Virus record (IMG/VR): IMGVR_UViG_3300032032_000484
Coordinates: 1 to 55,311 of that record
DNA length: 55,311 nt
From: a virus
Direction: 5' to 3' (one strand)
In this document: positions 1-55,311 of the stretch, in pieces
How positions within the stretch are numbered: position 1 is the stretch's first letter
Layout of the letters: every line of letters begins with the position of its first letter
Position numbers and translations under genes: made by a program
The notes under the pieces: model-generated
The model's input: the letters and a program-made list of their open reading frames with translations, nothing else
What the model was told of the DNA's origin: nothing
Databases searched by the model: none

Positions 1-487
1 AAAATGTATCGTCTCCATAAGGGTATTGTACAATGTATGTTTCTGGATATTCATTATAATGTTTCCATATATGTGTAGCATCTTTCCATAACATTACACT
101 AGAATTATAATTACTTAATGGAAACCCAGGCTGGTGTGGGAAGTCATGTATATTTAATTGTTCGTCACCTTTATCTTTCCACCATGTGTATACTATAACA
201 GGATTATCCACACAATAATCAAACAAATGATCTATATTCTTTTGTATTCTTATATCTAGATCTAAGTATAATATAGTACCCATATCTTTTAGCTGAAACA
301 ATTTTAATTTTTCCATATTACCGTCGGGTTCATGTTCCATATAAATAATCCCGATATCAGGATGTAATCCCTTAGGGTCATCCGTAACGCAAACATAGTT
401 ATACTTGCCTTCGGTATGTTCATAGATAGAATTAACAGCATCTGAGCTGTATTTCTCACCATATTTTAATGTTAAAATAGTTTTCAT
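1..487 (-). CDS. Glycosyltransferase-like protein, partial (C-terminus outside window)
   Basis: Reading the minus strand from an ATG at 487 gives an open frame to the window edge (162 codons and counting). It starts MKTILTLKYGEKYSSDA and contains TILYLDLDIRI at about residues 92-102, a DxD-type motif on a predicted beta strand as in nucleotide-sugar-dependent GT-A glycosyltransferases (GT8-like). A segment NYNSSVMLWKD follows, resembling the acceptor-side N/S-rich loop of that fold. The gene runs opposite to almost everything else here and shares a divergent intergenic region with the structural gene at 545. The likely role is sugar transfer to a host or phage glycan or to modified DNA; the substrate cannot be read. 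Fold moderately sure, function tentative. Confidence 0.6.
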   Translation of the reverse strand, partial: MKTILTLKYGEKYSSDAVNSIYEHTEGKYNYVCVTDDPKGLHPDIGIIYMEHEPDGNMEKLKLFQLKDMGTILYLDLDIRIQKNIDHLFDYCVDNPVIVYTWWKDKGDEQLNIHDFPHQPGFPLSNYNSSVMLWKDATHIWKHYNEYPETYIVQYPYGDDTF

Positions 488-503
488 TGTAATCACTTTT
501 ATT

Positions 504-511
504 TATAAATA
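504..511 (+). promoter_or_regulatory. Late promoter, TATAAATA
   Basis: Exact match to the T4 late-promoter -10 element TATAAATA, 33 nt before the ATG of the structural gene at 545. T4-type late promoters are read by gp55-programmed RNA polymerase, and gp55 is encoded at 22602. No -35 box is expected. Confidence 0.7.
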
Positions 512-544
512 AGACTATACACGATATTTTAGAGATAGGAATTA

Positions 545-874
545 ATGGCAACCGTTTCAAATGTAGTAATAGATCAAGGCACGACCTTCAGTTTGGAGTT
601 AAATCTAACGAACGATGACGCTAGCGCTAAAGATCTAACTAATTATACAGTAACTTCACAGATGAGAAAATCTTTTGAAGCTACAACTGCTACAGATTTT
701 ACAACGGCAAAAGTTAATTCTACAGGTAAGATAACAATTTCTTTAACAGCAGTAGAAACAGCAGCTGTTAAAGCAGGAAGATATGTTTATGATATTGAGA
801 TAGCCTCAAGCTCAGAAACATTAAGAGTTTTAGAGGGAATAGTAACTGTAACACCAAATGTTACAAGAGCATAG
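545..874 (+). CDS. Putative virion structural protein
   Basis: A 109-residue protein starting MATVSNVVIDQGTTFSLELNL. It is Thr/Ser/Val-rich with alternating beta-strand character throughout and no membrane segment. The N-terminal 'dQGttfsl.lnl...dg...dLt.y.v..qmR' pattern resembles the N-terminal beta-sandwich of phage baseplate/receptor-binding adaptors (BppU-N-like), which is an inference from pattern only. It is first in the tail-fibre cluster and sits directly behind a TATAAATA late promoter, consistent with a virion component. Specific position in the tail is unknown. Confidence 0.6.
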   Translation: MATVSNVVIDQGTTFSLELNLTNDDASAKDLTNYTVTSQMRKSFEATTATDFTTAKVNSTGKITISLTAVETAAVKAGRYVYDIEIASSSETLRVLEGIVTVTPNVTRA

Positions 875-884
875 GAGATAAAAG

Positions 885-1142
885 ATGGCAGTTAATGTAA
901 ACGCTACACAGAACCCAGTATCGGTATCCGTATCTACTGGTAGTACTAGAGTCGTTACAACTACCACAACTCAAAGCCAGGTTGCAACTTCAACAACCAT
1001 TGACAACTTGTCTGGAATAGATACAAGTGCTAAACAAAATGGTTACACTCTAGTATATGATGGCACCAGTGGGAAGTGGGAGGCAGCTCCAGCATCGTCT
1101 GTAGCAGCTTCAATTACTTCCATTGATGGTGGTACTTTTTAG
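885..1142 (+). CDS. Small structural protein with C-terminal DGGTF motif
   Basis: An 85-residue, Thr/Ser/Val-rich protein preceded by GGAGATAAAAG. The N-terminal half is low-complexity beta (VSVSVSTGSTRVVTTTTT). The middle has NLSGIDTSAKQNGYTLVYDGTSGKWEA, a pattern common in marine phage fibre proteins. It ends in SIDGGTF, a tail nearly identical to the C-termini of the proteins at 1202-2596 (VDGGTY) and 3336-3590 (SIDGGTY). The neighbourhood and composition support a minor virion or fibre role; no enzyme motif is present. Confidence 0.55.
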   Translation: MAVNVNATQNPVSVSVSTGSTRVVTTTTTQSQVATSTTIDNLSGIDTSAKQNGYTLVYDGTSGKWEAAPASSVAASITSIDGGTF

Positions 1143-1201
1143 AATGATATAAAGCTTTATATTATATAATATTTAAAAGACATTTAACTAGGAGAAAATA
1201 A

Positions 1202-2596
1202 ATGGCAACAACAATTCAAATCAAAAGATCTACAGGATCGGCAGCTCCAGCAGCCTCGGACTTAGTAGAAGGTGAATTGGCTTATGCTGAAGATAGATCC
1301 GGTTCTGGTGCTTCTGCTAAATTATATGTTTCATCTATAGATTCAGGTGGTAACGAAGCTATCCAAGCAATTGGAGGTAAGTACTACACAGATCTAGTTG
1401 ACGCAGCGACGAATGCTAATACAGCATCAACGCTTGTTAAAAGAGATGGCTCAGGTAACATTATAGTAGGCGCAGTAACAGGAAATCTAACTGGAGACGT
1501 AACAGGTAGCATTGCAGGCGCAACAGCTAACATGACAGGTCTAGTTACTTTCGGATCACTAACTGATGGCACAATTACAGCCACAGCATTTGTTGATGAG
1601 GACGATATGACTAGCGATAGTGCTACACTTATCCCAACTCAACAATCAGTTAAAGCCTATGTAGATGCTCAAGCACACATGACAGACGTCGGCATTGCCG
1701 GTGACTCTGGTACTGGAGCAATTACAGATGCAGAAACATTCACCCTAACAGGTGGAACAGGTATCACAACAGCGGTATCGGGTAACGCAGTTACTCACAC
1801 ATTGGATAACACAGCAGTATCAGCAGGATCATATGGTTCAGCAAGTACTATTCCTGTTATCACAGTTGACGCTCAAGGTAGACTTACAGCAGTATCAACA
1901 GCATCTACAAGTTCAGCATTAACAATTGGAGCCGATAGTGGTTCTGATGATGTTGTAACAGTAGGTACAGATACTCTTAACTTTACGGGTACAGCTAACG
2001 AAATTGAAACAACAGTTTCAAATAACACTATAACTATTGGATTACCAGACGATGTTACTATTGGCGGAAACGCTACAGTTTCAGGTAACCTAACAGTATC
2101 AGGAACTACAACAACTGTAGACTCCACAACACTATCCGTTGCAGATCCATTGATCTCATTAGCTACAGGCAACAATTCATCTGATGTCGTTGACATTGGT
2201 TTGTATGGTTTGTTTGATACTAGTGGTTCAAAAGACTTATACGGGGGTTTATTTAGAGACGCTAATGATTCCGGTAAATGGAAAATATTTAAGGACCTAG
2301 AATCTGCACCTACTACTACTGTTAATACAAGTGGTACAGGTTATGCAGTTGGTACTTTAGTAGCAAACATTGAATCAGCTTCAGCAACTATTACAGGCGG
2401 TACTATAACTGGTATCACAGATTTAGTAGTAGCAGATGGTGGTACAGGTGTTGGTTCATTTACAAGTAAAGGTATACTTTACGGTAATGGAACAGGTGTT
2501 TTACAAGTCACAGCAGCAGGCTCAGAAGGACAAGTTCTTCAGGCAGGCTCAGGAGGCACTCCAGAATTTGGTGGTGTTGATGGCGGAACCTATTAA
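1202..2596 (+). CDS. Tail fibre / adhesin-type structural protein
   Basis: 464 residues. The N-terminus (MATTIQIKRSTGSAAPAASDLVEGELAYAEDR) matches the beta-rich adaptor found at the head of many phage fibre proteins (Mtd-N-like: 'iqiKRsT....P...dL..GElay'). The rest is Gly/Thr/Ser/Ala-rich repeat with fibre-type segments: LTGDVTGSIAG near 100, ITVDAQGRLTAVS near 220, and GNLTVSGTTTTVDSTTLSVADP near 295, the last of which recurs in the protein at 3604-5058. The C-terminus ends GVDGGTY. The likely role is distal or side-fibre host recognition. GGAG precedes the ATG. Structural assignment is firm; which fibre is unknown. Confidence 0.75.
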   Translation: MATTIQIKRSTGSAAPAASDLVEGELAYAEDRSGSGASAKLYVSSIDSGGNEAIQAIGGKYYTDLVDAATNANTASTLVKRDGSGNIIVGAVTGNLTGDVTGSIAGATANMTGLVTFGSLTDGTITATAFVDEDDMTSDSATLIPTQQSVKAYVDAQAHMTDVGIAGDSGTGAITDAETFTLTGGTGITTAVSGNAVTHTLDNTAVSAGSYGSASTIPVITVDAQGRLTAVSTASTSSALTIGADSGSDDVVTVGTDTLNFTGTANEIETTVSNNTITIGLPDDVTIGGNATVSGNLTVSGTTTTVDSTTLSVADPLISLATGNNSSDVVDIGLYGLFDTSGSKDLYGGLFRDANDSGKWKIFKDLESAPTTTVNTSGTGYAVGTLVANIESASATITGGTITGITDLVVADGGTGVGSFTSKGILYGNGTGVLQVTAAGSEGQVLQAGSGGTPEFGGVDGGTY

Positions 2597-2614
2597 TATT
2601 AAGGGATAATTGAA

Positions 2615-2986
2615 ATGGACGAACAACTACTTAATGAATATATTAATAACTTGGCAAATCAGGTTAATACCCTGACCCAAGAAAACATTTTACTTAAAAC
2701 TAGACTTAGTCTTTTAGAGAAAAGGGAACAAGAGAGGTTGGCAGTGGAAGAGAAGAAGGAAATACAAACTAATCCGGCACCAGAGAGTAGTTACTCTCAA
2801 CCGCCAGAAGTTAAACCAGAACCACAGCCTGAAAAGCCAGTGGTCGAGGAACCTTCTCCAGAGCCTGAACCTTCACCTAGACAACAGGTGAAGATGACAC
2901 GAGGTCCAAGACCAAAAGGATATAATCCTAGAGTTGATGGACCCAGACCTTTAATCCCAGATACTAAAAGCGAGTCACAACAATAA
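2615..2986 (+). CDS. Coiled-coil plus proline/glutamate-rich protein, unknown function
   Basis: 123 residues in two parts. Residues about 1-50 form a predicted heptad coiled coil (LLNEYINNLANQVNTLTQENILLKTRLSLLEKR). Residues 55-123 are a disordered Pro/Glu stretch (PPEVKPEPQPEKP, EEPSPEPEPSPRQ) ending in a basic patch (TRGPRPKGYNPR). It lies between two fibre genes, 18 nt after the previous stop. A trimeric coiled coil with a flexible tail would suit a fibre connector or chaperone, but this is inference only; I do not recognise a family. Confidence 0.5.
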   Translation: MDEQLLNEYINNLANQVNTLTQENILLKTRLSLLEKREQERLAVEEKKEIQTNPAPESSYSQPPEVKPEPQPEKPVVEEPSPEPEPSPRQQVKMTRGPRPKGYNPRVDGPRPLIPDTKSESQQ

Positions 2987-3000
2987 CAGAGGAATAATAA

Positions 3001-3321
3001 ATGGCAACAGTTATTAAAATTAAAAAGTCGGAAACAGCTAATGCTGTTCCTACTACCTCGGATTTAGCGGTTGGAGAAGTAGCCCTTAATACAGCAGACA
3101 AGGTTGCTTTTGTAAGAGATTCAACAGATAGCATAGTTAAATTTGCAAATTACGCAGAGAAAAACTTAGCATTAGAATTTCCTACAGGAGATTATGGTTC
3201 AGTAGCATCGGCATTAGCCACAGATGCTTTTGGTCAAACCATTGAAGTCATATATGACTTACAAACCTCAATTCAGTATAGGGTTGCGACAGAAGACTTA
3301 GGTTCAGATTCATCAGTATAA
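3001..3321 (+). CDS. Fibre-type structural protein with N-terminal adaptor
   Basis: 106 residues starting MATVIKIKKSETANAVPTTSDL, then AVGEVALNTADKVAFVRDSTDSIVKFAN. This is the same adaptor pattern ('ikiKkS....P...dL.vGE.alN..d...fv.d....iv') as in its neighbours at 1202, 3336 and 3604. The remaining roughly 45 residues are unassigned and lack the long Gly/Thr repeats of full fibres. It is preceded by AGAGGAATAATAA. It is probably a short fibre or fibre-associated adaptor; the exact role is unknown. Confidence 0.6.
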   Translation: MATVIKIKKSETANAVPTTSDLAVGEVALNTADKVAFVRDSTDSIVKFANYAEKNLALEFPTGDYGSVASALATDAFGQTIEVIYDLQTSIQYRVATEDLGSDSSV

Positions 3322-3335
3322 CAAGGAGACTATAG

Positions 3336-3590
3336 ATGGCAGTTACAGTACAGTTTAGAAGGGGAACAACAGCTCAGAACAATGCGTTCACGGGTTCTGT
3401 TGGTGAGCTTTCAATAAACACAACAACCAATACTATTAGGGTCCATGATGGGAGTACAGCAGGCGGGCATGAGCTTATGAAAGCTGATGCCACAAATATT
3501 GATGGGAATGTTCCAATAGGAAACATTTCCGGAACAATATCAGCTAGCGCATTGGATGATGGGTCTAGCATAGACGGCGGAACATATTAA
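3336..3590 (+). CDS. Short fibre protein with Mtd-N-like domain and DGGTY tail
   Basis: 84 residues. Residues 1-50 (VQFRRGTTAQNNAFTGSVGEL, then NTIRVHDGSTAGGHEL) are a clear match to the N-terminal beta domain seen in the major tropism determinant and many phage fibres, and are near-identical in pattern to the start of the next gene (3604). The C-terminus ends SSIDGGTY. It looks like a fibre reduced to its attachment domain and terminal motif. Tandem duplication with the next gene is likely. SD AAGGAGAC precedes the ATG. Confidence 0.65.
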   Translation: MAVTVQFRRGTTAQNNAFTGSVGELSINTTTNTIRVHDGSTAGGHELMKADATNIDGNVPIGNISGTISASALDDGSSIDGGTY

Positions 3591-3603
3591 TTAGGAGACA
3601 AAA

Positions 3604-5058
3604 ATGCCAACACAAGTACAATTAAGAAGAGGAACTACTACACAAAATAATTCCTTTACTGGTGCGGTAGGTGAACTTTCCGTAGACACTACGCTAGATA
3701 CAGTCCGAGTACATGATGGTTCAACAGCAGGCGGACATAGACTTGCCAAATATTCAGACATAAGTGCTGGAGATATTACGGCGGTTGTAGCAGGCACAGG
3801 ACTATCAGGAGGAGCAACTAGCGGAAGTGCTACAGTATCACTTTCCCACTTAGGCTTAGAAAGCCTTTCAGACCCGAATGATGACAGAATTTTATTCTGG
3901 GATGATTCAGCAGGCGCTTCAGCGTTTTTAGATATAGGTTCAGGCCTAGCAATATCTGGAACGACATTAGCAGCGTCAACACAAACGAGCTTAGCAGATG
4001 CAGATGCAGATACTAAGATTCAACTAGAAGAAAGCAGCGACGAAGATACAATTAGATTCGACGCAGCAGGAACAGAAGTTATGAAGGTAACTTCAACAGG
4101 ACTATTCCCAAGCGCAGATGATACATTTGCACTAGGGGCAGCTAACTTACAATGGAGTGATGTTTATGTAGGTCCTGGTTCACTATATGTTAATGGACAA
4201 AAAGTATTAGAAGATTCCTCAGGTTCAATTGTTGTATCTGCGGACTCTAACCAAAATGTTAGTGTACAAACATCAGGCTCAGGTAATGTCGAATTAGACG
4301 CTACAGGAACTGGTCTTGTTGCAGTTAAAAGCACATTACAAATTGAGGACGGTAGTAATATTACTAACTCAGCAGGTAATGGACTTACATTTGGTTCAGG
4401 TCTAATATCAGATTCACTTACATCAAGATCTACAAATACTAATTTAGTATTAGCTGGTAACGGCTCAGGGATTGTACAAGTAAGTGATGCCTTAACAGTA
4501 ACAGGAAACCTTACAGTACAAGGAACAACCTCAACAGTAGAATCTACAACTTTAACAGTTGCAGATAAAAACATCACCGTAGCTCAAGGTGCAGCGGACG
4601 CAGCAGCAGCCAACGGAGCAGGACTTACAGTAGATGGAGCGTCAGCAACATTAACTTATACTTCTGCAGATGATAGATGGAACTTTAACAAATCCTTAAA
4701 CGCTACCTTAATTGGTAATGTTACAGGTAATGTTACAGGTAATGTTAGTGGAAGTTCTGGTTCAACAACAGGTAACGCAGCAACTGCTACAACAGCAGCG
4801 GCTTTAACTACAGCAAGGACTCTATCATTTACAGGTGATGTAACTGGTACAGGAGACTTTGACGGATCAGGTAACTTAGCAACAGCATTAACTATTGCAG
4901 CTAATAGTGTTGCTTTAGGTACAGATACAACAGGGAATTATATGGCGCAAGTAAGTGGAGGAGATGGTATTACTATTTCTCACTCACAGGGAGAGGGCTC
5001 AACAGCTACAATCACTGGTACAGCAATATATGATTCAAGTGGAACAAAATTAAATTAA
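3604..5058 (+). CDS. Tail fibre protein with Mtd-N-like adaptor
   Basis: 484 residues. The N-terminus (VQLRRGTTTQNNSFTGAVGEL, then DTVRVHDGSTAGGHRLAKYSD) is the same adaptor as in the gene just upstream. The body holds Gly/Thr/Ser/Ala repeats, including LQWSDVYVGPGSLYVNGQKV near 185, GNLTVQGTTSTVESTTLTVADK near 300 (shared with the protein at 1202) and a triple GNVTGN repeat near 372. There is no DGGTY tail; it ends YDSSGTKLN. It is the last fibre gene before the neck gene gp13. A host-recognition fibre is likely; the receptor is unknown. Confidence 0.75.
   Translation: MPTQVQLRRGTTTQNNSFTGAVGELSVDTTLDTVRVHDGSTAGGHRLAKYSDISAGDITAVVAGTGLSGGATSGSATVSLSHLGLESLSDPNDDRILFWDDSAGASAFLDIGSGLAISGTTLAASTQTSLADADADTKIQLEESSDEDTIRFDAAGTEVMKVTSTGLFPSADDTFALGAANLQWSDVYVGPGSLYVNGQKVLEDSSGSIVVSADSNQNVSVQTSGSGNVELDATGTGLVAVKSTLQIEDGSNITNSAGNGLTFGSGLISDSLTSRSTNTNLVLAGNGSGIVQVSDALTVTGNLTVQGTTSTVESTTLTVADKNITVAQGAADAAAANGAGLTVDGASATLTYTSADDRWNFNKSLNATLIGNVTGNVTGNVSGSSGSTTGNAATATTAAALTTARTLSFTGDVTGTGDFDGSGNLATALTIAANSVALGTDTTGNYMAQVSGGDGITISHSQGEGSTATITGTAIYDSSGTKLN
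4714..4749 (+). repeat. 12-bp tandem repeat inside fibre gene (3 copies)
   Basis: GGTAATGTTACA occurs at 4714 and 4726, followed by GGTAATGTTAGT at 4738. The unit is in frame and encodes GNVT/GNVS. It could expand or contract by slippage and change fibre length without a frameshift. Confidence 0.8.
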
Positions 5059-5069
5059 GGTAGACGCAG

Positions 5070-6047
5070 ATGGCTTTAGCAAGTAGAATAGATTTACAGG
5101 ATTATTGTCTAAGAAGACTTGGACACCCTGTAATTGAAATTAATGTTGACGACGCACAACTCTCAGATCGTTTAGACGATTCTTTGCAGTTTTTTCAAGA
5201 GTATCATTTCGATGGAGTCGAAAGGACTTATGTCAAACATGAAGTTACAGGGTCTAAGCTAAAGTTAACTGCTAACCTTGGTGGTAATTTTACTAAGGGA
5301 GACATCTTAACAGGTGGAACTTCCGGTGCAACTGCAGAATTTTATCAAACAGATTCTACAGCACAATTTTTAGAATTTGAACAAGTTAGATCAGGAACTT
5401 TTGTAGCATCTGAAACCGTAACAGGTAGTATATCAGGAGCCACAGCAACAATAAGCGCTACGGATTTTTATACTAAAGGAGATATTGAAAACGGATATTT
5501 TCCAGTAAGTAACAATATCATAGGTATAACCCGGGTCTTTAATTTTGGTGGAGCAGCCACAAACAATACAAAAGATGGACAACTGTTTGATTTAATGTAT
5601 CAGTTTAGAATGAATGATCTATATAATTTAATGGGAGCAGACATGATATATTATTCAGTCGTGCAAACTCATTTATCAACATTAGAACAACTGTTAGTAG
5701 GACAACGACAAATTCGTTGGAATAGAAAAACAGATAGACTTTATGTAGATACAGATTGGGATAAGACATATAATATAGGCGACTTTATAGTAGCTGAGGC
5801 TTATGCTATCTTAGATCCTAATACATATACAGAGGTTTATGACGATATGTTCTTAAAGAAATATACAACAGCATTATTTAAAAAACAATGGGGCGATAAT
5901 CTGAAGAAATTTGCAGGTATTCAAATGCCAGGTGGTGTGACTTTAAACGGAGAAACCATTTACAACGAGGCAGTACAAGAGATACAAGCAATTGAACAGG
6001 AGATGCAACTTAAATACGAATTACCTCCTCAATTTATGATAGGTTAA
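5070..6047 (+). CDS. gp13: Neck protein gp13
   Basis: 325 residues, close to T4 gp13 (309). The start MALASRIDLQDYCLRRLGHPVIEINV, followed by 'DDAQLSDRLDDSLQFFQEYHFDG', is characteristic of gp13 of marine T4-like phages. Residues about 60-130 form a beta-rich Gly/Thr insertion (GDILTGGTSGATAEF, ETVTGSISGATATI) inside the otherwise helical protein. gp13 joins gp14 in the collar at the head-tail junction after packaging. It is followed 3 nt later by gp14 and starts the collinear gp13-gp17 block. Confidence is high from sequence pattern plus gene order. Confidence 0.85.
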   Translation: MALASRIDLQDYCLRRLGHPVIEINVDDAQLSDRLDDSLQFFQEYHFDGVERTYVKHEVTGSKLKLTANLGGNFTKGDILTGGTSGATAEFYQTDSTAQFLEFEQVRSGTFVASETVTGSISGATATISATDFYTKGDIENGYFPVSNNIIGITRVFNFGGAATNNTKDGQLFDLMYQFRMNDLYNLMGADMIYYSVVQTHLSTLEQLLVGQRQIRWNRKTDRLYVDTDWDKTYNIGDFIVAEAYAILDPNTYTEVYDDMFLKKYTTALFKKQWGDNLKKFAGIQMPGGVTLNGETIYNEAVQEIQAIEQEMQLKYELPPQFMIG

Positions 6048-6050
6048 CAC

Positions 6051-6800
6051 ATGGCCACAAATTTTTATTTCCAAAATGGCGGTGGTATAGGACAAACAGG
6101 TGAACAGCGCCTAATAGAAGATCTTATTATCGAAAGTCTTAAAATATACGGACACGATACTTACTACTTGCCTAGAACAATAGTAAACAAAGATGATATC
6201 TTTGACGAAGATGCTTTGTCCAGATTTACACAGGCATATCCTTTAGAAATGTACTTAGAAAATGTACAAGGGTTTGAAGGACAGGGAGATATATTCACAA
6301 GATTTGGTATGGAAGTTCGAGATCAAGCAACTTTCGTATTAGCAAAAAGACGCTGGGAAGACATGGTTACAAGGCAAGGGCCTGATGTATCTAGAAAAGC
6401 TAGACCAGTGGAAGGTGACTTAATATATTTTGATAGAACAAAATCCTTATTTGAAATTAAGTATGTAGATTTTCAAAATCCGTTTTATCAAGCAAATCAA
6501 ATTTATGTATTTAAATTAACTTGTGAACTGTTCGAGTACAGCTCAGAAGATTTAGACACAGGTATTGCAACAATAGATGCGATAGAAACAAAATACTCTC
6601 AAGATATGTTAGAGTATCAATTTAAAAAGGAAGATGGCGGTTTGTTCTTAAAAGAAGATAGTGGTAGTTTAATTACAGAGGCATACCAAACATCTGTATC
6701 AGAGCCAATTGATAATGCAGACTTTGATAACTTATTAACACTAGAAGGTATACTAGACTTTAGCGAGTCTAATCCGTTTGGTGAGATAGGAGGCTCGTAA
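6051..6800 (+). CDS. gp14: Neck protein gp14
   Basis: 249 residues (T4 gp14 is 256). Diagnostic features are MATNFYFQNGGGIGQTGEQRL near the start, then LIIESLKIYGHDTYYLPRT, typical of gp14 in marine T4-like phages. gp14 assembles with gp13 to complete the neck to which whiskers and the finished tail attach. It lies 3 nt after gp13, and its stop overlaps the start of gp15 (TAATG). Gene order gp13-gp14-gp15 supports the call. Confidence 0.85.
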   Translation: MATNFYFQNGGGIGQTGEQRLIEDLIIESLKIYGHDTYYLPRTIVNKDDIFDEDALSRFTQAYPLEMYLENVQGFEGQGDIFTRFGMEVRDQATFVLAKRRWEDMVTRQGPDVSRKARPVEGDLIYFDRTKSLFEIKYVDFQNPFYQANQIYVFKLTCELFEYSSEDLDTGIATIDAIETKYSQDMLEYQFKKEDGGLFLKEDSGSLITEAYQTSVSEPIDNADFDNLLTLEGILDFSESNPFGEIGGS

Positions 6801-7594
6801 TGTTTAAAGATAAAACATTTTATCACAGTCATATAAGAAAAGCTATCATAGCTTTTGGAACAATATTCAATGATATAAACATTGAAAGAAAGAATTCAGC
6901 AGGTGCAATAGCACAAACATTAAGAGTGCCTTTAGCGTACTCTACAAAACAAAAGTTTTTAACTAGGATTGCCAGAGTACCAGATACAAGTACAAGAGGG
7001 GAAGTAGCACTTACTTTACCTAGAATGGGATTTGAAATAAATGGTTTAAACTACGATCCAGGTAGAAAGGTAGCTCCTATAAATAGAACGAGAGTAGTAG
7101 GAACGGGAGACGATACTAGTACAGTTAGATCTGTATTTGCTTCTGCTCCATGGAACATGGATTTAGCATTATATATATTTGCGAAGAACCAAAATGATGG
7201 ATTAAATATAATAGAACAAGTACTTCCTTATTTTAATCCTGACTTTAATGTAACAATAAACGATCTCCCAGAAATGGGAATAAAAAGAGACATAAAAATA
7301 ACTTTAGATAATGTTAATTATGAAGACGAGTATGAAGGCGAGTTTGCAAACAGAATAAGTGTAATATGGACTTTGAATTTTACAATGAGGCTTAATTTCT
7401 ACAGCCATGTAGCTAATGTAGATGTTATTAAACAAGCAGTAATAGATGCATATAATGATCCAGAATTATCACTAGATAAAGTAGCACTCTCAAGCGGAAG
7501 AGCAAGGGTTAAAGCAACAGTTGATCCTCAATCTGCCACACCAGCCGATGAATATAAGTTCTTGGAGGAATTTGATGAAGCATTCGAAACATAG
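6800..7594 (+). CDS. gp15: Tail sheath stabiliser/terminator gp15
   Basis: 264 residues (T4 gp15 is 272). The N-terminus MFKDKTFYHSHIRKAIIAFGT, then IFNDINIERK, and the central LTLPRMGFEINGLNYDPGRK match the gp15 family. gp15 forms the hexameric ring ending the contracted-tail sheath and docks the tail to the neck. It overlaps gp14 by 1 nt and gp16 by 20 nt, indicating translational coupling. Confidence 0.85.
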   Translation: MFKDKTFYHSHIRKAIIAFGTIFNDINIERKNSAGAIAQTLRVPLAYSTKQKFLTRIARVPDTSTRGEVALTLPRMGFEINGLNYDPGRKVAPINRTRVVGTGDDTSTVRSVFASAPWNMDLALYIFAKNQNDGLNIIEQVLPYFNPDFNVTINDLPEMGIKRDIKITLDNVNYEDEYEGEFANRISVIWTLNFTMRLNFYSHVANVDVIKQAVIDAYNDPELSLDKVALSSGRARVKATVDPQSATPADEYKFLEEFDEAFET

Positions 7595-8072
7595 CGGGTT
7601 TGAAGAATTAGATAAGAGCTTTAATACAAAAGAAATAACAAAAGCTTTAGAAACTAATCTTAGAAAAACCGAAGAAGAGAGAAAACTCCCAGCAGTAGAC
7701 ATGTCAGAAGAAGACAAAGACATTCTACATGCCAAACAACAAGAAGAAGACTTACAATACGCTAGGAGTATGCTTAAACAGGCAGAGGCATTTAATGCTG
7801 AGGCAATAGAAGGCATATTACACATAGCAAGAAACTCAGACCAACCTAGAGCATACGAAGTAGCAGGTGGATTAATTAAAAATTTACAAGATAATGCTAA
7901 AGACATGTTAGATGTACACGAAAGACAAAAAAGAATAACAGATGACGGCACTAAGGGTAAGGGTAATATAAAAACACAGAACAACATGTTCGTAGGTAGT
8001 ACAAAGGAATTACTACAAGCATTAAAAGGCGAACAAGCCAAGTTAATAGAAGGTGAAGTGGACGATGGCTAG
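7575..8072 (+). CDS. gp16: Terminase small subunit gp16
   Basis: 165 residues from the ATG at 7575, chosen because TTGGAGGAATTTG lies just before it and the size equals T4 gp16 (164); an upstream in-frame TTG at 7521 is less likely. It is acidic and strongly helical with long amphipathic stretches (DKDILHAKQQEEDLQYARSML, LIKNLQDNAKDMLDVHERQKR), as expected for the ring-forming small terminase that regulates gp17 and recognises concatemeric DNA. It overlaps gp15 by 20 nt and gp17 by 8 nt. Confidence 0.8.
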   Translation: MKHSKHSGFEELDKSFNTKEITKALETNLRKTEEERKLPAVDMSEEDKDILHAKQQEEDLQYARSMLKQAEAFNAEAIEGILHIARNSDQPRAYEVAGGLIKNLQDNAKDMLDVHERQKRITDDGTKGKGNIKTQNNMFVGSTKELLQALKGEQAKLIEGEVDDG

Positions 8073-9726
8073 GCCCGAAGTCACTTCATATCATGGCAAT
8101 CCTAATCTTAAACCATTAGCATATCAGCACGACTTTACTCAACAAGAGATAGCGGAGTATGTTAAATGCCAAAACGATCCTAAATATTTTATAGAAAACT
8201 ATGTAAAAATTGTTACACTAGATCAAGGATTACAACCATTTAAATTATTCGATTGTCAAAAAGGCAAAGTAGATCTCATTATGAATGAGAGAAAAGTAAT
8301 TTTAATGGAAGGTAGACAGCAAGGTAAAACAGTAACAGCAGCTGCGTGTATATTACACTATACAATATTCCAAGAAGATAAAACAGTAGCTATCATGGCT
8401 AACAAAGCCTCAGCTGCGAGGGAAGTATTAAACAGATATCAAATAATGTATGAGAACTTACCTTTGTGGATGCAACAAGGTGTTAGAGTATGGAATAAGG
8501 GTGATGTAGAATTAGAGAACAATAGTAAAGTACTCTCAGCAGCTACAACAGCATCCGCCATTCGTGGTAAATCAGTTAACTGGTTGTACATTGATGAGGC
8601 AGCAATCATACCTAACAACATAGCAGACGAGTTTTTTACTTCTGTTTATCCTACAATCTCAGCTGGAGAAACAACAAAGATCCTACTTACATCCACACCA
8701 CTAGGTTACAATCACTTCTGGAAGTTCTGGAATGAGGCAGAGAAGAAACAAAATGGCTTTGAACACATGTTCATACCTTACTATGAGATACCTGGAAGAG
8801 ATGAGAAGTGGTTAGAAGAACAAAAAGGACTCTTAGGTGAGGTAAAATTCAATCAAGAGGTAATGTGTGAGTTCTTAGGTTCAACCAATACTTTAATTAA
8901 TGCTACAACTATAGGTAGATTAAGTAGTAAACCAGTAGAGTTTACCAATAATGGATTAGATATATACGAAAACCCACAAGAAGGACATTACTACGCAATG
9001 GCATGTGATACTGCCAGAGGTATTGGTGGAGATTACTCTGCCTTTGTAGTCGTAGATATAACACAAATGCCATATAAGGTTGTGGCAAAATATAGAGATA
9101 ATCAAATAGCTCCTATGTTGTTTCCAGATGTAATTGGAAAGGTAGGCAGGGACTATAATAATGCTTTTATATTAGTAGAAGTAAACGATATAGGACAACA
9201 GGTAGTAGAAATACTACATCAAGAAGTAGAATATGAGAACATATTAAGCACAGTACAAGAACAGAACAGACAATATGTAAGTCCTGGCTTTGGTAAAGCA
9301 ACAAAGTTAGGTGTAACTACTTCTAAACAAGTTAAAAGACAAGGGTGTTTTACATTTAAGTCTTTACTAGAAGAACAAAAATTATTGATATTTGATGAGC
9401 ATATAATACATGAGATATCAACATTTATTGAAAAAGGAAACACATATCAAGCAGATGAAGGTTATCACGATGATCTAGTTATGTGTATGGTATTATTTGG
9501 GTGGCTGTCTAGTCAAAACTTCTTTAAGGATATGACAGATGTTAATGTTAGAGAAGGACTATATGGACAACAGATGGGAGAAATTGAAACGAATCTCACA
9601 CCTTTCATTAGAATAGATGGACAAGAACCCGAAGTAGAAGTTATAGGAGATGATGTCTGGTTATTAGAAGATGAGTATAATCCAGGCAACATGCAGAAAA
9701 AATTAAGAGATTTAATAAACAGATAA
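8065..9726 (+). CDS. gp17: Terminase large subunit gp17
   Basis: 553 residues from the ATG at 8065 (an in-frame GTG at 8053 is possible). The ATPase domain shows a Walker A variant EGRQQGKT at about 82-89 and Walker B with catalytic Glu (VNWLYIDEAA, about 171-180). The C-terminal RNase-H-fold nuclease shows ACDTARG near 313 and YHDDLVMCM near 470. It pumps DNA into proheads through the portal and cuts concatemers. T4 gp17 is 610 residues; the shorter length is usual in marine relatives. It ends the gp13-gp17 coupled run. Confidence 0.95.
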   Translation: MARPEVTSYHGNPNLKPLAYQHDFTQQEIAEYVKCQNDPKYFIENYVKIVTLDQGLQPFKLFDCQKGKVDLIMNERKVILMEGRQQGKTVTAAACILHYTIFQEDKTVAIMANKASAAREVLNRYQIMYENLPLWMQQGVRVWNKGDVELENNSKVLSAATTASAIRGKSVNWLYIDEAAIIPNNIADEFFTSVYPTISAGETTKILLTSTPLGYNHFWKFWNEAEKKQNGFEHMFIPYYEIPGRDEKWLEEQKGLLGEVKFNQEVMCEFLGSTNTLINATTIGRLSSKPVEFTNNGLDIYENPQEGHYYAMACDTARGIGGDYSAFVVVDITQMPYKVVAKYRDNQIAPMLFPDVIGKVGRDYNNAFILVEVNDIGQQVVEILHQEVEYENILSTVQEQNRQYVSPGFGKATKLGVTTSKQVKRQGCFTFKSLLEEQKLLIFDEHIIHEISTFIEKGNTYQADEGYHDDLVMCMVLFGWLSSQNFFKDMTDVNVREGLYGQQMGEIETNLTPFIRIDGQEPEVEVIGDDVWLLEDEYNPGNMQKKLRDLINR

Positions 9727-9782
9727 TGTATTTACAACAATATTGTCGTATTTACAAAATTGTAAGTCTAACTTTTGTCATG

Positions 9783-9790
9783 TATAAATA
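9783..9790 (+). promoter_or_regulatory. Late promoter, TATAAATA
   Basis: Exact TATAAATA in the 124-bp gap between gp17 and gp18, 60 nt before the gp18 ATG. It would give strong independent late expression of the abundant sheath protein. Confidence 0.75.
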
Positions 9791-9850
9791 GTAGGATGAT
9801 AATAAAAACTTGTGTCATTCATAAGATAATATAAAACCGAGGAGAAAAAC

Positions 9851-11764
9851 ATGGCATTTCAGCTATCACCAGGTGTTCTTGTTAGAGAAACAGATCTTAC
9901 TTCTGTTATTCCAGCAGTAGCTACTTCTATAGGAGCTTTTGTAGGTAATTTCAGATGGGGACCTGCAGGCGAGATCACAACAATTAGTACAGAAAACGAA
10001 CTTGGTGCCAAGTTCGGACAGCCAAATGACGATACAGCAGTTGACTTTTTGACAGCAGCGTCATTCTTGGCTTATGGTAATAACCTTCAATTAGTCAGAG
10101 CTATTGACGATACCACAGCAACTAATGCTGTAGCATCAGGCTCAGCGACACTAATTAAAAACGATGAAGATTATGACTTGAACCATTCTACTGGTTCAGG
10201 AACTAACGGCATGTGGGCAGCTAAGTATCCAGGCTCTTTAGGAAACTCTCTTAAAGTAGCTATTGCAGATTCCAGTAATTTTGACACCAACTCTGTTGCG
10301 TCAACTACTGTTACAGCAGGTGGATCTAGCTATAGTAGTGCACCAACTGTTACATTTTCAGCTCCGGCTTCAGGTGTTACCGCTACAGGTACAGCTACCG
10401 TGGCGTCAAATGCAGTTACAGCAATTACTATTACTAACCCAGGTAATGGTTATACCAGCGCACCAACAATTACAATTAGTGGCGGAGGCGGAACTGGAGC
10501 AACAGCTACAGCAACACTTGCAACTGATTGGACATATAAAAATGAATTTGATAGAGCACCACTTACATCTACAAAAGTAGCAATACAAGGCGGTTCAAAC
10601 GACGAACTTCACATTGTTGTTATTGACGAAGATGGAGCTTTTTCAGGCGTAATAGGAACAGTCCTAGAACGATTCGCTCATGTCTCTAAAGCATCCGATG
10701 CTAGAGGACTAGAAGGCGGTTCATTATTTTATAAAGATGTAATTAATTCGCAGTCTAAGTATGTTTACTGGACAGACCATCCTGCAGGAGACTCCACATG
10801 GGGTAACGCAGCATTAGGTCAAGCATTTACATCAGGATTTACAACAGCAGAAGCAACAGTAAGCCTTTCAGGCGGTGTTGATGATGCACCTGACTCAGGT
10901 GACTTACAAACAGCTTGGAGCTTGTTTGCAGATGCAGAACAAACAGATGTAAACCTTCTTATAACTGGAGCAATGGGTACTACAGACCAAAAGTATGTAC
11001 AAGATAACATTGCTAAAGTAAGAAAAGATTGTGTTTCATTCCATTCACCAGTACTAGCTTCCGTTGTTAACAACGCAGGCTCAGAGGTATCAGCCATTAC
11101 TACAGACAGAGGTAGTTTAGCTGCCACTTCATATAGTTTTATGGACGGTAACTGGAAATACATGTATGATCGTTATAACGATGTATACAGATGGATTCCA
11201 TTAAATGGAGACACAGCAGGTTTATGTGCAAACACAGACGCAGAAGCAGATCCGTGGTTCTCACCAGCAGGATTTAACAGAGGACAAATTAGAAACGCTG
11301 TTAAACTGGCATGGAGCCCTACTAAAACAAACAGAGACGAACTATATAAAATTGGTGTAAACCCAATTATTAATAACCCAGGAAATGGGATTGTATTGTT
11401 TGGAGACAAAACTCTATTAGCAGCACCTAGTGCTTTTGATAGAATTAATGTTCGAAGATTGTTTATTGTATTAGAGAAAGCAATTTCTACTTCAGCTAAA
11501 TTCCAATTATTTGAATTTAACGACGCTTTTACTAGAAATCAATTCACATCACTTGTTACACCTTTCTTAAGAAATGTACAAGGCAGACGTGGTATATTTG
11601 ACTTTAAAGTAGTATGTAACGAAAGTAATAACACAGGCGAAATAATCGACACCAACCAGTTTGTTGCAGATATTTTCATTAAGCCTGCTCGTTCTATTAA
11701 CTTTATTACATTAAACTTTATTGCTACTAGAACTGATGTTAGCTTTGAAGAAATTGGCGGTTAA
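9851..11764 (+). CDS. gp18: Tail sheath protein gp18
   Basis: 637 residues (T4 gp18 is 659). The N-terminus MAFQLSPGVLVRETDLTSVIP, then ATSIGAFVGNFRWGPAGE, and the C-terminal ARSINFITLNFIATRTDVSFEE, are hallmarks of contractile sheath proteins. The central domain (about 150-215) carries Gly/Thr repeats of the type VTAGGSSYSSAPTVTFS and ITNPGNGYTSAPTITIS, a surface insertion common in marine phages. Strong SD AGGAGAAAAAC. It has its own late promoter and is followed by gp19. Confidence 0.95.
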   Translation: MAFQLSPGVLVRETDLTSVIPAVATSIGAFVGNFRWGPAGEITTISTENELGAKFGQPNDDTAVDFLTAASFLAYGNNLQLVRAIDDTTATNAVASGSATLIKNDEDYDLNHSTGSGTNGMWAAKYPGSLGNSLKVAIADSSNFDTNSVASTTVTAGGSSYSSAPTVTFSAPASGVTATGTATVASNAVTAITITNPGNGYTSAPTITISGGGGTGATATATLATDWTYKNEFDRAPLTSTKVAIQGGSNDELHIVVIDEDGAFSGVIGTVLERFAHVSKASDARGLEGGSLFYKDVINSQSKYVYWTDHPAGDSTWGNAALGQAFTSGFTTAEATVSLSGGVDDAPDSGDLQTAWSLFADAEQTDVNLLITGAMGTTDQKYVQDNIAKVRKDCVSFHSPVLASVVNNAGSEVSAITTDRGSLAATSYSFMDGNWKYMYDRYNDVYRWIPLNGDTAGLCANTDAEADPWFSPAGFNRGQIRNAVKLAWSPTKTNRDELYKIGVNPIINNPGNGIVLFGDKTLLAAPSAFDRINVRRLFIVLEKAISTSAKFQLFEFNDAFTRNQFTSLVTPFLRNVQGRRGIFDFKVVCNESNNTGEIIDTNQFVADIFIKPARSINFITLNFIATRTDVSFEEIGG

Positions 11765-11767
11765 CTG

Positions 11768-11775
11768 TATAAATA
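11768..11775 (+). promoter_or_regulatory. Late promoter, TATAAATA
   Basis: Exact TATAAATA starting 3 nt after the gp18 stop and ending 25 nt before the gp19 ATG. It gives the tube protein its own late start in addition to readthrough from gp18. Confidence 0.75.
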
Positions 11776-11800
11776 ACTATTAAGGACTAAGGAGAAAAAC

Positions 11801-12319
11801 ATGCCTAATATAACACAATTTAAATCAGCATTAGCTGAAGGCGGTGCAAGGCCTAATCAGTTTCGATTGAGCATTCCATTCCCAAGCGATGTAAAAGACG
11901 CAAATCAAACAGACCTGTTATTAGTTAGCGGAGCAGCGTTACCAGCATCAACTGTCAACCCAGTTATTACACAATACAGAGGTAGGGAAGTTAAATTTGC
12001 AGGTGAAAGAATTTTTGATCCGTGGACAATCACAGTAATCAATAATAACGACTTCACATTAAGACGAAAGTTTGAAGAATGGATGGACATTATTAATGGT
12101 AGAGATGACAACGAAGGTGAAATTGAATGGGATAAATACCAGACAGATATTACTGTAGAACATCTAGACAGAAATGATGCACCCTTAACAGGCGGTAAAT
12201 ATGTATTGGTTCAGGCTTTCCCAATTAACATGTCAGAAATTGCATTACAATATGCACAGAACGACATTATTGAGGAATTTACTGTAACATTCCAATATCA
12301 AACATATACAGCCCAATAA
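11801..12319 (+). CDS. gp19: Tail tube protein gp19
   Basis: 172 residues (T4 gp19 is 163). It shows the tube-fold signature: FRLSIPFPSD near 21, then LPASTVNPVITQYRGREVKFAGER and DNEGEIEWDKY. It polymerises as hexameric rings to form the inner tail tube through which DNA passes. It has SD AGGAGAAAAAC identical to that of gp18 and lies directly behind a late promoter. The protein at 19624-20208 appears to be a distant tube-fold relative. Confidence 0.9.
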   Translation: MPNITQFKSALAEGGARPNQFRLSIPFPSDVKDANQTDLLLVSGAALPASTVNPVITQYRGREVKFAGERIFDPWTITVINNNDFTLRRKFEEWMDIINGRDDNEGEIEWDKYQTDITVEHLDRNDAPLTGGKYVLVQAFPINMSEIALQYAQNDIIEEFTVTFQYQTYTAQ

Positions 12320-12341
12320 TTGGGACTGAGGATATATAATT

Positions 12342-13937
12342 ATGGACTTATTTGGATTTGAGATCAAGCGGAAGGATAACGCAGCGAACGAGAAATCGTT
12401 TGTTGCTCCTTCACAAGATGATGCTATTGAAAGCATACGAGCTGGTGGGTATTATGGCACCTACATGGATTTGGAAGGTGTTGCCCACACAGAGTCGGAG
12501 CTTATTAAAAGGTATCGAGACATCGCCGGGATGGCAGATGTCGATACAGCAGTAGAAGATATTATTAATGAATCAATAGCGCAACTTGAGAATGAATCAC
12601 CCGTTGAGCTCAACTTAGATGATGTAGATTTATCATCTGCAGTCAGAAAATCAATCCAAAAAGAATTTGAAGAGATTAAAAATCTCATGGACTTTAAAAA
12701 TAGAGCCCAAGATTATTATAGACGATGGTATATAGATGGAAAAATATTTTTTCATAAAGTCATCGATATGGAAAACCCTAAAGAAGGGATCAAAGATATT
12801 AGATATATTGATCCAAGAAAAATTAGGAAAGTGCGTGAAGTTAAGAAGGAAAAAAATCCTTCTGGCGTAATGTTTGTTAAAGCAGTGGAAGAGTTCTTTA
12901 TCTATAATGATAAAGGAGTTACTTCCAAACCAGGAGCTTATGTAGCACCTGAAAATCAGCAAGGGCTGAAGATAACAAAAGACGCCATAGCATACGCACC
13001 AAGTGGTTTGGTAGATCACGATAAGAATATTGCATTATCGTATCTACATAAGGCAATTAGGCCAGCAAACCAACTTCGTATGATGGAGAACGCAGTAGTA
13101 ATTTATAGAATTACAAGAGCTCCAGAACGAAGAATATTTTATGTAGATGTTGGTAACTTGCCGAAGATGAAGGCAGAACAATATCTAAAAGACATCATGG
13201 ATAGATATCGTAACAAATTAGTTTACGATGCTAACACAGGTGAAATTAGAGATGATAAGAAGTTCATGTCTATGTTGGAAGACTTTTGGTTACCCAGAAG
13301 AGAAGGCGGAACAGGTACAAGTATTGATACATTGCCAGCAGGTCAAAACCTAGGGCAGATAGAAGATGTAGAATACTTTCAAAGGAAGTTATATCAGTCC
13401 TTGAATATACCTGTATCGAGATTAGAACAACAGGCTGGACTAAATTTTGGTAGAGCAGCTGAGATAAATCGAGACGAGATGAAGTTTACAAAATTCATCA
13501 TCAAGTTAAGAAGAAAGTTCTCGGTAATGTTAAGCGATCTTTTAAAGACGCAGCTCTTACTAAAAGGTGTTATGACGGAAGACGATTGGCATAGTATCAA
13601 AGACGATATAGAATTTGAGTTTGCCACAGATGCTTATTACACAGAGTCTAAGGAACAAGAAATTCTTAGAAGTAGAGTAGAAGTATTAAACGGTCTAGCA
13701 GCATACATAGGAACATTTTTTAGTAAGCGTTACATACAAAAGAATGTATTAATGTTAACGGATGAGGAGATTGATACAATAGAAACAGAGATTATGGCAG
13801 AGCCACAATACAGTAGACAGTATCAATGGAGTCCATTACAAGCAAGTAACCCGGATCAACCGGAACCTGCAGGTAATATAAGTAATGATGTACCAGGAGA
13901 AGGAAACCCTGTTCCTGGACCTGATAATGGAGCATAA
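12342..13937 (+). CDS. gp20: Portal vertex protein gp20
   Basis: 531 residues (T4 gp20 is 524). Recognisable portal segments: YRDIAGMADVDTAVEDIINE near 56-75, FHKVIDMENPKEGIKDIRYIDP near 141, and IPVSRLEQQAGLNFGRAAEINRDE in the wing/crown part. It forms the dodecameric portal at the unique capsid vertex, nucleates prohead assembly and is the packaging channel for gp17. The C-terminus is Pro/Gly/Asn-rich (NPDQPEPAGNISNDVPGEGNPVPGPDN). It is followed immediately by the prohead core genes. Confidence 0.95.
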   Translation: MDLFGFEIKRKDNAANEKSFVAPSQDDAIESIRAGGYYGTYMDLEGVAHTESELIKRYRDIAGMADVDTAVEDIINESIAQLENESPVELNLDDVDLSSAVRKSIQKEFEEIKNLMDFKNRAQDYYRRWYIDGKIFFHKVIDMENPKEGIKDIRYIDPRKIRKVREVKKEKNPSGVMFVKAVEEFFIYNDKGVTSKPGAYVAPENQQGLKITKDAIAYAPSGLVDHDKNIALSYLHKAIRPANQLRMMENAVVIYRITRAPERRIFYVDVGNLPKMKAEQYLKDIMDRYRNKLVYDANTGEIRDDKKFMSMLEDFWLPRREGGTGTSIDTLPAGQNLGQIEDVEYFQRKLYQSLNIPVSRLEQQAGLNFGRAAEINRDEMKFTKFIIKLRRKFSVMLSDLLKTQLLLKGVMTEDDWHSIKDDIEFEFATDAYYTESKEQEILRSRVEVLNGLAAYIGTFFSKRYIQKNVLMLTDEEIDTIETEIMAEPQYSRQYQWSPLQASNPDQPEPAGNISNDVPGEGNPVPGPDNGA

Positions 13938-13938
13938 T

Positions 13939-14220
13939 ATGGCAGAAGATAGAACACAAGAAGTTAAAGATTTGGTAGGCAATATCATAGCTGGTAACAG
14001 CGGTGAGGCTCAACAACAATTTAACGATCAGATGGCATCTCGAGCACAAGAGGCGTTAGACGATCAAAAGGCAGGAGTAGCAGCAGACATATATAATAAA
14101 CATACTGTTGACCCTGACATGGAACCACAGGGAGTATCATTAGATGATGCACTTGTGGATATAGATCAAGATACAGGGCGACCTGTAGAGACAGGAGAAA
14201 CAAATGGCGAAGACATTTAA
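13939..14220 (+). CDS. gp67: Prohead core protein, gp67-like
   Basis: 93 residues from the ATG at 13939, one base after the gp20 stop (a longer in-frame start inside gp20 at 13885 is unlikely). MAEDRTQEVKDLVGNIIAGNS, then EAQQQFNDQMASRAQEALDDQK, resembles the short helical start of T4 gp67, followed by an acidic tail (DDALVDIDQD). T4 gp67 is an internal scaffold component and lies directly after gp20, the same place as here. Assignment is by position and weak sequence pattern. Confidence 0.6.
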   Translation: MAEDRTQEVKDLVGNIIAGNSGEAQQQFNDQMASRAQEALDDQKAGVAADIYNKHTVDPDMEPQGVSLDDALVDIDQDTGRPVETGETNGEDI

Positions 14221-14497
14221 AAATTTTAGAGCAGGAGTTATTACCGAAAGTCCTGTTGATGGTGTAGCTAAAGGCTCACTAGACGGAGATAAACATTTAT
14301 GTGCATCGAAAATTATGCACAAAGAATGGAACGAAGGTACACCTATTATAGGTGAACACGCAGAACCAGTAGACGGAACAGTCTCTTGGTATAAAGTAAT
14401 GTTTGAACACGGTATAGAAACAGTTGAAGTGAATGATCCTAATGTCGAGATCCTTGAAGAAGGACCTCATATGAACCATAAGAAAAAATCATATTAA
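14204..14497 (+). CDS. Conserved protein at the gp68 position
   Basis: 97 residues overlapping the previous gene by 17 nt. It contains HLCASKIMHKEWNEGTPIIGE, then HAEPVDGTVSWYKVMFEHGIE, a pattern I associate with hypothetical proteins found at this locus in marine T4-like phages. T4 has the prohead core protein gp68 here, but I see no convincing similarity to it. A role in the prohead core or as a small capsid accessory protein is inferred only from location between gp20/gp67 and gp21. Confidence 0.55.
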   Translation: MAKTFKNFRAGVITESPVDGVAKGSLDGDKHLCASKIMHKEWNEGTPIIGEHAEPVDGTVSWYKVMFEHGIETVEVNDPNVEILEEGPHMNHKKKSY

Positions 14498-14517
14498 ACT
14501 AATTAAAAGGAAATCAC

Positions 14518-14943
14518 ATGGCAGTCACAGTAAATAACTTAAAACTCACCCAAGTCCAGGGTGTAGTATCTGTTAGGGGGACTGCAGCAACCGGAACAAT
14601 TGCTTTAGCAACAACACTAAAGAAATCTACTGAGACGCAAAGCTCCCCAGCAGTCAATATAAAAGGACTACATTGGACTTTATCTAGCGGAGCTAGCGCT
14701 AAGGTTCAACGAAACTCCGTTGTACTATTTGAACTACAAGAAAGTGGTTCATTAGATATGTACGGGTATGCAGAGAACTCAGAAAACACATCTGATATAG
14801 AAGTAGCTATTGCCGGTGGCGATGGCGGTACTGTTATAGTAGATTGTGCTAAAGTTTCTGGTTACGGTTCACAACAACATCAAGACGCACCACTAGACAC
14901 TAATGATTCAGGAAGTGTTTATGACGGTGGATCTTTAGGTTAA
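14518..14943 (+). CDS. Putative virion structural protein in the capsid module
   Basis: 141 residues, beta-rich, with an Ig-like or jelly-roll look (VTVNNLKLTQVQGVVSVRGTA, VNIKGLHWTLSSGASAKVQRN, SVVLFELQESGSLDMYGYAEN). It ends TNDSGSVYDGGSLG, loosely recalling the DGGTY tails of the fibre proteins. There are no enzyme motifs. Its place between core protein and prohead protease suggests a capsid decoration or head-associated protein. It is preceded by AAAAGGAAATCAC. Confidence 0.55.
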   Translation: MAVTVNNLKLTQVQGVVSVRGTAATGTIALATTLKKSTETQSSPAVNIKGLHWTLSSGASAKVQRNSVVLFELQESGSLDMYGYAENSENTSDIEVAIAGGDGGTVIVDCAKVSGYGSQQHQDAPLDTNDSGSVYDGGSLG

Positions 14944-14953
14944 GGAGAAATAA

Positions 14954-15613
14954 ATGAGACTTATTAAAGAATTCAACGAAAGTATTAACTATCTCACAGA
15001 AGATAGTAAAGATCCTAAGAAGCCTAATGTATTCATTGAAGGTGTATTCTTACAATCAGATTTAAAGAACAAAAACGGTCGTGTATATCCTAAAGAGATT
15101 ATGCAACGAGAAGTTAACAGATATGTTAACGAATCTGTCAACACTAAAAGAGCTTACGGAGAGTTAGGACACCCAGAAGGACCTACTGTAAACTTGGACA
15201 GAGTATCTCATATGATAGTTTCACTAAAGGAAGACGGCAGCAATTGGATTGGTAAAGCCAAAATTATGGACACACCAATGGGTAAAATTGTAAAAGAACT
15301 TATTAGCGAAGGCGCTCAACTTGGAGTAAGCTCCAGAGGATTGGGCTCTTTAAAAGAGAGGAATGGCATTAATGAAGTACAAGATGACTTTATGCTTGCC
15401 ACAGCAGCGGATATTGTTGCAGATCCTAGCGCTCCAGACGCTTTTGTATCCGGTATTATGGAAGGAAGGGAATGGGTTTTTGTTAATGGTAAATGGACAG
15501 AACAAGACATAGAAGAAAGCAAGGCAATAATTAACAAGGCTTCTCAGAGAGATTTAGAAGAAGCTAAATTTGCAGTTTTTAGCAATTTTCTAGATAAACT
15601 GTCTAAAATATAA
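14954..15613 (+). CDS. gp21: Prohead core protease gp21
   Basis: 219 residues (T4 gp21 is 212). Herpesvirus-assemblin-like serine protease: catalytic His in GELGHPEGPTVNLDRVSH (H73), catalytic Ser in LGVSSRGLGSL (S126/S127), and VFIEGVFLQSDLKNKNGRVYP near the start. It cleaves scaffold and capsid precursor at (I/L)xE sites during prohead maturation and degrades itself. It lies directly upstream of its substrates gp22 and gp23. Confidence 0.9.
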   Translation: MRLIKEFNESINYLTEDSKDPKKPNVFIEGVFLQSDLKNKNGRVYPKEIMQREVNRYVNESVNTKRAYGELGHPEGPTVNLDRVSHMIVSLKEDGSNWIGKAKIMDTPMGKIVKELISEGAQLGVSSRGLGSLKERNGINEVQDDFMLATAADIVADPSAPDAFVSGIMEGREWVFVNGKWTEQDIEESKAIINKASQRDLEEAKFAVFSNFLDKLSKI

Positions 15614-15623
15614 TAGAAATCTG

Positions 15624-15637
15624 TATAAATATAAATA
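15624..15637 (+). promoter_or_regulatory. Tandem late promoters before gp22
   Basis: Two TATAAATA elements overlap by two bases (15624-15631 and 15630-15637), 48-61 nt before the gp22 ATG. Two in-line late start elements may raise output of the scaffold and capsid genes. Confidence 0.7.
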
Positions 15638-15684
15638 GTTTATTAGATTATATTAAAATTAAATAATCCTAAGAGGAGAGTAAC

Positions 15685-16959
15685 ATGGGAGTAGAATCCA
15701 AAATCAGAGAACTTCTAGAAGGCAAGTTGCAAGACGATGCTGTAGAAGTACTTGACGAACTAGCGGCAAATCGTCCATTAGATAAGTCAAGCAATGGAGA
15801 TGCTAAACCACCCCTACAAGGTAACTCTAATCCAAACCCAGAACAGCAAGACCTTAGTGGTTCAAGCAACCCTGAAGGCGGATTAACAAGCCCAGTAGGA
15901 AAGGAAGCGTCAGCTAAGGCTGGCAGTGCCCCTAGACCTTCAAACTCAGGCGCTGGTAAAGCACCTAACTACAACGATGGAGAGGCAACTCAAAGCGTTG
16001 TAGCACAATCTAGCTCTAAAGGTAATGTACATCAAGAAGAAGTCGAAGAGACTGAAGATGAAGTACTAGAAGAAACACCTGAAGTAGCAGACGAAGAGAT
16101 TGTTGCAGAGGAAGAAGTAGTCGAAGGCGAAGAAGTAGAATATGTTGAAGAAGGCGAAGAAGAAGTTATTGCTGAATCTGAAGAAGACGAAGTAGAAGCA
16201 TCTGAAGAAGAATCAACAGAGGAAACTTTATTCGAAGAGGACATTGCTAACTTGTTCGCGGACGAGGAGCATCTTTCAGAAGAATTTAAAACACAAGCAG
16301 CTTCATTATTTGAGGCATCGGTTGTGGCCAGAGTCAATCAACAAATGGAATCCATTGAGGATGAGCTTGTTGAGGAAGCCAATAAGGCTTTTGATGAGGC
16401 AAAAGAGAAGCTCGTAGAAAATGTAGACAAATACCTCAGTTATGTAACTGAGCAATGGCTTAAAGAAAACGAGCTAGCTGTTGAGAACGGCTTACGCAAC
16501 GAAATTACTGAATCATTCCTTAACGGTATGAGAGAAGTATTCAAAGAACATTATATTGATGTTCCTGAAGAAAAATTCGATGTGTTGGCAGAACAACAGT
16601 CTGAAATTGATGAGTTAAAATCTAAGTTAAACGAAGAGATTAACAAGTCAGTTGCAATCAGCGAAGACAGAGAACAACTACAAAAGGAAAAAGTTTTCCG
16701 TTCCGTGGTTGACGATCTAGCTGAAACTGAAGTGGAGAAATTCGCAGGTTTAGTCGAAGGAATTAATTTCGACGGCGAAGACAAGTATATTTCAAAACTA
16801 AATGTTATCAAGGAAAATTATTTTCCTAAAGCGAAAGCTGATGATAGTGATAAGCTAGAAGATAGCGTTGATCAGGGAACTTTAACAGACAACACCGTGA
16901 TGAGTAGATATGTACAAGGTATCTCTCAAGCAGCGAAGTTTGATAAGGTTAAAAATTAA
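15685..16959 (+). CDS. gp22: Prohead scaffold protein gp22
   Basis: 424 residues, longer than T4 gp22 (269). Residues about 30-115 are Pro/Ser/Asn/Gly-rich and disordered, about 115-185 are a highly acidic Glu/Val run, and 190-424 are helical and coiled-coil (EHLSEEFKTQAASLFEASVVA, then NQQMESIEDELVEEANKAFDE). The C-terminus GTLTDNTVMSRYVQGISQAAK is typical of gp22 in this group. It forms the internal core around which gp23 assembles and is then digested by gp21. The extended acidic N-terminus also occurs in related marine phages. Confidence 0.85.
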   Translation: MGVESKIRELLEGKLQDDAVEVLDELAANRPLDKSSNGDAKPPLQGNSNPNPEQQDLSGSSNPEGGLTSPVGKEASAKAGSAPRPSNSGAGKAPNYNDGEATQSVVAQSSSKGNVHQEEVEETEDEVLEETPEVADEEIVAEEEVVEGEEVEYVEEGEEEVIAESEEDEVEASEEESTEETLFEEDIANLFADEEHLSEEFKTQAASLFEASVVARVNQQMESIEDELVEEANKAFDEAKEKLVENVDKYLSYVTEQWLKENELAVENGLRNEITESFLNGMREVFKEHYIDVPEEKFDVLAEQQSEIDELKSKLNEEINKSVAISEDREQLQKEKVFRSVVDDLAETEVEKFAGLVEGINFDGEDKYISKLNVIKENYFPKAKADDSDKLEDSVDQGTLTDNTVMSRYVQGISQAAKFDKVKN

Positions 16960-16965
16960 CATTTT

Positions 16966-16973
16966 TATAAATA
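16966..16973 (+). promoter_or_regulatory. Late promoter, TATAAATA
   Basis: Exact TATAAATA in the gp22-gp23 gap, 45 nt before the gp23 ATG, as expected for the most abundant virion protein. Confidence 0.75.
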
Positions 16974-17018
16974 ATTAGGTTATAGAAATAACAAACAAAG
17001 TAAAACAAGGAGAAACTG

Positions 17019-18284
17019 ATGTATCTTTCAGAAGAACTACAAAATAAGTGGAGCCCAGTTCTTGAACATCCTGAACTCAATGAGATCAAGGACCCGTACA
17101 AGAAGGCGGTAACCACAGTAGTACTCGAAAACCAAGAGAAGGCTCTTCGTGAAGAAAAAGAAGCTCTTTTCGAGGCTACACATGCTAACCAAACAGGTGC
17201 AAGCGTTGACAACTACGATCCTATATTGATCTCACTAGTTAGACGTGCTTTACCTAACCTTATGGCTTACGATGTTTGTGGAGTACAACCAATGTCTGGA
17301 CCAACTGGTCTAATCTTTGCAATGAAATCTCATTTCACCAGTCAAACTGGCGCTGAGGCTTTATTCAACGAAGCAGACACTGATTTCTCAGGTGCAGGTA
17401 CACATGCTGGAGCTAATCCAGTAGACGGTACTTACACTACAGGAAACGGGGTATCTACAAGCACTGCAGAAGGTTTTGGAGACTCAACTACACTAAATGA
17501 AATGGCTTTCTCAATCGAGAAAACAACTGTTACTGCTAAGTCCAGAGCGTTAAAAGCTCAGTACACAGTAGAACTAGCACAAGACTTGAAAGCTGTTCAT
17601 GGTTTAGATGCGGAATCCGAACTTTCCAATATTCTTTCTCAAGAAATTCTTGCAGAAATTAATCGTGAAGTTATTAGAACTATCTACAAAGTAGCAAAAA
17701 CTGGTTCTGCCAGCACAGCTACTGCCGGAACATTTGACTTAGATGTCGACAGTAACGGAAGATGGTCCGTAGAAAGATTTAAAGGTCTTTTATTTAATAT
17801 CGAGCGTGATGCTAATGTCATCGCACAAGACACAAGGCGTGGTAAAGGTAACTTCATCATCTGTTCATCAGATGTTGCTAGTGCTCTTTCAATGTCAGGT
17901 GTACTTGACTATGCTCCAGCATTATCAACTAATTTAAATGTTGATGACACAGGTAATACATTTGCTGGCGTACTTAACGGTCGTTATAAAGTATACATTG
18001 ACCCATATTCTGCAAATACAGGAGCTGCTAGCCAGTTCTATGTATGTGGTTATAAAGGCACAAGCCCTTATGACGCAGGTCTATTCTACTGTCCGTATGT
18101 TCCACTACAAATGGTAAGGGCAATTGACCCTGCTACATTCCAGCCAAAAATTGGTTTCAAAACCAGGTATGGCATGATAGCTAACCCATTCGTAATGCAG
18201 TCAGACGGCACTACAGATGGAGACACATTTACAGCAGACAGAAACCAATACTACAGAAGTGTAAAAGTTTCTAACTTAATGTAA
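17019..18284 (+). CDS. gp23: Major capsid protein gp23
   Basis: 421 residues, shorter than T4 gp23 (521). Family segments: DNYDPILISLVRRALPNLMAYDVCGVQPMSG split across 65-95, PTGLIFAMKSHF, and GRYKVYIDPYSAN and GTSPYDAGLFYCPYVPL near the C-terminus. A gp21-type cleavage site LFE|A lies at about residue 52/53, so the mature protein should begin ATHANQTG. It forms the hexamers of the capsid. SD AAGGAGAAACTG. It is followed by a strong terminator. Confidence 0.95.
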   Translation: MYLSEELQNKWSPVLEHPELNEIKDPYKKAVTTVVLENQEKALREEKEALFEATHANQTGASVDNYDPILISLVRRALPNLMAYDVCGVQPMSGPTGLIFAMKSHFTSQTGAEALFNEADTDFSGAGTHAGANPVDGTYTTGNGVSTSTAEGFGDSTTLNEMAFSIEKTTVTAKSRALKAQYTVELAQDLKAVHGLDAESELSNILSQEILAEINREVIRTIYKVAKTGSASTATAGTFDLDVDSNGRWSVERFKGLLFNIERDANVIAQDTRRGKGNFIICSSDVASALSMSGVLDYAPALSTNLNVDDTGNTFAGVLNGRYKVYIDPYSANTGAASQFYVCGYKGTSPYDAGLFYCPYVPLQMVRAIDPATFQPKIGFKTRYGMIANPFVMQSDGTTDGDTFTADRNQYYRSVKVSNLM

Positions 18285-18310
18285 TTAGGTCTTTTCGGAA
18301 ACGAATTAAA

Positions 18311-18337
18311 ACGGGCTACTTAGTAGCCCGTTTTTTT
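18311..18337 (+). terminator. Rho-independent terminator after gp23
   Basis: Perfect 9-bp stem ACGGGCTAC / GTAGCCCGT with loop TTA, followed by a run of seven T. A run of A on the left arm gives it terminator character on the minus strand too, so it can end both gp23 transcription and the convergent small gene at 18347-18577. Confidence 0.9.
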
Positions 18338-18346
18338 GACTTGAAT

Positions 18347-18577
18347 TTATTTTTGATTTACAAATTCGTTGAGTTTAACAGCTACTGCTATAACATCTTC
18401 AGCCGTCATTGGTTTTAGTATAGGAAACTCAGGATAAGGAATATCCTTTGCATCTTGTGCTCTACAAACATCTTGATGATATTTGTCTACAGCCATATTA
18501 CGGTTTTGTTCTACTATACATTGTGCTTGACTAAGCAATTCGGCTCGTATTTCAAAGCCTGATTTATTCTCTGACAT
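18347..18577 (-). CDS. Small conserved hypothetical protein, minus strand
   Basis: 76 residues from the ATG at 18577, chosen because CAGGAGAAAATT precedes it; an upstream in-frame start would add 15 residues but lacks an SD. It begins MSENKSGFEIRAELLSQAQCI and contains DIPYPEFPILKPMTAEDVIAV. Mostly helical, no membrane segment. Similar small proteins sit beside gp23 in marine T4-like phages; function unknown. It is convergent with gp23 across the bidirectional terminator. Confidence 0.7.
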   Translation of the reverse strand: MSENKSGFEIRAELLSQAQCIVEQNRNMAVDKYHQDVCRAQDAKDIPYPEFPILKPMTAEDVIAVAVKLNEFVNQK

Positions 18578-18601
18578 AATTTTCTCCTGTGTGTGTGTCA
18601 A

Positions 18602-18620
18602 GTCCAAATTTATTTTGGAC
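18602..18620. repeat. Perfect inverted repeat upstream of the minus-strand gene
   Basis: GTCCAAA (18602-18608), TTTAT loop, TTTGGAC (18614-18620). It lies in the leader of the minus-strand gene and could be an operator or an mRNA hairpin; it lacks a T run. Confidence 0.6.
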
Positions 18621-18677
18621 ATACTATATATACAAAAGGTATTAGTCCTTCTTTACTTATGGTTAGACATAAAGTAT

Positions 18678-18685
18678 TATAAATA
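18678..18685 (+). promoter_or_regulatory. Late promoter, TATAAATA
   Basis: Exact TATAAATA 22 nt before the IscU-like ATG, placing the Fe-S assembly pair and probably the tube-fold gene behind it in the late regulon. Confidence 0.7.
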
Positions 18686-18707
18686 CTAATAAGACAAGGT
18701 AACTAAT

Positions 18708-19136
18708 ATGGCATATTCAAAAAAGGTAGTAGATAGATTTAATGATGTTTTAAATAACCCAAAATCACATGGAGTTGGCAGGTTCGATCCTAAAGACCCA
18801 AATGTTGCTACAGGCATGACGGGAGCACCGGCATGTGGAGATGTTATGAAGTTAGATTTAAAAGTAAATCCAGATACTGATGTTATTGAAGATGTAAAGT
18901 TCAAAACATACGGTTGTGGAAGTGCTATTGCTAGTTCTACAATGTTTGTGGAAATGTTAAAGGGTATTACAATGACTCAGGCTTTAGAAATTAAAGATAA
19001 AGACATTGCAGAAGCTTTAGAATTACCACCTATTAAATTACATTGTTCTGTATTAGCAGAAGATAGTATTAAAAGAGCCCTACAAGATTGGGACGAAAAA
19101 AAGAAACATAGAAATCATAATAGGGGGCCTGAATGA
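18708..19136 (+). CDS. iscU: IscU/NifU-N-like Fe-S cluster scaffold
   Basis: 142 residues, the normal IscU size. All three cluster-binding cysteines are present in their usual contexts: GAPACGD (residue 43), YGCGSAIASS (about 70) and LHCSVLAEDSI (about 111); the Asp after the first Cys is kept. The start YSKKVVDRFNDVLNNPKSHG is classic IscU. It would assemble [2Fe-2S] clusters from cysteine-desulfurase sulfur, presumably from the host IscS/SufS since none is seen here. Its stop overlaps the IscA-like gene (ATGA), implying coupled synthesis. Likely Fe-S clients in the window include the radical SAM proteins at 23830 and 49531. Confidence 0.9.
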   Translation: MAYSKKVVDRFNDVLNNPKSHGVGRFDPKDPNVATGMTGAPACGDVMKLDLKVNPDTDVIEDVKFKTYGCGSAIASSTMFVEMLKGITMTQALEIKDKDIAEALELPPIKLHCSVLAEDSIKRALQDWDEKKKHRNHNRGPE

Positions 19137-19453
19137 TAGAATGGACCGATGAAGCAATGGAACAAGTGATTGAAAGATTAGAAAAGAAAAAATCACCTGG
19201 TATTAGATTAGCATTGTTAGGCGGTGGTTGTGCAGGCTTTAAATATGATTTTAATTATGCTGATGGACCTAATAACGATCAGGATGAGGAACTAGACTTT
19301 GGAAAATTCAAAATGTGGATATGTCCTATGTCGGCAGGTTACTTAGCTGGTACAGTTATTGGATGGCGAGTAGAAGGATTGGTAGAAGAATTTACATTTT
19401 GGAATCCAGCAGAATCTAGCGCTTGTGGTTGTGGAGAAAGCGTAGGATTTTAA
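19133..19453 (+). CDS. iscA: IscA/HesB-type Fe-S carrier protein
   Basis: 106 residues with the three A-type carrier cysteines: GGGCAGFKYDF (C35) and the C-terminal SACGCGESVGF. Family: IscA/SufA/ErpA/HesB, which accept and deliver iron or Fe-S clusters to apo-proteins. It is coupled to the IscU-like gene by a 4-nt overlap. HesB-like genes are known in marine T4-like phages; the adjacent complete scaffold is less usual. Confidence 0.9.
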   Translation: MIEWTDEAMEQVIERLEKKKSPGIRLALLGGGCAGFKYDFNYADGPNNDQDEELDFGKFKMWICPMSAGYLAGTVIGWRVEGLVEEFTFWNPAESSACGCGESVGF

Positions 19454-19468
19454 TGATGGAGATAAAAA

Positions 19469-19627
19469 ATGGCAAAAACATGGAGTGGAAAACTCACACA
19501 TAGTGGTGTAAAGAAAGCAACATCACAGGGCGTCGGAGGAAGAGGTAGAAAAGTTAAACTTGCTACTTCCACGATGAATAAAAACAGAAAAAGAAGTTAT
19601 AAAAAGTACAGAGGACAAGGTAGATGA
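19469..19627 (+). CDS. Small highly basic protein (52 aa), unknown function
   Basis: MAKTWSGKLTHSGVKKATSQG, then 31 more residues ending KRSYKKYRGQGR. It is very rich in Lys, Arg, Gly and Ser and has no acidic residue, so it is likely nucleic-acid-binding or disordered. Preceded by GATGGAGATAAAAA. Its stop overlaps the next start (ATGA), indicating translational coupling. It could be a DNA-condensing internal protein; unproven. Confidence 0.7.
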   Translation: MAKTWSGKLTHSGVKKATSQGVGGRGRKVKLATSTMNKNRKRSYKKYRGQGR

Positions 19628-20208
19628 CAACAACCAATATTACGAATGTTTCAGAAGCATCGTGGAGTAATGCTAACCCAAATGAGTTAGACTATTTGCG
19701 TCCTAACGCATTTAAATTTCAGATACATAACATTCCTAATACAAGTTACTTCTGTAACGCTGCTAACATACCAGAAATGAATTTGCCACCTGCAATTCAA
19801 CCCAATCCTTTAGTAGATATAGGACACCCAGGCGATAAAATAGAATTTGGTACTTTAATGATACGATTCCTCATACAAGAGGACATGAAAAATTATAAAG
19901 AACTATATGATTGGATGGTAGGCCTAGGTTTCCCTAAAGACAGCAAGCAATTTGCAGAATATACAAAAACACAAAACTATAGGTTCCCAGATATATCACC
20001 TGAGAGCTCACAAGGGTTAGGACAGTATAGTGATGCTACACTTACCCTATTAGATTCAAACAACAACGCAAAAGTGGTAATTAGTTTCGTCGATGCTTTC
20101 CCTACAAGTTTACAGGGTTTGGATTTTGAGATAGTAACAGGCAGTACAGATTATATGATGGGTGTTGCTATGTTTAAGTACTCATTATTTGAAATCGAAG
20201 TCTTATAA
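19624..20208 (+). CDS. Tail-tube-fold protein (gp3 position; possibly gp48/gp54-like)
   Basis: 194 residues. The segment LRPNAFKFQIHNIPNTSYFC, then NAANIPEMNLPPAIQPNPLVD, FGTLMIRFLIQEDMKNYKELYDW parallels gp19 (FRLSIPF..., ALPASTVNPV, WTITVINNNDF..RRKFEEW), indicating the tube fold. In related marine phages the gene between gp23 and uvsY is usually called gp3, the tail-tube terminator; gp48 and gp54 of the baseplate are also tube-fold proteins. Which of these it is cannot be settled from the sequence alone. Confidence 0.6.
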   Translation: MTTTNITNVSEASWSNANPNELDYLRPNAFKFQIHNIPNTSYFCNAANIPEMNLPPAIQPNPLVDIGHPGDKIEFGTLMIRFLIQEDMKNYKELYDWMVGLGFPKDSKQFAEYTKTQNYRFPDISPESSQGLGQYSDATLTLLDSNNNAKVVISFVDAFPTSLQGLDFEIVTGSTDYMMGVAMFKYSLFEIEVL

Positions 20209-20230
20209 TACCAAAAGGTACAATAACTAG

Positions 20231-20259
20231 TTGACTCTTACATAGCAAGAGTCTATAAT
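20231..20259 (+). promoter_or_regulatory. Sigma70-like promoter P1 (uvsY)
   Basis: TTGACT at 20231-20236, 17 nt, TATAAT at 20254-20259. The spacer carries a perfect 7-bp inverted repeat GACTCTT / AAGAGTC (20233-20239 and 20247-20253). Only 9 nt separate the -10 box from the uvsY ATG, so the transcript should be leaderless or nearly so. Confidence 0.85.
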
Positions 20260-20268
20260 GTATATATT

Positions 20269-20712
20269 ATGATAACTCTAAAAGAACTACAAGACATGTG
20301 GCAAGAAGACTGTAAGGTTGATGAACTTAACCTTGGACAGGAGTCTACACGCATACCAGAACTACATTCTAAGTATCTTAACCATTTATCTACACTAAGA
20401 CTACAATGTCGCAGATCCCAAAGTGAATTATTTAAAATGAGAAGGCTGAAGTGGAAGTATTATCGAGGTGAGTTAGATCAAAAGGAATTGAATGAAAGAG
20501 GCTGGGATCAGTACTTAGGTAACGCTCCTCTTAATAATCAGATGAATGAGTTCTTAGACACAGACGAAGATGTTATTAAATTAACCGATAAATTGGAGTA
20601 TTTAAACACTTGTTTGACCCTGTGTGAGAGTGTTATGAAGTCGATTTCTAGTCGTTCTTTTGATATTAAAAACGCAATTGAATGGACTAAGTTTACAAAC
20701 GGGTCTTACTAG
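20269..20712 (+). CDS. uvsY: Recombination mediator UvsY
   Basis: 147 residues (T4 UvsY 137). The start MITLKELQDMWQEDCKVDELNL aligns residue for residue with T4 UvsY's MRLEDLQEELKKDVFID..., which fixes the start. The interior (HSKYLNHLSTLRLQCRRSQSE..RLKWKYYRGEL) and C-terminus (LCESVMKSISSRSFDIKNAIE) also follow the family. UvsY loads the RecA-like UvsX onto gp32-coated single-stranded DNA. No SD sequence is present; the start sits just downstream of P1. It precedes uvsW as in other marine relatives. Confidence 0.9.
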   Translation: MITLKELQDMWQEDCKVDELNLGQESTRIPELHSKYLNHLSTLRLQCRRSQSELFKMRRLKWKYYRGELDQKELNERGWDQYLGNAPLNNQMNEFLDTDEDVIKLTDKLEYLNTCLTLCESVMKSISSRSFDIKNAIEWTKFTNGSY

Positions 20713-20736
20713 TGAAAAATATTTGGCCGGTATCTA

Positions 20737-20752
20737 GGAGCAAAAAAAGTTG
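20737..20752 (+). promoter_or_regulatory. RBS and TTG start of uvsW
   Basis: GGAG at 20737-20740 stands 9 nt before TTG at 20750. No ATG start is available upstream in frame, and the N-terminal residues MIKVSKKDEVHISVD match the beginning of T4 UvsW, so the TTG start is supported. A 15-nt stretch here recurs before gp44. Confidence 0.75.
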
Positions 20753-22216
20753 ATCAAGGTTTCTAAAAAAGACGAAGTACATATTAGTGTAGATACAGAT
20801 CCAAGTACTGCACAAGAGATATGTGACTTCTTTACTTTTGAAATACCTGGTGCCAAGTTTATGCCTCTATACAAGAAGAAAGTATGGGACGGCAAAGCAA
20901 GATTGTTTAATATATACAACCGAGAATTATACATAGGTCTTTTGCCTTACTTGAAAGAGTTTGCAGAAACCTTAGAGTATAATATAGAAGTAAACATGCC
21001 TGACATAGGCGAAACCATAGACATAGATAGATTTACTAATGAATTGAGGTTACAATCCAATGGAAAACAAATCGAAATTAGAGATTATCAGAAAGAAGCG
21101 GTTACAAAGGCAATTAATGTTGGGAGAACTCTCCTCTTATCTCCAACTGCTTCTGGGAAGTCTCTTATTATTTATAGCCTTATCCGTTATCACCAACTGA
21201 AAGGTAGAAAGCAACTAGTAATTGTGCCTACTACATCTTTGGTAGAACAAATGTATGGAGACTTTCAGGACTATGCTACGGCAGACACTTGGCAAGTAAC
21301 AGAAAATTGTCATAGGATATATGGTGGTAAAGAAAAAACAAATGAATATCCTATAACAATAAGTACATGGCAATCTATATACAAGTATCCTAAAAAATGG
21401 TTTGAACAATTTGAAGTAGTATATGGAGATGAGGCACACTTGTTTAAAGCAAAATCATTAACAACATTAATGAACAAGCTTACAAACACACCTTTTAGAA
21501 TAGGAACAACAGGTACATTAGATGGAACTAAGACACATAGGCTTGTACTAGAAGGTGTGTTTGGACAAGTACACAAGGTTACAACTACTAAAAAATTAAT
21601 GGACGATAAGCAACTAGCCACATTAAAAATTTTATGTTGTATGATTAACTGGAAGGACGCACATAGAAAAGAAGTAAAGGGTATGACTTACCAAGAAGAA
21701 ATAGATTGGATAGTAACACACCCAGATCGTAATGAAATTATAAGAAAATTAACTGTTGCACAAGACGGTAACACACTTGTTCTATTTCAATTTGTAGAAA
21801 AGCATGGTACAGTATTACATGAAATGATAAGCAAAACAGTTAAAGAAAACAGAAAAGTATTCTTTGTATATGGTGGCACAGATACAGAGGTAAGAGAAGA
21901 AATAAGAGCTATTACAGAAACACAAAACGATGCTATCATCATTGCCTCATACGGCACATTTTCAACGGGTATAAATATAAGGAACCTTCATAATATTGTG
22001 TTTGCCTCGCCTAGTAAGAGTAGAATAAGAAACTTACAGAGTATAGGACGAGGACTTCGTAAAGGAGAGAACAAAGTATCATGTAATCTTTTTGATATTG
22101 GTGATGATTTAGCGTGGAAGTCTAAAAAGAATTACACACTTAACCACTTAATAGAGAGGATCAAGATTTATAACGAAGAAGGTTTCGATTATAAACTTGT
22201 TAAATTAGATGTCTGA
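20750..22216 (+). CDS. uvsW: RNA-DNA and DNA helicase UvsW
   Basis: 488 residues (T4 about 500), TTG start. Superfamily 2 helicase: N-terminal UvsW domain (DFFTFEIPGAKFMPLYKKKVWDG), Q-like motif RDYQKEAV at about 111, Walker A SPTASGKS at 131-138, DEAH box at 227-230 (YGDEAHLF), motif III TGTLDG, and motif VI QSIGRGLRKG near 445. It unwinds R-loops and branched recombination intermediates and helps switch T4 from origin- to recombination-dependent replication. Overlaps the next gene by 8 nt. Confidence 0.95.
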   Translation: MIKVSKKDEVHISVDTDPSTAQEICDFFTFEIPGAKFMPLYKKKVWDGKARLFNIYNRELYIGLLPYLKEFAETLEYNIEVNMPDIGETIDIDRFTNELRLQSNGKQIEIRDYQKEAVTKAINVGRTLLLSPTASGKSLIIYSLIRYHQLKGRKQLVIVPTTSLVEQMYGDFQDYATADTWQVTENCHRIYGGKEKTNEYPITISTWQSIYKYPKKWFEQFEVVYGDEAHLFKAKSLTTLMNKLTNTPFRIGTTGTLDGTKTHRLVLEGVFGQVHKVTTTKKLMDDKQLATLKILCCMINWKDAHRKEVKGMTYQEEIDWIVTHPDRNEIIRKLTVAQDGNTLVLFQFVEKHGTVLHEMISKTVKENRKVFFVYGGTDTEVREEIRAITETQNDAIIIASYGTFSTGINIRNLHNIVFASPSKSRIRNLQSIGRGLRKGENKVSCNLFDIGDDLAWKSKKNYTLNHLIERIKIYNEEGFDYKLVKLDV

Positions 22217-22592
22217 TATAAGCATATTAAAATTAATGGACGGCACTACAATCGTAGGCAGACTAACACAAGACGGAGATCTTGTAGAAATAGAACATCC
22301 AATAGAATTGGTGTCTAATATAACACCTGTTGGAAATATATTAGGTGAGCAAGTAAGTTTAAGACCTTATGTTGCTATAGCACAAGAACATATTTTTACT
22401 ATAGAAAGATATAATGTTATTAATATATCTACTCTACAGGAAAATTTTGTTGACGGCTATGAAAGAATGGTAGAAAATATTTATTTCAGAGAACAACAAT
22501 GGGACGGTGACTTAATGTCAGAGGAACCAGACTTAGATATAGATACAATGACAGAACTTGCAGATGCAATTATAAAGAAACAAATACATTAG
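22209..22592 (+). CDS. Sm-like (LSm-fold) small protein, hypothetical
   Basis: 127 residues. The first 60 read as a small beta barrel: ILKLMDGTTIVGRLTQDGDLV..IEHPIELV...QVSLRPYVAIAQEHIFTI. The pattern 'KL.dG..ivG.lt..g....i..P..l' resembles the Sm1 motif of LSm/Hfq-type proteins and is shared with the protein at 51978-52322, so they are likely paralogs. A short acidic helical tail follows. RNA binding is an inference from fold pattern. It lies between uvsW and gp55. Confidence 0.5.
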   Translation: MSDISILKLMDGTTIVGRLTQDGDLVEIEHPIELVSNITPVGNILGEQVSLRPYVAIAQEHIFTIERYNVINISTLQENFVDGYERMVENIYFREQQWDGDLMSEEPDLDIDTMTELADAIIKKQIH

Positions 22593-22601
22593 GAGTATAT
22601 T

Positions 22602-23207
22602 ATGGCAAAAAGACGTGACCCTAACTCGGCACACTATATAGACAACAAGGAGTTCCTTGTAAAGATTAGTGCTTACCGAGAGGAAAGAATTGAAGCAGAA
22701 GAGAGTGGAGATGAAAGACCACAAGTAACAAATTATATAGGCGAGTGCTTTGTTAAAATAGCAAATCATTTAGCATATAAATCTAACTTTGTAAACTATA
22801 CATTTAGAGATGAAATGATTTTAGATGGTATTGAAAACTGTCTTACATATATGGATAACTTTGATCCAGCAAAATCTAAAAATCCTTTTGCATACTTTAC
22901 ACAAATCACATACTACGCTTTCATTAGGCGTATCCAAAAAGAAAAAAGACAAATGGAAACTAAGTTCAAATATATTAAGAGCTTAGATATAGATCAAATC
23001 TTAGAACAAAGCGCAGACGGAAGTGAACACTCTAATGATTACCTAAGTTATATGAGAGGCATGATTGAGCAAGCAGAGGCAGATAATGCTAAAGCTGACG
23101 CAGCTAACGCAGGTAAAAAGATGCCTAAGCGTAGACCTAAATACTTAGATGAAAAAATTAAGGCAGAGGAAGCAGCAGCTAAGGCAGAGGAAGATGCGAA
23201 AAGCTAG
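22602..23207 (+). CDS. gp55: Late transcription sigma factor gp55
   Basis: 201 residues (T4 gp55 185). The core LILDGIENCLTYMDNFDPAKS, then NPFAYFTQITYYAFIRRIQKEKRQ, is a sigma region 2-like helix pair that recognises the -10 element, typical of gp55. The N-terminus DPNSAHYIDNKEFLVKI also fits. It programs host RNA polymerase to TATAAATA promoters, many of which occur in this window. The C-terminus is a Lys/Ala/Glu-rich helix (KIKAEEAAAKAEEDAKS), not the hydrophobic clamp-binding tail of T4 gp55. Overlaps the next gene by 14 nt. Confidence 0.9.
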   Translation: MAKRRDPNSAHYIDNKEFLVKISAYREERIEAEESGDERPQVTNYIGECFVKIANHLAYKSNFVNYTFRDEMILDGIENCLTYMDNFDPAKSKNPFAYFTQITYYAFIRRIQKEKRQMETKFKYIKSLDIDQILEQSADGSEHSNDYLSYMRGMIEQAEADNAKADAANAGKKMPKRRPKYLDEKIKAEEAAAKAEEDAKS

Positions 23208-23763
23208 TAAAGATATAAAAGGATTTTATGAGTGGGACTTTACAGACATTGTTGCTGAACTTCCTGACAAAGGTAAACTTATAGAAATAGGTTCTTATGT
23301 AGGCAAGTCTGCGGTATCTTGGGCTGAAGCATTTGAAAAGGCAGGTAAGGATTATACTATACATTGTGTTGAAGTATTTGTAGGTATAGGTAATACAGGT
23401 AGAGCTTCAGTAATGAATGAAGAATTAAAAACATTTCTGGATAGTTTAATGTGTACTGCTGAAGAACAAGAACAACAGTTTATAGAGAATACAAAGGGCT
23501 GGAATATAACATACGAAAAGAAACACTTTACAGAAGATTTTGAATTGGCAGAGGAGTATACAGTACTATGGTATGATGCTAATCATTCAGAACAATCTGT
23601 AACAACAGCAATTAATTATTGGCAGGACAAAGTACAAACAATGGTTATTGATTGTTATGATACGGTTCATCCAGAGACTATGACAGCAATAGATACATCT
23701 GGTTTAAACTTTAAACTATTTGAATTTAACAAGGGAACAAAGGGGATAGCATTATTTGGTTGA
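23194..23763 (+). CDS. Class I SAM-dependent methyltransferase-like protein
   Basis: 189 residues from the ATG at 23194, inside the end of gp55 (an in-frame start at 23149 lies deeper and is less likely). Motif I GKLIEIGSYVGKSAVSWAEAF (near 28) with HCVEVF as the next acidic strand is the Methyltransf_24-type SAM fold. Later WYDANHSEQSVTTAINYW and DCYDTVHPET carry Asp/His residues as in that family. The substrate is unknown; similar enzymes act on sugars or small molecules. It ends in a hairpin just before the queE promoter, so it is likely transcribed with gp55 rather than with the queE operon. Confidence 0.65.
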   Translation: MRKASKDIKGFYEWDFTDIVAELPDKGKLIEIGSYVGKSAVSWAEAFEKAGKDYTIHCVEVFVGIGNTGRASVMNEELKTFLDSLMCTAEEQEQQFIENTKGWNITYEKKHFTEDFELAEEYTVLWYDANHSEQSVTTAINYWQDKVQTMVIDCYDTVHPETMTAIDTSGLNFKLFEFNKGTKGIALFG

Positions 23764-23777
23764 AAAGGTCAACCAAA
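23755..23777 (+). repeat. Hairpin over the methyltransferase stop codon
   Basis: Perfect 9-bp stem TTTGGTTGA / TCAACCAAA with loop AAAGG; the left arm ends with the stop codon TGA. There is no T run, so it is not a standard terminator. It could stabilise the 3' end or insulate the queE promoter that starts 16 nt further on. Confidence 0.7.
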
Positions 23778-23792
23778 AGCGCTAAGAGTAGG

Positions 23793-23821
23793 TTGATTCT
23801 TACTTCACCCTTATATATAAT
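23793..23821 (+). promoter_or_regulatory. Sigma70-like promoter P2 (queE operon)
   Basis: TTGATT at 23793-23798, 17 nt, TATAAT at 23816-23821. The left half of the dyad (ATTCTT) is present but the right half is not. The queE ATG is 8 nt beyond the -10 box, again implying a leaderless transcript. Confidence 0.8.
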
Positions 23822-23829
23822 ATCATATT

Positions 23830-24708
23830 ATGAAACTGAGATACAGCGAAGCATTTTATAGCATACAAGGCGAAGGTAGATTTGTAGGAGTACCTAGTGT
23901 ATTCTTAAGAGTCTTTGGCTGTAACTTTGAATGCGCTGGTTTCGGACAAGAGCGTGGCAAGTATATTGCTACAGACCAAATGCCTTATATGACAGATCCT
24001 AAAGGCGATAAAAATCACCCAGAAGCTTATAAAGATATTTCAGAACTGCCTGTCACGCCTGTAGGTTGTGATAGTTCTGCTTCTTGGGCTATGAAATATA
24101 AACATTTACAAATGACTAAGACTGTTGATGAGGTATATGAACACATTATAAGTCTTTTACCTAATGGAAGATTTGATGAGAAGAATGATATACATTTGGT
24201 TATTACAGGTGGAGAACCTTTACTCGGTTGGCAAAGAGTATGGCCTGAATTAATTAAAATGTGTATGGAAGTAGGTTTGACTAATGTAACATTTGAAACT
24301 AATGGAACACAATTAATTAAACCTGAACTAGCAAACTTCTTTAATGAAAATTATAAGGGTATACATGTAACTTGGAGTACATCTCCTAAGTTAAGTCTTA
24401 GTGGTGAGAAGAATGAAGATGCTTTAATACCTGACGCACTTGTTACAATGAACCAGGTTGTTAATTCTCACTTGTATAATAAATTTGTCGTTAGAGACAT
24501 AACAGACTTCGAAGAAGTTGATAAGTTTTATCTAACTTATCAGAAAAGTGGCGTACAAATAGATGCTGTTTACTGTATGCCAGAAGGCGCTACACTAGAA
24601 CAACAAACACTAACTGCTAAAGGCGTAGCAGAGGCTTGTATGAAAACAGGATACAAGTTTAGCCCTCGATTACATATCGATTTATTTGGCAACGCTTGGG
24701 GTACATGA
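23830..24708 (+). CDS. queE: 7-carboxy-7-deazaguanine synthase QueE-like radical SAM enzyme
   Basis: 292 residues. The start LRYSEAFYSIQGEGRFVGVPS, then VFLRVFGCNFECAGFG, is diagnostic of QueE. The cluster motif is atypical: C31 and C35 are present, but where a CX3CX2C motif would need a third Cys (38) there is Phe; the likely third ligand is the Cys of VGCDSSASW about 45 residues on, after an insertion. ITGGEPLLGWQ and THETNGT-type motifs (FETNGTQL) complete the SAM site. It converts carboxy-tetrahydropterin to 7-carboxy-7-deazaguanine. First gene of the P2 operon; overlaps the next by 4 nt. Confidence 0.88.
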   Translation: MKLRYSEAFYSIQGEGRFVGVPSVFLRVFGCNFECAGFGQERGKYIATDQMPYMTDPKGDKNHPEAYKDISELPVTPVGCDSSASWAMKYKHLQMTKTVDEVYEHIISLLPNGRFDEKNDIHLVITGGEPLLGWQRVWPELIKMCMEVGLTNVTFETNGTQLIKPELANFFNENYKGIHVTWSTSPKLSLSGEKNEDALIPDALVTMNQVVNSHLYNKFVVRDITDFEEVDKFYLTYQKSGVQIDAVYCMPEGATLEQQTLTAKGVAEACMKTGYKFSPRLHIDLFGNAWGT

Positions 24709-24917
24709 TGAAATGGAAACAAATTAAAGAAACATTATGGGGACAAAATCCTCAGCAAGAAATTGATACTTGGAAAGATCCAGATCCAGATGATGTAACA
24801 ATAGATAATGCTTACAAAACAAGATGGATTTGGTACCATACAATCCTAGCAGTAGAATTATTTCTAGTAGTTATTATTCAACTGTTAATACTATTTTTAT
24901 TGGCGGTAAAACTATGA
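24705..24917 (+). CDS. Small single-span membrane protein, unknown
   Basis: 70 residues from ATG 24705 (or 69 from ATG 24708), overlapping the queE stop. The first 48 residues are hydrophilic with a Trp/Asp-rich region (DTWKDPDPDDVTIDN). Residues about 47-70 form one hydrophobic helix (ILAVELFLVVIIQLLILFLLA) at the extreme C-terminus, a tail-anchored topology. It overlaps the phosphoribosyltransferase start by 4 nt, so it belongs to the same translation unit. Its role in a modification operon is not evident. Confidence 0.65.
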   Translation: MMKWKQIKETLWGQNPQQEIDTWKDPDPDDVTIDNAYKTRWIWYHTILAVELFLVVIIQLLILFLLAVKL

Positions 24918-25339
24918 CAGGTGACGCAACAAAACTTTATATATCGTGGGAAGATGTTAATGAATTAGTCTTTAAATTATTTAAAGAGTTAGGAAAACAA
25001 GATATAGACAAAGTGGTAGGCATATCAAGAGGTGGATTAATACCTGGTGTTATGCTTTCACATTGGCTAGGCGCTGGCTTTGAACCACTTGAATGGCAAA
25101 CTAGAGATGGTGAGTTTCAAGATAAGATTAAAGCTAACGGATTCAACAAAAATTTAAAGGGCACTATTTTTGTTGATGATATATGTGATAGTGCCTTAAC
25201 AATAAAACAGATCAAGGAAATTATTCCAAACAGCAGGTGGGCTGTATTACACCAAAAAGCAGACATAGAGCTTGACTTTGTAGGCGAAAGACTGCATAAT
25301 AACGACAAAAGATGGATAGTTTACCCTTGGGAAACATAA
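24914..25339 (+). CDS. Phosphoribosyltransferase family protein (PRTase)
   Basis: 141 residues from the ATG at 24914, which overlaps the previous stop (ATGA). It has the type I PRTase fold: IDKVVGISRGGLIPGVMLSHW is the early strand-loop with the Arg-Gly pyrophosphate loop, and GTIFVDDICDSALTIKQI is the PRPP-binding motif with two Asp. It is closest in look to xanthine/guanine-type PRTases (size, DGEFQDK, late W..YPWET). It would join a purine base to PRPP. Within a deazaguanine cluster it might salvage guanine or handle a deazapurine base; that is inference. Confidence 0.8.
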   Translation: MTGDATKLYISWEDVNELVFKLFKELGKQDIDKVVGISRGGLIPGVMLSHWLGAGFEPLEWQTRDGEFQDKIKANGFNKNLKGTIFVDDICDSALTIKQIKEIIPNSRWAVLHQKADIELDFVGERLHNNDKRWIVYPWET

Positions 25340-25357
25340 TCTCATACAGGAGACAAA

Positions 25358-26038
25358 ATGATTAGTGAAGAGATAAAAGCTAGGTTACTAGAAACAGGAC
25401 AAAGATTCCATGCGTCTGATAATATATCAGATGTTCTAGAGCCAGGCGATAAAGATAAATTGATTGATGAATTGGCTGGCAAGTTCCATGATGTTCTAAA
25501 GTCATTAGTAATAGATGTAGAAGGCGACCCTAACAGTATAGACACTGGTAGGCGTATGGCAAAAATGTATATAAACGAAATTATGTCAGGTAGATATAAT
25601 AAAATGCCAGACCCTAACAGTTTTCCTAACTATGTAGAAGATGGTTATGAAGGTATGTTGGTTGTGAGAAGTGAATTGAAAAGTGTATGTTCTCATCATC
25701 ACCAAGCAGTTCGAGGCACAGCATACATAGGACTTATTGCAGGAGATAAACTATTAGGTCTAAGTAAGTACACAAGGATTGCACAATGGTGTGCTATGCG
25801 TGGTACATTACAAGAAGAACTTAATGTTATGATCGCTAATAAGATACAAGAACATACAGGCGCTGAACATGTAGGTGTTTATGTACAAGCAACGCATGGT
25901 TGTTGTGAGAACAGAGGCATTAAGGCACATAGTTCCTTAACACAGACAACTGTATTAAGAGGCGGATTTAAAAATTCAGACTTGAAGAAAGAATTTTTCG
26001 ATAACATTAAATTACAACAAGAGTTTGCACCAAGATAA
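25358..26038 (+). CDS. folE: GTP cyclohydrolase I FolE
   Basis: 226 residues. Active-site features: Zn ligands in SVCSHHHQ (C111, H114/H115) and THGCCENRG (C182/C183), and the general 'DTGRRMAKMYINEI.SGRY' helix and GLSKYTRI loop. It converts GTP to 7,8-dihydroneopterin triphosphate, the first step to folate and to 7-deazaguanines. With QueD and QueE in the same operon the deazaguanine route is the better explanation. SD CAGGAGACAAA. Followed with a 1-nt overlap by the exonuclease gene. Confidence 0.95.
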   Translation: MISEEIKARLLETGQRFHASDNISDVLEPGDKDKLIDELAGKFHDVLKSLVIDVEGDPNSIDTGRRMAKMYINEIMSGRYNKMPDPNSFPNYVEDGYEGMLVVRSELKSVCSHHHQAVRGTAYIGLIAGDKLLGLSKYTRIAQWCAMRGTLQEELNVMIANKIQEHTGAEHVGVYVQATHGCCENRGIKAHSSLTQTTVLRGGFKNSDLKKEFFDNIKLQQEFAPR

Positions 26039-26547
26039 TGAATATTAATGGTAAACATGTAGTCGTTGATTTAGAAACACTTAGTACACATGCAGATGCA
26101 TGTATTGTTTCTATTGGTGCAGTGCTTATTGACAACTTAGAAATCTCAGATACATTTTATATTAATGTTGATGGTAGAACTTGTAAAGAAGCAGGACTAC
26201 ATATAGAACCTGATACAATAAAATGGTGGGGCGAACAAAGTAAAGAGGCACAAGAAGCTTGGCAAAAGAATCCTGTTCCATTACAAGAAGCAATTGATAA
26301 ATTTACATTATGGTATGGCAAAGAGTCTATTCCTATTTGGGGGTACGGTGCTAACTTTGATGTAGTAATATTAGAGAGTGCTTATAGAGCCTTGAACATG
26401 CCTTTCCCTTGGAAGTTCTGGGACATCTCTTGTTTAAGAACAATAATGAATGTCTTAGATAAAAGATTACCTAAGGCAAACAATCACAATGCGTTAGATG
26501 ATGCTACGGCAGAGGCGAAAGTATTAATTGAGATATTAAAATCATGA
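26038..26547 (+). CDS. DEDDh-type 3'-5' exonuclease
   Basis: 169 residues. Exo I: KHVVVDLETLSTHAD (D10, E12). Exo II: GYGANFDVVILE with the second Asp. Exo III: NNHNALDDATAEA with His and Asp. All five catalytic residues of the DEDDh superfamily are present. The 'KWWGEQSKEAQEAW' insert is typical of the small phage/Rv2179c-like branch (DexA-like). It degrades single-stranded nucleic acid 3' to 5'; substrate RNA or DNA is not determined. It overlaps folE by 1 nt and the DpdA-like gene by 4 nt. Confidence 0.85.
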   Translation: MNINGKHVVVDLETLSTHADACIVSIGAVLIDNLEISDTFYINVDGRTCKEAGLHIEPDTIKWWGEQSKEAQEAWQKNPVPLQEAIDKFTLWYGKESIPIWGYGANFDVVILESAYRALNMPFPWKFWDISCLRTIMNVLDKRLPKANNHNALDDATAEAKVLIEILKS

Positions 26548-27812
26548 GTAGAAAATTAGATTATGTAGTTTCAGGCACAAGTTATATGAGGTTTAGTAAC
26601 CCAGGTATAGCTAAAGACGAAACGAATTCAAGCATTATTAATGTGCTTATAGACAAGCTGGTAACAGATGTTCACAGTCATAAATTTAGTATGTTATATA
26701 ACGGACATACAGAGTCCAGCTTTGGAGATAGATTTACAGCATATAAGGATCATGTACATGAGATACATGCAGACTCAGGTGGACTACAAATTGTTACTCA
26801 AGGTATGACTATTACAGATGAATTAAAAGATAAAGTATATGAGAACCAGGCAAAGTGGGCTGATGTAGGTATGTGCTTTGATGAGATACCTGTAGTCCTT
26901 ACAGGAGATAGATCAGATAGAAACGATACAAAAGCTAGGTTCTTTGACTTTGAAAATTATGAAGAACTAGCTCGTAAGACAGGTAGAAATGTTAAACGAC
27001 AATTAGAAATATTTGAAAAGAATGATAGTAAGTGTAAACCTTATATTATCCTACAAGGTAATTGTGTTGATACATATCTTAGATGGTATGAACTTCTAAT
27101 GGAGGAAGTACCTGCAGAATGGCATGATAGAATTGGTGGTGTAGCAATGGGAGCAGCAGCTCTAGGCACAGGTCCACTTGAAGATGTTAAACGAGCCTTT
27201 ATTGCTAGTGAGATTGCTAAGGTATGGCCACAAGAAACTATGCACCTACATGTATTAGGAGTAGGTAGTATTAGGCGTATGATTCCTTATCTAGTCTTTT
27301 GTCAGAACGGTTTGTATGACAATGTAGAAATATCTTATGACTCTACTACACATAGCAGGGCGGTTGAGACAGGTTTATACTACATGGGACAAGGCACAAC
27401 TAAGTTCAGTAGAAAAATGTCTAATTTGTATCGAGAAATGTACGATAATGTGCAGGAAACGATCCAATTAGGCGTAGAATTAGACGAATTTCACACCATT
27501 ATGAACACACCTAGCATGAAGGCAAAAGAGAAATATGGCAATTTAAACAAATGGATCTATGTTAGAACAGCATTTATCCTTATGTCCATTAGAAACTTTA
27601 TGGGGCATCTAGAACAGATGATGAATGACAAAGAAACCTTATTGAAGTTTACGGGTAAGATGAAACTTGACGGACAGTTCAGGAACCTCTATAATGTAAC
27701 TAATCGTGAGCAGTTTGATGCTTGGGAAAATAACCAGTACTTAGGTGGTAGTATGAAATCAATGGCAGTAGGCACAGAAGCACCTAGTAGTTTAGAGGAC
27801 TTATTTGAATGA
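26544..27812 (+). CDS. dpdA: DpdA-like 7-deazaguanine DNA transglycosylase (TGT superfamily)
   Basis: 422 residues. It has TGT-superfamily motifs: HADSGGLQIV (D77; compare DSGGFQ of tRNA-guanine transglycosylase), HLHVLGVGS at 233-241 (compare YLMGVG) and EISYDSTTHSRA with candidate nucleophile D265 (compare FDCVLPTR). The C-terminal Zn motif CXCXXC of tRNA enzymes is absent. Phage members of this type (DpdA) exchange guanine in DNA for a deazaguanine, and the surrounding FolE, QueD and QueE make that the likely role. It ends SSLEDLFE, close to the ATLEDLFA end of gp43 in this genome. Overlaps both neighbours by 4 nt. Confidence 0.82.
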   Translation: MSRKLDYVVSGTSYMRFSNPGIAKDETNSSIINVLIDKLVTDVHSHKFSMLYNGHTESSFGDRFTAYKDHVHEIHADSGGLQIVTQGMTITDELKDKVYENQAKWADVGMCFDEIPVVLTGDRSDRNDTKARFFDFENYEELARKTGRNVKRQLEIFEKNDSKCKPYIILQGNCVDTYLRWYELLMEEVPAEWHDRIGGVAMGAAALGTGPLEDVKRAFIASEIAKVWPQETMHLHVLGVGSIRRMIPYLVFCQNGLYDNVEISYDSTTHSRAVETGLYYMGQGTTKFSRKMSNLYREMYDNVQETIQLGVELDEFHTIMNTPSMKAKEKYGNLNKWIYVRTAFILMSIRNFMGHLEQMMNDKETLLKFTGKMKLDGQFRNLYNVTNREQFDAWENNQYLGGSMKSMAVGTEAPSSLEDLFE

Positions 27813-28375
27813 ATATATTTTTACTTAATGAAAATCCATTGTTGTGTGCAGAACAACATTGTGATAAACATGTTGTTAAAATGGTAATTGAATATGCACA
27901 GCTTATGTCTACAGCACATAGGTACTTAGACGGAGAATTATATGGAGAGCTTACAGACAAAGGTAGAAAAATTAAAAGGTGGCGACATCCAAACTCTAAC
28001 ATGGAGTCTACTTTATACAAGGCCAGTCATGTCAACCATCCAGATGGTTTGTGGGTTAGAAATAGTAATGCCAATTACGATTATCTATATGATCTATGGT
28101 TTAAATTATGTAAAGAATATACTCACAGGTATGGTAGGTTACACTTAACACAAGAAAAATTAGAACACTTACTTAGGTATGCACCTAAGAATATTCCACA
28201 TGCTGATACAGCAGATGTAAAAGGCTTGCCACTAGCAATGCCTGATGATGTAAAAGGTGAGAGTGTAGTCAACTCTTATCGTAGGTATTACAACAAATAT
28301 AAAATTGACTTTGCTAAATATACAAACAGAGAGGAACCAACATGGCTAACAAGGCATACCGTAAACGCTATATAA
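27809..28375 (+). CDS. Conserved phage protein of unknown function (His/Asp-rich helical)
   Basis: 188 residues, starting MNIFLLNENPLLCAEQHCDKH, then VVKMVIEYAQLMSTAHRYL. The pattern 'NP..CA..H.DKHVVKM..E.AQL.STAHR' recurs in hypothetical proteins of many tailed phages, but I know no proven function. Later conserved-looking parts are ASHVNHPDGLWVRNSNANYDY and ESVVNSYRRYYNKYKIDFAKY. The clustered His and Asp could form a metal or catalytic site. Its place between DpdA and a QueD-fold protein suggests a part in base modification or nucleotide handling. A DNA glycosylase-like role is conceivable, unproven. Confidence 0.6.
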   Translation: MNIFLLNENPLLCAEQHCDKHVVKMVIEYAQLMSTAHRYLDGELYGELTDKGRKIKRWRHPNSNMESTLYKASHVNHPDGLWVRNSNANYDYLYDLWFKLCKEYTHRYGRLHLTQEKLEHLLRYAPKNIPHADTADVKGLPLAMPDDVKGESVVNSYRRYYNKYKIDFAKYTNREEPTWLTRHTVNAI

Positions 28376-28737
28376 AAGTAAGCTTTCAGAAAGAAGGAGT
28401 ACACTTCTTCCCTGGAGCAGATACAAATCCTAAATATGCTACAGGCGATTGGGATGATGTTAGCTTCTTAGGATATCCTCATAGGCACATGTTCCATTTC
28501 TATATTACATTAGGAGTTACACATAACGATCGTGATGTAGAGTTCATACAATTTAAGCGTGAACTAGAAAGAACTTTTGATCAAGGTGTAATTAAACTAG
28601 ACCACCAATCATGTGAAATGATTGGCGAATCACTTATAAATTATATAGAAGAGAAGTATCCTAACAGAGCTGTTAGAGTTGAAGTATTTGAGGATAATGA
28701 AAACGGAGGCATCATAGAAAATGATTTATTTAGTTGA
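28342..28737 (+). CDS. QueD/PTPS-superfamily T-fold protein (second copy)
   Basis: 131 residues. It follows the T-fold pattern of 6-carboxytetrahydropterin synthase: a first strand with H21 (VSFQKEGVHFFPG), an HRH pair H47/H49 (YPHRHMFHFYITL) giving a possible full Zn triad, DVEFIQFKRELE, LDHQSCEMIGESL and E117 in VRVEVFED. The usual catalytic Cys before the HxH is not present. The end is IIENDLFS. It is therefore a divergent QueD relative, perhaps acting on a pterin or deazapurine intermediate. It overlaps its upstream neighbour by 34 nt with GAGG before the ATG. Fold assignment is by eye. Confidence 0.55.
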   Translation: MANKAYRKRYIKVSFQKEGVHFFPGADTNPKYATGDWDDVSFLGYPHRHMFHFYITLGVTHNDRDVEFIQFKRELERTFDQGVIKLDHQSCEMIGESLINYIEEKYPNRAVRVEVFEDNENGGIIENDLFS

Positions 28738-29794
28738 TTTAGAATATGTAGAAACTAGATATACTGCCCAATGGAAAACAGAATTCCCTCAGCAAATAGC
28801 AGATGAGACTGGACAAGACATTACAGTTATTGAAGGTCCAGAAGAAATAGCAGCATGCACAACACCAGGTGCTTTTTTAAACTTTGCAGGCACAAACATT
28901 TATAAAGCAGAACAAGTAAAATTGTTAGCAGAGTACTTTAATAATAATCAGATTAAGAATGGAGATCACTTTGTTTTTGCAGACGCTTGGCATCCAGGTA
29001 TAATTAATCTTAAATATATGTTAGATCTATTTCAGATAGATGCAACAATACATGCACTATGGCATGCAGGCAGTTATGATCCACAAGATTTTTTAGGTAG
29101 AAAGATAGGCAATAAACCTTGGGTTAGACATACAGAATTAGCTTTCTTCGATGCTATAGATAAAAATTATTTTGCTAGTAATTTTCATATAGAAATGTTT
29201 GCTAGTACATTCTTTAATCCTTCAGACGAAGAATATATTAATAGTAAAATTGTTAGAACAGGCTGGCCTATGGAGTACTTAGGTAACTACATACAAGCAG
29301 GTAGAATAGAAAAAGACAATATTATTTTATTCCCTCACAGAGATGCACCTGAGAAACAACTAAGTATATTTAAAGATTTAGAAAAAGAATTACCACAATA
29401 TAAATGGATTAATTGTAACGAATATAATTTAACTAAGGTTGAATATAATCAGTTACTTGAACAATCCAAGATGGTATTCTCAGCAAACTTACAAGAAACA
29501 TTAGGCATTAGCTGTTATGAAATACTAATGGCAGGAGGTATGCCTCTTGTTCCTAATAGACTATCTTATGTAGAAATGTATGAGGATATATTTAAGTACC
29601 CTACGCAATTTACAAAAGACTGGAAAGGATATCAAGACAATAAAAGTATTCTATTAGGCAAGATAGAAACAATGATGGAAAATTTTAATTCACCTGAAAT
29701 ACAAGGTGCAATTAAGAGTAATAGAGACACGCTGAAGACACAATACTTCTCGGCAACAAACATATATCAGGAGTTAATGAATGAGAAAATTTAA
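28721..29794 (+). CDS. GT-B-type glycosyltransferase-like protein
   Basis: 357 residues. The C-terminal half has the donor-binding signature of GT4-type enzymes: IILFPHRDAPEKQ near 206, then SANLQETLGISCYEILMAGGM with PLVPNRLSYVEMYE near 252-285, the Glu-rich loop binding the nucleotide sugar. The N-terminal half (FADAWHPGIINLKYMLDLF, HALWHAGSYDPQDF) looks like the acceptor domain. Target unknown: it could glycosylate a modified base, a virion protein or a host surface glycan. Embedded in the deazaguanine operon, overlapping genes on both sides, which favours a linked role. Confidence 0.7.
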   Translation: MIYLVDLEYVETRYTAQWKTEFPQQIADETGQDITVIEGPEEIAACTTPGAFLNFAGTNIYKAEQVKLLAEYFNNNQIKNGDHFVFADAWHPGIINLKYMLDLFQIDATIHALWHAGSYDPQDFLGRKIGNKPWVRHTELAFFDAIDKNYFASNFHIEMFASTFFNPSDEEYINSKIVRTGWPMEYLGNYIQAGRIEKDNIILFPHRDAPEKQLSIFKDLEKELPQYKWINCNEYNLTKVEYNQLLEQSKMVFSANLQETLGISCYEILMAGGMPLVPNRLSYVEMYEDIFKYPTQFTKDWKGYQDNKSILLGKIETMMENFNSPEIQGAIKSNRDTLKTQYFSATNIYQELMNEKI

Positions 29795-30236
29795 ATATTT
29801 ATCTACAAAAACATATGGACATGAGGAAGGCTTATCATGTGTATTTAGACAACCCTTGGCCTTACATAGTCATTGCAGTTTATTACATGGATATGCTTTA
29901 TCTTTTAGTTTTAAGTTTGGTTGTGAGAAATTAGACGACAAGAATTGGGTAGTAGATTTTGGCAACTTAAAGGAATTAAAAAAGTGGTTGAAAGATTCTT
30001 TTGATCACAAACATGCAGTAGCAAAAGACGATCCTGAGATGGGAACATTTCTTAAACTAGAAGAACAAGGATTGTCAGAAGTAGTAGTAATGAATGGTGT
30101 TGGTTGTGAGAAATTTGCAGAACAAGCATTTCATTATGCAGATGAATTAGTAAGTAACTTGACAGACGGCAGATGTTATGCTGTCTCATGTGAAGTTAGG
30201 GAACACGGGGCTAACAGCGCTATATACGAGGGCTAA
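29781..30236 (+). CDS. queD: 6-carboxytetrahydropterin synthase QueD-like (PTPS family)
   Basis: 151 residues. FRQPLALHSHCSLLHGYALSF carries the PTPS-like C32-x-x-L-H36-G motif, with H31 upstream; the second His of the usual HGH is Tyr here. WVVDFGNLKELKKWLKDSFDH fits the family's 'vvDFg.lK..l....lDH', and REHGANSAIYE is the C-terminal Glu strand. Proteins of this variant are usually annotated PTPS in marine T4-like phages. QueD makes 6-carboxy-tetrahydropterin from FolE product, feeding QueE. SD CAGGAG. Last gene of the operon, 3 nt before gp47. Confidence 0.8.
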   Translation: MRKFKYLSTKTYGHEEGLSCVFRQPLALHSHCSLLHGYALSFSFKFGCEKLDDKNWVVDFGNLKELKKWLKDSFDHKHAVAKDDPEMGTFLKLEEQGLSEVVVMNGVGCEKFAEQAFHYADELVSNLTDGRCYAVSCEVREHGANSAIYEG

Positions 30237-30239
30237 CTT

Positions 30240-31301
30240 ATGAAAGTAGCTCTAGTTACAGACACCCATTTTGGTGCCAGAAGTGATAGTCTAGCTTTCG
30301 ATGCTTACTTTGCTAAGTTTTATGACGAAACATTCTTTCCTTATTTAAAAGAACATGATATTAAAACTGTATGCCACTTGGGTGACATATTTGATAGACG
30401 AAAGTATATAAATTTTAATACATTGAAGTCCTGTAAAAGATACTTCTTTAAACAGGCAGAGGATTTAGGTATAGACATACACATGATTCCAGGTAATCAT
30501 GATACCTATTTTAAAAATACAAATGATGTAAACAGCCCTGACTTATTGTTAGGAGAATATAACAACATAACATTATATCAGGAACCAACAGAAATAATGT
30601 TAGATAGAGAGAAGGTACTTTACCTTCCATGGATATGTGGTGAGAATTATGACAGGACTATGGCCAAAATTAAAGAATCTGACGCAAAGACTTGCTTCGG
30701 ACATTTCGAGTTCGCAGGTTACTTCCTTCTTCCTGGAATGCCTAATCTCCATGGCATGGATACTGACGCTTTTGTTGACTTTGATCTTGTGGTCAGTGGC
30801 CATTTCCATCATCGCCATAGCAGAGGGAATATTACATATATGGGCAACCCTTATGAAATCACTTGGTCTGACTATAAAGACCCTAGAGGTTTCGCCATAT
30901 ATGACACGGTTAAAAGAGATTTGGAGTACATCAACAACCCGTTTAGAATCTTCCACAAGATTTATTACGACGATTCAGATTTCGAGGGGAGCAATGCCAT
31001 TAGCAATTTTGATTTTACTAGTGTCGTTGGTTCTAATGTTAAACTAATTGTAAATAAAAAGACAGACTATAAAAAGTTTGATGTCTTTGTAGACAAATTA
31101 TACACATGCAATCTAATTGATCTAAAAATTATTGAAGACTTCTCAGAGTTTGAGGATGAGGCATTGGGTGAGGAAATAGATCTAGAAGATACAATGACAT
31201 TGCTAAAAGAATATGTTGATGTTGTTGAAACAGATTTAGACAAACAACGAATTAAAAATTTACTACAGAGCCTATACATCGAGGCACAAGATACAGTATG
31301 A
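30240..31301 (+). CDS. gp47: Recombination endonuclease subunit gp47 (SbcD/Mre11-like)
   Basis: 353 residues (T4 gp47 339). Calcineurin-like phosphoesterase motifs in order: ALVTDTHFGAR (D8, H10), CHLGDIFDRR (D49), IPGNHDTY (N86, H87), and VVSGHFHHRH. It is the nuclease half of the gp46/gp47 complex that resects DNA ends for recombination-dependent replication and degrades host DNA. The last codons overlap gp46 (ATGA), so the subunits are coupled. It directly follows the deazaguanine operon. Confidence 0.95.
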   Translation: MKVALVTDTHFGARSDSLAFDAYFAKFYDETFFPYLKEHDIKTVCHLGDIFDRRKYINFNTLKSCKRYFFKQAEDLGIDIHMIPGNHDTYFKNTNDVNSPDLLLGEYNNITLYQEPTEIMLDREKVLYLPWICGENYDRTMAKIKESDAKTCFGHFEFAGYFLLPGMPNLHGMDTDAFVDFDLVVSGHFHHRHSRGNITYMGNPYEITWSDYKDPRGFAIYDTVKRDLEYINNPFRIFHKIYYDDSDFEGSNAISNFDFTSVVGSNVKLIVNKKTDYKKFDVFVDKLYTCNLIDLKIIEDFSEFEDEALGEEIDLEDTMTLLKEYVDVVETDLDKQRIKNLLQSLYIEAQDTV

Positions 31302-32995
31302 TACAATTTAAAAATATTAAATGGAAAAATTTCCTGTCGACTGGTAATGCTTATACAGAGATTGATTTTACAAAGTCTCCTAGTACATTAATTATAGGTG
31401 AGAACGGTTCAGGTAAATCTACATTATTAGATGCTTTGACATTTGCATTATTTAATAAACCTTTTAGGAATGTATCTAAGCCCCAACTTATTAATACTAT
31501 TAATGGCAAGAATTGTTTAGTAGAAATAGCATTTAGTATAGGCACAAAGAACTATACTATTAAGAGAGGACTACAACCTAGAGTATTTGATATTACAATT
31601 AATGGAGACTTGTTAGATAAGAATGCTAACATAAGAGACTTCCAAAAATATCTAGAAGAGAATATTCTAAAACTTAATTACAAGTCTTTTACACAAATTG
31701 TTATGTTAGGTAGTGCCTCATTTACACCTTTCATGCAGTTACACTTGGGTGCTAGGCGAGAGATTATTGAGGATATATTAGACATCAGTATCTTTACAAG
31801 CATGAATGCTGTACTTAAAGGCAAGCTTACACAATTAGAAAACGATAAAAGAATTATAGAAGGTGAGATAGATGTTGCAAAACAAAAGTGTAATCTTCAA
31901 GAAACATATATAAAAACATTGGAGGATGATAAATCATCTAAAGTCACACAGATCTTAAAAGACATTAAGGAGACTGATAATGCGATCGAGACGGCTACTG
32001 AAGAAGCTCAGCGATTCGGGAAGGAGAAGCAGGAGGTTGGTCCTGTTAGCGAAAAGAAAAGAAAACTTGAAGAATTTAGAAGCAAGTTCGAAAGTCAAAT
32101 TGCCAACCACAGAAAAGAACTAGAGTTCTTCCACAACAATGAAGAGTGTCCTACTTGCCAGCAAGGCATAGAACACGATCACAAAGATTTAATGACACAA
32201 AGAGATGAACAAAAAATCTCTGAACTTGAAACAGCTCTAGAAGAACTGAATACGAAGTATAGCGAGGTAGAAGTATTAGTACAAAAGGTTCAAGAGTTAG
32301 ATGAAAAGATAATAGAAACAAACAATGAAGTCATTACACAACAAAGAATACAACAGCGCCTACAGTTAGAACTTAGTGATACAGAACACAAGACAGGCAA
32401 CATTAAAGATGAGAAAACAAAACTTAAAACTCTAGCAAAGAGTACACTTAAAAAGGTTGAAAGTAGAAGTGAACTAAGCAACAACGAACATTATTTTAAT
32501 GTTGCTAAGTCTATGTTACAGGATACCGGAATCAAGACAAAGATTATAAAAGCATATCTACCTATAATAAATAAATTAGTTAACAAATATTTAGCAGCAA
32601 TGGATTTCTTTGTTCAGTTTGATTTAGACGAAACATTTAAAGAAACTATTAAGAGTAGAGGCAGAGATAAATTTAGTTACGCATCTTTTAGTGAAGGTGA
32701 AAAACAAAGAATAGATTTAGCATTAGTTTTTACATGGAGAACTATTGCTAAGATGAAGAACAGCGCTAGTACAAATATTTTATTATTAGATGAAGTGTTT
32801 GATAGTAGTTTAGATGTTAATGGTACAGACTATGTTATGGAATTGTTGAACACAATAGGCGAAGATACAAATGTCTTTGTAATCTCGCACAAGGGTGATC
32901 AACTATTTGACAAGTTTAGATCTGTAGTTAGATTTGAAAAAAGACAAAACTATTCTGTATTAGAGAATAGGAAAAAAGAAAATGAAATACACTGA
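31298..32995 (+). CDS. gp46: Recombination endonuclease subunit gp46 (SbcC/Rad50-like)
   Basis: 565 residues (T4 gp46 560). Walker A IIGENGSGKSTLLDALTFALF at about 32-40, Q-loop near SFTQIVMLGSASFTPFM, long coiled coils, a Zn-hook NEECPTCQQG near 285, ABC signature SYASFSEGEKQRIDLAL near 465 and Walker B ILLLDEVFDSSLD. It forms the ATP-driven clamp partner of gp47. Overlaps gp47 by 4 nt and the next methyltransferase by 14 nt. Confidence 0.95.
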   Translation: MIQFKNIKWKNFLSTGNAYTEIDFTKSPSTLIIGENGSGKSTLLDALTFALFNKPFRNVSKPQLINTINGKNCLVEIAFSIGTKNYTIKRGLQPRVFDITINGDLLDKNANIRDFQKYLEENILKLNYKSFTQIVMLGSASFTPFMQLHLGARREIIEDILDISIFTSMNAVLKGKLTQLENDKRIIEGEIDVAKQKCNLQETYIKTLEDDKSSKVTQILKDIKETDNAIETATEEAQRFGKEKQEVGPVSEKKRKLEEFRSKFESQIANHRKELEFFHNNEECPTCQQGIEHDHKDLMTQRDEQKISELETALEELNTKYSEVEVLVQKVQELDEKIIETNNEVITQQRIQQRLQLELSDTEHKTGNIKDEKTKLKTLAKSTLKKVESRSELSNNEHYFNVAKSMLQDTGIKTKIIKAYLPIINKLVNKYLAAMDFFVQFDLDETFKETIKSRGRDKFSYASFSEGEKQRIDLALVFTWRTIAKMKNSASTNILLLDEVFDSSLDVNGTDYVMELLNTIGEDTNVFVISHKGDQLFDKFRSVVRFEKRQNYSVLENRKKENEIH

Positions 32996-33635
32996 ACAAT
33001 TTGCCAAACACGAATACTTAACAGACAAATGCTGGCCACATACATATGGTCCTAAGATTTATGATGACTTGTTTGAACCTATACAACATACAGTTAGAAA
33101 TTATTTAGAGTTAGGCTCTGCTTATGGTGGGTCTGCTTTATTAGCTAGAGATTATTTTACTAGGGCTACAGTATGGACAGTAGATATTGTTAGTCCTAAT
33201 AGAAGAATACAATCCTCAGATAGAATTATTACATTACAAGCAGACGCATATCAAAAACGAATAGCTGATATGTTTCCACCTGACATGGATATTATTATTG
33301 ATGATGCCTCACATAATATAGAGCATCAACAAAAAGCAATTGAATTATATCTTTCTAAACTAACAGTAGGTGGACATTTTATTATAGAAGATGTAGAGTC
33401 TCCAACAAACTCTTTTAAATTGTTTGATAAAAAAGTAGACGAGGTTTATAACAAATTAAAGACTCGAGGTAATATGTATCTTGACTATGAAGTATCTACA
33501 TACGAAGGCCCAGAGTACTATGCTAATGTAAAACCTGGAAGAGAAGAACAAGCAGAAGAAGAAATGAAAGAGTATGGTGAGTTAAGACTAAAAGCAAAGA
33601 ATGATAACTTATACATTGTAAAGAGAAAAGTATGA
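32982..33635 (+). CDS. Class I SAM-dependent methyltransferase-like protein
   Basis: 217 residues starting MKYTEQFAKHEYLTDKCWPHT. Motif I RNYLELGSAYGGSALLARDYF (E/G/G), then TVWTVDIVSPN, and MDIIIDDASHNIEHQQKAIEL with VGGHFIIEDVES: this is the Methyltransf_24 / cephalosporin-hydroxylase-like pattern seen in sugar O-methyltransferases. It shares this fold with the protein at 23194. The substrate is unknown; glycan or small-molecule methylation is likelier than DNA. Overlaps gp46 by 14 nt and the next gene by 4 nt. Confidence 0.7.
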   Translation: MKYTEQFAKHEYLTDKCWPHTYGPKIYDDLFEPIQHTVRNYLELGSAYGGSALLARDYFTRATVWTVDIVSPNRRIQSSDRIITLQADAYQKRIADMFPPDMDIIIDDASHNIEHQQKAIELYLSKLTVGGHFIIEDVESPTNSFKLFDKKVDEVYNKLKTRGNMYLDYEVSTYEGPEYYANVKPGREEQAEEEMKEYGELRLKAKNDNLYIVKRKV

Positions 33636-34720
33636 ATAATGAAAATATCAAAGTTATATTAAGAAATCCATTACAAGTAAAAGTCCAAGAAGGTTATAGT
33701 GACTTTTTAGAATACACTATTCATCCTTTAGATACACCTATTAAAGAAGCTTGGTTAGAAAAACTTAGAGATATACTTAGACAAAATTTACCTATTGACA
33801 ATGACTTTTGCCACTTAGGTTTCCCACAGACACATAGGGACTTACCTTTTCTATGTAATAGACTCAACGATTGTAAAAGAATAATAAATGAATTTCCCTG
33901 GGAAGACTTTGTACTCAGACCAATAAAAATAACAGAAACATTTACACCTGAATTATGTGTAAGAGAAGAGTCGGTTCATACAGGTATCACAGGAGGCGCA
34001 GACGATTGGGTTAATCATGATGTAATGAATACTCTTCATAACTATTTTGAGAAAATGAATGGTACAATAGAAAATCCTTCTCCCTATATAGCAGCAGCAC
34101 AAAAATGGCCAGAGATAATAATTGATGATGTTATACATTATCCTAAAAATGTAGATCAAAATACACCATGCGCACAGGCAATAAAAGATCTAAATTTAAT
34201 ATGTCATGAGATGGAATCATTAATTAACGCAATGAAAGCAGGGCTAGATGCTACATCAACAACTATTGTACAATGGAACAGATCAGATAGATGGCCTTTA
34301 GAAGACTATATGAGAGATGGATTCGTACAAAATAGATACAAAAGAGTTCCTGGTGGTGTATATTTACATTGGAGTCAAGTAGGTAAAACATTATTAGAAG
34401 TATTCAATGATGAAGGTGCTCCTAAGTTAGACAAAACAACCTGTGAGGCTATAACACATTTGGATTATTATAGTGCAATGTTTGATATACATTGGGGACC
34501 TGATCAAGACTGGGCACCGGATACTTTCTGGCCTTGGTTAGAAGAGAATGGATTAGATCCTAATGATAAATATCTTTCATTAGGATTCATGCCTATAGGT
34601 CAAGTAAACTTAGAACAATCTTTCGGAACGGAAGATCCCAAGAAAATTTTAGCTATTAAAGGCAGGTATCTACATATACATAGTATAGAGTTCGATGGTA
34701 TTAAAGCTGTGTATGAGTAA
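33632..34720 (+). CDS. Hypothetical protein, no recognised family
   Basis: 362 residues, acidic, Trp-rich (WVNHDVMNTLHNYFEKMNGTI, IVQWNRSDRWPLEDYMRDGFV, IHWGPDQDWAPDTFWPWLEEN). No signal peptide or membrane segment. It ends with LSLGFMPIGQVNLEQSFGTED followed by HIHSIEFDGIKAVYE. I recognise no catalytic motif. It is translationally coupled to the methyltransferase upstream (ATGA) and overlaps the glutaredoxin fusion by 8 nt, so the two upstream genes probably work together. Confidence 0.6.
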   Translation: MNNENIKVILRNPLQVKVQEGYSDFLEYTIHPLDTPIKEAWLEKLRDILRQNLPIDNDFCHLGFPQTHRDLPFLCNRLNDCKRIINEFPWEDFVLRPIKITETFTPELCVREESVHTGITGGADDWVNHDVMNTLHNYFEKMNGTIENPSPYIAAAQKWPEIIIDDVIHYPKNVDQNTPCAQAIKDLNLICHEMESLINAMKAGLDATSTTIVQWNRSDRWPLEDYMRDGFVQNRYKRVPGGVYLHWSQVGKTLLEVFNDEGAPKLDKTTCEAITHLDYYSAMFDIHWGPDQDWAPDTFWPWLEENGLDPNDKYLSLGFMPIGQVNLEQSFGTEDPKKILAIKGRYLHIHSIEFDGIKAVYE

Positions 34721-35027
34721 ATGGCACGGTGGTAAAGGTAGTAAGCGACGACAAGGTAATGAAGATGCTTATAGAGATAATTGGGATTTAATTTTTAAAA
34801 GGAAAAAAATGATAGAGATATATGGAAAACCAAGGTGTCCTTTTTGTGATAGAGCTAAAGCACTATGCGAACAGAAAGGATTAGATTATACTTATAAAAT
34901 GTTGGATGCAGACTTTACTGCTGAGGAGATGTTTGAAAGAGCACCTAACGCTAAAACATTCCCACAAATTTTTATAGACGGTGAAGCTATTGGAGGCTTT
35001 ACAGAACTGGAGAAACTACATGGCTGA
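34713..35027 (+). CDS. nrdC: Glutaredoxin with in-frame N-terminal extension
   Basis: 104 residues from ATG 34713. Residues 33-104 are a glutaredoxin: MIEIYGKPRCPFCDRAKALCE with the CPFC redox site, KTFPQIFIDGEAIGG with the cis-Pro loop and GG. Residues 1-32 (MSKWHGGKGSKRRQGNEDAYR, then DNWDLIFKRKK) resemble a separate small protein found in related phages, here without a stop codon in between. A second ATG at 34809 is preceded by AAAAGGAAAAAA and could yield the plain glutaredoxin. It would reduce ribonucleotide reductase or other disulfides. Either a fusion or nested starts. Confidence 0.8.
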   Translation: MSKWHGGKGSKRRQGNEDAYRDNWDLIFKRKKMIEIYGKPRCPFCDRAKALCEQKGLDYTYKMLDADFTAEEMFERAPNAKTFPQIFIDGEAIGGFTELEKLHG

Positions 35028-35385
35028 GTTTACTGGCACAGGTTATATTGCTTTGCCGCTAACAGTACATATAAAGGACAGTCCTATCCATGGACAAGGT
35101 CTTTTTGCTAAGGAAGACATTCCTGTAGACACAGAGCTAGGAGAGGCACATGCTTTTCTAATGCAGGATTGGGATGGAGAAGGAGAGTGGGGTAGAAAAG
35201 AATGGATGAGAACTCCTTTAGGAGCTTTTATTAATCATAGTAATACACCTAATGCTCTTGTAGAAGTAAGAACTCCTGTAGAGTATCCTAATACCACAAC
35301 ACTAATTACAACCACTAATATTTTAGCTGGCGAAGAAATAACAGTATCATATGATGAAGGTACATTTTCATTACTAGGACTATGA
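35020..35385 (+). CDS. SET-domain protein 1 (putative protein-lysine methyltransferase)
   Basis: 121 residues from ATG 35020 (GGAG precedes), overlapping the glutaredoxin by 8 nt. SET motifs in order: SPIHGQGLFAKEDIPVDTELG (22-41), GAFINHSNTPNA with NHS at 72-74, and AGEEITVSYDEG with the late Tyr at 111. These make up the SAM-binding pseudoknot of SET methyltransferases. There is no post-SET Cys cluster. The protein is minimal in size, so the substrate may be small or the pair may work as a heterodimer with SET 2. Overlaps SET 2 by 4 nt. Confidence 0.82.
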   Translation: MAEFTGTGYIALPLTVHIKDSPIHGQGLFAKEDIPVDTELGEAHAFLMQDWDGEGEWGRKEWMRTPLGAFINHSNTPNALVEVRTPVEYPNTTTLITTTNILAGEEITVSYDEGTFSLLGL

Positions 35386-35735
35386 GTTTTAGTAAAGAAA
35401 CATATCGTCCGTTACCAGAAGGGTTGACAATATCTCAATCCAAAATAGATGGACTAGGGCTACACGCCTTAAAAGATTTCGAGGCAGGAGAGAAGTTTGG
35501 TGAGACACATGTATTAGTACATAGTAGAGACAGACATGAATGGATTAGAACACCTCTTGGTGGATTTATAAATCATAGTGATAATCCTAATTGTTTTATT
35601 ACTACAGACGCAGGTGATAGAACATTATATGCAACGATGCCTATTAAAGAAGGCGATGAAATTACAGTCTATTATAGATTCAAAGGTTACGACGGCATTA
35701 TACATAATGATACAGAACCAGATATAGGATGTTAA
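35382..35735 (+). CDS. SET-domain protein 2 (putative protein-lysine methyltransferase)
   Basis: 117 residues. SET motifs: SKIDGLGLHALKDFEAGEKFG (20-40), GGFINHSDNPNC with NHS at 64-66, and EGDEITVYYRF with Tyr at 97-98. It is about as long as SET 1 and shares 'EW.RTPLG.FINHS..PN', so the two are tandem paralogs. The start overlaps the SET 1 stop (ATGA), suggesting fixed stoichiometry. Targets could be host or virion lysines; nothing in the sequence identifies them. Confidence 0.82.
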   Translation: MSFSKETYRPLPEGLTISQSKIDGLGLHALKDFEAGEKFGETHVLVHSRDRHEWIRTPLGGFINHSDNPNCFITTDAGDRTLYATMPIKEGDEITVYYRFKGYDGIIHNDTEPDIGC

Positions 35736-35736
35736 A

Positions 35737-36309
35737 ATGGAAGAAGCAACGATAACAGAAAGTGAAACAACAGTATTGGATAAATTAGAGTTAATACCTT
35801 TTAACGATCCTTTATTAAAAAGAAAACCTAAACCTTTTGACTTTGATAAAGACAATGCAAAAGAACTTAAACAAAAACTTCTCAAGGCAATGCACGAACT
35901 TGGAGGTGTAGGACTATCAGCTAACCAAGTAGGAATAGATAAGGCAGTATTTGTTATAGGCGACGGTAAAGAAGAAGGACTACAAAAAGCATTCTTTAAT
36001 CCTGAGATACTAGGTATAGGAAAAGACATGGAGTCTATGAAAGAAGGCTGTTTATCCTTCCCAGGTTTGTGGCTTATGGTAAGTAGACCTAAACAGGCTA
36101 TGATAAAATATTGGGACGAAGAAGGTGAAGAACATATGGAAACTTATGAAGGTGTAACGAGTCGTGTTATACAACATGAGTACGATCACATGTTAGGCCA
36201 TAATTTTACATACAGAGTGTCTAAAATAAAATTAGATCGTGCTCTTAAAGCAATAGATAAAAAGATTAAGAAGTACCAAAGACGCCAGGCTCAGGCCAAA
36301 CAGGCATAA
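35737..36309 (+). CDS. def: Peptide deformylase
   Basis: 190 residues. All three PDF motifs: GVGLSANQVGI (motif I, GxGLAAxQ with Ser for Ala), EGCLSFPG (motif II, Cys metal ligand) and VIQHEYDHMLG (motif III, HExxH). It removes the N-formyl group from new proteins. PDF is a common auxiliary gene in marine T4-like phages. The C-terminus is a Lys/Gln-rich helix (KKIKKYQRRQAQAKQA). One base after the SET 2 stop, in the same run of genes. Confidence 0.93.
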   Translation: MEEATITESETTVLDKLELIPFNDPLLKRKPKPFDFDKDNAKELKQKLLKAMHELGGVGLSANQVGIDKAVFVIGDGKEEGLQKAFFNPEILGIGKDMESMKEGCLSFPGLWLMVSRPKQAMIKYWDEEGEEHMETYEGVTSRVIQHEYDHMLGHNFTYRVSKIKLDRALKAIDKKIKKYQRRQAQAKQA

Positions 36310-36312
36310 ATA
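36305..36312 (+). promoter_or_regulatory. Possible weak late promoter, CATAAATA
   Basis: One mismatch to TATAAATA, over the stop of the deformylase gene and 19 nt before the next ATG. Weaker than the ten exact elements in the window. Confidence 0.35.
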
Positions 36313-36330
36313 GTATTAAAGGAGAAACAG

Positions 36331-36684
36331 ATGGCAGATGACATATTTGACTTTGGTTTTACAGCAGTAGACGAACCTGATACACAGGCTTCTGCTCCTG
36401 CGCAACCAACTGTAGACTCAGACGCAATCTTAGATAAACTAGCACAACTAGAAGCTAAGGTATTGAACGCAGATAACTCTGGAATGGTTAATGAACACAG
36501 GGCATTAATAGAATCAGATGTATCTAGCAAACTTCGTGATGTAGAGGATCTTGTCCTCCCTTTACTTTACAATTTGCAAAAAAATCCTGAAAAGGAATAT
36601 ATTCATTGGCCAAATAGAACGGCTATTATTGACAAACAAATTGAAAAGATAAAGGCGGTAACAAGATACTATGAGCGAGTCTAA
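36331..36684 (+). CDS. Conserved hypothetical protein of T4-like marine phages
   Basis: 117 residues. It begins MADDIFDFGFTAVDEP, continues with a Gln/Pro/Ala linker and a helical C-terminal half, and ends with PLLYNLQKNPEKEYIHWPNRT, then IIDKQIEKIKAVTRYYERV. The 'L..NP.K.YI.WPnR...I' block is a pattern I associate with hypothetical proteins of this phage group; no function known. The hydrophobic N-terminal IFDFGF could be a protein-docking peptide. SD AAAGGAGAAACAG. Overlaps the ClpP-like gene by 14 nt. Confidence 0.65.
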   Translation: MADDIFDFGFTAVDEPDTQASAPAQPTVDSDAILDKLAQLEAKVLNADNSGMVNEHRALIESDVSSKLRDVEDLVLPLLYNLQKNPEKEYIHWPNRTAIIDKQIEKIKAVTRYYERV

Positions 36685-37282
36685 CGGATTAAATAAAAAC
36701 CAATTACAAAACGCATACCAAAGACCAGTAGCTAACATCTATGACTTGTACCTTACAGGTGCAATAGGAGATGCCAAAGACTATCAAGATTGGAATCAAA
36801 TGATGAGATCAGCTACGGAAAATGATGTTGTTTACATACACATTAATTCTAATGGCGGTGAGATATTTACAGCTATACAATTAATGAGAACAATGCAGGA
36901 GACACAAGCAACAGTCATAGCTTCTGTGGAAGGTATGTGCATGTCAGCAGCCACATTACTATTCCTAACAGCAGATGTATGTGAAGTCTCAGAACATAGT
37001 CATTTTATGTTCCATACATACAGTTCAGGTAATTGGGGTAAGGGTAGTGAACAATTAGCCAATGTAATGGCAGATGATAAGTGGGCACGACATTTATTCA
37101 ATACAGTTTATAAAGGATTTTTAGATCCTAAAGAGATGGAGTCAATGATTGATGGTAAAGATTTATGGATGAATCCTGCAGAAGTAGGCAAAAGACTAGA
37201 AAAAAGAAACAACCTGGCTAAGAAAGCTAGAGGACCAAAAAAGAAACAAAAAGCTTTACTTTCACCTACAAAGGCTTCATAA
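36671..37282 (+). CDS. clpP: ClpP-like serine protease
   Basis: 203 residues, the size of ClpP. Oxyanion loop and N-terminal strand VVYIHINSNGGEIFTAIQLM, catalytic Ser in EGMCMSAATLL (S92), catalytic His in HFMFHTYSSG (H115), and the later helix FLDPKEMESMIDGKDLWMNPAEVGKRL (in part). The third residue of the triad is less certain. The C-terminus is Lys-rich (KKARGPKKKQKALL). No ClpX/A is visible, so it would need a host or elsewhere-encoded unfoldase, or act in prohead maturation or host takeover. Confidence 0.85.
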   Translation: MSESNGLNKNQLQNAYQRPVANIYDLYLTGAIGDAKDYQDWNQMMRSATENDVVYIHINSNGGEIFTAIQLMRTMQETQATVIASVEGMCMSAATLLFLTADVCEVSEHSHFMFHTYSSGNWGKGSEQLANVMADDKWARHLFNTVYKGFLDPKEMESMIDGKDLWMNPAEVGKRLEKRNNLAKKARGPKKKQKALLSPTKAS

Positions 37283-37305
37283 TAATAAGCGTAATAGGAG
37301 AAACT

Positions 37306-37749
37306 ATGATGAGAGAATTAAAAATATTTTTTACGGCAATGTTTATATTTGCTTTACTAGCAGCTTGGGCACCAAGAGCTAACGCAGCAGATACATCAGA
37401 TGTAATTGGAGCACTTTTATTTGGAGGTTGGTTAGGTAGTGAAATACAAAAAGACAGACGACCTATTGAACCTTATGTAACACATTTTCCTCATGGAACA
37501 ATCATTGTTCCTGGATTCAAACAAAGAACAAACATGCAATGCTTTTTTGAAATAGAAGCAGATGGCATGCCCAAGTATGCTGTACCTAACTGTTCTACTA
37601 CTGGTAGCAGTTATTATAACAGACACACTAACACAAAAATCCTGCAACAGGATATGTATCCTTGTGGTAGTTATTGGGGATATGGTTGTCAGTACTTAGT
37701 TCAAAAGCTAAAAGCTGGAACCATTACAGGGGTATTTAATTTTAATTAA
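37306..37749 (+). CDS. Exported protein with signal peptide, unknown
   Basis: 147 residues. Signal peptide: RELKIFFTAMFIFALLAAWA, then PRANA|AD, a Sec/SPI-type site near residue 27. The mature part is about 120 residues with Cys pairs (MQCFFEIEADGMPKYAVPNCS, YPCGSYWGYGCQYL) fit for periplasmic disulfides, and a Gly-rich GALLFGGWLGSEI helix. It lies 8 nt before the TonB-dependent receptor gene and has its own SD (TAGGAGAAACT). It is probably periplasmic or outer-membrane associated and may partner the receptor. Confidence 0.7.
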   Translation: MMRELKIFFTAMFIFALLAAWAPRANAADTSDVIGALLFGGWLGSEIQKDRRPIEPYVTHFPHGTIIVPGFKQRTNMQCFFEIEADGMPKYAVPNCSTTGSSYYNRHTNTKILQQDMYPCGSYWGYGCQYLVQKLKAGTITGVFNFN

Positions 37750-37757
37750 GGAGTAAG

Positions 37758-39305
37758 ATGAAACACTTAAATGTGAAAGCCCTACTATTAGTAGGACTAT
37801 TTTTCGTTATGACACCAGTAAAGGCGTCAGATGTAGAAGAAGTGATAGTGATCGGAGCTAATATAGCTCAAGGTTATTCTCAGCCAGAGTATGATGGCTC
37901 TGTAATAGAAGCATTAGATCCCACAAGAGTCTTTCAGCCAGGAGGCGTAGGCGGATTTGTAGGAGCAACAACACATGGAACAGATGTAAAACATACAGCT
38001 GTATATAGGAACGGAATTCCTGTTAACGACCCTGGCTCAGGGTGGTATGACTTTGGAACAGAAGTGCCTACATTCCAAACATTTAAAACAATCTCAGGAC
38101 CTAATAGTACTTTGTATGGTAGTTCTTCAATGGCAGGAACAATACTTATGGAAGATACTTTTGATGGCAATAACTTTTTTACTAAAGGAGGAGACGGATT
38201 ATTCTTTGTACAAGGTGGAACAGACTGGTTTCACATATCTAGATACAAAGGTTCCAACGGCTCTGTAAAAACAGATAACAACGAAGAAGATTGGTTTGAG
38301 AATGTAACACTTAAAACAAAAACAGAACTTGGTAATTGGAAAATAATTAATGTCCTACAGGATTACAAATATGATTATGATTCCTGTTACGACAGCAGTT
38401 GGTCTAAGATAGATACATGTACACAAGAAGGCACTAAGACAGATATTTCAGTAAGAAATGATTGGCTTACTGCTGGTTATAGTATGAATGATGTAACACA
38501 TAACACAGGCTGGTCTGCTAAAAGTGAACGCTATTTTGTAGATGCTAATAAAGAAGTATTACCTGGTTTAATTCTAGGAGCACAGAACAATCAAGAAAAA
38601 TATAATGATAAGTGGGATAATAGAACAGGTGTCTATGCCAACTACAATTTAAATGAATTTGGTTTTGGATATAGATTTGAGGAAAACGAACACATTTATA
38701 GAGTAGGTTATACTACACAAGGATTTAATCTATCCCTGGCAAATAGTTTTAGAAAGCCAAACTTATATGAAAGATATGGTGACGACTGGACATTTGCTAA
38801 TCCTAATCTAAAACCTGAGAAAGGAAAAGGTGTTGAAGCATCTTATGGAGATGTTACAGCATGGTACTACGAATTTTCTGAAGGTATTGATTATAGTTAC
38901 ATGACATCTAGCTATGTGAATGTTGGTTCATACGATAGCAAGGGCATTAAATATAGTAATCATATTCTAACAGACAAAGGAGCCTTCCATGTGTTCGTAC
39001 AATACACAGATTCAGACAGAATTAGAGTACCCAAATATAAAACAAAACTATCCTGGTATGGTGGTTCTGTATATGGATTTGACTACATGTTATCTTATGT
39101 AGGACAATTTGAAAAAGGATTAGAGTTTGATGGCAGACCTATTGATGATGTGTCTACATTCAACTTTAATATGGGATATTATCTAACACCCAGATACCGC
39201 GTAGGACTCCAAATTACTGACATTTTAGACAGAAATTTTGAGATTTTACCCGATTATTCAGCAGGTGGAAGGACAATTTCCTTGTCCTTAGACCTAAGTC
39301 TTTGA
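37758..39305 (+). CDS. TonB-dependent outer-membrane receptor (BtuB-like)
   Basis: 515 residues, short for the family (BtuB 614). Signal peptide NVKALLLVGLFFVMTPVKA|SD. Next EEVIVIGANI is a TonB-box-like segment, then a plug domain: VYRNGIPVNDPGSGWYDFGTE, then KTISGPNSTLYGSSSMAGTIL at about 112-132, as in BtuB-type plugs. The rest alternates aromatic beta strands (barrel) with LANSFRKPNLYERYGDDWTFA and NPNLKPEKG, the conserved TBDR block, and the C-terminus GGRTISLSLDLSL. Two Cys at about 209/219 may pair in a loop. It should sit in the host outer membrane and take up a TonB-dependent ligand or block phage adsorption. Confidence 0.85.
   Translation: MKHLNVKALLLVGLFFVMTPVKASDVEEVIVIGANIAQGYSQPEYDGSVIEALDPTRVFQPGGVGGFVGATTHGTDVKHTAVYRNGIPVNDPGSGWYDFGTEVPTFQTFKTISGPNSTLYGSSSMAGTILMEDTFDGNNFFTKGGDGLFFVQGGTDWFHISRYKGSNGSVKTDNNEEDWFENVTLKTKTELGNWKIINVLQDYKYDYDSCYDSSWSKIDTCTQEGTKTDISVRNDWLTAGYSMNDVTHNTGWSAKSERYFVDANKEVLPGLILGAQNNQEKYNDKWDNRTGVYANYNLNEFGFGYRFEENEHIYRVGYTTQGFNLSLANSFRKPNLYERYGDDWTFANPNLKPEKGKGVEASYGDVTAWYYEFSEGIDYSYMTSSYVNVGSYDSKGIKYSNHILTDKGAFHVFVQYTDSDRIRVPKYKTKLSWYGGSVYGFDYMLSYVGQFEKGLEFDGRPIDDVSTFNFNMGYYLTPRYRVGLQITDILDRNFEILPDYSAGGRTISLSLDLSL
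39269..39289 (+). repeat. Hairpin in the 3' end of the receptor gene
   Basis: Perfect 8-bp inverted repeat AAGGACAA / TTGTCCTT with loop TTTCC, inside the last codons of the receptor gene and 58 nt before the -35 of P3. There is no T run. Confidence 0.6.
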
Positions 39306-39346
39306 TCTAACAGGAGAAAAGACTTCAAAAGATTAGCATAAAGTGC

Positions 39347-39375
39347 TTGACTCTTGGTTCTTAAGAGTGCATAAT
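39347..39375 (+). promoter_or_regulatory. Sigma70-like promoter P3 (VWA gene)
   Basis: TTGACT at 39347-39352, 17 nt, CATAAT at 39370-39375. The spacer dyad is ACTCTT (39350-39355) / AAGAGT (39363-39368). About 80 bp around it, from CTTCAAAAGA to the SD GTGAGGACTT, is nearly the same as around P4 at 42114. Confidence 0.85.
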
Positions 39376-39415
39376 AGTATACATAATAAAGAAACAAGTA
39401 AAAAGTGAGGACTTT

Positions 39416-41968
39416 ATGCCAAATCAAATAGAAGTAAAATCAATATTAGCCAAGTTATTAGCTACTGAAGACATCAGTGTTGAGCATGATGCGAAAGCAC
39501 CAACAGCAGCATTTGATGTTAAAAACAGAAAGCTATATCTTCCAATGTGGAAGGACATGTCTAATGATATGTACGATCTATTTGTTGGACATGAAGTAGG
39601 ACATGCACACGAAACTCCAGAAGAAGGATGGCATGATACAGTTATTGATAACCCTTCACTTAAAGGCTTTCTTAACATTATAGAAGACGCTAGAATTGAG
39701 CGTAAAGTAAAAGAAAGATATCCTGGACTTGTTAAGTCATTCCACAAAGGCTACCAAGAATTATTCGACAAAGACTTTTTTGGTGTTAAGGATAGAGACT
39801 TAACCAAACTTCCATTTGTAGATAGAGTAAATCTTCATTTTAAAATTGGACACTTACTTGGTCTTAAATTTACAGAAACAGAACAGAACTTCCTAGACAG
39901 AGTTGCAAAGACTGAAACATGGGAAGATGTAGAGTTACTTGCTAATGAACTAGCAGACATTTCCAAACAAGAAGCTGAGGACAGACAAGACGAACTAGAA
40001 CCACTTCAACAGATGTTAGATGATTTAATGTCAGAAATGAATGATGCTCAAGAACAACAACCTTCATGGGACGACTATCAACCAGCTCACCAGAAAGAAG
40101 AAGAGTCAGAAGATGGCGAGGGTGAAGGCGAAGGCGAAGGTGAGGAAGACGATACTAAAGATGAATGGGGTAACCCTAAGCCAGGTACTCCAGGCGGTTC
40201 ACAAGGCGAAGACGAGACAGAAGAAGAGTACTTAAAAAGAAACGAGAAAGAATGGGAAGCAGAACAACTAAAACGCCAAGAAGAAAGAGCTCGTAGACAA
40301 AAAGAATGGGAAGCAGAACAAAAAGCTGAAGAACTTTTTGCCAAAGACAAACAAGAAAACAAAAAGAAACAAGAAGAGCTTAAAGAAGCTATTGAAGAAG
40401 TTGAAAAGATGCATGGCTTCCTAGACAACGAAGGCCAAAAATCAATTACAGATGAGGAGTTTAGAAGAAACGAATCAGAACTTGTTGATGTAGACGCTAA
40501 ACCAATCCAATACATTAGCCCTCAGAAAATGTTCAAGTCTAAAGACTGGATTGTTTCAATGGACGAACTATATGATTGGGAAAAATCAATTGAATTATCA
40601 GAAGTTACAAAGACTAGCGATGAATATTATGGTTATGACGATAAAGAAGTTCCTAACTCAGAACTTAAAGGCATAGCTTCTAAGTTATATCAAGAGTTTC
40701 TTAAGGACACAGCTCCAGTAATAGCATCCATGGCTCAACAGTTTGAACTTAAAAAAGCAGCAGCTGCTAACAAGAAGGCTAGAGAAGCTAAGTCAGGTGA
40801 TCTTAATGAGGACAAGCTTTGGGCTTACAAATTGACTGAGGATTTATTCCAAAAGAATATGATTGTTCCTAACGGTAAGAATCATGGTATCATAATGTAT
40901 GTTGATTTATCAGGTAGCATGCACAGACAAATGGAAGGTACTCTAGAACAGATGATGAATATGGCAATGTTCTGCAGAAAAGTTAACATTCCATTTGATG
41001 TATATGGTTTCTCAAACAATCGTCCATATGATTATGATACTAGAGAGTCTACTAGTCCTTGGAGTGAGAATAGAGACATGAACAAAAAGGCAATGCAGAA
41101 TGTAGAAGACGGCGAAATCCTAATGACGGATGAGAATTTTGCACTTGTTCATATGTTAAGCTCAACATGTAAGAAAACAGATTTCATCAACGCAATGTCA
41201 TACTTATTACTTATGAAAATAGGTTATGGTAGAGGTAGATATTACTCAGATGTTTATAATAATGATAACCCTTACCATGGAAATATCAGTAACGAATACT
41301 TTAGACTAGGAGGCACACCTCTTAATTCAGCAGTAATACTAGCAACTGAAGTGGCTAAGACTTTCCAAAAGAAATACAATGTAGAATTACTTACTACAAT
41401 ATTCTTAACAGACGGTGGTGCTACAGACGGTGTTACATACAGAAAAGCAGAAAGAGACTCTGAGGACAGAGTAGGAACTGATAGTGTATACTCAGATCAG
41501 ATTGCTATTAAAGACGGTCCAATAGTAACTAGACTTCCACAGAAAGATGGTTACTCCAGAAGAGATAATGTTACTACACAGACACTCTTAGAACATTACA
41601 AAAGAGTTACTGGCTCTACACTAATCAACTTCCACATTGTTGACGGTAAAAGAGATGCCTTCCACTCAGAACATCAAGCAGATGTTTGGATGGATGAAGG
41701 TAAAGAAGCAGATTACTATATGTCCAGCGATTGGATTGAGAATGTATGGAAAGATGTACTTGCCAAGAAGTTTGCAGTTACTACTCCTAAATTTGGATAC
41801 GACGCTAGGTTCCTTCTTAAAGGCAGAGATGATCTTAAGATTGAGAACAAAGAGTTAACTGTTAAGTCTAATAAGAAAGGAGACTTACTTAGAGGTTTCA
41901 GAAACTTCAACAAAGGCAAGAAGACTTCCAGAACATTCCTTAACCAAATCATCGATATGGTAGCTTAG
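39416..41968 (+). CDS. Metalloprotease-motif and VWA-domain protein (CobT-like)
   Basis: 850 residues in three parts. The N-terminus carries a zinc-protease signature DLFVGHEVGHAHE (H59, E60, H63) and IIEDARIERKVKERYPG, where the Glu-Asp is a probable third ligand. The middle (about 195-330) is a highly acidic, Glu/Lys coiled coil. The C-terminus (about 490-720) is a von Willebrand A domain with MIDAS IIMYVDLSGSMHRQ and a TDGGATDG loop. The overall plan (VWA with acidic linker) is that of CobT or the VWA partners of MoxR/CobS ATPases, and a CobS-like ATPase gene follows. Peptidase activity is likely but unproven. Confidence 0.75.
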   Translation: MPNQIEVKSILAKLLATEDISVEHDAKAPTAAFDVKNRKLYLPMWKDMSNDMYDLFVGHEVGHAHETPEEGWHDTVIDNPSLKGFLNIIEDARIERKVKERYPGLVKSFHKGYQELFDKDFFGVKDRDLTKLPFVDRVNLHFKIGHLLGLKFTETEQNFLDRVAKTETWEDVELLANELADISKQEAEDRQDELEPLQQMLDDLMSEMNDAQEQQPSWDDYQPAHQKEEESEDGEGEGEGEGEEDDTKDEWGNPKPGTPGGSQGEDETEEEYLKRNEKEWEAEQLKRQEERARRQKEWEAEQKAEELFAKDKQENKKKQEELKEAIEEVEKMHGFLDNEGQKSITDEEFRRNESELVDVDAKPIQYISPQKMFKSKDWIVSMDELYDWEKSIELSEVTKTSDEYYGYDDKEVPNSELKGIASKLYQEFLKDTAPVIASMAQQFELKKAAAANKKAREAKSGDLNEDKLWAYKLTEDLFQKNMIVPNGKNHGIIMYVDLSGSMHRQMEGTLEQMMNMAMFCRKVNIPFDVYGFSNNRPYDYDTRESTSPWSENRDMNKKAMQNVEDGEILMTDENFALVHMLSSTCKKTDFINAMSYLLLMKIGYGRGRYYSDVYNNDNPYHGNISNEYFRLGGTPLNSAVILATEVAKTFQKKYNVELLTTIFLTDGGATDGVTYRKAERDSEDRVGTDSVYSDQIAIKDGPIVTRLPQKDGYSRRDNVTTQTLLEHYKRVTGSTLINFHIVDGKRDAFHSEHQADVWMDEGKEADYYMSSDWIENVWKDVLAKKFAVTTPKFGYDARFLLKGRDDLKIENKELTVKSNKKGDLLRGFRNFNKGKKTSRTFLNQIIDMVA

Positions 41969-41995
41969 ATGATAGAACTACTAGAAAACGGCTCT

Positions 41996-42080
41996 ACTAG
42001 CACCCCTCTAAGGGGTGGCCTAGTACCAGGTAATACACTAGGTACCCTGGATTTAGCCCCTGCCATAGCCCCTCTAAGGG
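41996..42080 (+). other. GC-rich, palindrome-dense intergenic element
   Basis: Within a 211-bp gap. Hairpin 1: ACTAG-CACCCCT (41996-42007), loop CTA, AGGGGTG-CTAGT (42011-42024) with a 2-nt bulge. Element 2: GTACC (42023-42027) with GGTAC (42041-42045), or CCAGG with CCTGG (42026-42050). Element 3: a second copy of CCCCTCTAAGGG at 42069-42080. Composition is far more GC-rich than the surroundings and no T run follows. It may be a structured RNA, a processing or 3'-end element, or a protein-binding site. A 75-codon open frame crosses it but is unconvincing. Confidence 0.65.
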
Positions 42081-42113
42081 AGAAAAAGATTTCAAAAGAA
42101 TGTAATAAAATGC

Positions 42114-42142
42114 TTGACTCTTGGTTCGCCAGAGTGCATAAT
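42114..42142 (+). promoter_or_regulatory. Sigma70-like promoter P4 (cobS)
   Basis: TTGACT at 42114-42119, 17 nt, CATAAT at 42137-42142, with dyad ACTCT (42117-42121) / AGAGT (42131-42135). The leader ends in GTGAGGACTT, the same SD context as after P3. Confidence 0.85.
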
Positions 42143-42179
42143 ACATGTATATTAAATAATAAAAGTGAGGACTTATATA

Positions 42180-43367
42180 ATGAAAGCAATAGATAGAGAA
42201 AACTTAATCCAGACCCTACAGTCACAGGACAACGGTACTGGAGTTTTTACCCGTAAACAAATCATCGAAACAGCTAGCTCAATAGGCTTAGGTTTCCCAG
42301 CATGGTTGGTGAACGGCAAGCCAGAAGTCAAAGTTGACAGAGGCGTTTATAATTTAACCAGTATGTTTGGTGGACAGGTTGCTCAGGCACAGCCCATTGA
42401 ACAGGCTCAACAAGCACCTTTAGCAGTGGTTGAAACCCAAGCTCCACAGGTGTTGGTACAAGCTAAATTAGCTGTAGAAGTAGACGATCTTATCCCAGGA
42501 AAAGATGCTACTTTTGTACCATTTGGATTTTACAAGGACTTGAAAACAGTTCTTAGCACTAGCATGTTCTACCCAATATTCATTTCAGGCTTATCAGGTA
42601 ATGGTAAGACTACAATGGTTGAACAAGTATGTGCAAACCTAAAGCGTGAGGCTATTAGAGTAAATATTAGTATTGAAACTGATGAGGATGATTTAATCGG
42701 TGGCAATACACTAGTTGACGGTAATGTCGTCTATAGAGAAGGGCCCGTCCTCACCGCGATGAAGCGGGGCGCTGTTCTCATACTTGATGAAGTGGATAGG
42801 GGTTCGAACAAGCTGATGTGCTTACAAGCCATCCTTGAGGGGAAGCCTTACTTCAACAAGAAGACTGGCGAAACCGTAACTCCTGCTCCTGGATTTAACT
42901 TAGTGGCCACGGCCAATACTAAGGGTCGAGGTTCAGATGATGGCAAATTTATTTCTGCCAACATACTCGACGAGGCATTCCTTGAAAGGTTTGCAATCAC
43001 AGTCGAGCAGGAGTACCCTACAATGGCTACCGAGAAGAAGATTATTGTTAAGAAGATGGAAAAGGTCAACAATGTAGACCAAGACTTCGCGACACACCTT
43101 GTTACTTGGAGTGATGTTATTCGTAAAACATATTACGAAGGTGCCATCGACGAACTTATTTCAACTCGTAGGTTGGAGCACATTGTTAACGCTTTTGCAG
43201 TGTTCAAGGACAAGCAAAAGGCTGTTCAACTTTGTGTTAATAGGTTCGACGAAGACACAAAAGAGGCATTCATTGATTTGTATGCCAAGGTTGATCCAAC
43301 TGTTGAATTAGAACAGCAGATGGAAGAAAATGCAGAACAGGAGATACATGAAGATGGCGAAGAATAA
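42180..43367 (+). CDS. cobS: CobS/MoxR-like AAA+ ATPase
   Basis: 395 residues from ATG 42180, which has GTGAGG 8-13 nt upstream. N-terminal helical domain and a Gln/Ala-rich linker (about 65-95). Walker A SGLSGNGKTTMVEQV near 137, Walker B GAVLILDEVDRGSN near 200, sensor-1 NLVATANTKGRG, and an Arg-finger region FLERFAITVEQEYPT. Marine T4-like phages commonly carry this gene, annotated as CobS of aerobic cobaltochelatase. Together with the VWA protein upstream, under matching promoters, it probably forms an AAA-VWA machine. Whether it inserts cobalt or remodels a protein is not settled by sequence. Confidence 0.85.
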   Translation: MKAIDRENLIQTLQSQDNGTGVFTRKQIIETASSIGLGFPAWLVNGKPEVKVDRGVYNLTSMFGGQVAQAQPIEQAQQAPLAVVETQAPQVLVQAKLAVEVDDLIPGKDATFVPFGFYKDLKTVLSTSMFYPIFISGLSGNGKTTMVEQVCANLKREAIRVNISIETDEDDLIGGNTLVDGNVVYREGPVLTAMKRGAVLILDEVDRGSNKLMCLQAILEGKPYFNKKTGETVTPAPGFNLVATANTKGRGSDDGKFISANILDEAFLERFAITVEQEYPTMATEKKIIVKKMEKVNNVDQDFATHLVTWSDVIRKTYYEGAIDELISTRRLEHIVNAFAVFKDKQKAVQLCVNRFDEDTKEAFIDLYAKVDPTVELEQQMEENAEQEIHEDGEE

Positions 43368-43662
43368 AACGCCAGAGTATAAGTTCAACGAAGGAGCTCT
43401 CATTAGGGAGCTCCAATCGTATATCGACAAGACATACTCTGGACATTACAGCAGAAACAAATTTCAATCCACAGAATTTATTAGTGATTGTGGACATGGA
43501 ATTGGATTTACAATTGGAAACATTCTGAAATACGCACAACGATATGGTAGAAAAGGCACCACAGAGGACCATAGAAAGGATCTTATGAAGGTATTACACT
43601 ACGGCATTATAGCGCTCTCAGAACACGACAAAAATACCGTAAAGCATTATTTAGACGATTAA
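43348..43662 (+). CDS. DUF3310-like small protein (putative nucleotide-kinase-type)
   Basis: 104 residues from ATG 43348, just behind AGGAGATAC (ATG 43354 is also possible). The segment FISDCGHGIGFTIGNILKYAQ, then RYGRKGTTEDHRKDLMKVLHY, matches the DUF3310 pattern 'gl.f..GNviKYi.RyGrKg...eDl.Ka..yl'. This domain is found in many phages and often annotated as nucleotide kinase without proof. It overlaps cobS by 20 nt. Confidence 0.75.
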   Translation: MKMAKNKTPEYKFNEGALIRELQSYIDKTYSGHYSRNKFQSTEFISDCGHGIGFTIGNILKYAQRYGRKGTTEDHRKDLMKVLHYGIIALSEHDKNTVKHYLDD

Positions 43663-43667
43663 ACTCT

Positions 43668-43675
43668 TATAAATA
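43668..43675 (+). promoter_or_regulatory. Late promoter, TATAAATA
   Basis: Exact TATAAATA, 34 nt before the ATG at 43710. It opens a late unit (43710-45766) inside otherwise early or middle genes. Confidence 0.75.
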
Positions 43676-43709
43676 AGATAGTAAGTACAGTTTAACTAAA
43701 GGAAAAACA

Positions 43710-44036
43710 ATGGCGTATACAGTAACAATGACATTTACGAGACCAGATGAGTCAACTGAATTGCCTACTTTACAGGCGATCAATTCATCTCACAAGACAT
43801 CTGCTGACACAGTAATGTCAGAGAACGGTGTTGCTAAAACTTATGATATAGATGGACTAGTAACAAGAGTCATCTATACTGCAGAAGATAAAGCTACATA
43901 CGATAGTGCTAAGGCACTTGCTGATGATTTATCAGATGAATCAACAGTTAGAACAACATATAAATCGCAATGTGAAGCAGCTAATATTACTTGTTCAGTG
44001 GTAGATTCAGACGGTACTACAATCACAAGTTTCTAA
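43710..44036 (+). CDS. Putative late structural or accessory protein, unknown
   Basis: 108 residues, Thr/Ser/Asp-rich: MAYTVTMTFTRPDESTELPTL near the start, a helical middle (KATYDSAKALADDLSDESTV) and a beta end CSVVDSDGTTITSF. No signal peptide or known motif. The late promoter and composition suggest a virion or fibre-associated protein, possibly small and beta-rich. SD AAAGGAAAAACA. Confidence 0.5.
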   Translation: MAYTVTMTFTRPDESTELPTLQAINSSHKTSADTVMSENGVAKTYDIDGLVTRVIYTAEDKATYDSAKALADDLSDESTVRTTYKSQCEAANITCSVVDSDGTTITSF

Positions 44037-44055
44037 AACAACAGAGGTTTATATT

Positions 44056-44817
44056 ATGAATTTTGGTGAAAGAATAAATTACGAGCTTGACAATCATGTC
44101 GCCGTTTTAACAGTAAACGGAGTAGGTCCTCTCAATATAATCGACATACCGTTTTACAACGGATACAACGATGCTCTAGTAGAATTTAGAGAAGATGATT
44201 CTAGAGTTTTACTTATCAAGTCAGGCAATCCAGATCACTTTACAGCAGGTTTTGAAGTAGACACAATCATTGAAGGCATGAAGTCAGGCGCTGCTGGTAA
44301 TACAATTACAGACAATGATATGGTTACACCTAAACCTATTATATCAGCAATCAAAGGTTTTTGTATTGGAGAAGGTGTAGGTTTGATGTTGGCAAGTGAT
44401 TTTGTATTTGCAGATTCTAATCTAAAAATTGCCTGTCCAGAAACAAAACTAGGATTTAATGCTGTTACAATGCAGGTTAAATTCACTCAAAGAATTGGAC
44501 ACAATAGAACAATGGAATTTATGATGGGAGACATGCACGATGTTCATTGGTTAGATAGAGTAGGATTATGTACAAAGATATGTGATGGAGATGCTGAAGA
44601 ACAAGCACTAGCATATGCACATAAAATTGCCAATAACAATGCACCTATTGCAGTCAGAGGAACAAAAGGTGCCATATGGCATACAGTAAACTCTCATAAG
44701 GACGAAGCCATAGACTTTGCTTTGTGGGCTAAGGACATGACATTAGACTCTAAAGATATACAAGAAGGTGTGGCAGCTTTCCTAGAAAAAAGAGCACCTG
44801 AATTTAAAAATGAATAA
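44056..44817 (+). CDS. Crotonase (enoyl-CoA hydratase/isomerase) family protein
   Basis: 253 residues, the normal size for the family. NYELDNHVAVLTVNGVGPLNI, the oxyanion-hole strand GNPDHFTAGFEVDTI (near 58) and GFCIGEGVGLMLASDFVFADS (near 104) follow the crotonase fold; CPETKLGFNAVTMQ holds the second catalytic Glu position (E164 in rat). The first Glu (E144, GGGCEL in the rat enzyme) is replaced by Gly here (GEGVGL). It may thus be an isomerase, hydrolase or decarboxylase rather than a hydratase, or non-catalytic. It sits behind a late promoter. A bacterial metabolic gene is unusual at this point of a phage genome. Confidence 0.85.
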   Translation: MNFGERINYELDNHVAVLTVNGVGPLNIIDIPFYNGYNDALVEFREDDSRVLLIKSGNPDHFTAGFEVDTIIEGMKSGAAGNTITDNDMVTPKPIISAIKGFCIGEGVGLMLASDFVFADSNLKIACPETKLGFNAVTMQVKFTQRIGHNRTMEFMMGDMHDVHWLDRVGLCTKICDGDAEEQALAYAHKIANNNAPIAVRGTKGAIWHTVNSHKDEAIDFALWAKDMTLDSKDIQEGVAAFLEKRAPEFKNE

Positions 44818-45766
44818 AGAGGATCAACCTTTAAGACAAACAAGACTAGGAGAGCATGGTTGTTTATCCTTTGCAGCTAGTCCTGGTTTAAAATATAAAT
44901 GGTTATTACATGAGTCCCCAAGTTGGTTTGCCAGAGCTAAGAAAGTTCAAGGACCTGATTGGTATTGGAGTGGAGATGTAGAGCCAGTAGAATATGTATT
45001 TGATTCTTTAGGTTTTAGAAACAATAAAACAATACAAGAAATTAGCAACAATAAAAAATGGTGGTTAGTTGATGGTTCCTGTCTTGGCCTGGCTCCTGGA
45101 GTTCATACAAAAGATATGATGTCTAATGCTATAACTGAATACACAGACATTCCTACCTATAATATGAGTATATATGGAGGAAGACCTGAGTTTATTGTTA
45201 ATAATATATTAGAACTGTCTAAAAGATGGCAGAACCCACCTAGTAAAATTATATTATACCTGGCAGAAAATCCTACAGGAACATACAAATTAAAAAATTC
45301 TAATCAAATTATAAATTTGGATTATGCTGGTTCTATGTTAAAGGGTGGCAAGGCTTTTGACTTTTTTAAATCCTATGAGGAAGAAAGTATTTCAGTAGGT
45401 CAACATAGGTTGGCATATAAAACGATAATAGATTTGTGTATGAGTTTAAATATACCTTTAACTTGGCTCTACGCAGGATATGAATCCGATCTATCTATTC
45501 CTAATTTTGATATTTTTCAAGATCAGGATATTTTAGAGTGGTTCGGTTTTGCATCAACAGGATTTTTTGAAAAGGATGATTCTTTTGAAGTGAAACAAAA
45601 CAAAGTTAAGGATATGATTATAAAACCTTTTATTGAATGCAAACAACCTTCAGATAAAACATTAGATGAAGTGGGGCGAGACTTATATCACCCTAGTGCA
45701 GCACAACAAAGGTTGTGGGCACAGAAAATTACACAACATTTTCTGGAAACAAAAAGAAACTTTTAA
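44810..45766 (+). CDS. SGNH/GDSL hydrolase-like protein
   Basis: 318 residues. YVFDSLGFRNNKTI followed by KWWLVDGSCLGLAPGVHTKD resembles the 'n.lGfR...' and GDS block of SGNH hydrolases, with DGS in place of GDS. The C-terminal GRDLYHPSAAQQRLWAQKI carries the DxxH (Asp/His) pair. YNMSIYGGRPEFIVNNI could be the Gly block. The family removes acyl groups from glycans or lipids. It is coupled to the crotonase gene by an 8-nt overlap, so both may act on an acyl or glycan substrate late in infection. Function is inferred. Confidence 0.6.
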   Translation: MNKEDQPLRQTRLGEHGCLSFAASPGLKYKWLLHESPSWFARAKKVQGPDWYWSGDVEPVEYVFDSLGFRNNKTIQEISNNKKWWLVDGSCLGLAPGVHTKDMMSNAITEYTDIPTYNMSIYGGRPEFIVNNILELSKRWQNPPSKIILYLAENPTGTYKLKNSNQIINLDYAGSMLKGGKAFDFFKSYEEESISVGQHRLAYKTIIDLCMSLNIPLTWLYAGYESDLSIPNFDIFQDQDILEWFGFASTGFFEKDDSFEVKQNKVKDMIIKPFIECKQPSDKTLDEVGRDLYHPSAAQQRLWAQKITQHFLETKRNF

Positions 45767-45784
45767 ATGGTCCTATAGACCATT
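45766..45784 (+). repeat. Inverted repeat overlapping the gp45 promoter
   Basis: AATGGTC / GACCATT, 7 bp perfect, loop CTATA. It begins at the upstream stop codon and runs into the -35 box of P5. It can be a 3' hairpin of the SGNH gene mRNA or an operator. Confidence 0.6.
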
Positions 45785-45811
45785 GACTTTTAGTATGTAA
45801 GAGCCTATAAT
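45783..45811 (+). promoter_or_regulatory. Sigma70-like promoter P5 (gp45)
   Basis: TTGACT at 45783-45788, 17 nt, TATAAT at 45806-45811. The spacer keeps an imperfect dyad ACTTTT-N7-AAGAG. The gp45 ATG is 31 nt past the -10 box with TTGGAGTAT as SD, so this mRNA has a leader. Confidence 0.85.
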
Positions 45812-45842
45812 ACGGTTATAGGTTTAAAAATTGGAGTATATT

Positions 45843-46505
45843 ATGAAACTTAGCAAAGAAACACTTGATGTTCTCAAGAACTTCGCAACTATTAATACGA
45901 ACATTCTTGTTCGTGAAGGAAATTCGCTCTCGACTATTAGCACAGGCAAAAACATTTTTGCTAAAGCTGATATTAAAGATCCATTTCCTAAAGAGTTTGC
46001 TGTTTATGATTTGAACAGCTTACTTTCCCTACTTACTGTAATGGAAGATACTGATGTTGGCTTTGGAGACGAAAGTCTTAAAGTTAGCAAAGGCAATTCT
46101 GTTTTTGAATATTTTTATGCAGACCCTAACATTATTGTTAGTGCCCCTGATAAGAATATCGAAGTAGACAACTTCTTCCAGTTCGACTTATCCAAAGATG
46201 ACATTGACATGATAATGAAGGCAGCAGCTATTACAGCAGCTCCTATGTTAAGCGTGATAGGAGATGGATCTGAGGTAGTAGTTACAGTAGGAGACCCTGC
46301 TACACCTAAGTCTAATTCTTTTAGACAGGTTATAGGACAAACAGATAAAACATTTGATGCTAGACTAGCTGTTGAAAACTTTAAGGTTGTACCTTCAGGC
46401 TATACAGTTATTTTATCTCAGAAGAAATTTATGTTCTTAGAAAGCAGCAACAATAACTTAAAATATTGGTTGGCGCTTGAGCGTTCATCAGTTATTGGAG
46501 AATAA
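45843..46505 (+). CDS. gp45: Sliding clamp gp45
   Basis: 220 residues (T4 gp45 228) from ATG 45843, 6 nt after GGAG. The start MKLSKETLDVLKNFATINTNI, then LVREGNSLSTIS, and the C-terminal KFMFLESSNNNLKYWLALERS are typical of gp45. It forms the trimeric DNA clamp for gp43 and, in T4, a mobile activator of late transcription through gp55 and gp33. Expression starts at P5. It is followed by a 58-residue gene 2 nt downstream. Confidence 0.93.
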   Translation: MKLSKETLDVLKNFATINTNILVREGNSLSTISTGKNIFAKADIKDPFPKEFAVYDLNSLLSLLTVMEDTDVGFGDESLKVSKGNSVFEYFYADPNIIVSAPDKNIEVDNFFQFDLSKDDIDMIMKAAAITAAPMLSVIGDGSEVVVTVGDPATPKSNSFRQVIGQTDKTFDARLAVENFKVVPSGYTVILSQKKFMFLESSNNNLKYWLALERSSVIGE

Positions 46506-46507
46506 AG

Positions 46508-46684
46508 ATGGGAGAAGATCAACTAGAAGTAACTATCCGTGAAGCACAGAATGGCTGGGTAGTTGAATTAAACCGTGAAGGTGAGACAATGGAGTACATT
46601 TTCACAAGACCTAATCCAGCTATCAACTTGGTTAGGAAAGTAATGAAGGGAGAACTAGACCCTTTTGGAGGAGACGATGAGTAG
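46508..46684 (+). CDS. Small conserved hypothetical protein (58 aa)
   Basis: MGEDQLEVTIREAQNGWVVEL, then NREGETMEYIFTRPNPAIN and a C-terminal acidic tail DPFGGDDE. It has a beta-beta-alpha layout and is acidic. It lies 2 nt after gp45 and overlaps the peroxiredoxin start by 8 nt, so it is surely co-translated with them. Comparable small proteins follow gp45 in marine relatives; role unknown. Confidence 0.75.
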   Translation: MGEDQLEVTIREAQNGWVVELNREGETMEYIFTRPNPAINLVRKVMKGELDPFGGDDE

Positions 46685-47312
46685 TTTGACACCAGTAGTA
46701 CCTGATTTCACAGTTAAGAAAACTGTGATGACTACAACAGGAGAAAGAAAGTGGGTTGAGATGAATAATGCTAATCTTTTCGACGGCAAGCGTGTCGTTG
46801 TTTTTGGTTTGCCTGGAGCATTTACACCTACATGTTCAAGCCAGCAATTGCCTGGTTATGAACAAGCGTATTCTCAATTTAGAGATGCAGGTATTGACGA
46901 CATTTATTGTGTTACAGTAAATGATTCTTTTATTTGCCGTGAATGGGAAATAGATCAAAATTTAGTTAATGTAAAAATTATTCCTGATGGTAGCGCAGAG
47001 TTTACAGTTAAAATGGGTATGGATGTTCGTAAAGACAATCTAGGGTTTGGAATTAGATCTTGGAGATACGCAGCTATTATAGACGATGGACATGTTATTC
47101 AAGAATTTGTAGAGCCTGGCTTCGCAGACAATTTTGAAGGCGACCCATATGATATAAGTGCACCTGACAATGTTTTAGATAATGTTAAGGCCTATGGATG
47201 GCCTAGCAAGTATGAACAAGGCGTAGATGCTAACGGTAGTCCAACTACTGAAGGTAAGCAAATTAATCTAGAGTTCTCAGAAACGACAGATGTTAAGGAG
47301 ACTTTTTCCTAG
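46677..47312 (+). CDS. Peroxiredoxin (Prx5-like)
   Basis: 211 residues from ATG 46677, with TTTTGGAGGAGACG just before it. Peroxidatic Cys in GLPGAFTPTCSSQQLPGYE (C53), the exact Prx5-type PGAFTPTCS motif, plus later Arg in GFGIRSWRYAAIIDDG. The C-terminus (VDANGSPTTEGKQINLEF) is an extension. It reduces H2O2 and alkyl hydroperoxides using a glutathione- or glutaredoxin-type donor; the glutaredoxin at 34713 is a candidate. It lies inside the replication block between clamp and clamp loader. Confidence 0.9.
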   Translation: MSSLTPVVPDFTVKKTVMTTTGERKWVEMNNANLFDGKRVVVFGLPGAFTPTCSSQQLPGYEQAYSQFRDAGIDDIYCVTVNDSFICREWEIDQNLVNVKIIPDGSAEFTVKMGMDVRKDNLGFGIRSWRYAAIIDDGHVIQEFVEPGFADNFEGDPYDISAPDNVLDNVKAYGWPSKYEQGVDANGSPTTEGKQINLEFSETTDVKETFS

Positions 47313-47335
47313 ACCTTTTTACCCTCGGAAAAAGT
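47301..47335 (+). repeat. Hairpin after peroxiredoxin with competing arms
   Basis: Perfect 9-bp inverted repeat ACTTTTTCC (47301-47309) / GGAAAAAGT (47327-47335) enclosing 17 nt. A second CTTTTT at 47315-47320 can pair with the same right arm, so two conformations compete. It lies in the gp44 leader. Confidence 0.6.
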
Positions 47336-47347
47336 GGCCAAGATTTT

Positions 47348-47362
47348 GGAGCAAAAAAAGTT
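47348..47362 (+). repeat. 15-nt element shared with the uvsW leader
   Basis: GGAGCAAAAAAAGTT is identical to 20737-20751 before uvsW. In both places GGCC lies 12 nt upstream of the GGAG. Here no start codon follows; gp44 begins 19 nt further on with its own SD TTGGAGATGAT. Confidence 0.75.
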
Positions 47363-47381
47363 CGCCTAATTTGGAGATGAT

Positions 47382-48326
47382 ATGACGACAACACCTGAAC
47401 AGTTTTTATGGGTAGAGAGATACAGACCCAGGTTAATACAAGATTGTGTATTACCCGAAAGTGTCAAGAAACAATTTGCACAGTTTATTAAGAAAGGTGA
47501 GATACCTAACCTATTACTGTCAGGTACTGCAGGTACTGGAAAAACAACTATTGCTCGTGCTTTATGTAATGAGCTAGATTGTGATTATATCATTATTAAT
47601 GGTAGTGATGAAGGTAGGCAGATTGACACTCTAAGAACTAAAATTAGGCAATTTGCCTCAGCTGTCTCTTTTGAGGGTAAGACTAAGGTTGTTATTCTTG
47701 ATGAGGCTGACTATATGAATAGAGATAGTGTACAACCAGCCCTTAGAGGGTTCATAGAAACATTCTCTGAGAACTGTAGGTTTATATTTACATGTAACTA
47801 TGCTAATAAGCTAATAGAACCCTTACACAGCAGGACTACTGTTATAGACTTTAAATTAGCACCCTCAGATCGCCCTGTATTAGCCGCTAAGTTTATGGAT
47901 AGAATGAAGTATATCCTTAATACAGAAGGCGTGGAGTACACGGAAAAGGTGCTTGCTGAGCTCCTAATGAAGTACTTTCCTGACTATAGAAGGGTGCTAA
48001 ATGAGCTACAGAGGTACTCAGCAGGGGGTATTATAGATGAGGGTATACTAAGTAACTTCCAGGAAGTAAATGCTAAGGCGCTTATAGAGAGCCTCAGGGG
48101 AAAAGACTGGCGTAAGATGAGACAATGGGTGGCAAACAATGTAGACACAGACCCTCAGGCTATATTCCGTCAGATATACGATATACTACTTCCAGAGGTT
48201 AAGAGTCCTGCTCGCTTAGTACTAGATATTGCAGATTATCAGTATAAGGCAGCTTTTGTAGCAGATCAGGAGATTAATTTAACTGCTTGTCTAACACAGA
48301 TTATGGTTGATTCGGAATTTAAATAA
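47382..48326 (+). CDS. gp44: Clamp loader large subunit gp44
   Basis: 314 residues (T4 gp44 319). AAA+ motifs: VERYRPRLIQDCVLP near the start, Walker A LSGTAGTGKTTIARALC (about 48-56), Walker B VVILDEADYMNRD, sensor 1 FIFTCNYANK and the SRC-like LHSRTTVIDF. Four gp44 with one gp62 load gp45 at primer ends. The stop overlaps the next small gene (TAATG). In T4 the gene is repressed by RegA, whose homolog is encoded at 49131. Confidence 0.95.
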   Translation: MTTTPEQFLWVERYRPRLIQDCVLPESVKKQFAQFIKKGEIPNLLLSGTAGTGKTTIARALCNELDCDYIIINGSDEGRQIDTLRTKIRQFASAVSFEGKTKVVILDEADYMNRDSVQPALRGFIETFSENCRFIFTCNYANKLIEPLHSRTTVIDFKLAPSDRPVLAAKFMDRMKYILNTEGVEYTEKVLAELLMKYFPDYRRVLNELQRYSAGGIIDEGILSNFQEVNAKALIESLRGKDWRKMRQWVANNVDTDPQAIFRQIYDILLPEVKSPARLVLDIADYQYKAAFVADQEINLTACLTQIMVDSEFK

Positions 48327-48478
48327 TGGCTAAAGACGCTTGGATTCAAGTTAGAGTAGAAAAGGCTAAAAGAGAAGAAATAAAGAAAGAAGCCGCTAAA
48401 AGAAAAATGTCTGTATCTCAATTAATGTTGGAGGGATACGAAACATTAAAGGAGGGTAAGTATATTGACTTTAAGTAA
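48326..48478 (+). CDS. Ribbon-helix-helix-type small DNA-binding protein (50 aa)
   Basis: MAKDAWIQVRVEKAKREEIKK, then EAAKRKMSVSQLMLEGYETLK and EGKYIDFK. The layout (short strand WIQVRV, then helix, SVSQL turn and second helix) is that of Arc/CopG-like RHH proteins, which dimerise and insert the beta ribbon into DNA. Overlaps gp44 by 1 nt, and the next gene starts inside its end. It is the only obvious small DNA-binding regulator visible here and could recognise one of the inverted repeats in the window. Confidence 0.7.
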   Translation: MAKDAWIQVRVEKAKREEIKKEAAKRKMSVSQLMLEGYETLKEGKYIDFK

Positions 48479-48629
48479 ATTGTGGAAATTATGGTGTATG
48501 TCGTTAGGCGAGAAAGCTAGCGACGATTCAACAGAAGCAGATGCAGTAGCAGTTATGAGAACTATCGTTGTTCTTGTTAATTTCTTCACCTGTTTCTTTA
48601 TTATCTCAGGAGTATTAAGACATTGGTAG
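48465..48629 (+). CDS. Small membrane protein between gp44 and gp62, TTG start
   Basis: 54 residues from TTG 48465, with AAAGGAGGG ending 8 nt upstream. LSKLWKLWCMSLGEKASDDST is followed by EADAVAVMRTIVVLVNFFTCF and FIISGVLRHW; the C-terminal 25 residues form one membrane helix. A protein of this kind (LW.L...LGEKA..D..EAD..A..RT) is found at this spot in marine T4-like phages. Its function is unknown. The end overlaps gp62. Confidence 0.7.
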   Translation: MTLSKLWKLWCMSLGEKASDDSTEADAVAVMRTIVVLVNFFTCFFIISGVLRHW

Positions 48630-49081
48630 ACTCAATATTAGAAGGTTTCGGTGAGCCAGTCGAAGATATAAATGAAGAAGATTTCCAAGAGAAACTTAAA
48701 AAGATATCTCCTTTTGATTACGCTAACAGCATTTACACAAAAGATAACATTATAGTAGATGAAAGGACAGAAAAAGAATACAATCCTTTTATGGTAAATC
48801 GTGCAATGGGTATGGGTAAAGATACTTGTATTGCAGCTAATGAAATGAATTCGAGACACCACTTAGATAATAAAATGCAGTATGATTTCCTTATGGATGT
48901 TGTAAGAGAAGGCAAACGATTTAATAAGTGGCTTAAAAATGACGAAGAAAATATAGAGGCAATACAAAAGTTTTTTGGCTATTCTTTAATTAAAGCAAAA
49001 CAGACCCTTAGTCTGTTAAATGATACACAAATTGATCTCATAAAAATACATTTGAAGTCTTCTAAAGGTGGAAAAGTATAA
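48623..49081 (+). CDS. gp62: Clamp loader small subunit gp62
   Basis: 152 residues (T4 gp62 187), TTG start at 48623 with CAGGAG 10 nt before it and no better ATG upstream. FDYANSIYTKDNIIVDERTEK, then NPFMVNRAMGMGKDTCIAANE and REGKRFNKWLKND, correspond to T4 gp62 'kdYskFMVENALSQF...YAMN..PRGKRYGKW'. It is the collar subunit of the gp44/62 loader. The N-terminus overlaps the small membrane protein gene by 7 nt. Confidence 0.88.
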   Translation: MVDSILEGFGEPVEDINEEDFQEKLKKISPFDYANSIYTKDNIIVDERTEKEYNPFMVNRAMGMGKDTCIAANEMNSRHHLDNKMQYDFLMDVVREGKRFNKWLKNDEENIEAIQKFFGYSLIKAKQTLSLLNDTQIDLIKIHLKSSKGGKV

Positions 49082-49084
49082 ATA
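49077..49084 (+). promoter_or_regulatory. Late promoter, TATAAATA
   Basis: Exact TATAAATA over the gp62 stop, 46 nt before the regA ATG. It would let RegA and the genes behind it be made late as well. Confidence 0.65.
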
Positions 49085-49130
49085 CCTGTATAACTTAATT
49101 ATTATTTAAGACATTACAGGCATATTGAGA

Positions 49131-49550
49131 ATGAGTGATCAAGAGAATTACTTTAACATAGACTATCCAGGGTATTCACCTTTAGAAGTTACCTTAAACG
49201 ACCCAGAAGATTTTTTGAAGGTTAGGGAAACATTGTCTCGAATTGGAGTAGCATCGAAAAAGGACCAAGTCCTTTATCAGTCTTGCCATATATTACACAA
49301 GAAAGGTAGATACTTTATAACACACTTTAAAGAACTATTTGCTCTTGATGGCAAGGAAGCAGACTTCCAGGATAACGATTTACAACGCAGAAATACTATT
49401 GCTAAACTTCTCCAAGATTGGGGTTTGGTAAAAATATTAGGCGAAGTAGAAGATTTAGCTCCATTGAGTCAAATCAAAATTATATCGTTTAAAGAGAAAG
49501 GTGAGTGGGAGCTAATCCCCAAATACAATATTGGAAAGAAAGTTAAATAA
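49131..49550 (+). CDS. regA: Translational repressor RegA
   Basis: 139 residues from ATG 49131 (T4 RegA 122). The match is striking: VTLNDPEDFLKVRETLSRIGV, then SKKDQVLYQSCHILHKKGRYF, against T4 'ITLKKPEDFLKVKETLTRMGIANNKDKVLYQSCHILQKKGLYY', and the end ISFKEKGEWELIPKYNIGKK. RegA binds AU-rich start regions of early mRNAs and blocks ribosomes. The N-terminal dozen residues are extra compared with T4. It follows gp62 as in T4. Overlaps the radical SAM gene by 20 nt. Confidence 0.95.
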   Translation: MSDQENYFNIDYPGYSPLEVTLNDPEDFLKVRETLSRIGVASKKDQVLYQSCHILHKKGRYFITHFKELFALDGKEADFQDNDLQRRNTIAKLLQDWGLVKILGEVEDLAPLSQIKIISFKEKGEWELIPKYNIGKKVK

Positions 49551-50808
49551 AAACCAGATAGAAGCACTTCAGCTAATAAAGACAGAACAGGATAATGTTG
49601 GACCGGGTTTCTGCGTGCTAAAATGGTATCACCAAGAAATGCACTTAGGCACTGGTAGAGCACACTCTTGTTATCATTGTCCTACACACCAAATACCCTT
49701 AGGTTCAGACTTACATAACACAAATCACAAAGTAGAAAAGAGAGCAGAGATGTTGCAAGGCAACAGACCTTCAGAGTGCTCTTATTGTTGGGATGTCGAA
49801 GATCTTGGATTGATTTCTGATAGACAAACTCTTGCAGTACAATTTTTTAAACATAATCGTAATATAGTAGACGAGGCAGTAGATGCTGGAACAGGTTATG
49901 TTTATCCTAAGTATCTAGAAATATCGTTTACTAATAAATGTCAAATGGCATGTAGTTATTGTGGTCCTGTTTTTAGCACAACATGGGAAAAGGAAATAGA
50001 AGAACACGGTCCTTACAAATTATCTAAAGACTATAATTCAATTCATACTCCTCAAATAGAAAACTCTCCATACATAACCAGGTTTTGGAAATGGTTTCCA
50101 CAGGCATATGAACACTTATTTGTTCTTAGAGTTACAGGTGGTGAGCCTTTATTAGATAAGAACACATATAAGTTACTCCAATATGTAAAAGACAACCCAA
50201 GAAAAGGATTAACATTCCATTGTAATTCTAATCTTATGGTTTCAGAAAATAGAGTAAAAAAGTATATAGGTTTGGTTAAGGATATTCCTAATACAAAACT
50301 TTATGCTAGCATTGATTCATGGGGTAAACAGGCAGAGTACATTAGACATGGATTAGATGTTTCTCACTTTGAACAAAATTTACATAGATTATTGGCTAAC
50401 GGAATACCAGTAGGAATAATGAATACATATAATTTCTTATCTATTCCTAATACCGAAGAGTTCATATTTAAAATGGCAGAACTTAAAAATACTTATGGTG
50501 ATCTAATTACAATAGACATGCCTTTTATGGTAGAGCCAGACCACCTTTCAGCACAAATCTCAGACGACTCTCATATAAGTATAATGGAGAAGGATTTAAA
50601 AACTATGGAAAGTTATCCTCAGTTTTCTACAGGCGAGATAGAAAAATTTAGAAAAACTGTAGGATGGATAAAGGCAAATAGATTTAAAGATTTAGAACTG
50701 CTAAAACATAGAAGAGATTTTTGGCATTTTGTATATGAGCATGATAAAAGAAGAGGCACAGATTTTAAAGCTGCCTTTCCTAATTTAGGATTTGAAAATG
50801 AAACATGA
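49531..50808 (+). CDS. Radical SAM protein (twitch-domain type), unknown substrate
   Basis: 425 residues, TTG start at 49531 (no ATG until about residue 37). YLEISFTNKCQMACSYCGPVF carries CxxxCxxC at about 135-142; LRVTGGEPLLDKNTYK is the GGE motif. The N-terminus has four Cys (HSCYHCPTHQ, ECSYCWDV) that may bind a second cluster, as in SPASM/twitch enzymes. Homologs occur in marine T4-like phages, function unknown. It would depend on Fe-S supply; the phage IscU/IscA pair is a candidate. Its end overlaps the oxygenase gene. Confidence 0.82.
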   Translation: MERKLNKNQIEALQLIKTEQDNVGPGFCVLKWYHQEMHLGTGRAHSCYHCPTHQIPLGSDLHNTNHKVEKRAEMLQGNRPSECSYCWDVEDLGLISDRQTLAVQFFKHNRNIVDEAVDAGTGYVYPKYLEISFTNKCQMACSYCGPVFSTTWEKEIEEHGPYKLSKDYNSIHTPQIENSPYITRFWKWFPQAYEHLFVLRVTGGEPLLDKNTYKLLQYVKDNPRKGLTFHCNSNLMVSENRVKKYIGLVKDIPNTKLYASIDSWGKQAEYIRHGLDVSHFEQNLHRLLANGIPVGIMNTYNFLSIPNTEEFIFKMAELKNTYGDLITIDMPFMVEPDHLSAQISDDSHISIMEKDLKTMESYPQFSTGEIEKFRKTVGWIKANRFKDLELLKHRRDFWHFVYEHDKRRGTDFKAAFPNLGFENET

Positions 50809-51457
50809 GATGGGTGAAAATAAATTATATTCAATTAATAATCCGTTATTAATGACAATAGATGATTTCTTACCAGAAGAAGTAATAGATCTATTATCCT
50901 CAGATATTGAGGAACATTGTATATTTAAAGATGCCCAAGTATCTACAGATGATGGTACAGGTGAAAAATCTAATTTAAGAACAAATGAAACATCTAGTCT
51001 CCATTATCTACAATCCGAAGGAGCTAGAATATTTTTAGACGCAGCCTCAGCTTCGTTAAGATTAAATCCAGCTCAAGCAGAACCTATATCAGTTATTAAA
51101 TATAAAAAGGGTCAACAATTTGAACCTCACATGGATGCTTTTGGAGATGATAAATTAAATGCTTATTCTCCTCAAGCAGGCAATAGAATAGCAACAGCAA
51201 TATTATATTTAAATGATGTACAACATGGAGGGGAAACAGATTTTCCTAACATGAAAATTACAATACCAGCCAAGAAAGGAAGAGTAGTATTGTTTTCTAA
51301 TTGCCACATGGGCACAACTCAGCCTCTTGAATTGTCAATGCACGCAGGATTGCCAGTTATTCGAGGAGAAAAAACAGCAGTTAACTTGTGGTTTAGATCG
51401 GGTGTTTACGATAATAATATGTACCAAAAATGGTTAGAACAGCAGCAGAGTGTATAA
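50798..51457 (+). CDS. 2OG-Fe(II) oxygenase (prolyl-4-hydroxylase-like)
   Basis: 219 residues from ATG 50798 (AGGA 7 nt upstream; ATG 50810 also possible). Iron-binding HxD in QQFEPHMDAFGD, the distal His in LELSMHAGLPVIRGEKTAVNL with Lys for 2-oxoglutarate, and the family block RIATAILYLNDVQHGGETDFP. P4Hc-type hydroxylases act on prolyl or other residues. Such genes are frequent in cyanophages and pelagiphages. The substrate is unknown. It overlaps the radical SAM gene by 11 nt. Confidence 0.9.
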   Translation: MKHEMGENKLYSINNPLLMTIDDFLPEEVIDLLSSDIEEHCIFKDAQVSTDDGTGEKSNLRTNETSSLHYLQSEGARIFLDAASASLRLNPAQAEPISVIKYKKGQQFEPHMDAFGDDKLNAYSPQAGNRIATAILYLNDVQHGGETDFPNMKITIPAKKGRVVLFSNCHMGTTQPLELSMHAGLPVIRGEKTAVNLWFRSGVYDNNMYQKWLEQQQSV

Positions 51458-51460
51458 ATA
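51453..51460 (+). promoter_or_regulatory. Late promoter, TATAAATA
   Basis: Exact TATAAATA over the oxygenase stop, 58 nt before the hsp20 ATG. Confidence 0.75.
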
Positions 51461-51518
51461 GTATTGATACGCCGGAAGGGTATCATATTTTAATCTTGCT
51501 AAATAATAGGAGAAAACA

Positions 51519-51956
51519 ATGGTAAGCATAAACACGACAAATTGGAACGATTTCGTTTCAGCATTCCCACAAATAGAAAGTAGACTAATTGGATTTGACA
51601 GAGTCTTTGACGCTGTTCAAAGAGTCAATACCACCGAGGCTAACTTCCCACCTTATAATATTAAAAAAATAGACGATGAGAATTATGAAATTCAAATTGC
51701 TCTTGCAGGCTTTTCAAAGTCTGAACTTGATATTACTGTGGAAGACGGTAATCTAATCGTCAAAGGTGAACAGGCAGAGACTTCTAAAACAGAATATTTG
51801 CACAAAGGAATTGCAGAACGCAATTTCACAAGAACATGGTCTTTAGCAGATACTGTTAAAGTGTCAGGTTCTGAATTGAAGGACGGAGTATTAACAATTA
51901 ATTTGGTAAACAAAATTCCAGAAGAATTAAAACCTCAGTCTATTAAAATTAAATAA
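51519..51956 (+). CDS. hsp20: Small heat-shock protein Hsp20 (IbpA-like)
   Basis: 145 residues. Alpha-crystallin domain: PPYNIKKIDDENYEIQIALAG, then FSKSELDITVEDGNLIVKGEQ, GIAERNFTRTWSLAD, and GSELKDGVLTINLVNKIPEE with the conserved 'L.dGvL.I.l'. A short C-terminal IKIK serves as the IxI-like docking motif. It holds unfolded proteins and is a core gene of marine T4-like phages. SD AGGAGAAAAC; late promoter upstream, suited to folding of virion proteins. Confidence 0.95.
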   Translation: MVSINTTNWNDFVSAFPQIESRLIGFDRVFDAVQRVNTTEANFPPYNIKKIDDENYEIQIALAGFSKSELDITVEDGNLIVKGEQAETSKTEYLHKGIAERNFTRTWSLADTVKVSGSELKDGVLTINLVNKIPEELKPQSIKIK

Positions 51957-51977
51957 TTAAAACAGGAGATAAGGAGT

Positions 51978-52322
51978 ATGGCTACAAACATACAAATCGT
52001 TAAACTTACAACAGGTGAAGACTTGATTGGAGACATTACAGAAGAGGAAATTGATGGTAGAGGTTTTCTACTTATCAAAAAACCAGCTATTATTATGATT
52101 ATGCCTAAACCTGGAAGTGAAACTGATTATACTGTAGGGCTAGCTCCTTACGCTCCATTTGCAAAAGATCACAAAGTACCAATCTTTCCAGCTCATGTTG
52201 TTTCAGTCTACGATCCAGGAAAAGAAATGTTAAACACATATAATACAAAATTCGGTTCTGGAATTGTAACACCTGACTTTATAAATAAAAAGGTGTTGAA
52301 CGAGACAATAAAAGGAAAGTAA
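51978..52322 (+). CDS. Sm-like (LSm-fold) small protein, hypothetical
   Basis: 114 residues. IQIVKLTTGEDLIGDITEEEI, then DGRGFLLIKKPAIIMIMPKPG and VGLAPYAPFAKDHKVPIFPAH, suggest a small beta barrel. It shares its plan with the protein at 22209: 'i.KL..G...iG.it......l..P', then 'L.PY..fA.........v', so a paralog pair is likely. Fold by pattern only, RNA binding inferred. It is followed directly (0 nt) by the nuclease gene. Confidence 0.5.
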   Translation: MATNIQIVKLTTGEDLIGDITEEEIDGRGFLLIKKPAIIMIMPKPGSETDYTVGLAPYAPFAKDHKVPIFPAHVVSVYDPGKEMLNTYNTKFGSGIVTPDFINKKVLNETIKGK

Positions 52323-52742
52323 ATGTATGAATATAGAGTTAAGATCGTAAAGGTCGTAGATGGGGACACAGTAGATGTGGATATCGACTTGGGGTTTGGA
52401 GTCTGGCTTAAGAAACAAAGGGTCAGGTTATTCGGTATCGACACACCGGAAAGTAGAACCCGTGACCTCGTTGAAAAAAGATTTGGAAACATGGCGAAAG
52501 ATTATCTTAAAAGTAGATTATCAAGTGGAGCTATACTCGGAACAAGGCTTGATAAAAAAGGCAAATTTGGACGGATACTTGGTGAATTTTTTGTGTTAGA
52601 TAATGAGGGCCATCCTCAATTTGAAGTTAAAGTGAATGTAAACGAGGAATTGATTGCTAAACATCATGCCGTTGCATACCACGGACAATCTAAAGAAGAA
52701 ATAAAAGAAGCACATTTGGTTAATAGGACCTTTTTTGAATAA
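52323..52742 (+). CDS. Thermonuclease (SNase) family nuclease
   Basis: 139 residues. SNase catalytic set: KVVDGDTVDVDIDLGFGVWLK (Asp residues of the Ca site), QRVRLFGIDTPESRT (Arg and Asp), and GTRLDKKGKFGRILGEFFV with the second Arg; AVAYHGQSKEEIKEA is the C-terminal part. It lacks a signal peptide, so it acts in the cytoplasm, perhaps degrading host nucleic acid. Its start directly follows the stop of the Sm-like gene. Confidence 0.9.
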   Translation: MYEYRVKIVKVVDGDTVDVDIDLGFGVWLKKQRVRLFGIDTPESRTRDLVEKRFGNMAKDYLKSRLSSGAILGTRLDKKGKFGRILGEFFVLDNEGHPQFEVKVNVNEELIAKHHAVAYHGQSKEEIKEAHLVNRTFFE

Positions 52743-52747
52743 AGTCC

Positions 52748-52776
52748 TTGACTCTTAGTCAGTAAGAGTGCATAAT
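52748..52776 (+). promoter_or_regulatory. Sigma70-like promoter P6 (gp43)
   Basis: TTGACT at 52748-52753, 17 nt, CATAAT at 52771-52776, with spacer dyad ACTCTT (52751-52756) / AAGAGT (52764-52769). A bulged hairpin GGAC(C)TTT / AAAGTCC (52726-52747) lies just before it. Confidence 0.85.
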
Positions 52777-52785
52777 GTGTATATT

Positions 52786-52806
52786 ATGTTTAAGGTGTTG
52801 TTATGA
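52786..52806 (+). other. Possible 6-codon leader ORF before gp43
   Basis: An ATG at 52786 sits 9 nt after the -10 box, the same offset as the uvsY start after P1. It reads MFKVLL and stops at TGA 52804-52806, overlapping the gp43 ATG (ATGA). It would allow translational coupling to gp43. Short enough to be chance. Confidence 0.35.
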
Positions 52807-55298
52807 ATTTTTATACTTATGCGAGACATTATGGAAATGATATACTTTTCCGTGGTGTAAAAAATGGTAAGCGATTTACTGCAAGGCATGAATTTCAGCC
52901 TACTCTGTTTGTTAAGAGTAAAGAAAAATCTAAGTACAAAAGTATCTTTGGTGAGAATGTATCACCTATAAAGTTCCCCACAAATAAGGAGGCAACTGCC
53001 TTCTTTGACAGTTACAAAGATGTAGAAAATTTTCCAATATTTGGACAAAACTATTACGCATACCAATATATCACCGAGAACTATCCTGGTGAGATACAAT
53101 GGGATGCTAATGAGATGTTAATCTATTCTATCGATATTGAAACAACATCGGAAGGTGGATTTCCTAATGTAGACTCCCCTAGTGAGAAAGTTCTAGTTAT
53201 CACACTTCAAAACAACAACACCAAGAAGATAACAACTTTTGGCCTGGGGGAGTTTACGCCTACTAAAGAAACAAATCATTTAGATATTGACTATCAAGGT
53301 TTTGACACAGAAGAACAACTATTAGATACTTTCCTCACTTGGTGGCAGGATAATTGTCCTGATATTATTACAGGTTGGAACAGTAATTTATTTGATATGC
53401 CTTATCTTATTACAAGAGTTCAACGAGTATTAGGTGAGAATGAACATAAAAGATTCTCTCCTTTTAAATTAATTAACAAGCGTCCTATTAGATTTGCTAA
53501 TCGTGAGATGACAGCATTCGAGATTACAGGTGTTGCACAATTAGACTATTTGGACTTATATAAGAAGTTTACTTATGTGACTCGAGAGTCTTACAAACTA
53601 GACTTTATTGCAGAAACAGAACTAGGTAAGAATAAACTAGAGTCTGGCTTTGACACATTTAAAGAGTTTTATGATGGAGATTGGAATAGGTTTGTAGAAT
53701 ATAATATTATTGATACAGTTATTGTCGACGAACTAGAAGACAAGATGAAACTTATTGAACTTGCTATTACAATGGCCTATGACGCTAAGTGTAATTATAA
53801 TGATGTATTCTCAGCTGTTAGAACCTGGGATAGTTTATTATATAATCATCTATGGGAAAAGGACATTGTTATTCACCAAGGTGGTGGTAGAAAGGATAGA
53901 CAAATTGAAGGTGCGTTTGTACAGGAACCTAAACCTGGCAGTTATGAATGGGTGGCTAGTTTCGATGCTACAAGTCTATATCCTAGTATTCTAATGCAAC
54001 ACAATATGAGTCCTGAGACTATTGTTCCTGGGTTTAAATATAATGTTAGCGTTGACGATCAACTGGACAGATATCAGTTAGACAAGTTAAAAGAAAAGAA
54101 CTATACTATGGCAGGCAATGGCTCTTGTTATACAAGAGAAAAGAAAGGTCTGTTTCCTGAGATTGTACAAAAGTTTTTTAATGATAGATTAAAATATAAG
54201 AAGTTGATGCAGAAGGCACAGAAAGATTTCCAAGAAACAGGTGCCCTACATCACAAGAACGAGATAAGTAAATATAACAACTTTCAGATGGCTCGTAAGA
54301 TTCAATTAAACAGTTTATATGGTGCCCTAGCTAATCAGTATTTTAGATTCTATGATGATAGAATTGCAGAAGGTATTACAATGTCGGGACAATTAGTTAT
54401 CCGAGATACAGCTAAGGCTTTGGACAAGTATATGAACAAAGTATGTGGCACAGAAGATGAGATGTATTCTTTTTATAGTGATACAGATTCTTGTTATGTT
54501 ACATGTAAAAAGATGGTAGATAATTTCTTCCCTGATAAAGACACAGATAAGGTTGTAGAACTTCTTGATAAGATAGGTACAGATAAAATAGAACCTGCTA
54601 TTGCACAGGCAATGACAAAGTTAGGTAATTATACTAATGCCTTTGAACATAAGATAGACTTTAAGCGTGAGGTTATCGCAGATAAAGGTGTGTTTGTGGC
54701 TAAGAAAAGATATGCCTTAAATGTACTAGATGATGAAGGACTAAGACTTAAAGAACCTAAGTTAAAAGTTATGGGTTTAGAAATTGTAAGGTCCTCGACT
54801 CCTGCTCCTATCCGAGATAGTTTGAAGGAGGCAGTCCGTCTTATTCTTACTAGTGATGAAGACAAGTTACAAACATATATTGCTGAGGCACAAAAACAAT
54901 TTAATACATTATCTGCAGAAGAGATTGCCTTTCCTCGAGGTTGTAATAATCTTAAGAAATACTCATCTACAGCAGACATATATCAGAAAGGCACACCCAT
55001 ACATGTTCGAGGTTCCTTACTGTATAATAAGCTCTTAAAAGATAAGAGTTTGAACCTTAAGTATGAGAAAATACAAGAAGGTGATAAGATTAAGTTCCTT
55101 TATTTAAAAGAACCTAACAGTTTACATGAGAACACTATTGCCTTTGTAACTAAACTTCCTAAAGAGTTTGAGATTACAAAGTATGTAGATTATGATTTAA
55201 TATTTCAGAAAGCATTTATTGATCCTTTAGAAAATATATTGAAACCTTTAGGATGGAATACAGAACCTCAGGCTACACTCGAGGATTTATTTGCATAA
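52803..55298 (+). CDS. gp43: DNA polymerase gp43 (family B)
   Basis: 831 residues (T4 gp43 898). Exonuclease domain with Exo I YSIDIETTS near 110, Exo II ITGWNSNLFDMPYL, and Exo III region VEYNIIDTVIV. Polymerase motifs: A (FDATSLYPSI, near 390), B (ARKIQLNSLYGALANQYF), C (YSDTDSCY near 560). It ends QATLEDLFA, a C-terminal clamp-binding peptide of the T4-polymerase kind. The protein appears complete, with no intein or split. Behind P6. Its stop overlaps the next start (TAATG). Confidence 0.97.
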   Translation: MNFYTYARHYGNDILFRGVKNGKRFTARHEFQPTLFVKSKEKSKYKSIFGENVSPIKFPTNKEATAFFDSYKDVENFPIFGQNYYAYQYITENYPGEIQWDANEMLIYSIDIETTSEGGFPNVDSPSEKVLVITLQNNNTKKITTFGLGEFTPTKETNHLDIDYQGFDTEEQLLDTFLTWWQDNCPDIITGWNSNLFDMPYLITRVQRVLGENEHKRFSPFKLINKRPIRFANREMTAFEITGVAQLDYLDLYKKFTYVTRESYKLDFIAETELGKNKLESGFDTFKEFYDGDWNRFVEYNIIDTVIVDELEDKMKLIELAITMAYDAKCNYNDVFSAVRTWDSLLYNHLWEKDIVIHQGGGRKDRQIEGAFVQEPKPGSYEWVASFDATSLYPSILMQHNMSPETIVPGFKYNVSVDDQLDRYQLDKLKEKNYTMAGNGSCYTREKKGLFPEIVQKFFNDRLKYKKLMQKAQKDFQETGALHHKNEISKYNNFQMARKIQLNSLYGALANQYFRFYDDRIAEGITMSGQLVIRDTAKALDKYMNKVCGTEDEMYSFYSDTDSCYVTCKKMVDNFFPDKDTDKVVELLDKIGTDKIEPAIAQAMTKLGNYTNAFEHKIDFKREVIADKGVFVAKKRYALNVLDDEGLRLKEPKLKVMGLEIVRSSTPAPIRDSLKEAVRLILTSDEDKLQTYIAEAQKQFNTLSAEEIAFPRGCNNLKKYSSTADIYQKGTPIHVRGSLLYNKLLKDKSLNLKYEKIQEGDKIKFLYLKEPNSLHENTIAFVTKLPKEFEITKYVDYDLIFQKAFIDPLENILKPLGWNTEPQATLEDLFA

Positions 55299-55311
55299 TG
55301 GAATTGCAATC
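55298..55311 (+). CDS. Start of the next gene (partial)
   Basis: An ATG overlaps the gp43 stop (TAATG), giving MELQ before the window ends. The overlap is like others in this genome, but too little is present to say what it encodes. Confidence 0.4.

Follow-up and report, generated by a model that had tools for sequence, protein, structure and literature searches.

The 55,311-nucleotide viral DNA analysed here (the window; IMG/VR record IMGVR_UViG_3300032032_000484, positions 1 to 55,311) encodes a 515 aa protein that is almost certainly a TonB-dependent receptor (TBDR). Its closest relative by sequence profile and predicted fold is BtuB, the cobalamin receptor. Among marine T4-like phages, the gene is fixed in a clade, and other genome slots are also occupied. 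We consider it fairly probable, from sequence and structural modelling, that the protein serves as a phage cobalamin (corrinoid) receptor powered by host TonB. TBDRs are known as phage entry doors; here a virus lineage acquired and kept one.

The receptor and its affinity to BtuB

The open reading frame is complete (37,758–39,305, + strand) and follows the preceding stop codon after an 8 nt gap, with a ribosome-binding site (AAGGAG) of Shine-Dalgarno type at its start. The GC content shows no shift at the gene. A signal peptide (aa 1–24, MKHLNVKALLLVGLFFVMTPVKAS; 37,758–37,829), read from the sequence, is directly followed by the TonB box EEVIVIG (aa 27–33; 37,836–37,856). A hydrophobic N-terminus ahead of the TonB box was found in 28 of 28 family members, as was a TonB box of the EE-x-x-V/I-x-G type. 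The plug comprises a shortened N-terminal, force-labile part of 43 residues (aa 34–76; 37,857–37,985) and a C-terminal part (aa 77–135; 37,986–38,162) with the stretches KH, PVND--GW-DFGT and GPNS--GSSSMAG. The Pfam Plug domain (PF07715) was detected in the window protein above the gathering cut-off (E = 4e-5) and is present in all 21 of the family members compared.

The original prediction, made from the letters of the DNA, had described a complete TBDR plan, and every motif it quoted was found: the TonB box at residues 27–33, GPNSTLYGSSSMAG at 114–127, RKPNLYERYG at 332–341 and NPNLKPEKG at 348–356. The C-terminal strand was also identified, the protein ending in SLDLSL. Structure prediction had been suggested as a check on the plan. 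An AlphaFold2 model using 21 relatives (mean pLDDT 70) has 22 beta-strands over residues 139–513 and is confident for most of the barrel (about 80–90) but mostly below 60 in the plug, which remained low-confidence and no better in a second run with 25 sequences. Modelled loops are long after odd strands (up to 21 residues), and turns of 2–4 residues follow even strands. This arrangement, which puts the long loops on one face and the short turns on the opposite one, is the topology of a TBDR barrel. All parts of the plan are there, with a slight departure from the standard layout, a short N-terminal half of the plug. Each of 28 members has 43 residues separating the TonB box from the position of BtuB residue 73, compared with 60 in Escherichia coli BtuB. 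In BtuB, this N-terminal half is a mechanically weak subdomain, and the channel opens when TonB pulls it out (PMC5413942). The segment in the phage family is a shortened version of this subdomain, possibly one that opens more easily. Such a naturally shortened plug is material for studying TonB gating.

Several comparisons point to BtuB. The NCBIfam BtuB model (TIGR01779) matches 16 of 21 members, and models of any other TBDR type match at most four. When the family profile was searched against the PDB, BtuB was the best match (E = 4.5e-18), and the next distinct protein, also a B12 transporter, followed at 1e-4. The profile alignment to BtuB is full-length (488 columns, probability 98%). Foldseek matches of the receptor model are TBDRs, led by BtuB (E about 1e-15 to 2e-15, TM about 0.70, 19% identity). 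BLASTP against E. coli BtuB gave 5e-13 in the C-terminal barrel (27% identity over 213 aa) and 2e-7 in the plug. In a set of 72,556 plasmid records, 12 places match, seven of which are annotated btuB and one murI, the gene beside btuB; no gene is listed at the remaining four, three of which are E. coli records sharing the same alignment. The plasmid set should contain many other TBDRs, yet only these 12 places match. Overall, however, sequence identity with BtuB amounts to only about 25%, and all members score far below the cut-offs of the BtuB equivalog models (for the window protein, 40 and 52 bits versus 600 and 836 for TIGR01779 and NF007926, respectively).

The calcium ligands of BtuB, D179, D193, D195, D230 and D241, are all aspartates in the BtuB sequence. 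D193, D195 and D230 align with phage residues D173 (usual), D178 (invariant) and D208 (invariant), D241 aligns with D, N or E, and D179 is without a match. Three of the five cage positions are thus aligned to conserved acidic residues, one to D/N/E and one to none. In BtuB, the five aspartates cage two calcium ions beside the cobalamin site, and calcium raises the affinity for cobalamin about 1000-fold (PMC7360065). The phage counterparts lie in the region of extracellular loops L2 (aa 165–179) and L3 (aa 208–220), which with the intervening strands spans 38,250–38,420 (+ strand); here, TDN-E-D and YD-C motifs align with the calcium-ligand aspartates. Residues C210 and C221 are invariant among members. 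The KH and PVND--GW-DFGT stretches of the plug map by alignment to cobalamin-contact positions, and the BtuB contacts N72 and D95 (listed in PMC7360065) align with D76 and D98, which are at least 90% conserved. Mean pairwise identity among 25 members is highest in two apical plug stretches (0.79–0.83), followed by extracellular loops (0.56), strands (0.44) and periplasmic turns (0.25); conservation of the C-terminal plug is 0.70. Conserved surface loops fit a conserved small ligand, unlike a diversifying decoy. The SB2-like sequence GW-DFGT is unlike that of BtuB, so the ligand may differ.

Phage origin, genomic setting and spread

The window derives from a T4-like myovirus and encodes portal, major head and sheath proteins, a helicase, DNA polymerase and gp46. 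A misassembly with host DNA would have undone the original prediction. This is ruled out by two contigs from other metagenomes, which repeat the locus and both junctions at 99.95–99.99% identity over 13.5 kb. Diverged relatives (43–74% identity) retain the same neighbors, and GC is flat across the gene.

The receptor family occurs in at least 41 IMG/VR contigs, at identities of 37% to 100%. Viral scans gave 31 of these and then six more, and a scan with the neighboring CobT added four; some are the same phage sampled twice. A scan of prokaryote genomes (84,980 species) returned 143 pattern matches, none of which was confirmed as a receptor relative, and a bacterial donor was therefore not accepted. 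No relative was found among 50,697 phage records at E ≤ 1e-5. Two records in that collection, AFYI01000005.1 and AGRM01000004.1, are named Salmonella and carry btuB beside 16S rRNA; they look like pieces of bacterial chromosome. The earlier statement that phages rarely carry TBDRs agrees with the search of phage records and with the single, SusC-like TBDR found among viral predicted structures. Selection on the receptor is purifying: dN/dS is 0.11–0.39 for the closest pairs (mostly <0.26), with a median of 0.30 and a largest value of 0.58 for all pairs with dS of 0.1–1.5.

Marine bacteria are very rich in TBDRs. Their abundance (PMC3400609) would favor a chimeric contig of host and phage DNA, or a passenger gene in decay, as the source of the reading frame. 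Given conserved synteny, intact frames and purifying selection across at least 41 contigs, and no confirmed bacterial relative among the 84,980 species, this explanation is refuted for practical purposes.

In the window, the receptor occupies a slot (slot A) bounded on the left by a ClpP-like protease (36,671–37,282, + strand; CLP_protease 1.7e-10, phrog_1827 8e-63) and on the right by a CobT-like protein (39,416–41,968, + strand; phrog_459 4e-173). A CobS-like AAA+ ATPase follows (42,165–43,367, + strand; phrog_249 1e-109, AAA_5 7e-17). Between the protease and the receptor is a gene for a small secreted partner of 147 aa (37,306–37,749, + strand) with a signal peptide, a glycine-rich segment (DTSDVIGALLFGGWLGS) and four cysteines. 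The 8 nt gap makes it likely that partner and receptor are co-transcribed. Many slot-A members have the partner 1–23 nt ahead of the receptor; others lack it, as do slots B and C. Its absence in several members means that it is not essential; a modulating role is possible. Its signal peptide ends ANA-AD, with no cysteine and hence no lipobox, so it is not a lipoprotein of the Llp/Cor kind. In one receptor-less relative, the interval between the ClpP-like gene and cobT holds other genes, including one for a small exported protein (L112, 4,572–4,928) that resembles the partner in its glycine-rich segment and also has a His-rich stretch.

Behind the receptor, a palindromic sigma-70-like promoter element, CTTGACTCTT-N7-AAGAGTGCATAAT (39,333–39,375, + strand), starts the cobT unit. 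Five copies were located on the + strand of the window (20,230, 25,271, 39,346, 42,113 and 52,747) versus none in 100 shuffles, and copies precede cobT, cobS and DNA polymerase, among others. Possibly this palindromic-spacer promoter represents a class of regulated phage promoters. Also present in the window are adjacent SET-domain genes (PF00856; 35,023–35,385 and 35,382–35,735) that look like a tandem duplication (60 nt at 78% DNA identity), and a member of the enoyl-CoA hydratase/isomerase family (44,056–44,817; 1.8e-29) that is kept in several relatives and missing in others.

Among 80 CobT loci, those with CobT at least 48% identical to that of the window have the receptor adjoining cobT in nine of nine cases (all with readable flanks, one cut at the contig end), whereas the receptor is absent beside cobT in loci with CobT less than 40% identical. 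Twelve larger receptor-less T4-like contigs have no copy anywhere, in a search without a positive control of its own. One locus (L104) is an empty site, with 110 bp between the ClpP-like gene and cobT. In slot B (L014–L017) the receptor lies just upstream of the gp47/gp46 pair, and in slot C (L021–L025, L030–L032) it is some 44 kb from cobT. Slot B nests within slot A in the receptor tree (98/100), and slot C groups with three slot-A members (100/98). By contrast, gp46 of slots B and C is 59–60% identical to that of the window, versus 74% for those three slot-A members. The receptor gene has thus probably moved between phage lineages.

Proposed function and alternatives

Three relatives have, 11 nt downstream of the receptor, a gene for a radical-SAM protein (3e-15 to 4e-16) whose N-terminus carries a B12-binding domain (PF02310; 4e-6 to 2e-5), the latter scoring 25–27 bits versus a cut-off of 32. 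These genes (L018 5,377–6,840, L044 9,557–11,005 and L047 9,506–10,954) belong to a phage radical-SAM family, most members of which have a B12-binding domain and which occurs several times per genome; further members are at L183 8,839–10,407, L184 11,676–13,292 and L187 2,902–4,473. Further B12-binding radical-SAM genes are encoded by a 170 kb relative (G001) and by the phage of the window itself, on a contig of 83.6 kb. For most of the radical-SAM proteins, the PF02310 score falls short of the curated cut-off, and PDB searches with these proteins gave no match. PF02310 was found in four of six receptor-bearing contigs of at least 80 kb versus none of eight T4-like contigs in the same size range without the receptor (Fisher p = 0.015); the contigs share descent, so this is an association and not independent evidence.

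The phage ribonucleotide reductase is of class I (NrdA and NrdB) and not B12-dependent, which rules it out as a corrinoid consumer. Scans of the window and of two contigs detected no cobalamin riboswitch. The 170 kb relative has a glutamine riboswitch (RF01739; L181 9,717–9,781, − strand), as reported for Melnitz-like phages, and a pair of neighboring genes whose large exported products are rich in Asn/Thr and in Glu, respectively (L177 5,222–9,126, − strand). CobN (PF02514) was not found in 10 contigs, several being partial genomes. Since CobN was not found there, phages without the TBDR retain CobT, and the other two slots (B and C) lie elsewhere, adjacency to CobS and CobT says little, and we do not take it as proof of B12 metabolism.

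TonB_C and ExbB domains were not identified in seven phage contigs, although control genomes gave matches; thus, host TonB must drive the receptor. Candidatus Pelagibacter ubique has no TonB-dependent transporter (PMC3400609), whereas SAR86 (PMC11582366) and the OM43 host of phage Melnitz (PMC9004378) carry btuB. We therefore infer that a TonB-bearing host is more likely than SAR11. Among isolates, Melnitz phages are closest at gp46 (47%). An exact 35-nt core of tRNA-Thr in a sister contig matches only Acidobacteria MAGs, which was not accepted as a host signal.

In the model that we propose, a phage-specific descendant of the BtuB type would be made from the phage genome during infection, be exported via the Sec pathway by virtue of its signal peptide and fold into the outer membrane of the host. 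The plug apex and loops L2 and L3 would bind cobalamin or a related corrinoid, aided by the acidic, probably calcium-binding cluster. The host TonB-ExbB-ExbD complex would then pull the TonB box and release the corrinoid to the periplasm, and the extra corrinoid may feed the B12-binding radical-SAM enzymes of the phage, host methionine synthase, or both. We infer expression, localization, transport, substrate and consuming enzyme as parts of this model.

The original prediction had offered two functions, a rise in nutrient uptake during infection and the replacement or masking of the receptor, which would exclude rivals. Nutrient uptake is favored here, narrowed to cobalamin-type compounds. 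A TonB-dependent transporter that uses a BtuB-like scaffold for another scarce ligand (siderophore, heme or metal chelate) seems unlikely. It would account for the identity of about 25% to BtuB, for the family-specific sequence of the most conserved plug loop (GW-DFGT) and for the few members that weakly match heme or siderophore receptor models; distant relatives of the partner (L112 4,572–4,928 and L064 3,122–3,484) also have His-rich, possibly metal-binding stretches. However, BtuB ranks first in every comparison, most calcium-ligand positions have acidic counterparts, and the pairing with B12-binding radical-SAM genes is operon-like.

BtuB and FhuA are classic phage receptors. An exclusion device at the surface of the infected cell would act as a decoy, or would replace, titrate or block a TBDR of the host that rival phages use. 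Phage T5 blocks its TBDR receptor via a small exported lipoprotein, Llp (PMC9586334), and a small exported protein is encoded beside the receptor in several members; by analogy to the jamming of FhuA by Llp, the secreted partner could possibly regulate the receptor. A decoy should diversify, yet the extracellular loops and ligand face, including the plug apex, are more conserved than the strands. The TonB box is kept in 28 of 28 members, the partner is without a lipobox and not always present, and three relatives pair the receptor with a radical-SAM gene. Masking or exclusion thus fits worse than uptake, and we regard it as improbable.

The wider proposal, that a virus-evolved, shortened cobalamin receptor feeds viral cobalamin-dependent radical-SAM enzymes in a module for vitamin acquisition and use, is tentative and somewhat short of probable. 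If true, the core genes fixed in a phage clade would include a virus-encoded outer-membrane vitamin transporter. Seawater contains little cobalamin, which many marine bacteria are unable to make, so a viral receptor for it would directly alter who gets the vitamin during infection. The cobalamin reading, if true, would also be a concrete case of a phage putting a nutrient importer into the outer membrane of its host.

Comparison with known systems

The phage protein shares with E. coli BtuB (PDB 1NQE, 1NQH, 2GSK) the signal peptide, TonB box, plug and predicted 22-strand barrel, and by alignment it has counterparts at most calcium-ligand positions and several cobalamin-contact positions. In contrast to BtuB, it is about 100 residues shorter, its N-terminal plug segment is shorter by 17 residues in 28 of 28 members, two invariant cysteines lie in and next to L3, and the SB2-like loop (GW-DFGT) differs. 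In the present searches, the family was seen solely in phages.

Related T4-like marine phages carry other outer-membrane channel genes, as pelagimyophages and Melnitz encode a curli CsgG/CsgF operon (PMC7029224, PMC9004378). This is a secretion channel, unrelated to the receptor in fold and function. The unnamed phrog_5687 (760 positions), longer than the phage receptor, weakly matches plug and barrel stretches of 17 of 25 family members, with no match for the window protein itself.

We found no phage BtuB-like receptor family in the literature searched, a search without most subscription journals and all preprints; previously, marine phage TBDRs are single annotations (Mar_Mega_1, Skadi). In pelagiphage Skadi, a gene among those for tail and capsid is annotated as a TonB-dependent receptor, which its authors took as a hint to the adsorption receptor (PMC10504331). 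It shares this annotation in a marine phage, but no homologue of the window protein was found in the phage collection. The megaphage Mar_Mega_1 and LR745206 encode putative SusC-like TBDRs for which uptake during infection was proposed (PMC9723777). The SusC family gave no match for the 515 aa window protein beyond a weak match in fold, and the sole TBDR among viral predicted structures, the SusC-like BFVD A0A8D9FQQ5 (805 aa), is similar at the fold level only (13% identity). Thus, a TBDR encoded by a marine phage is common to both systems, but those of Mar_Mega_1 and LR745206 are isolated cases of the SusC type, whereas the BtuB-like receptor is a clade-wide gene.
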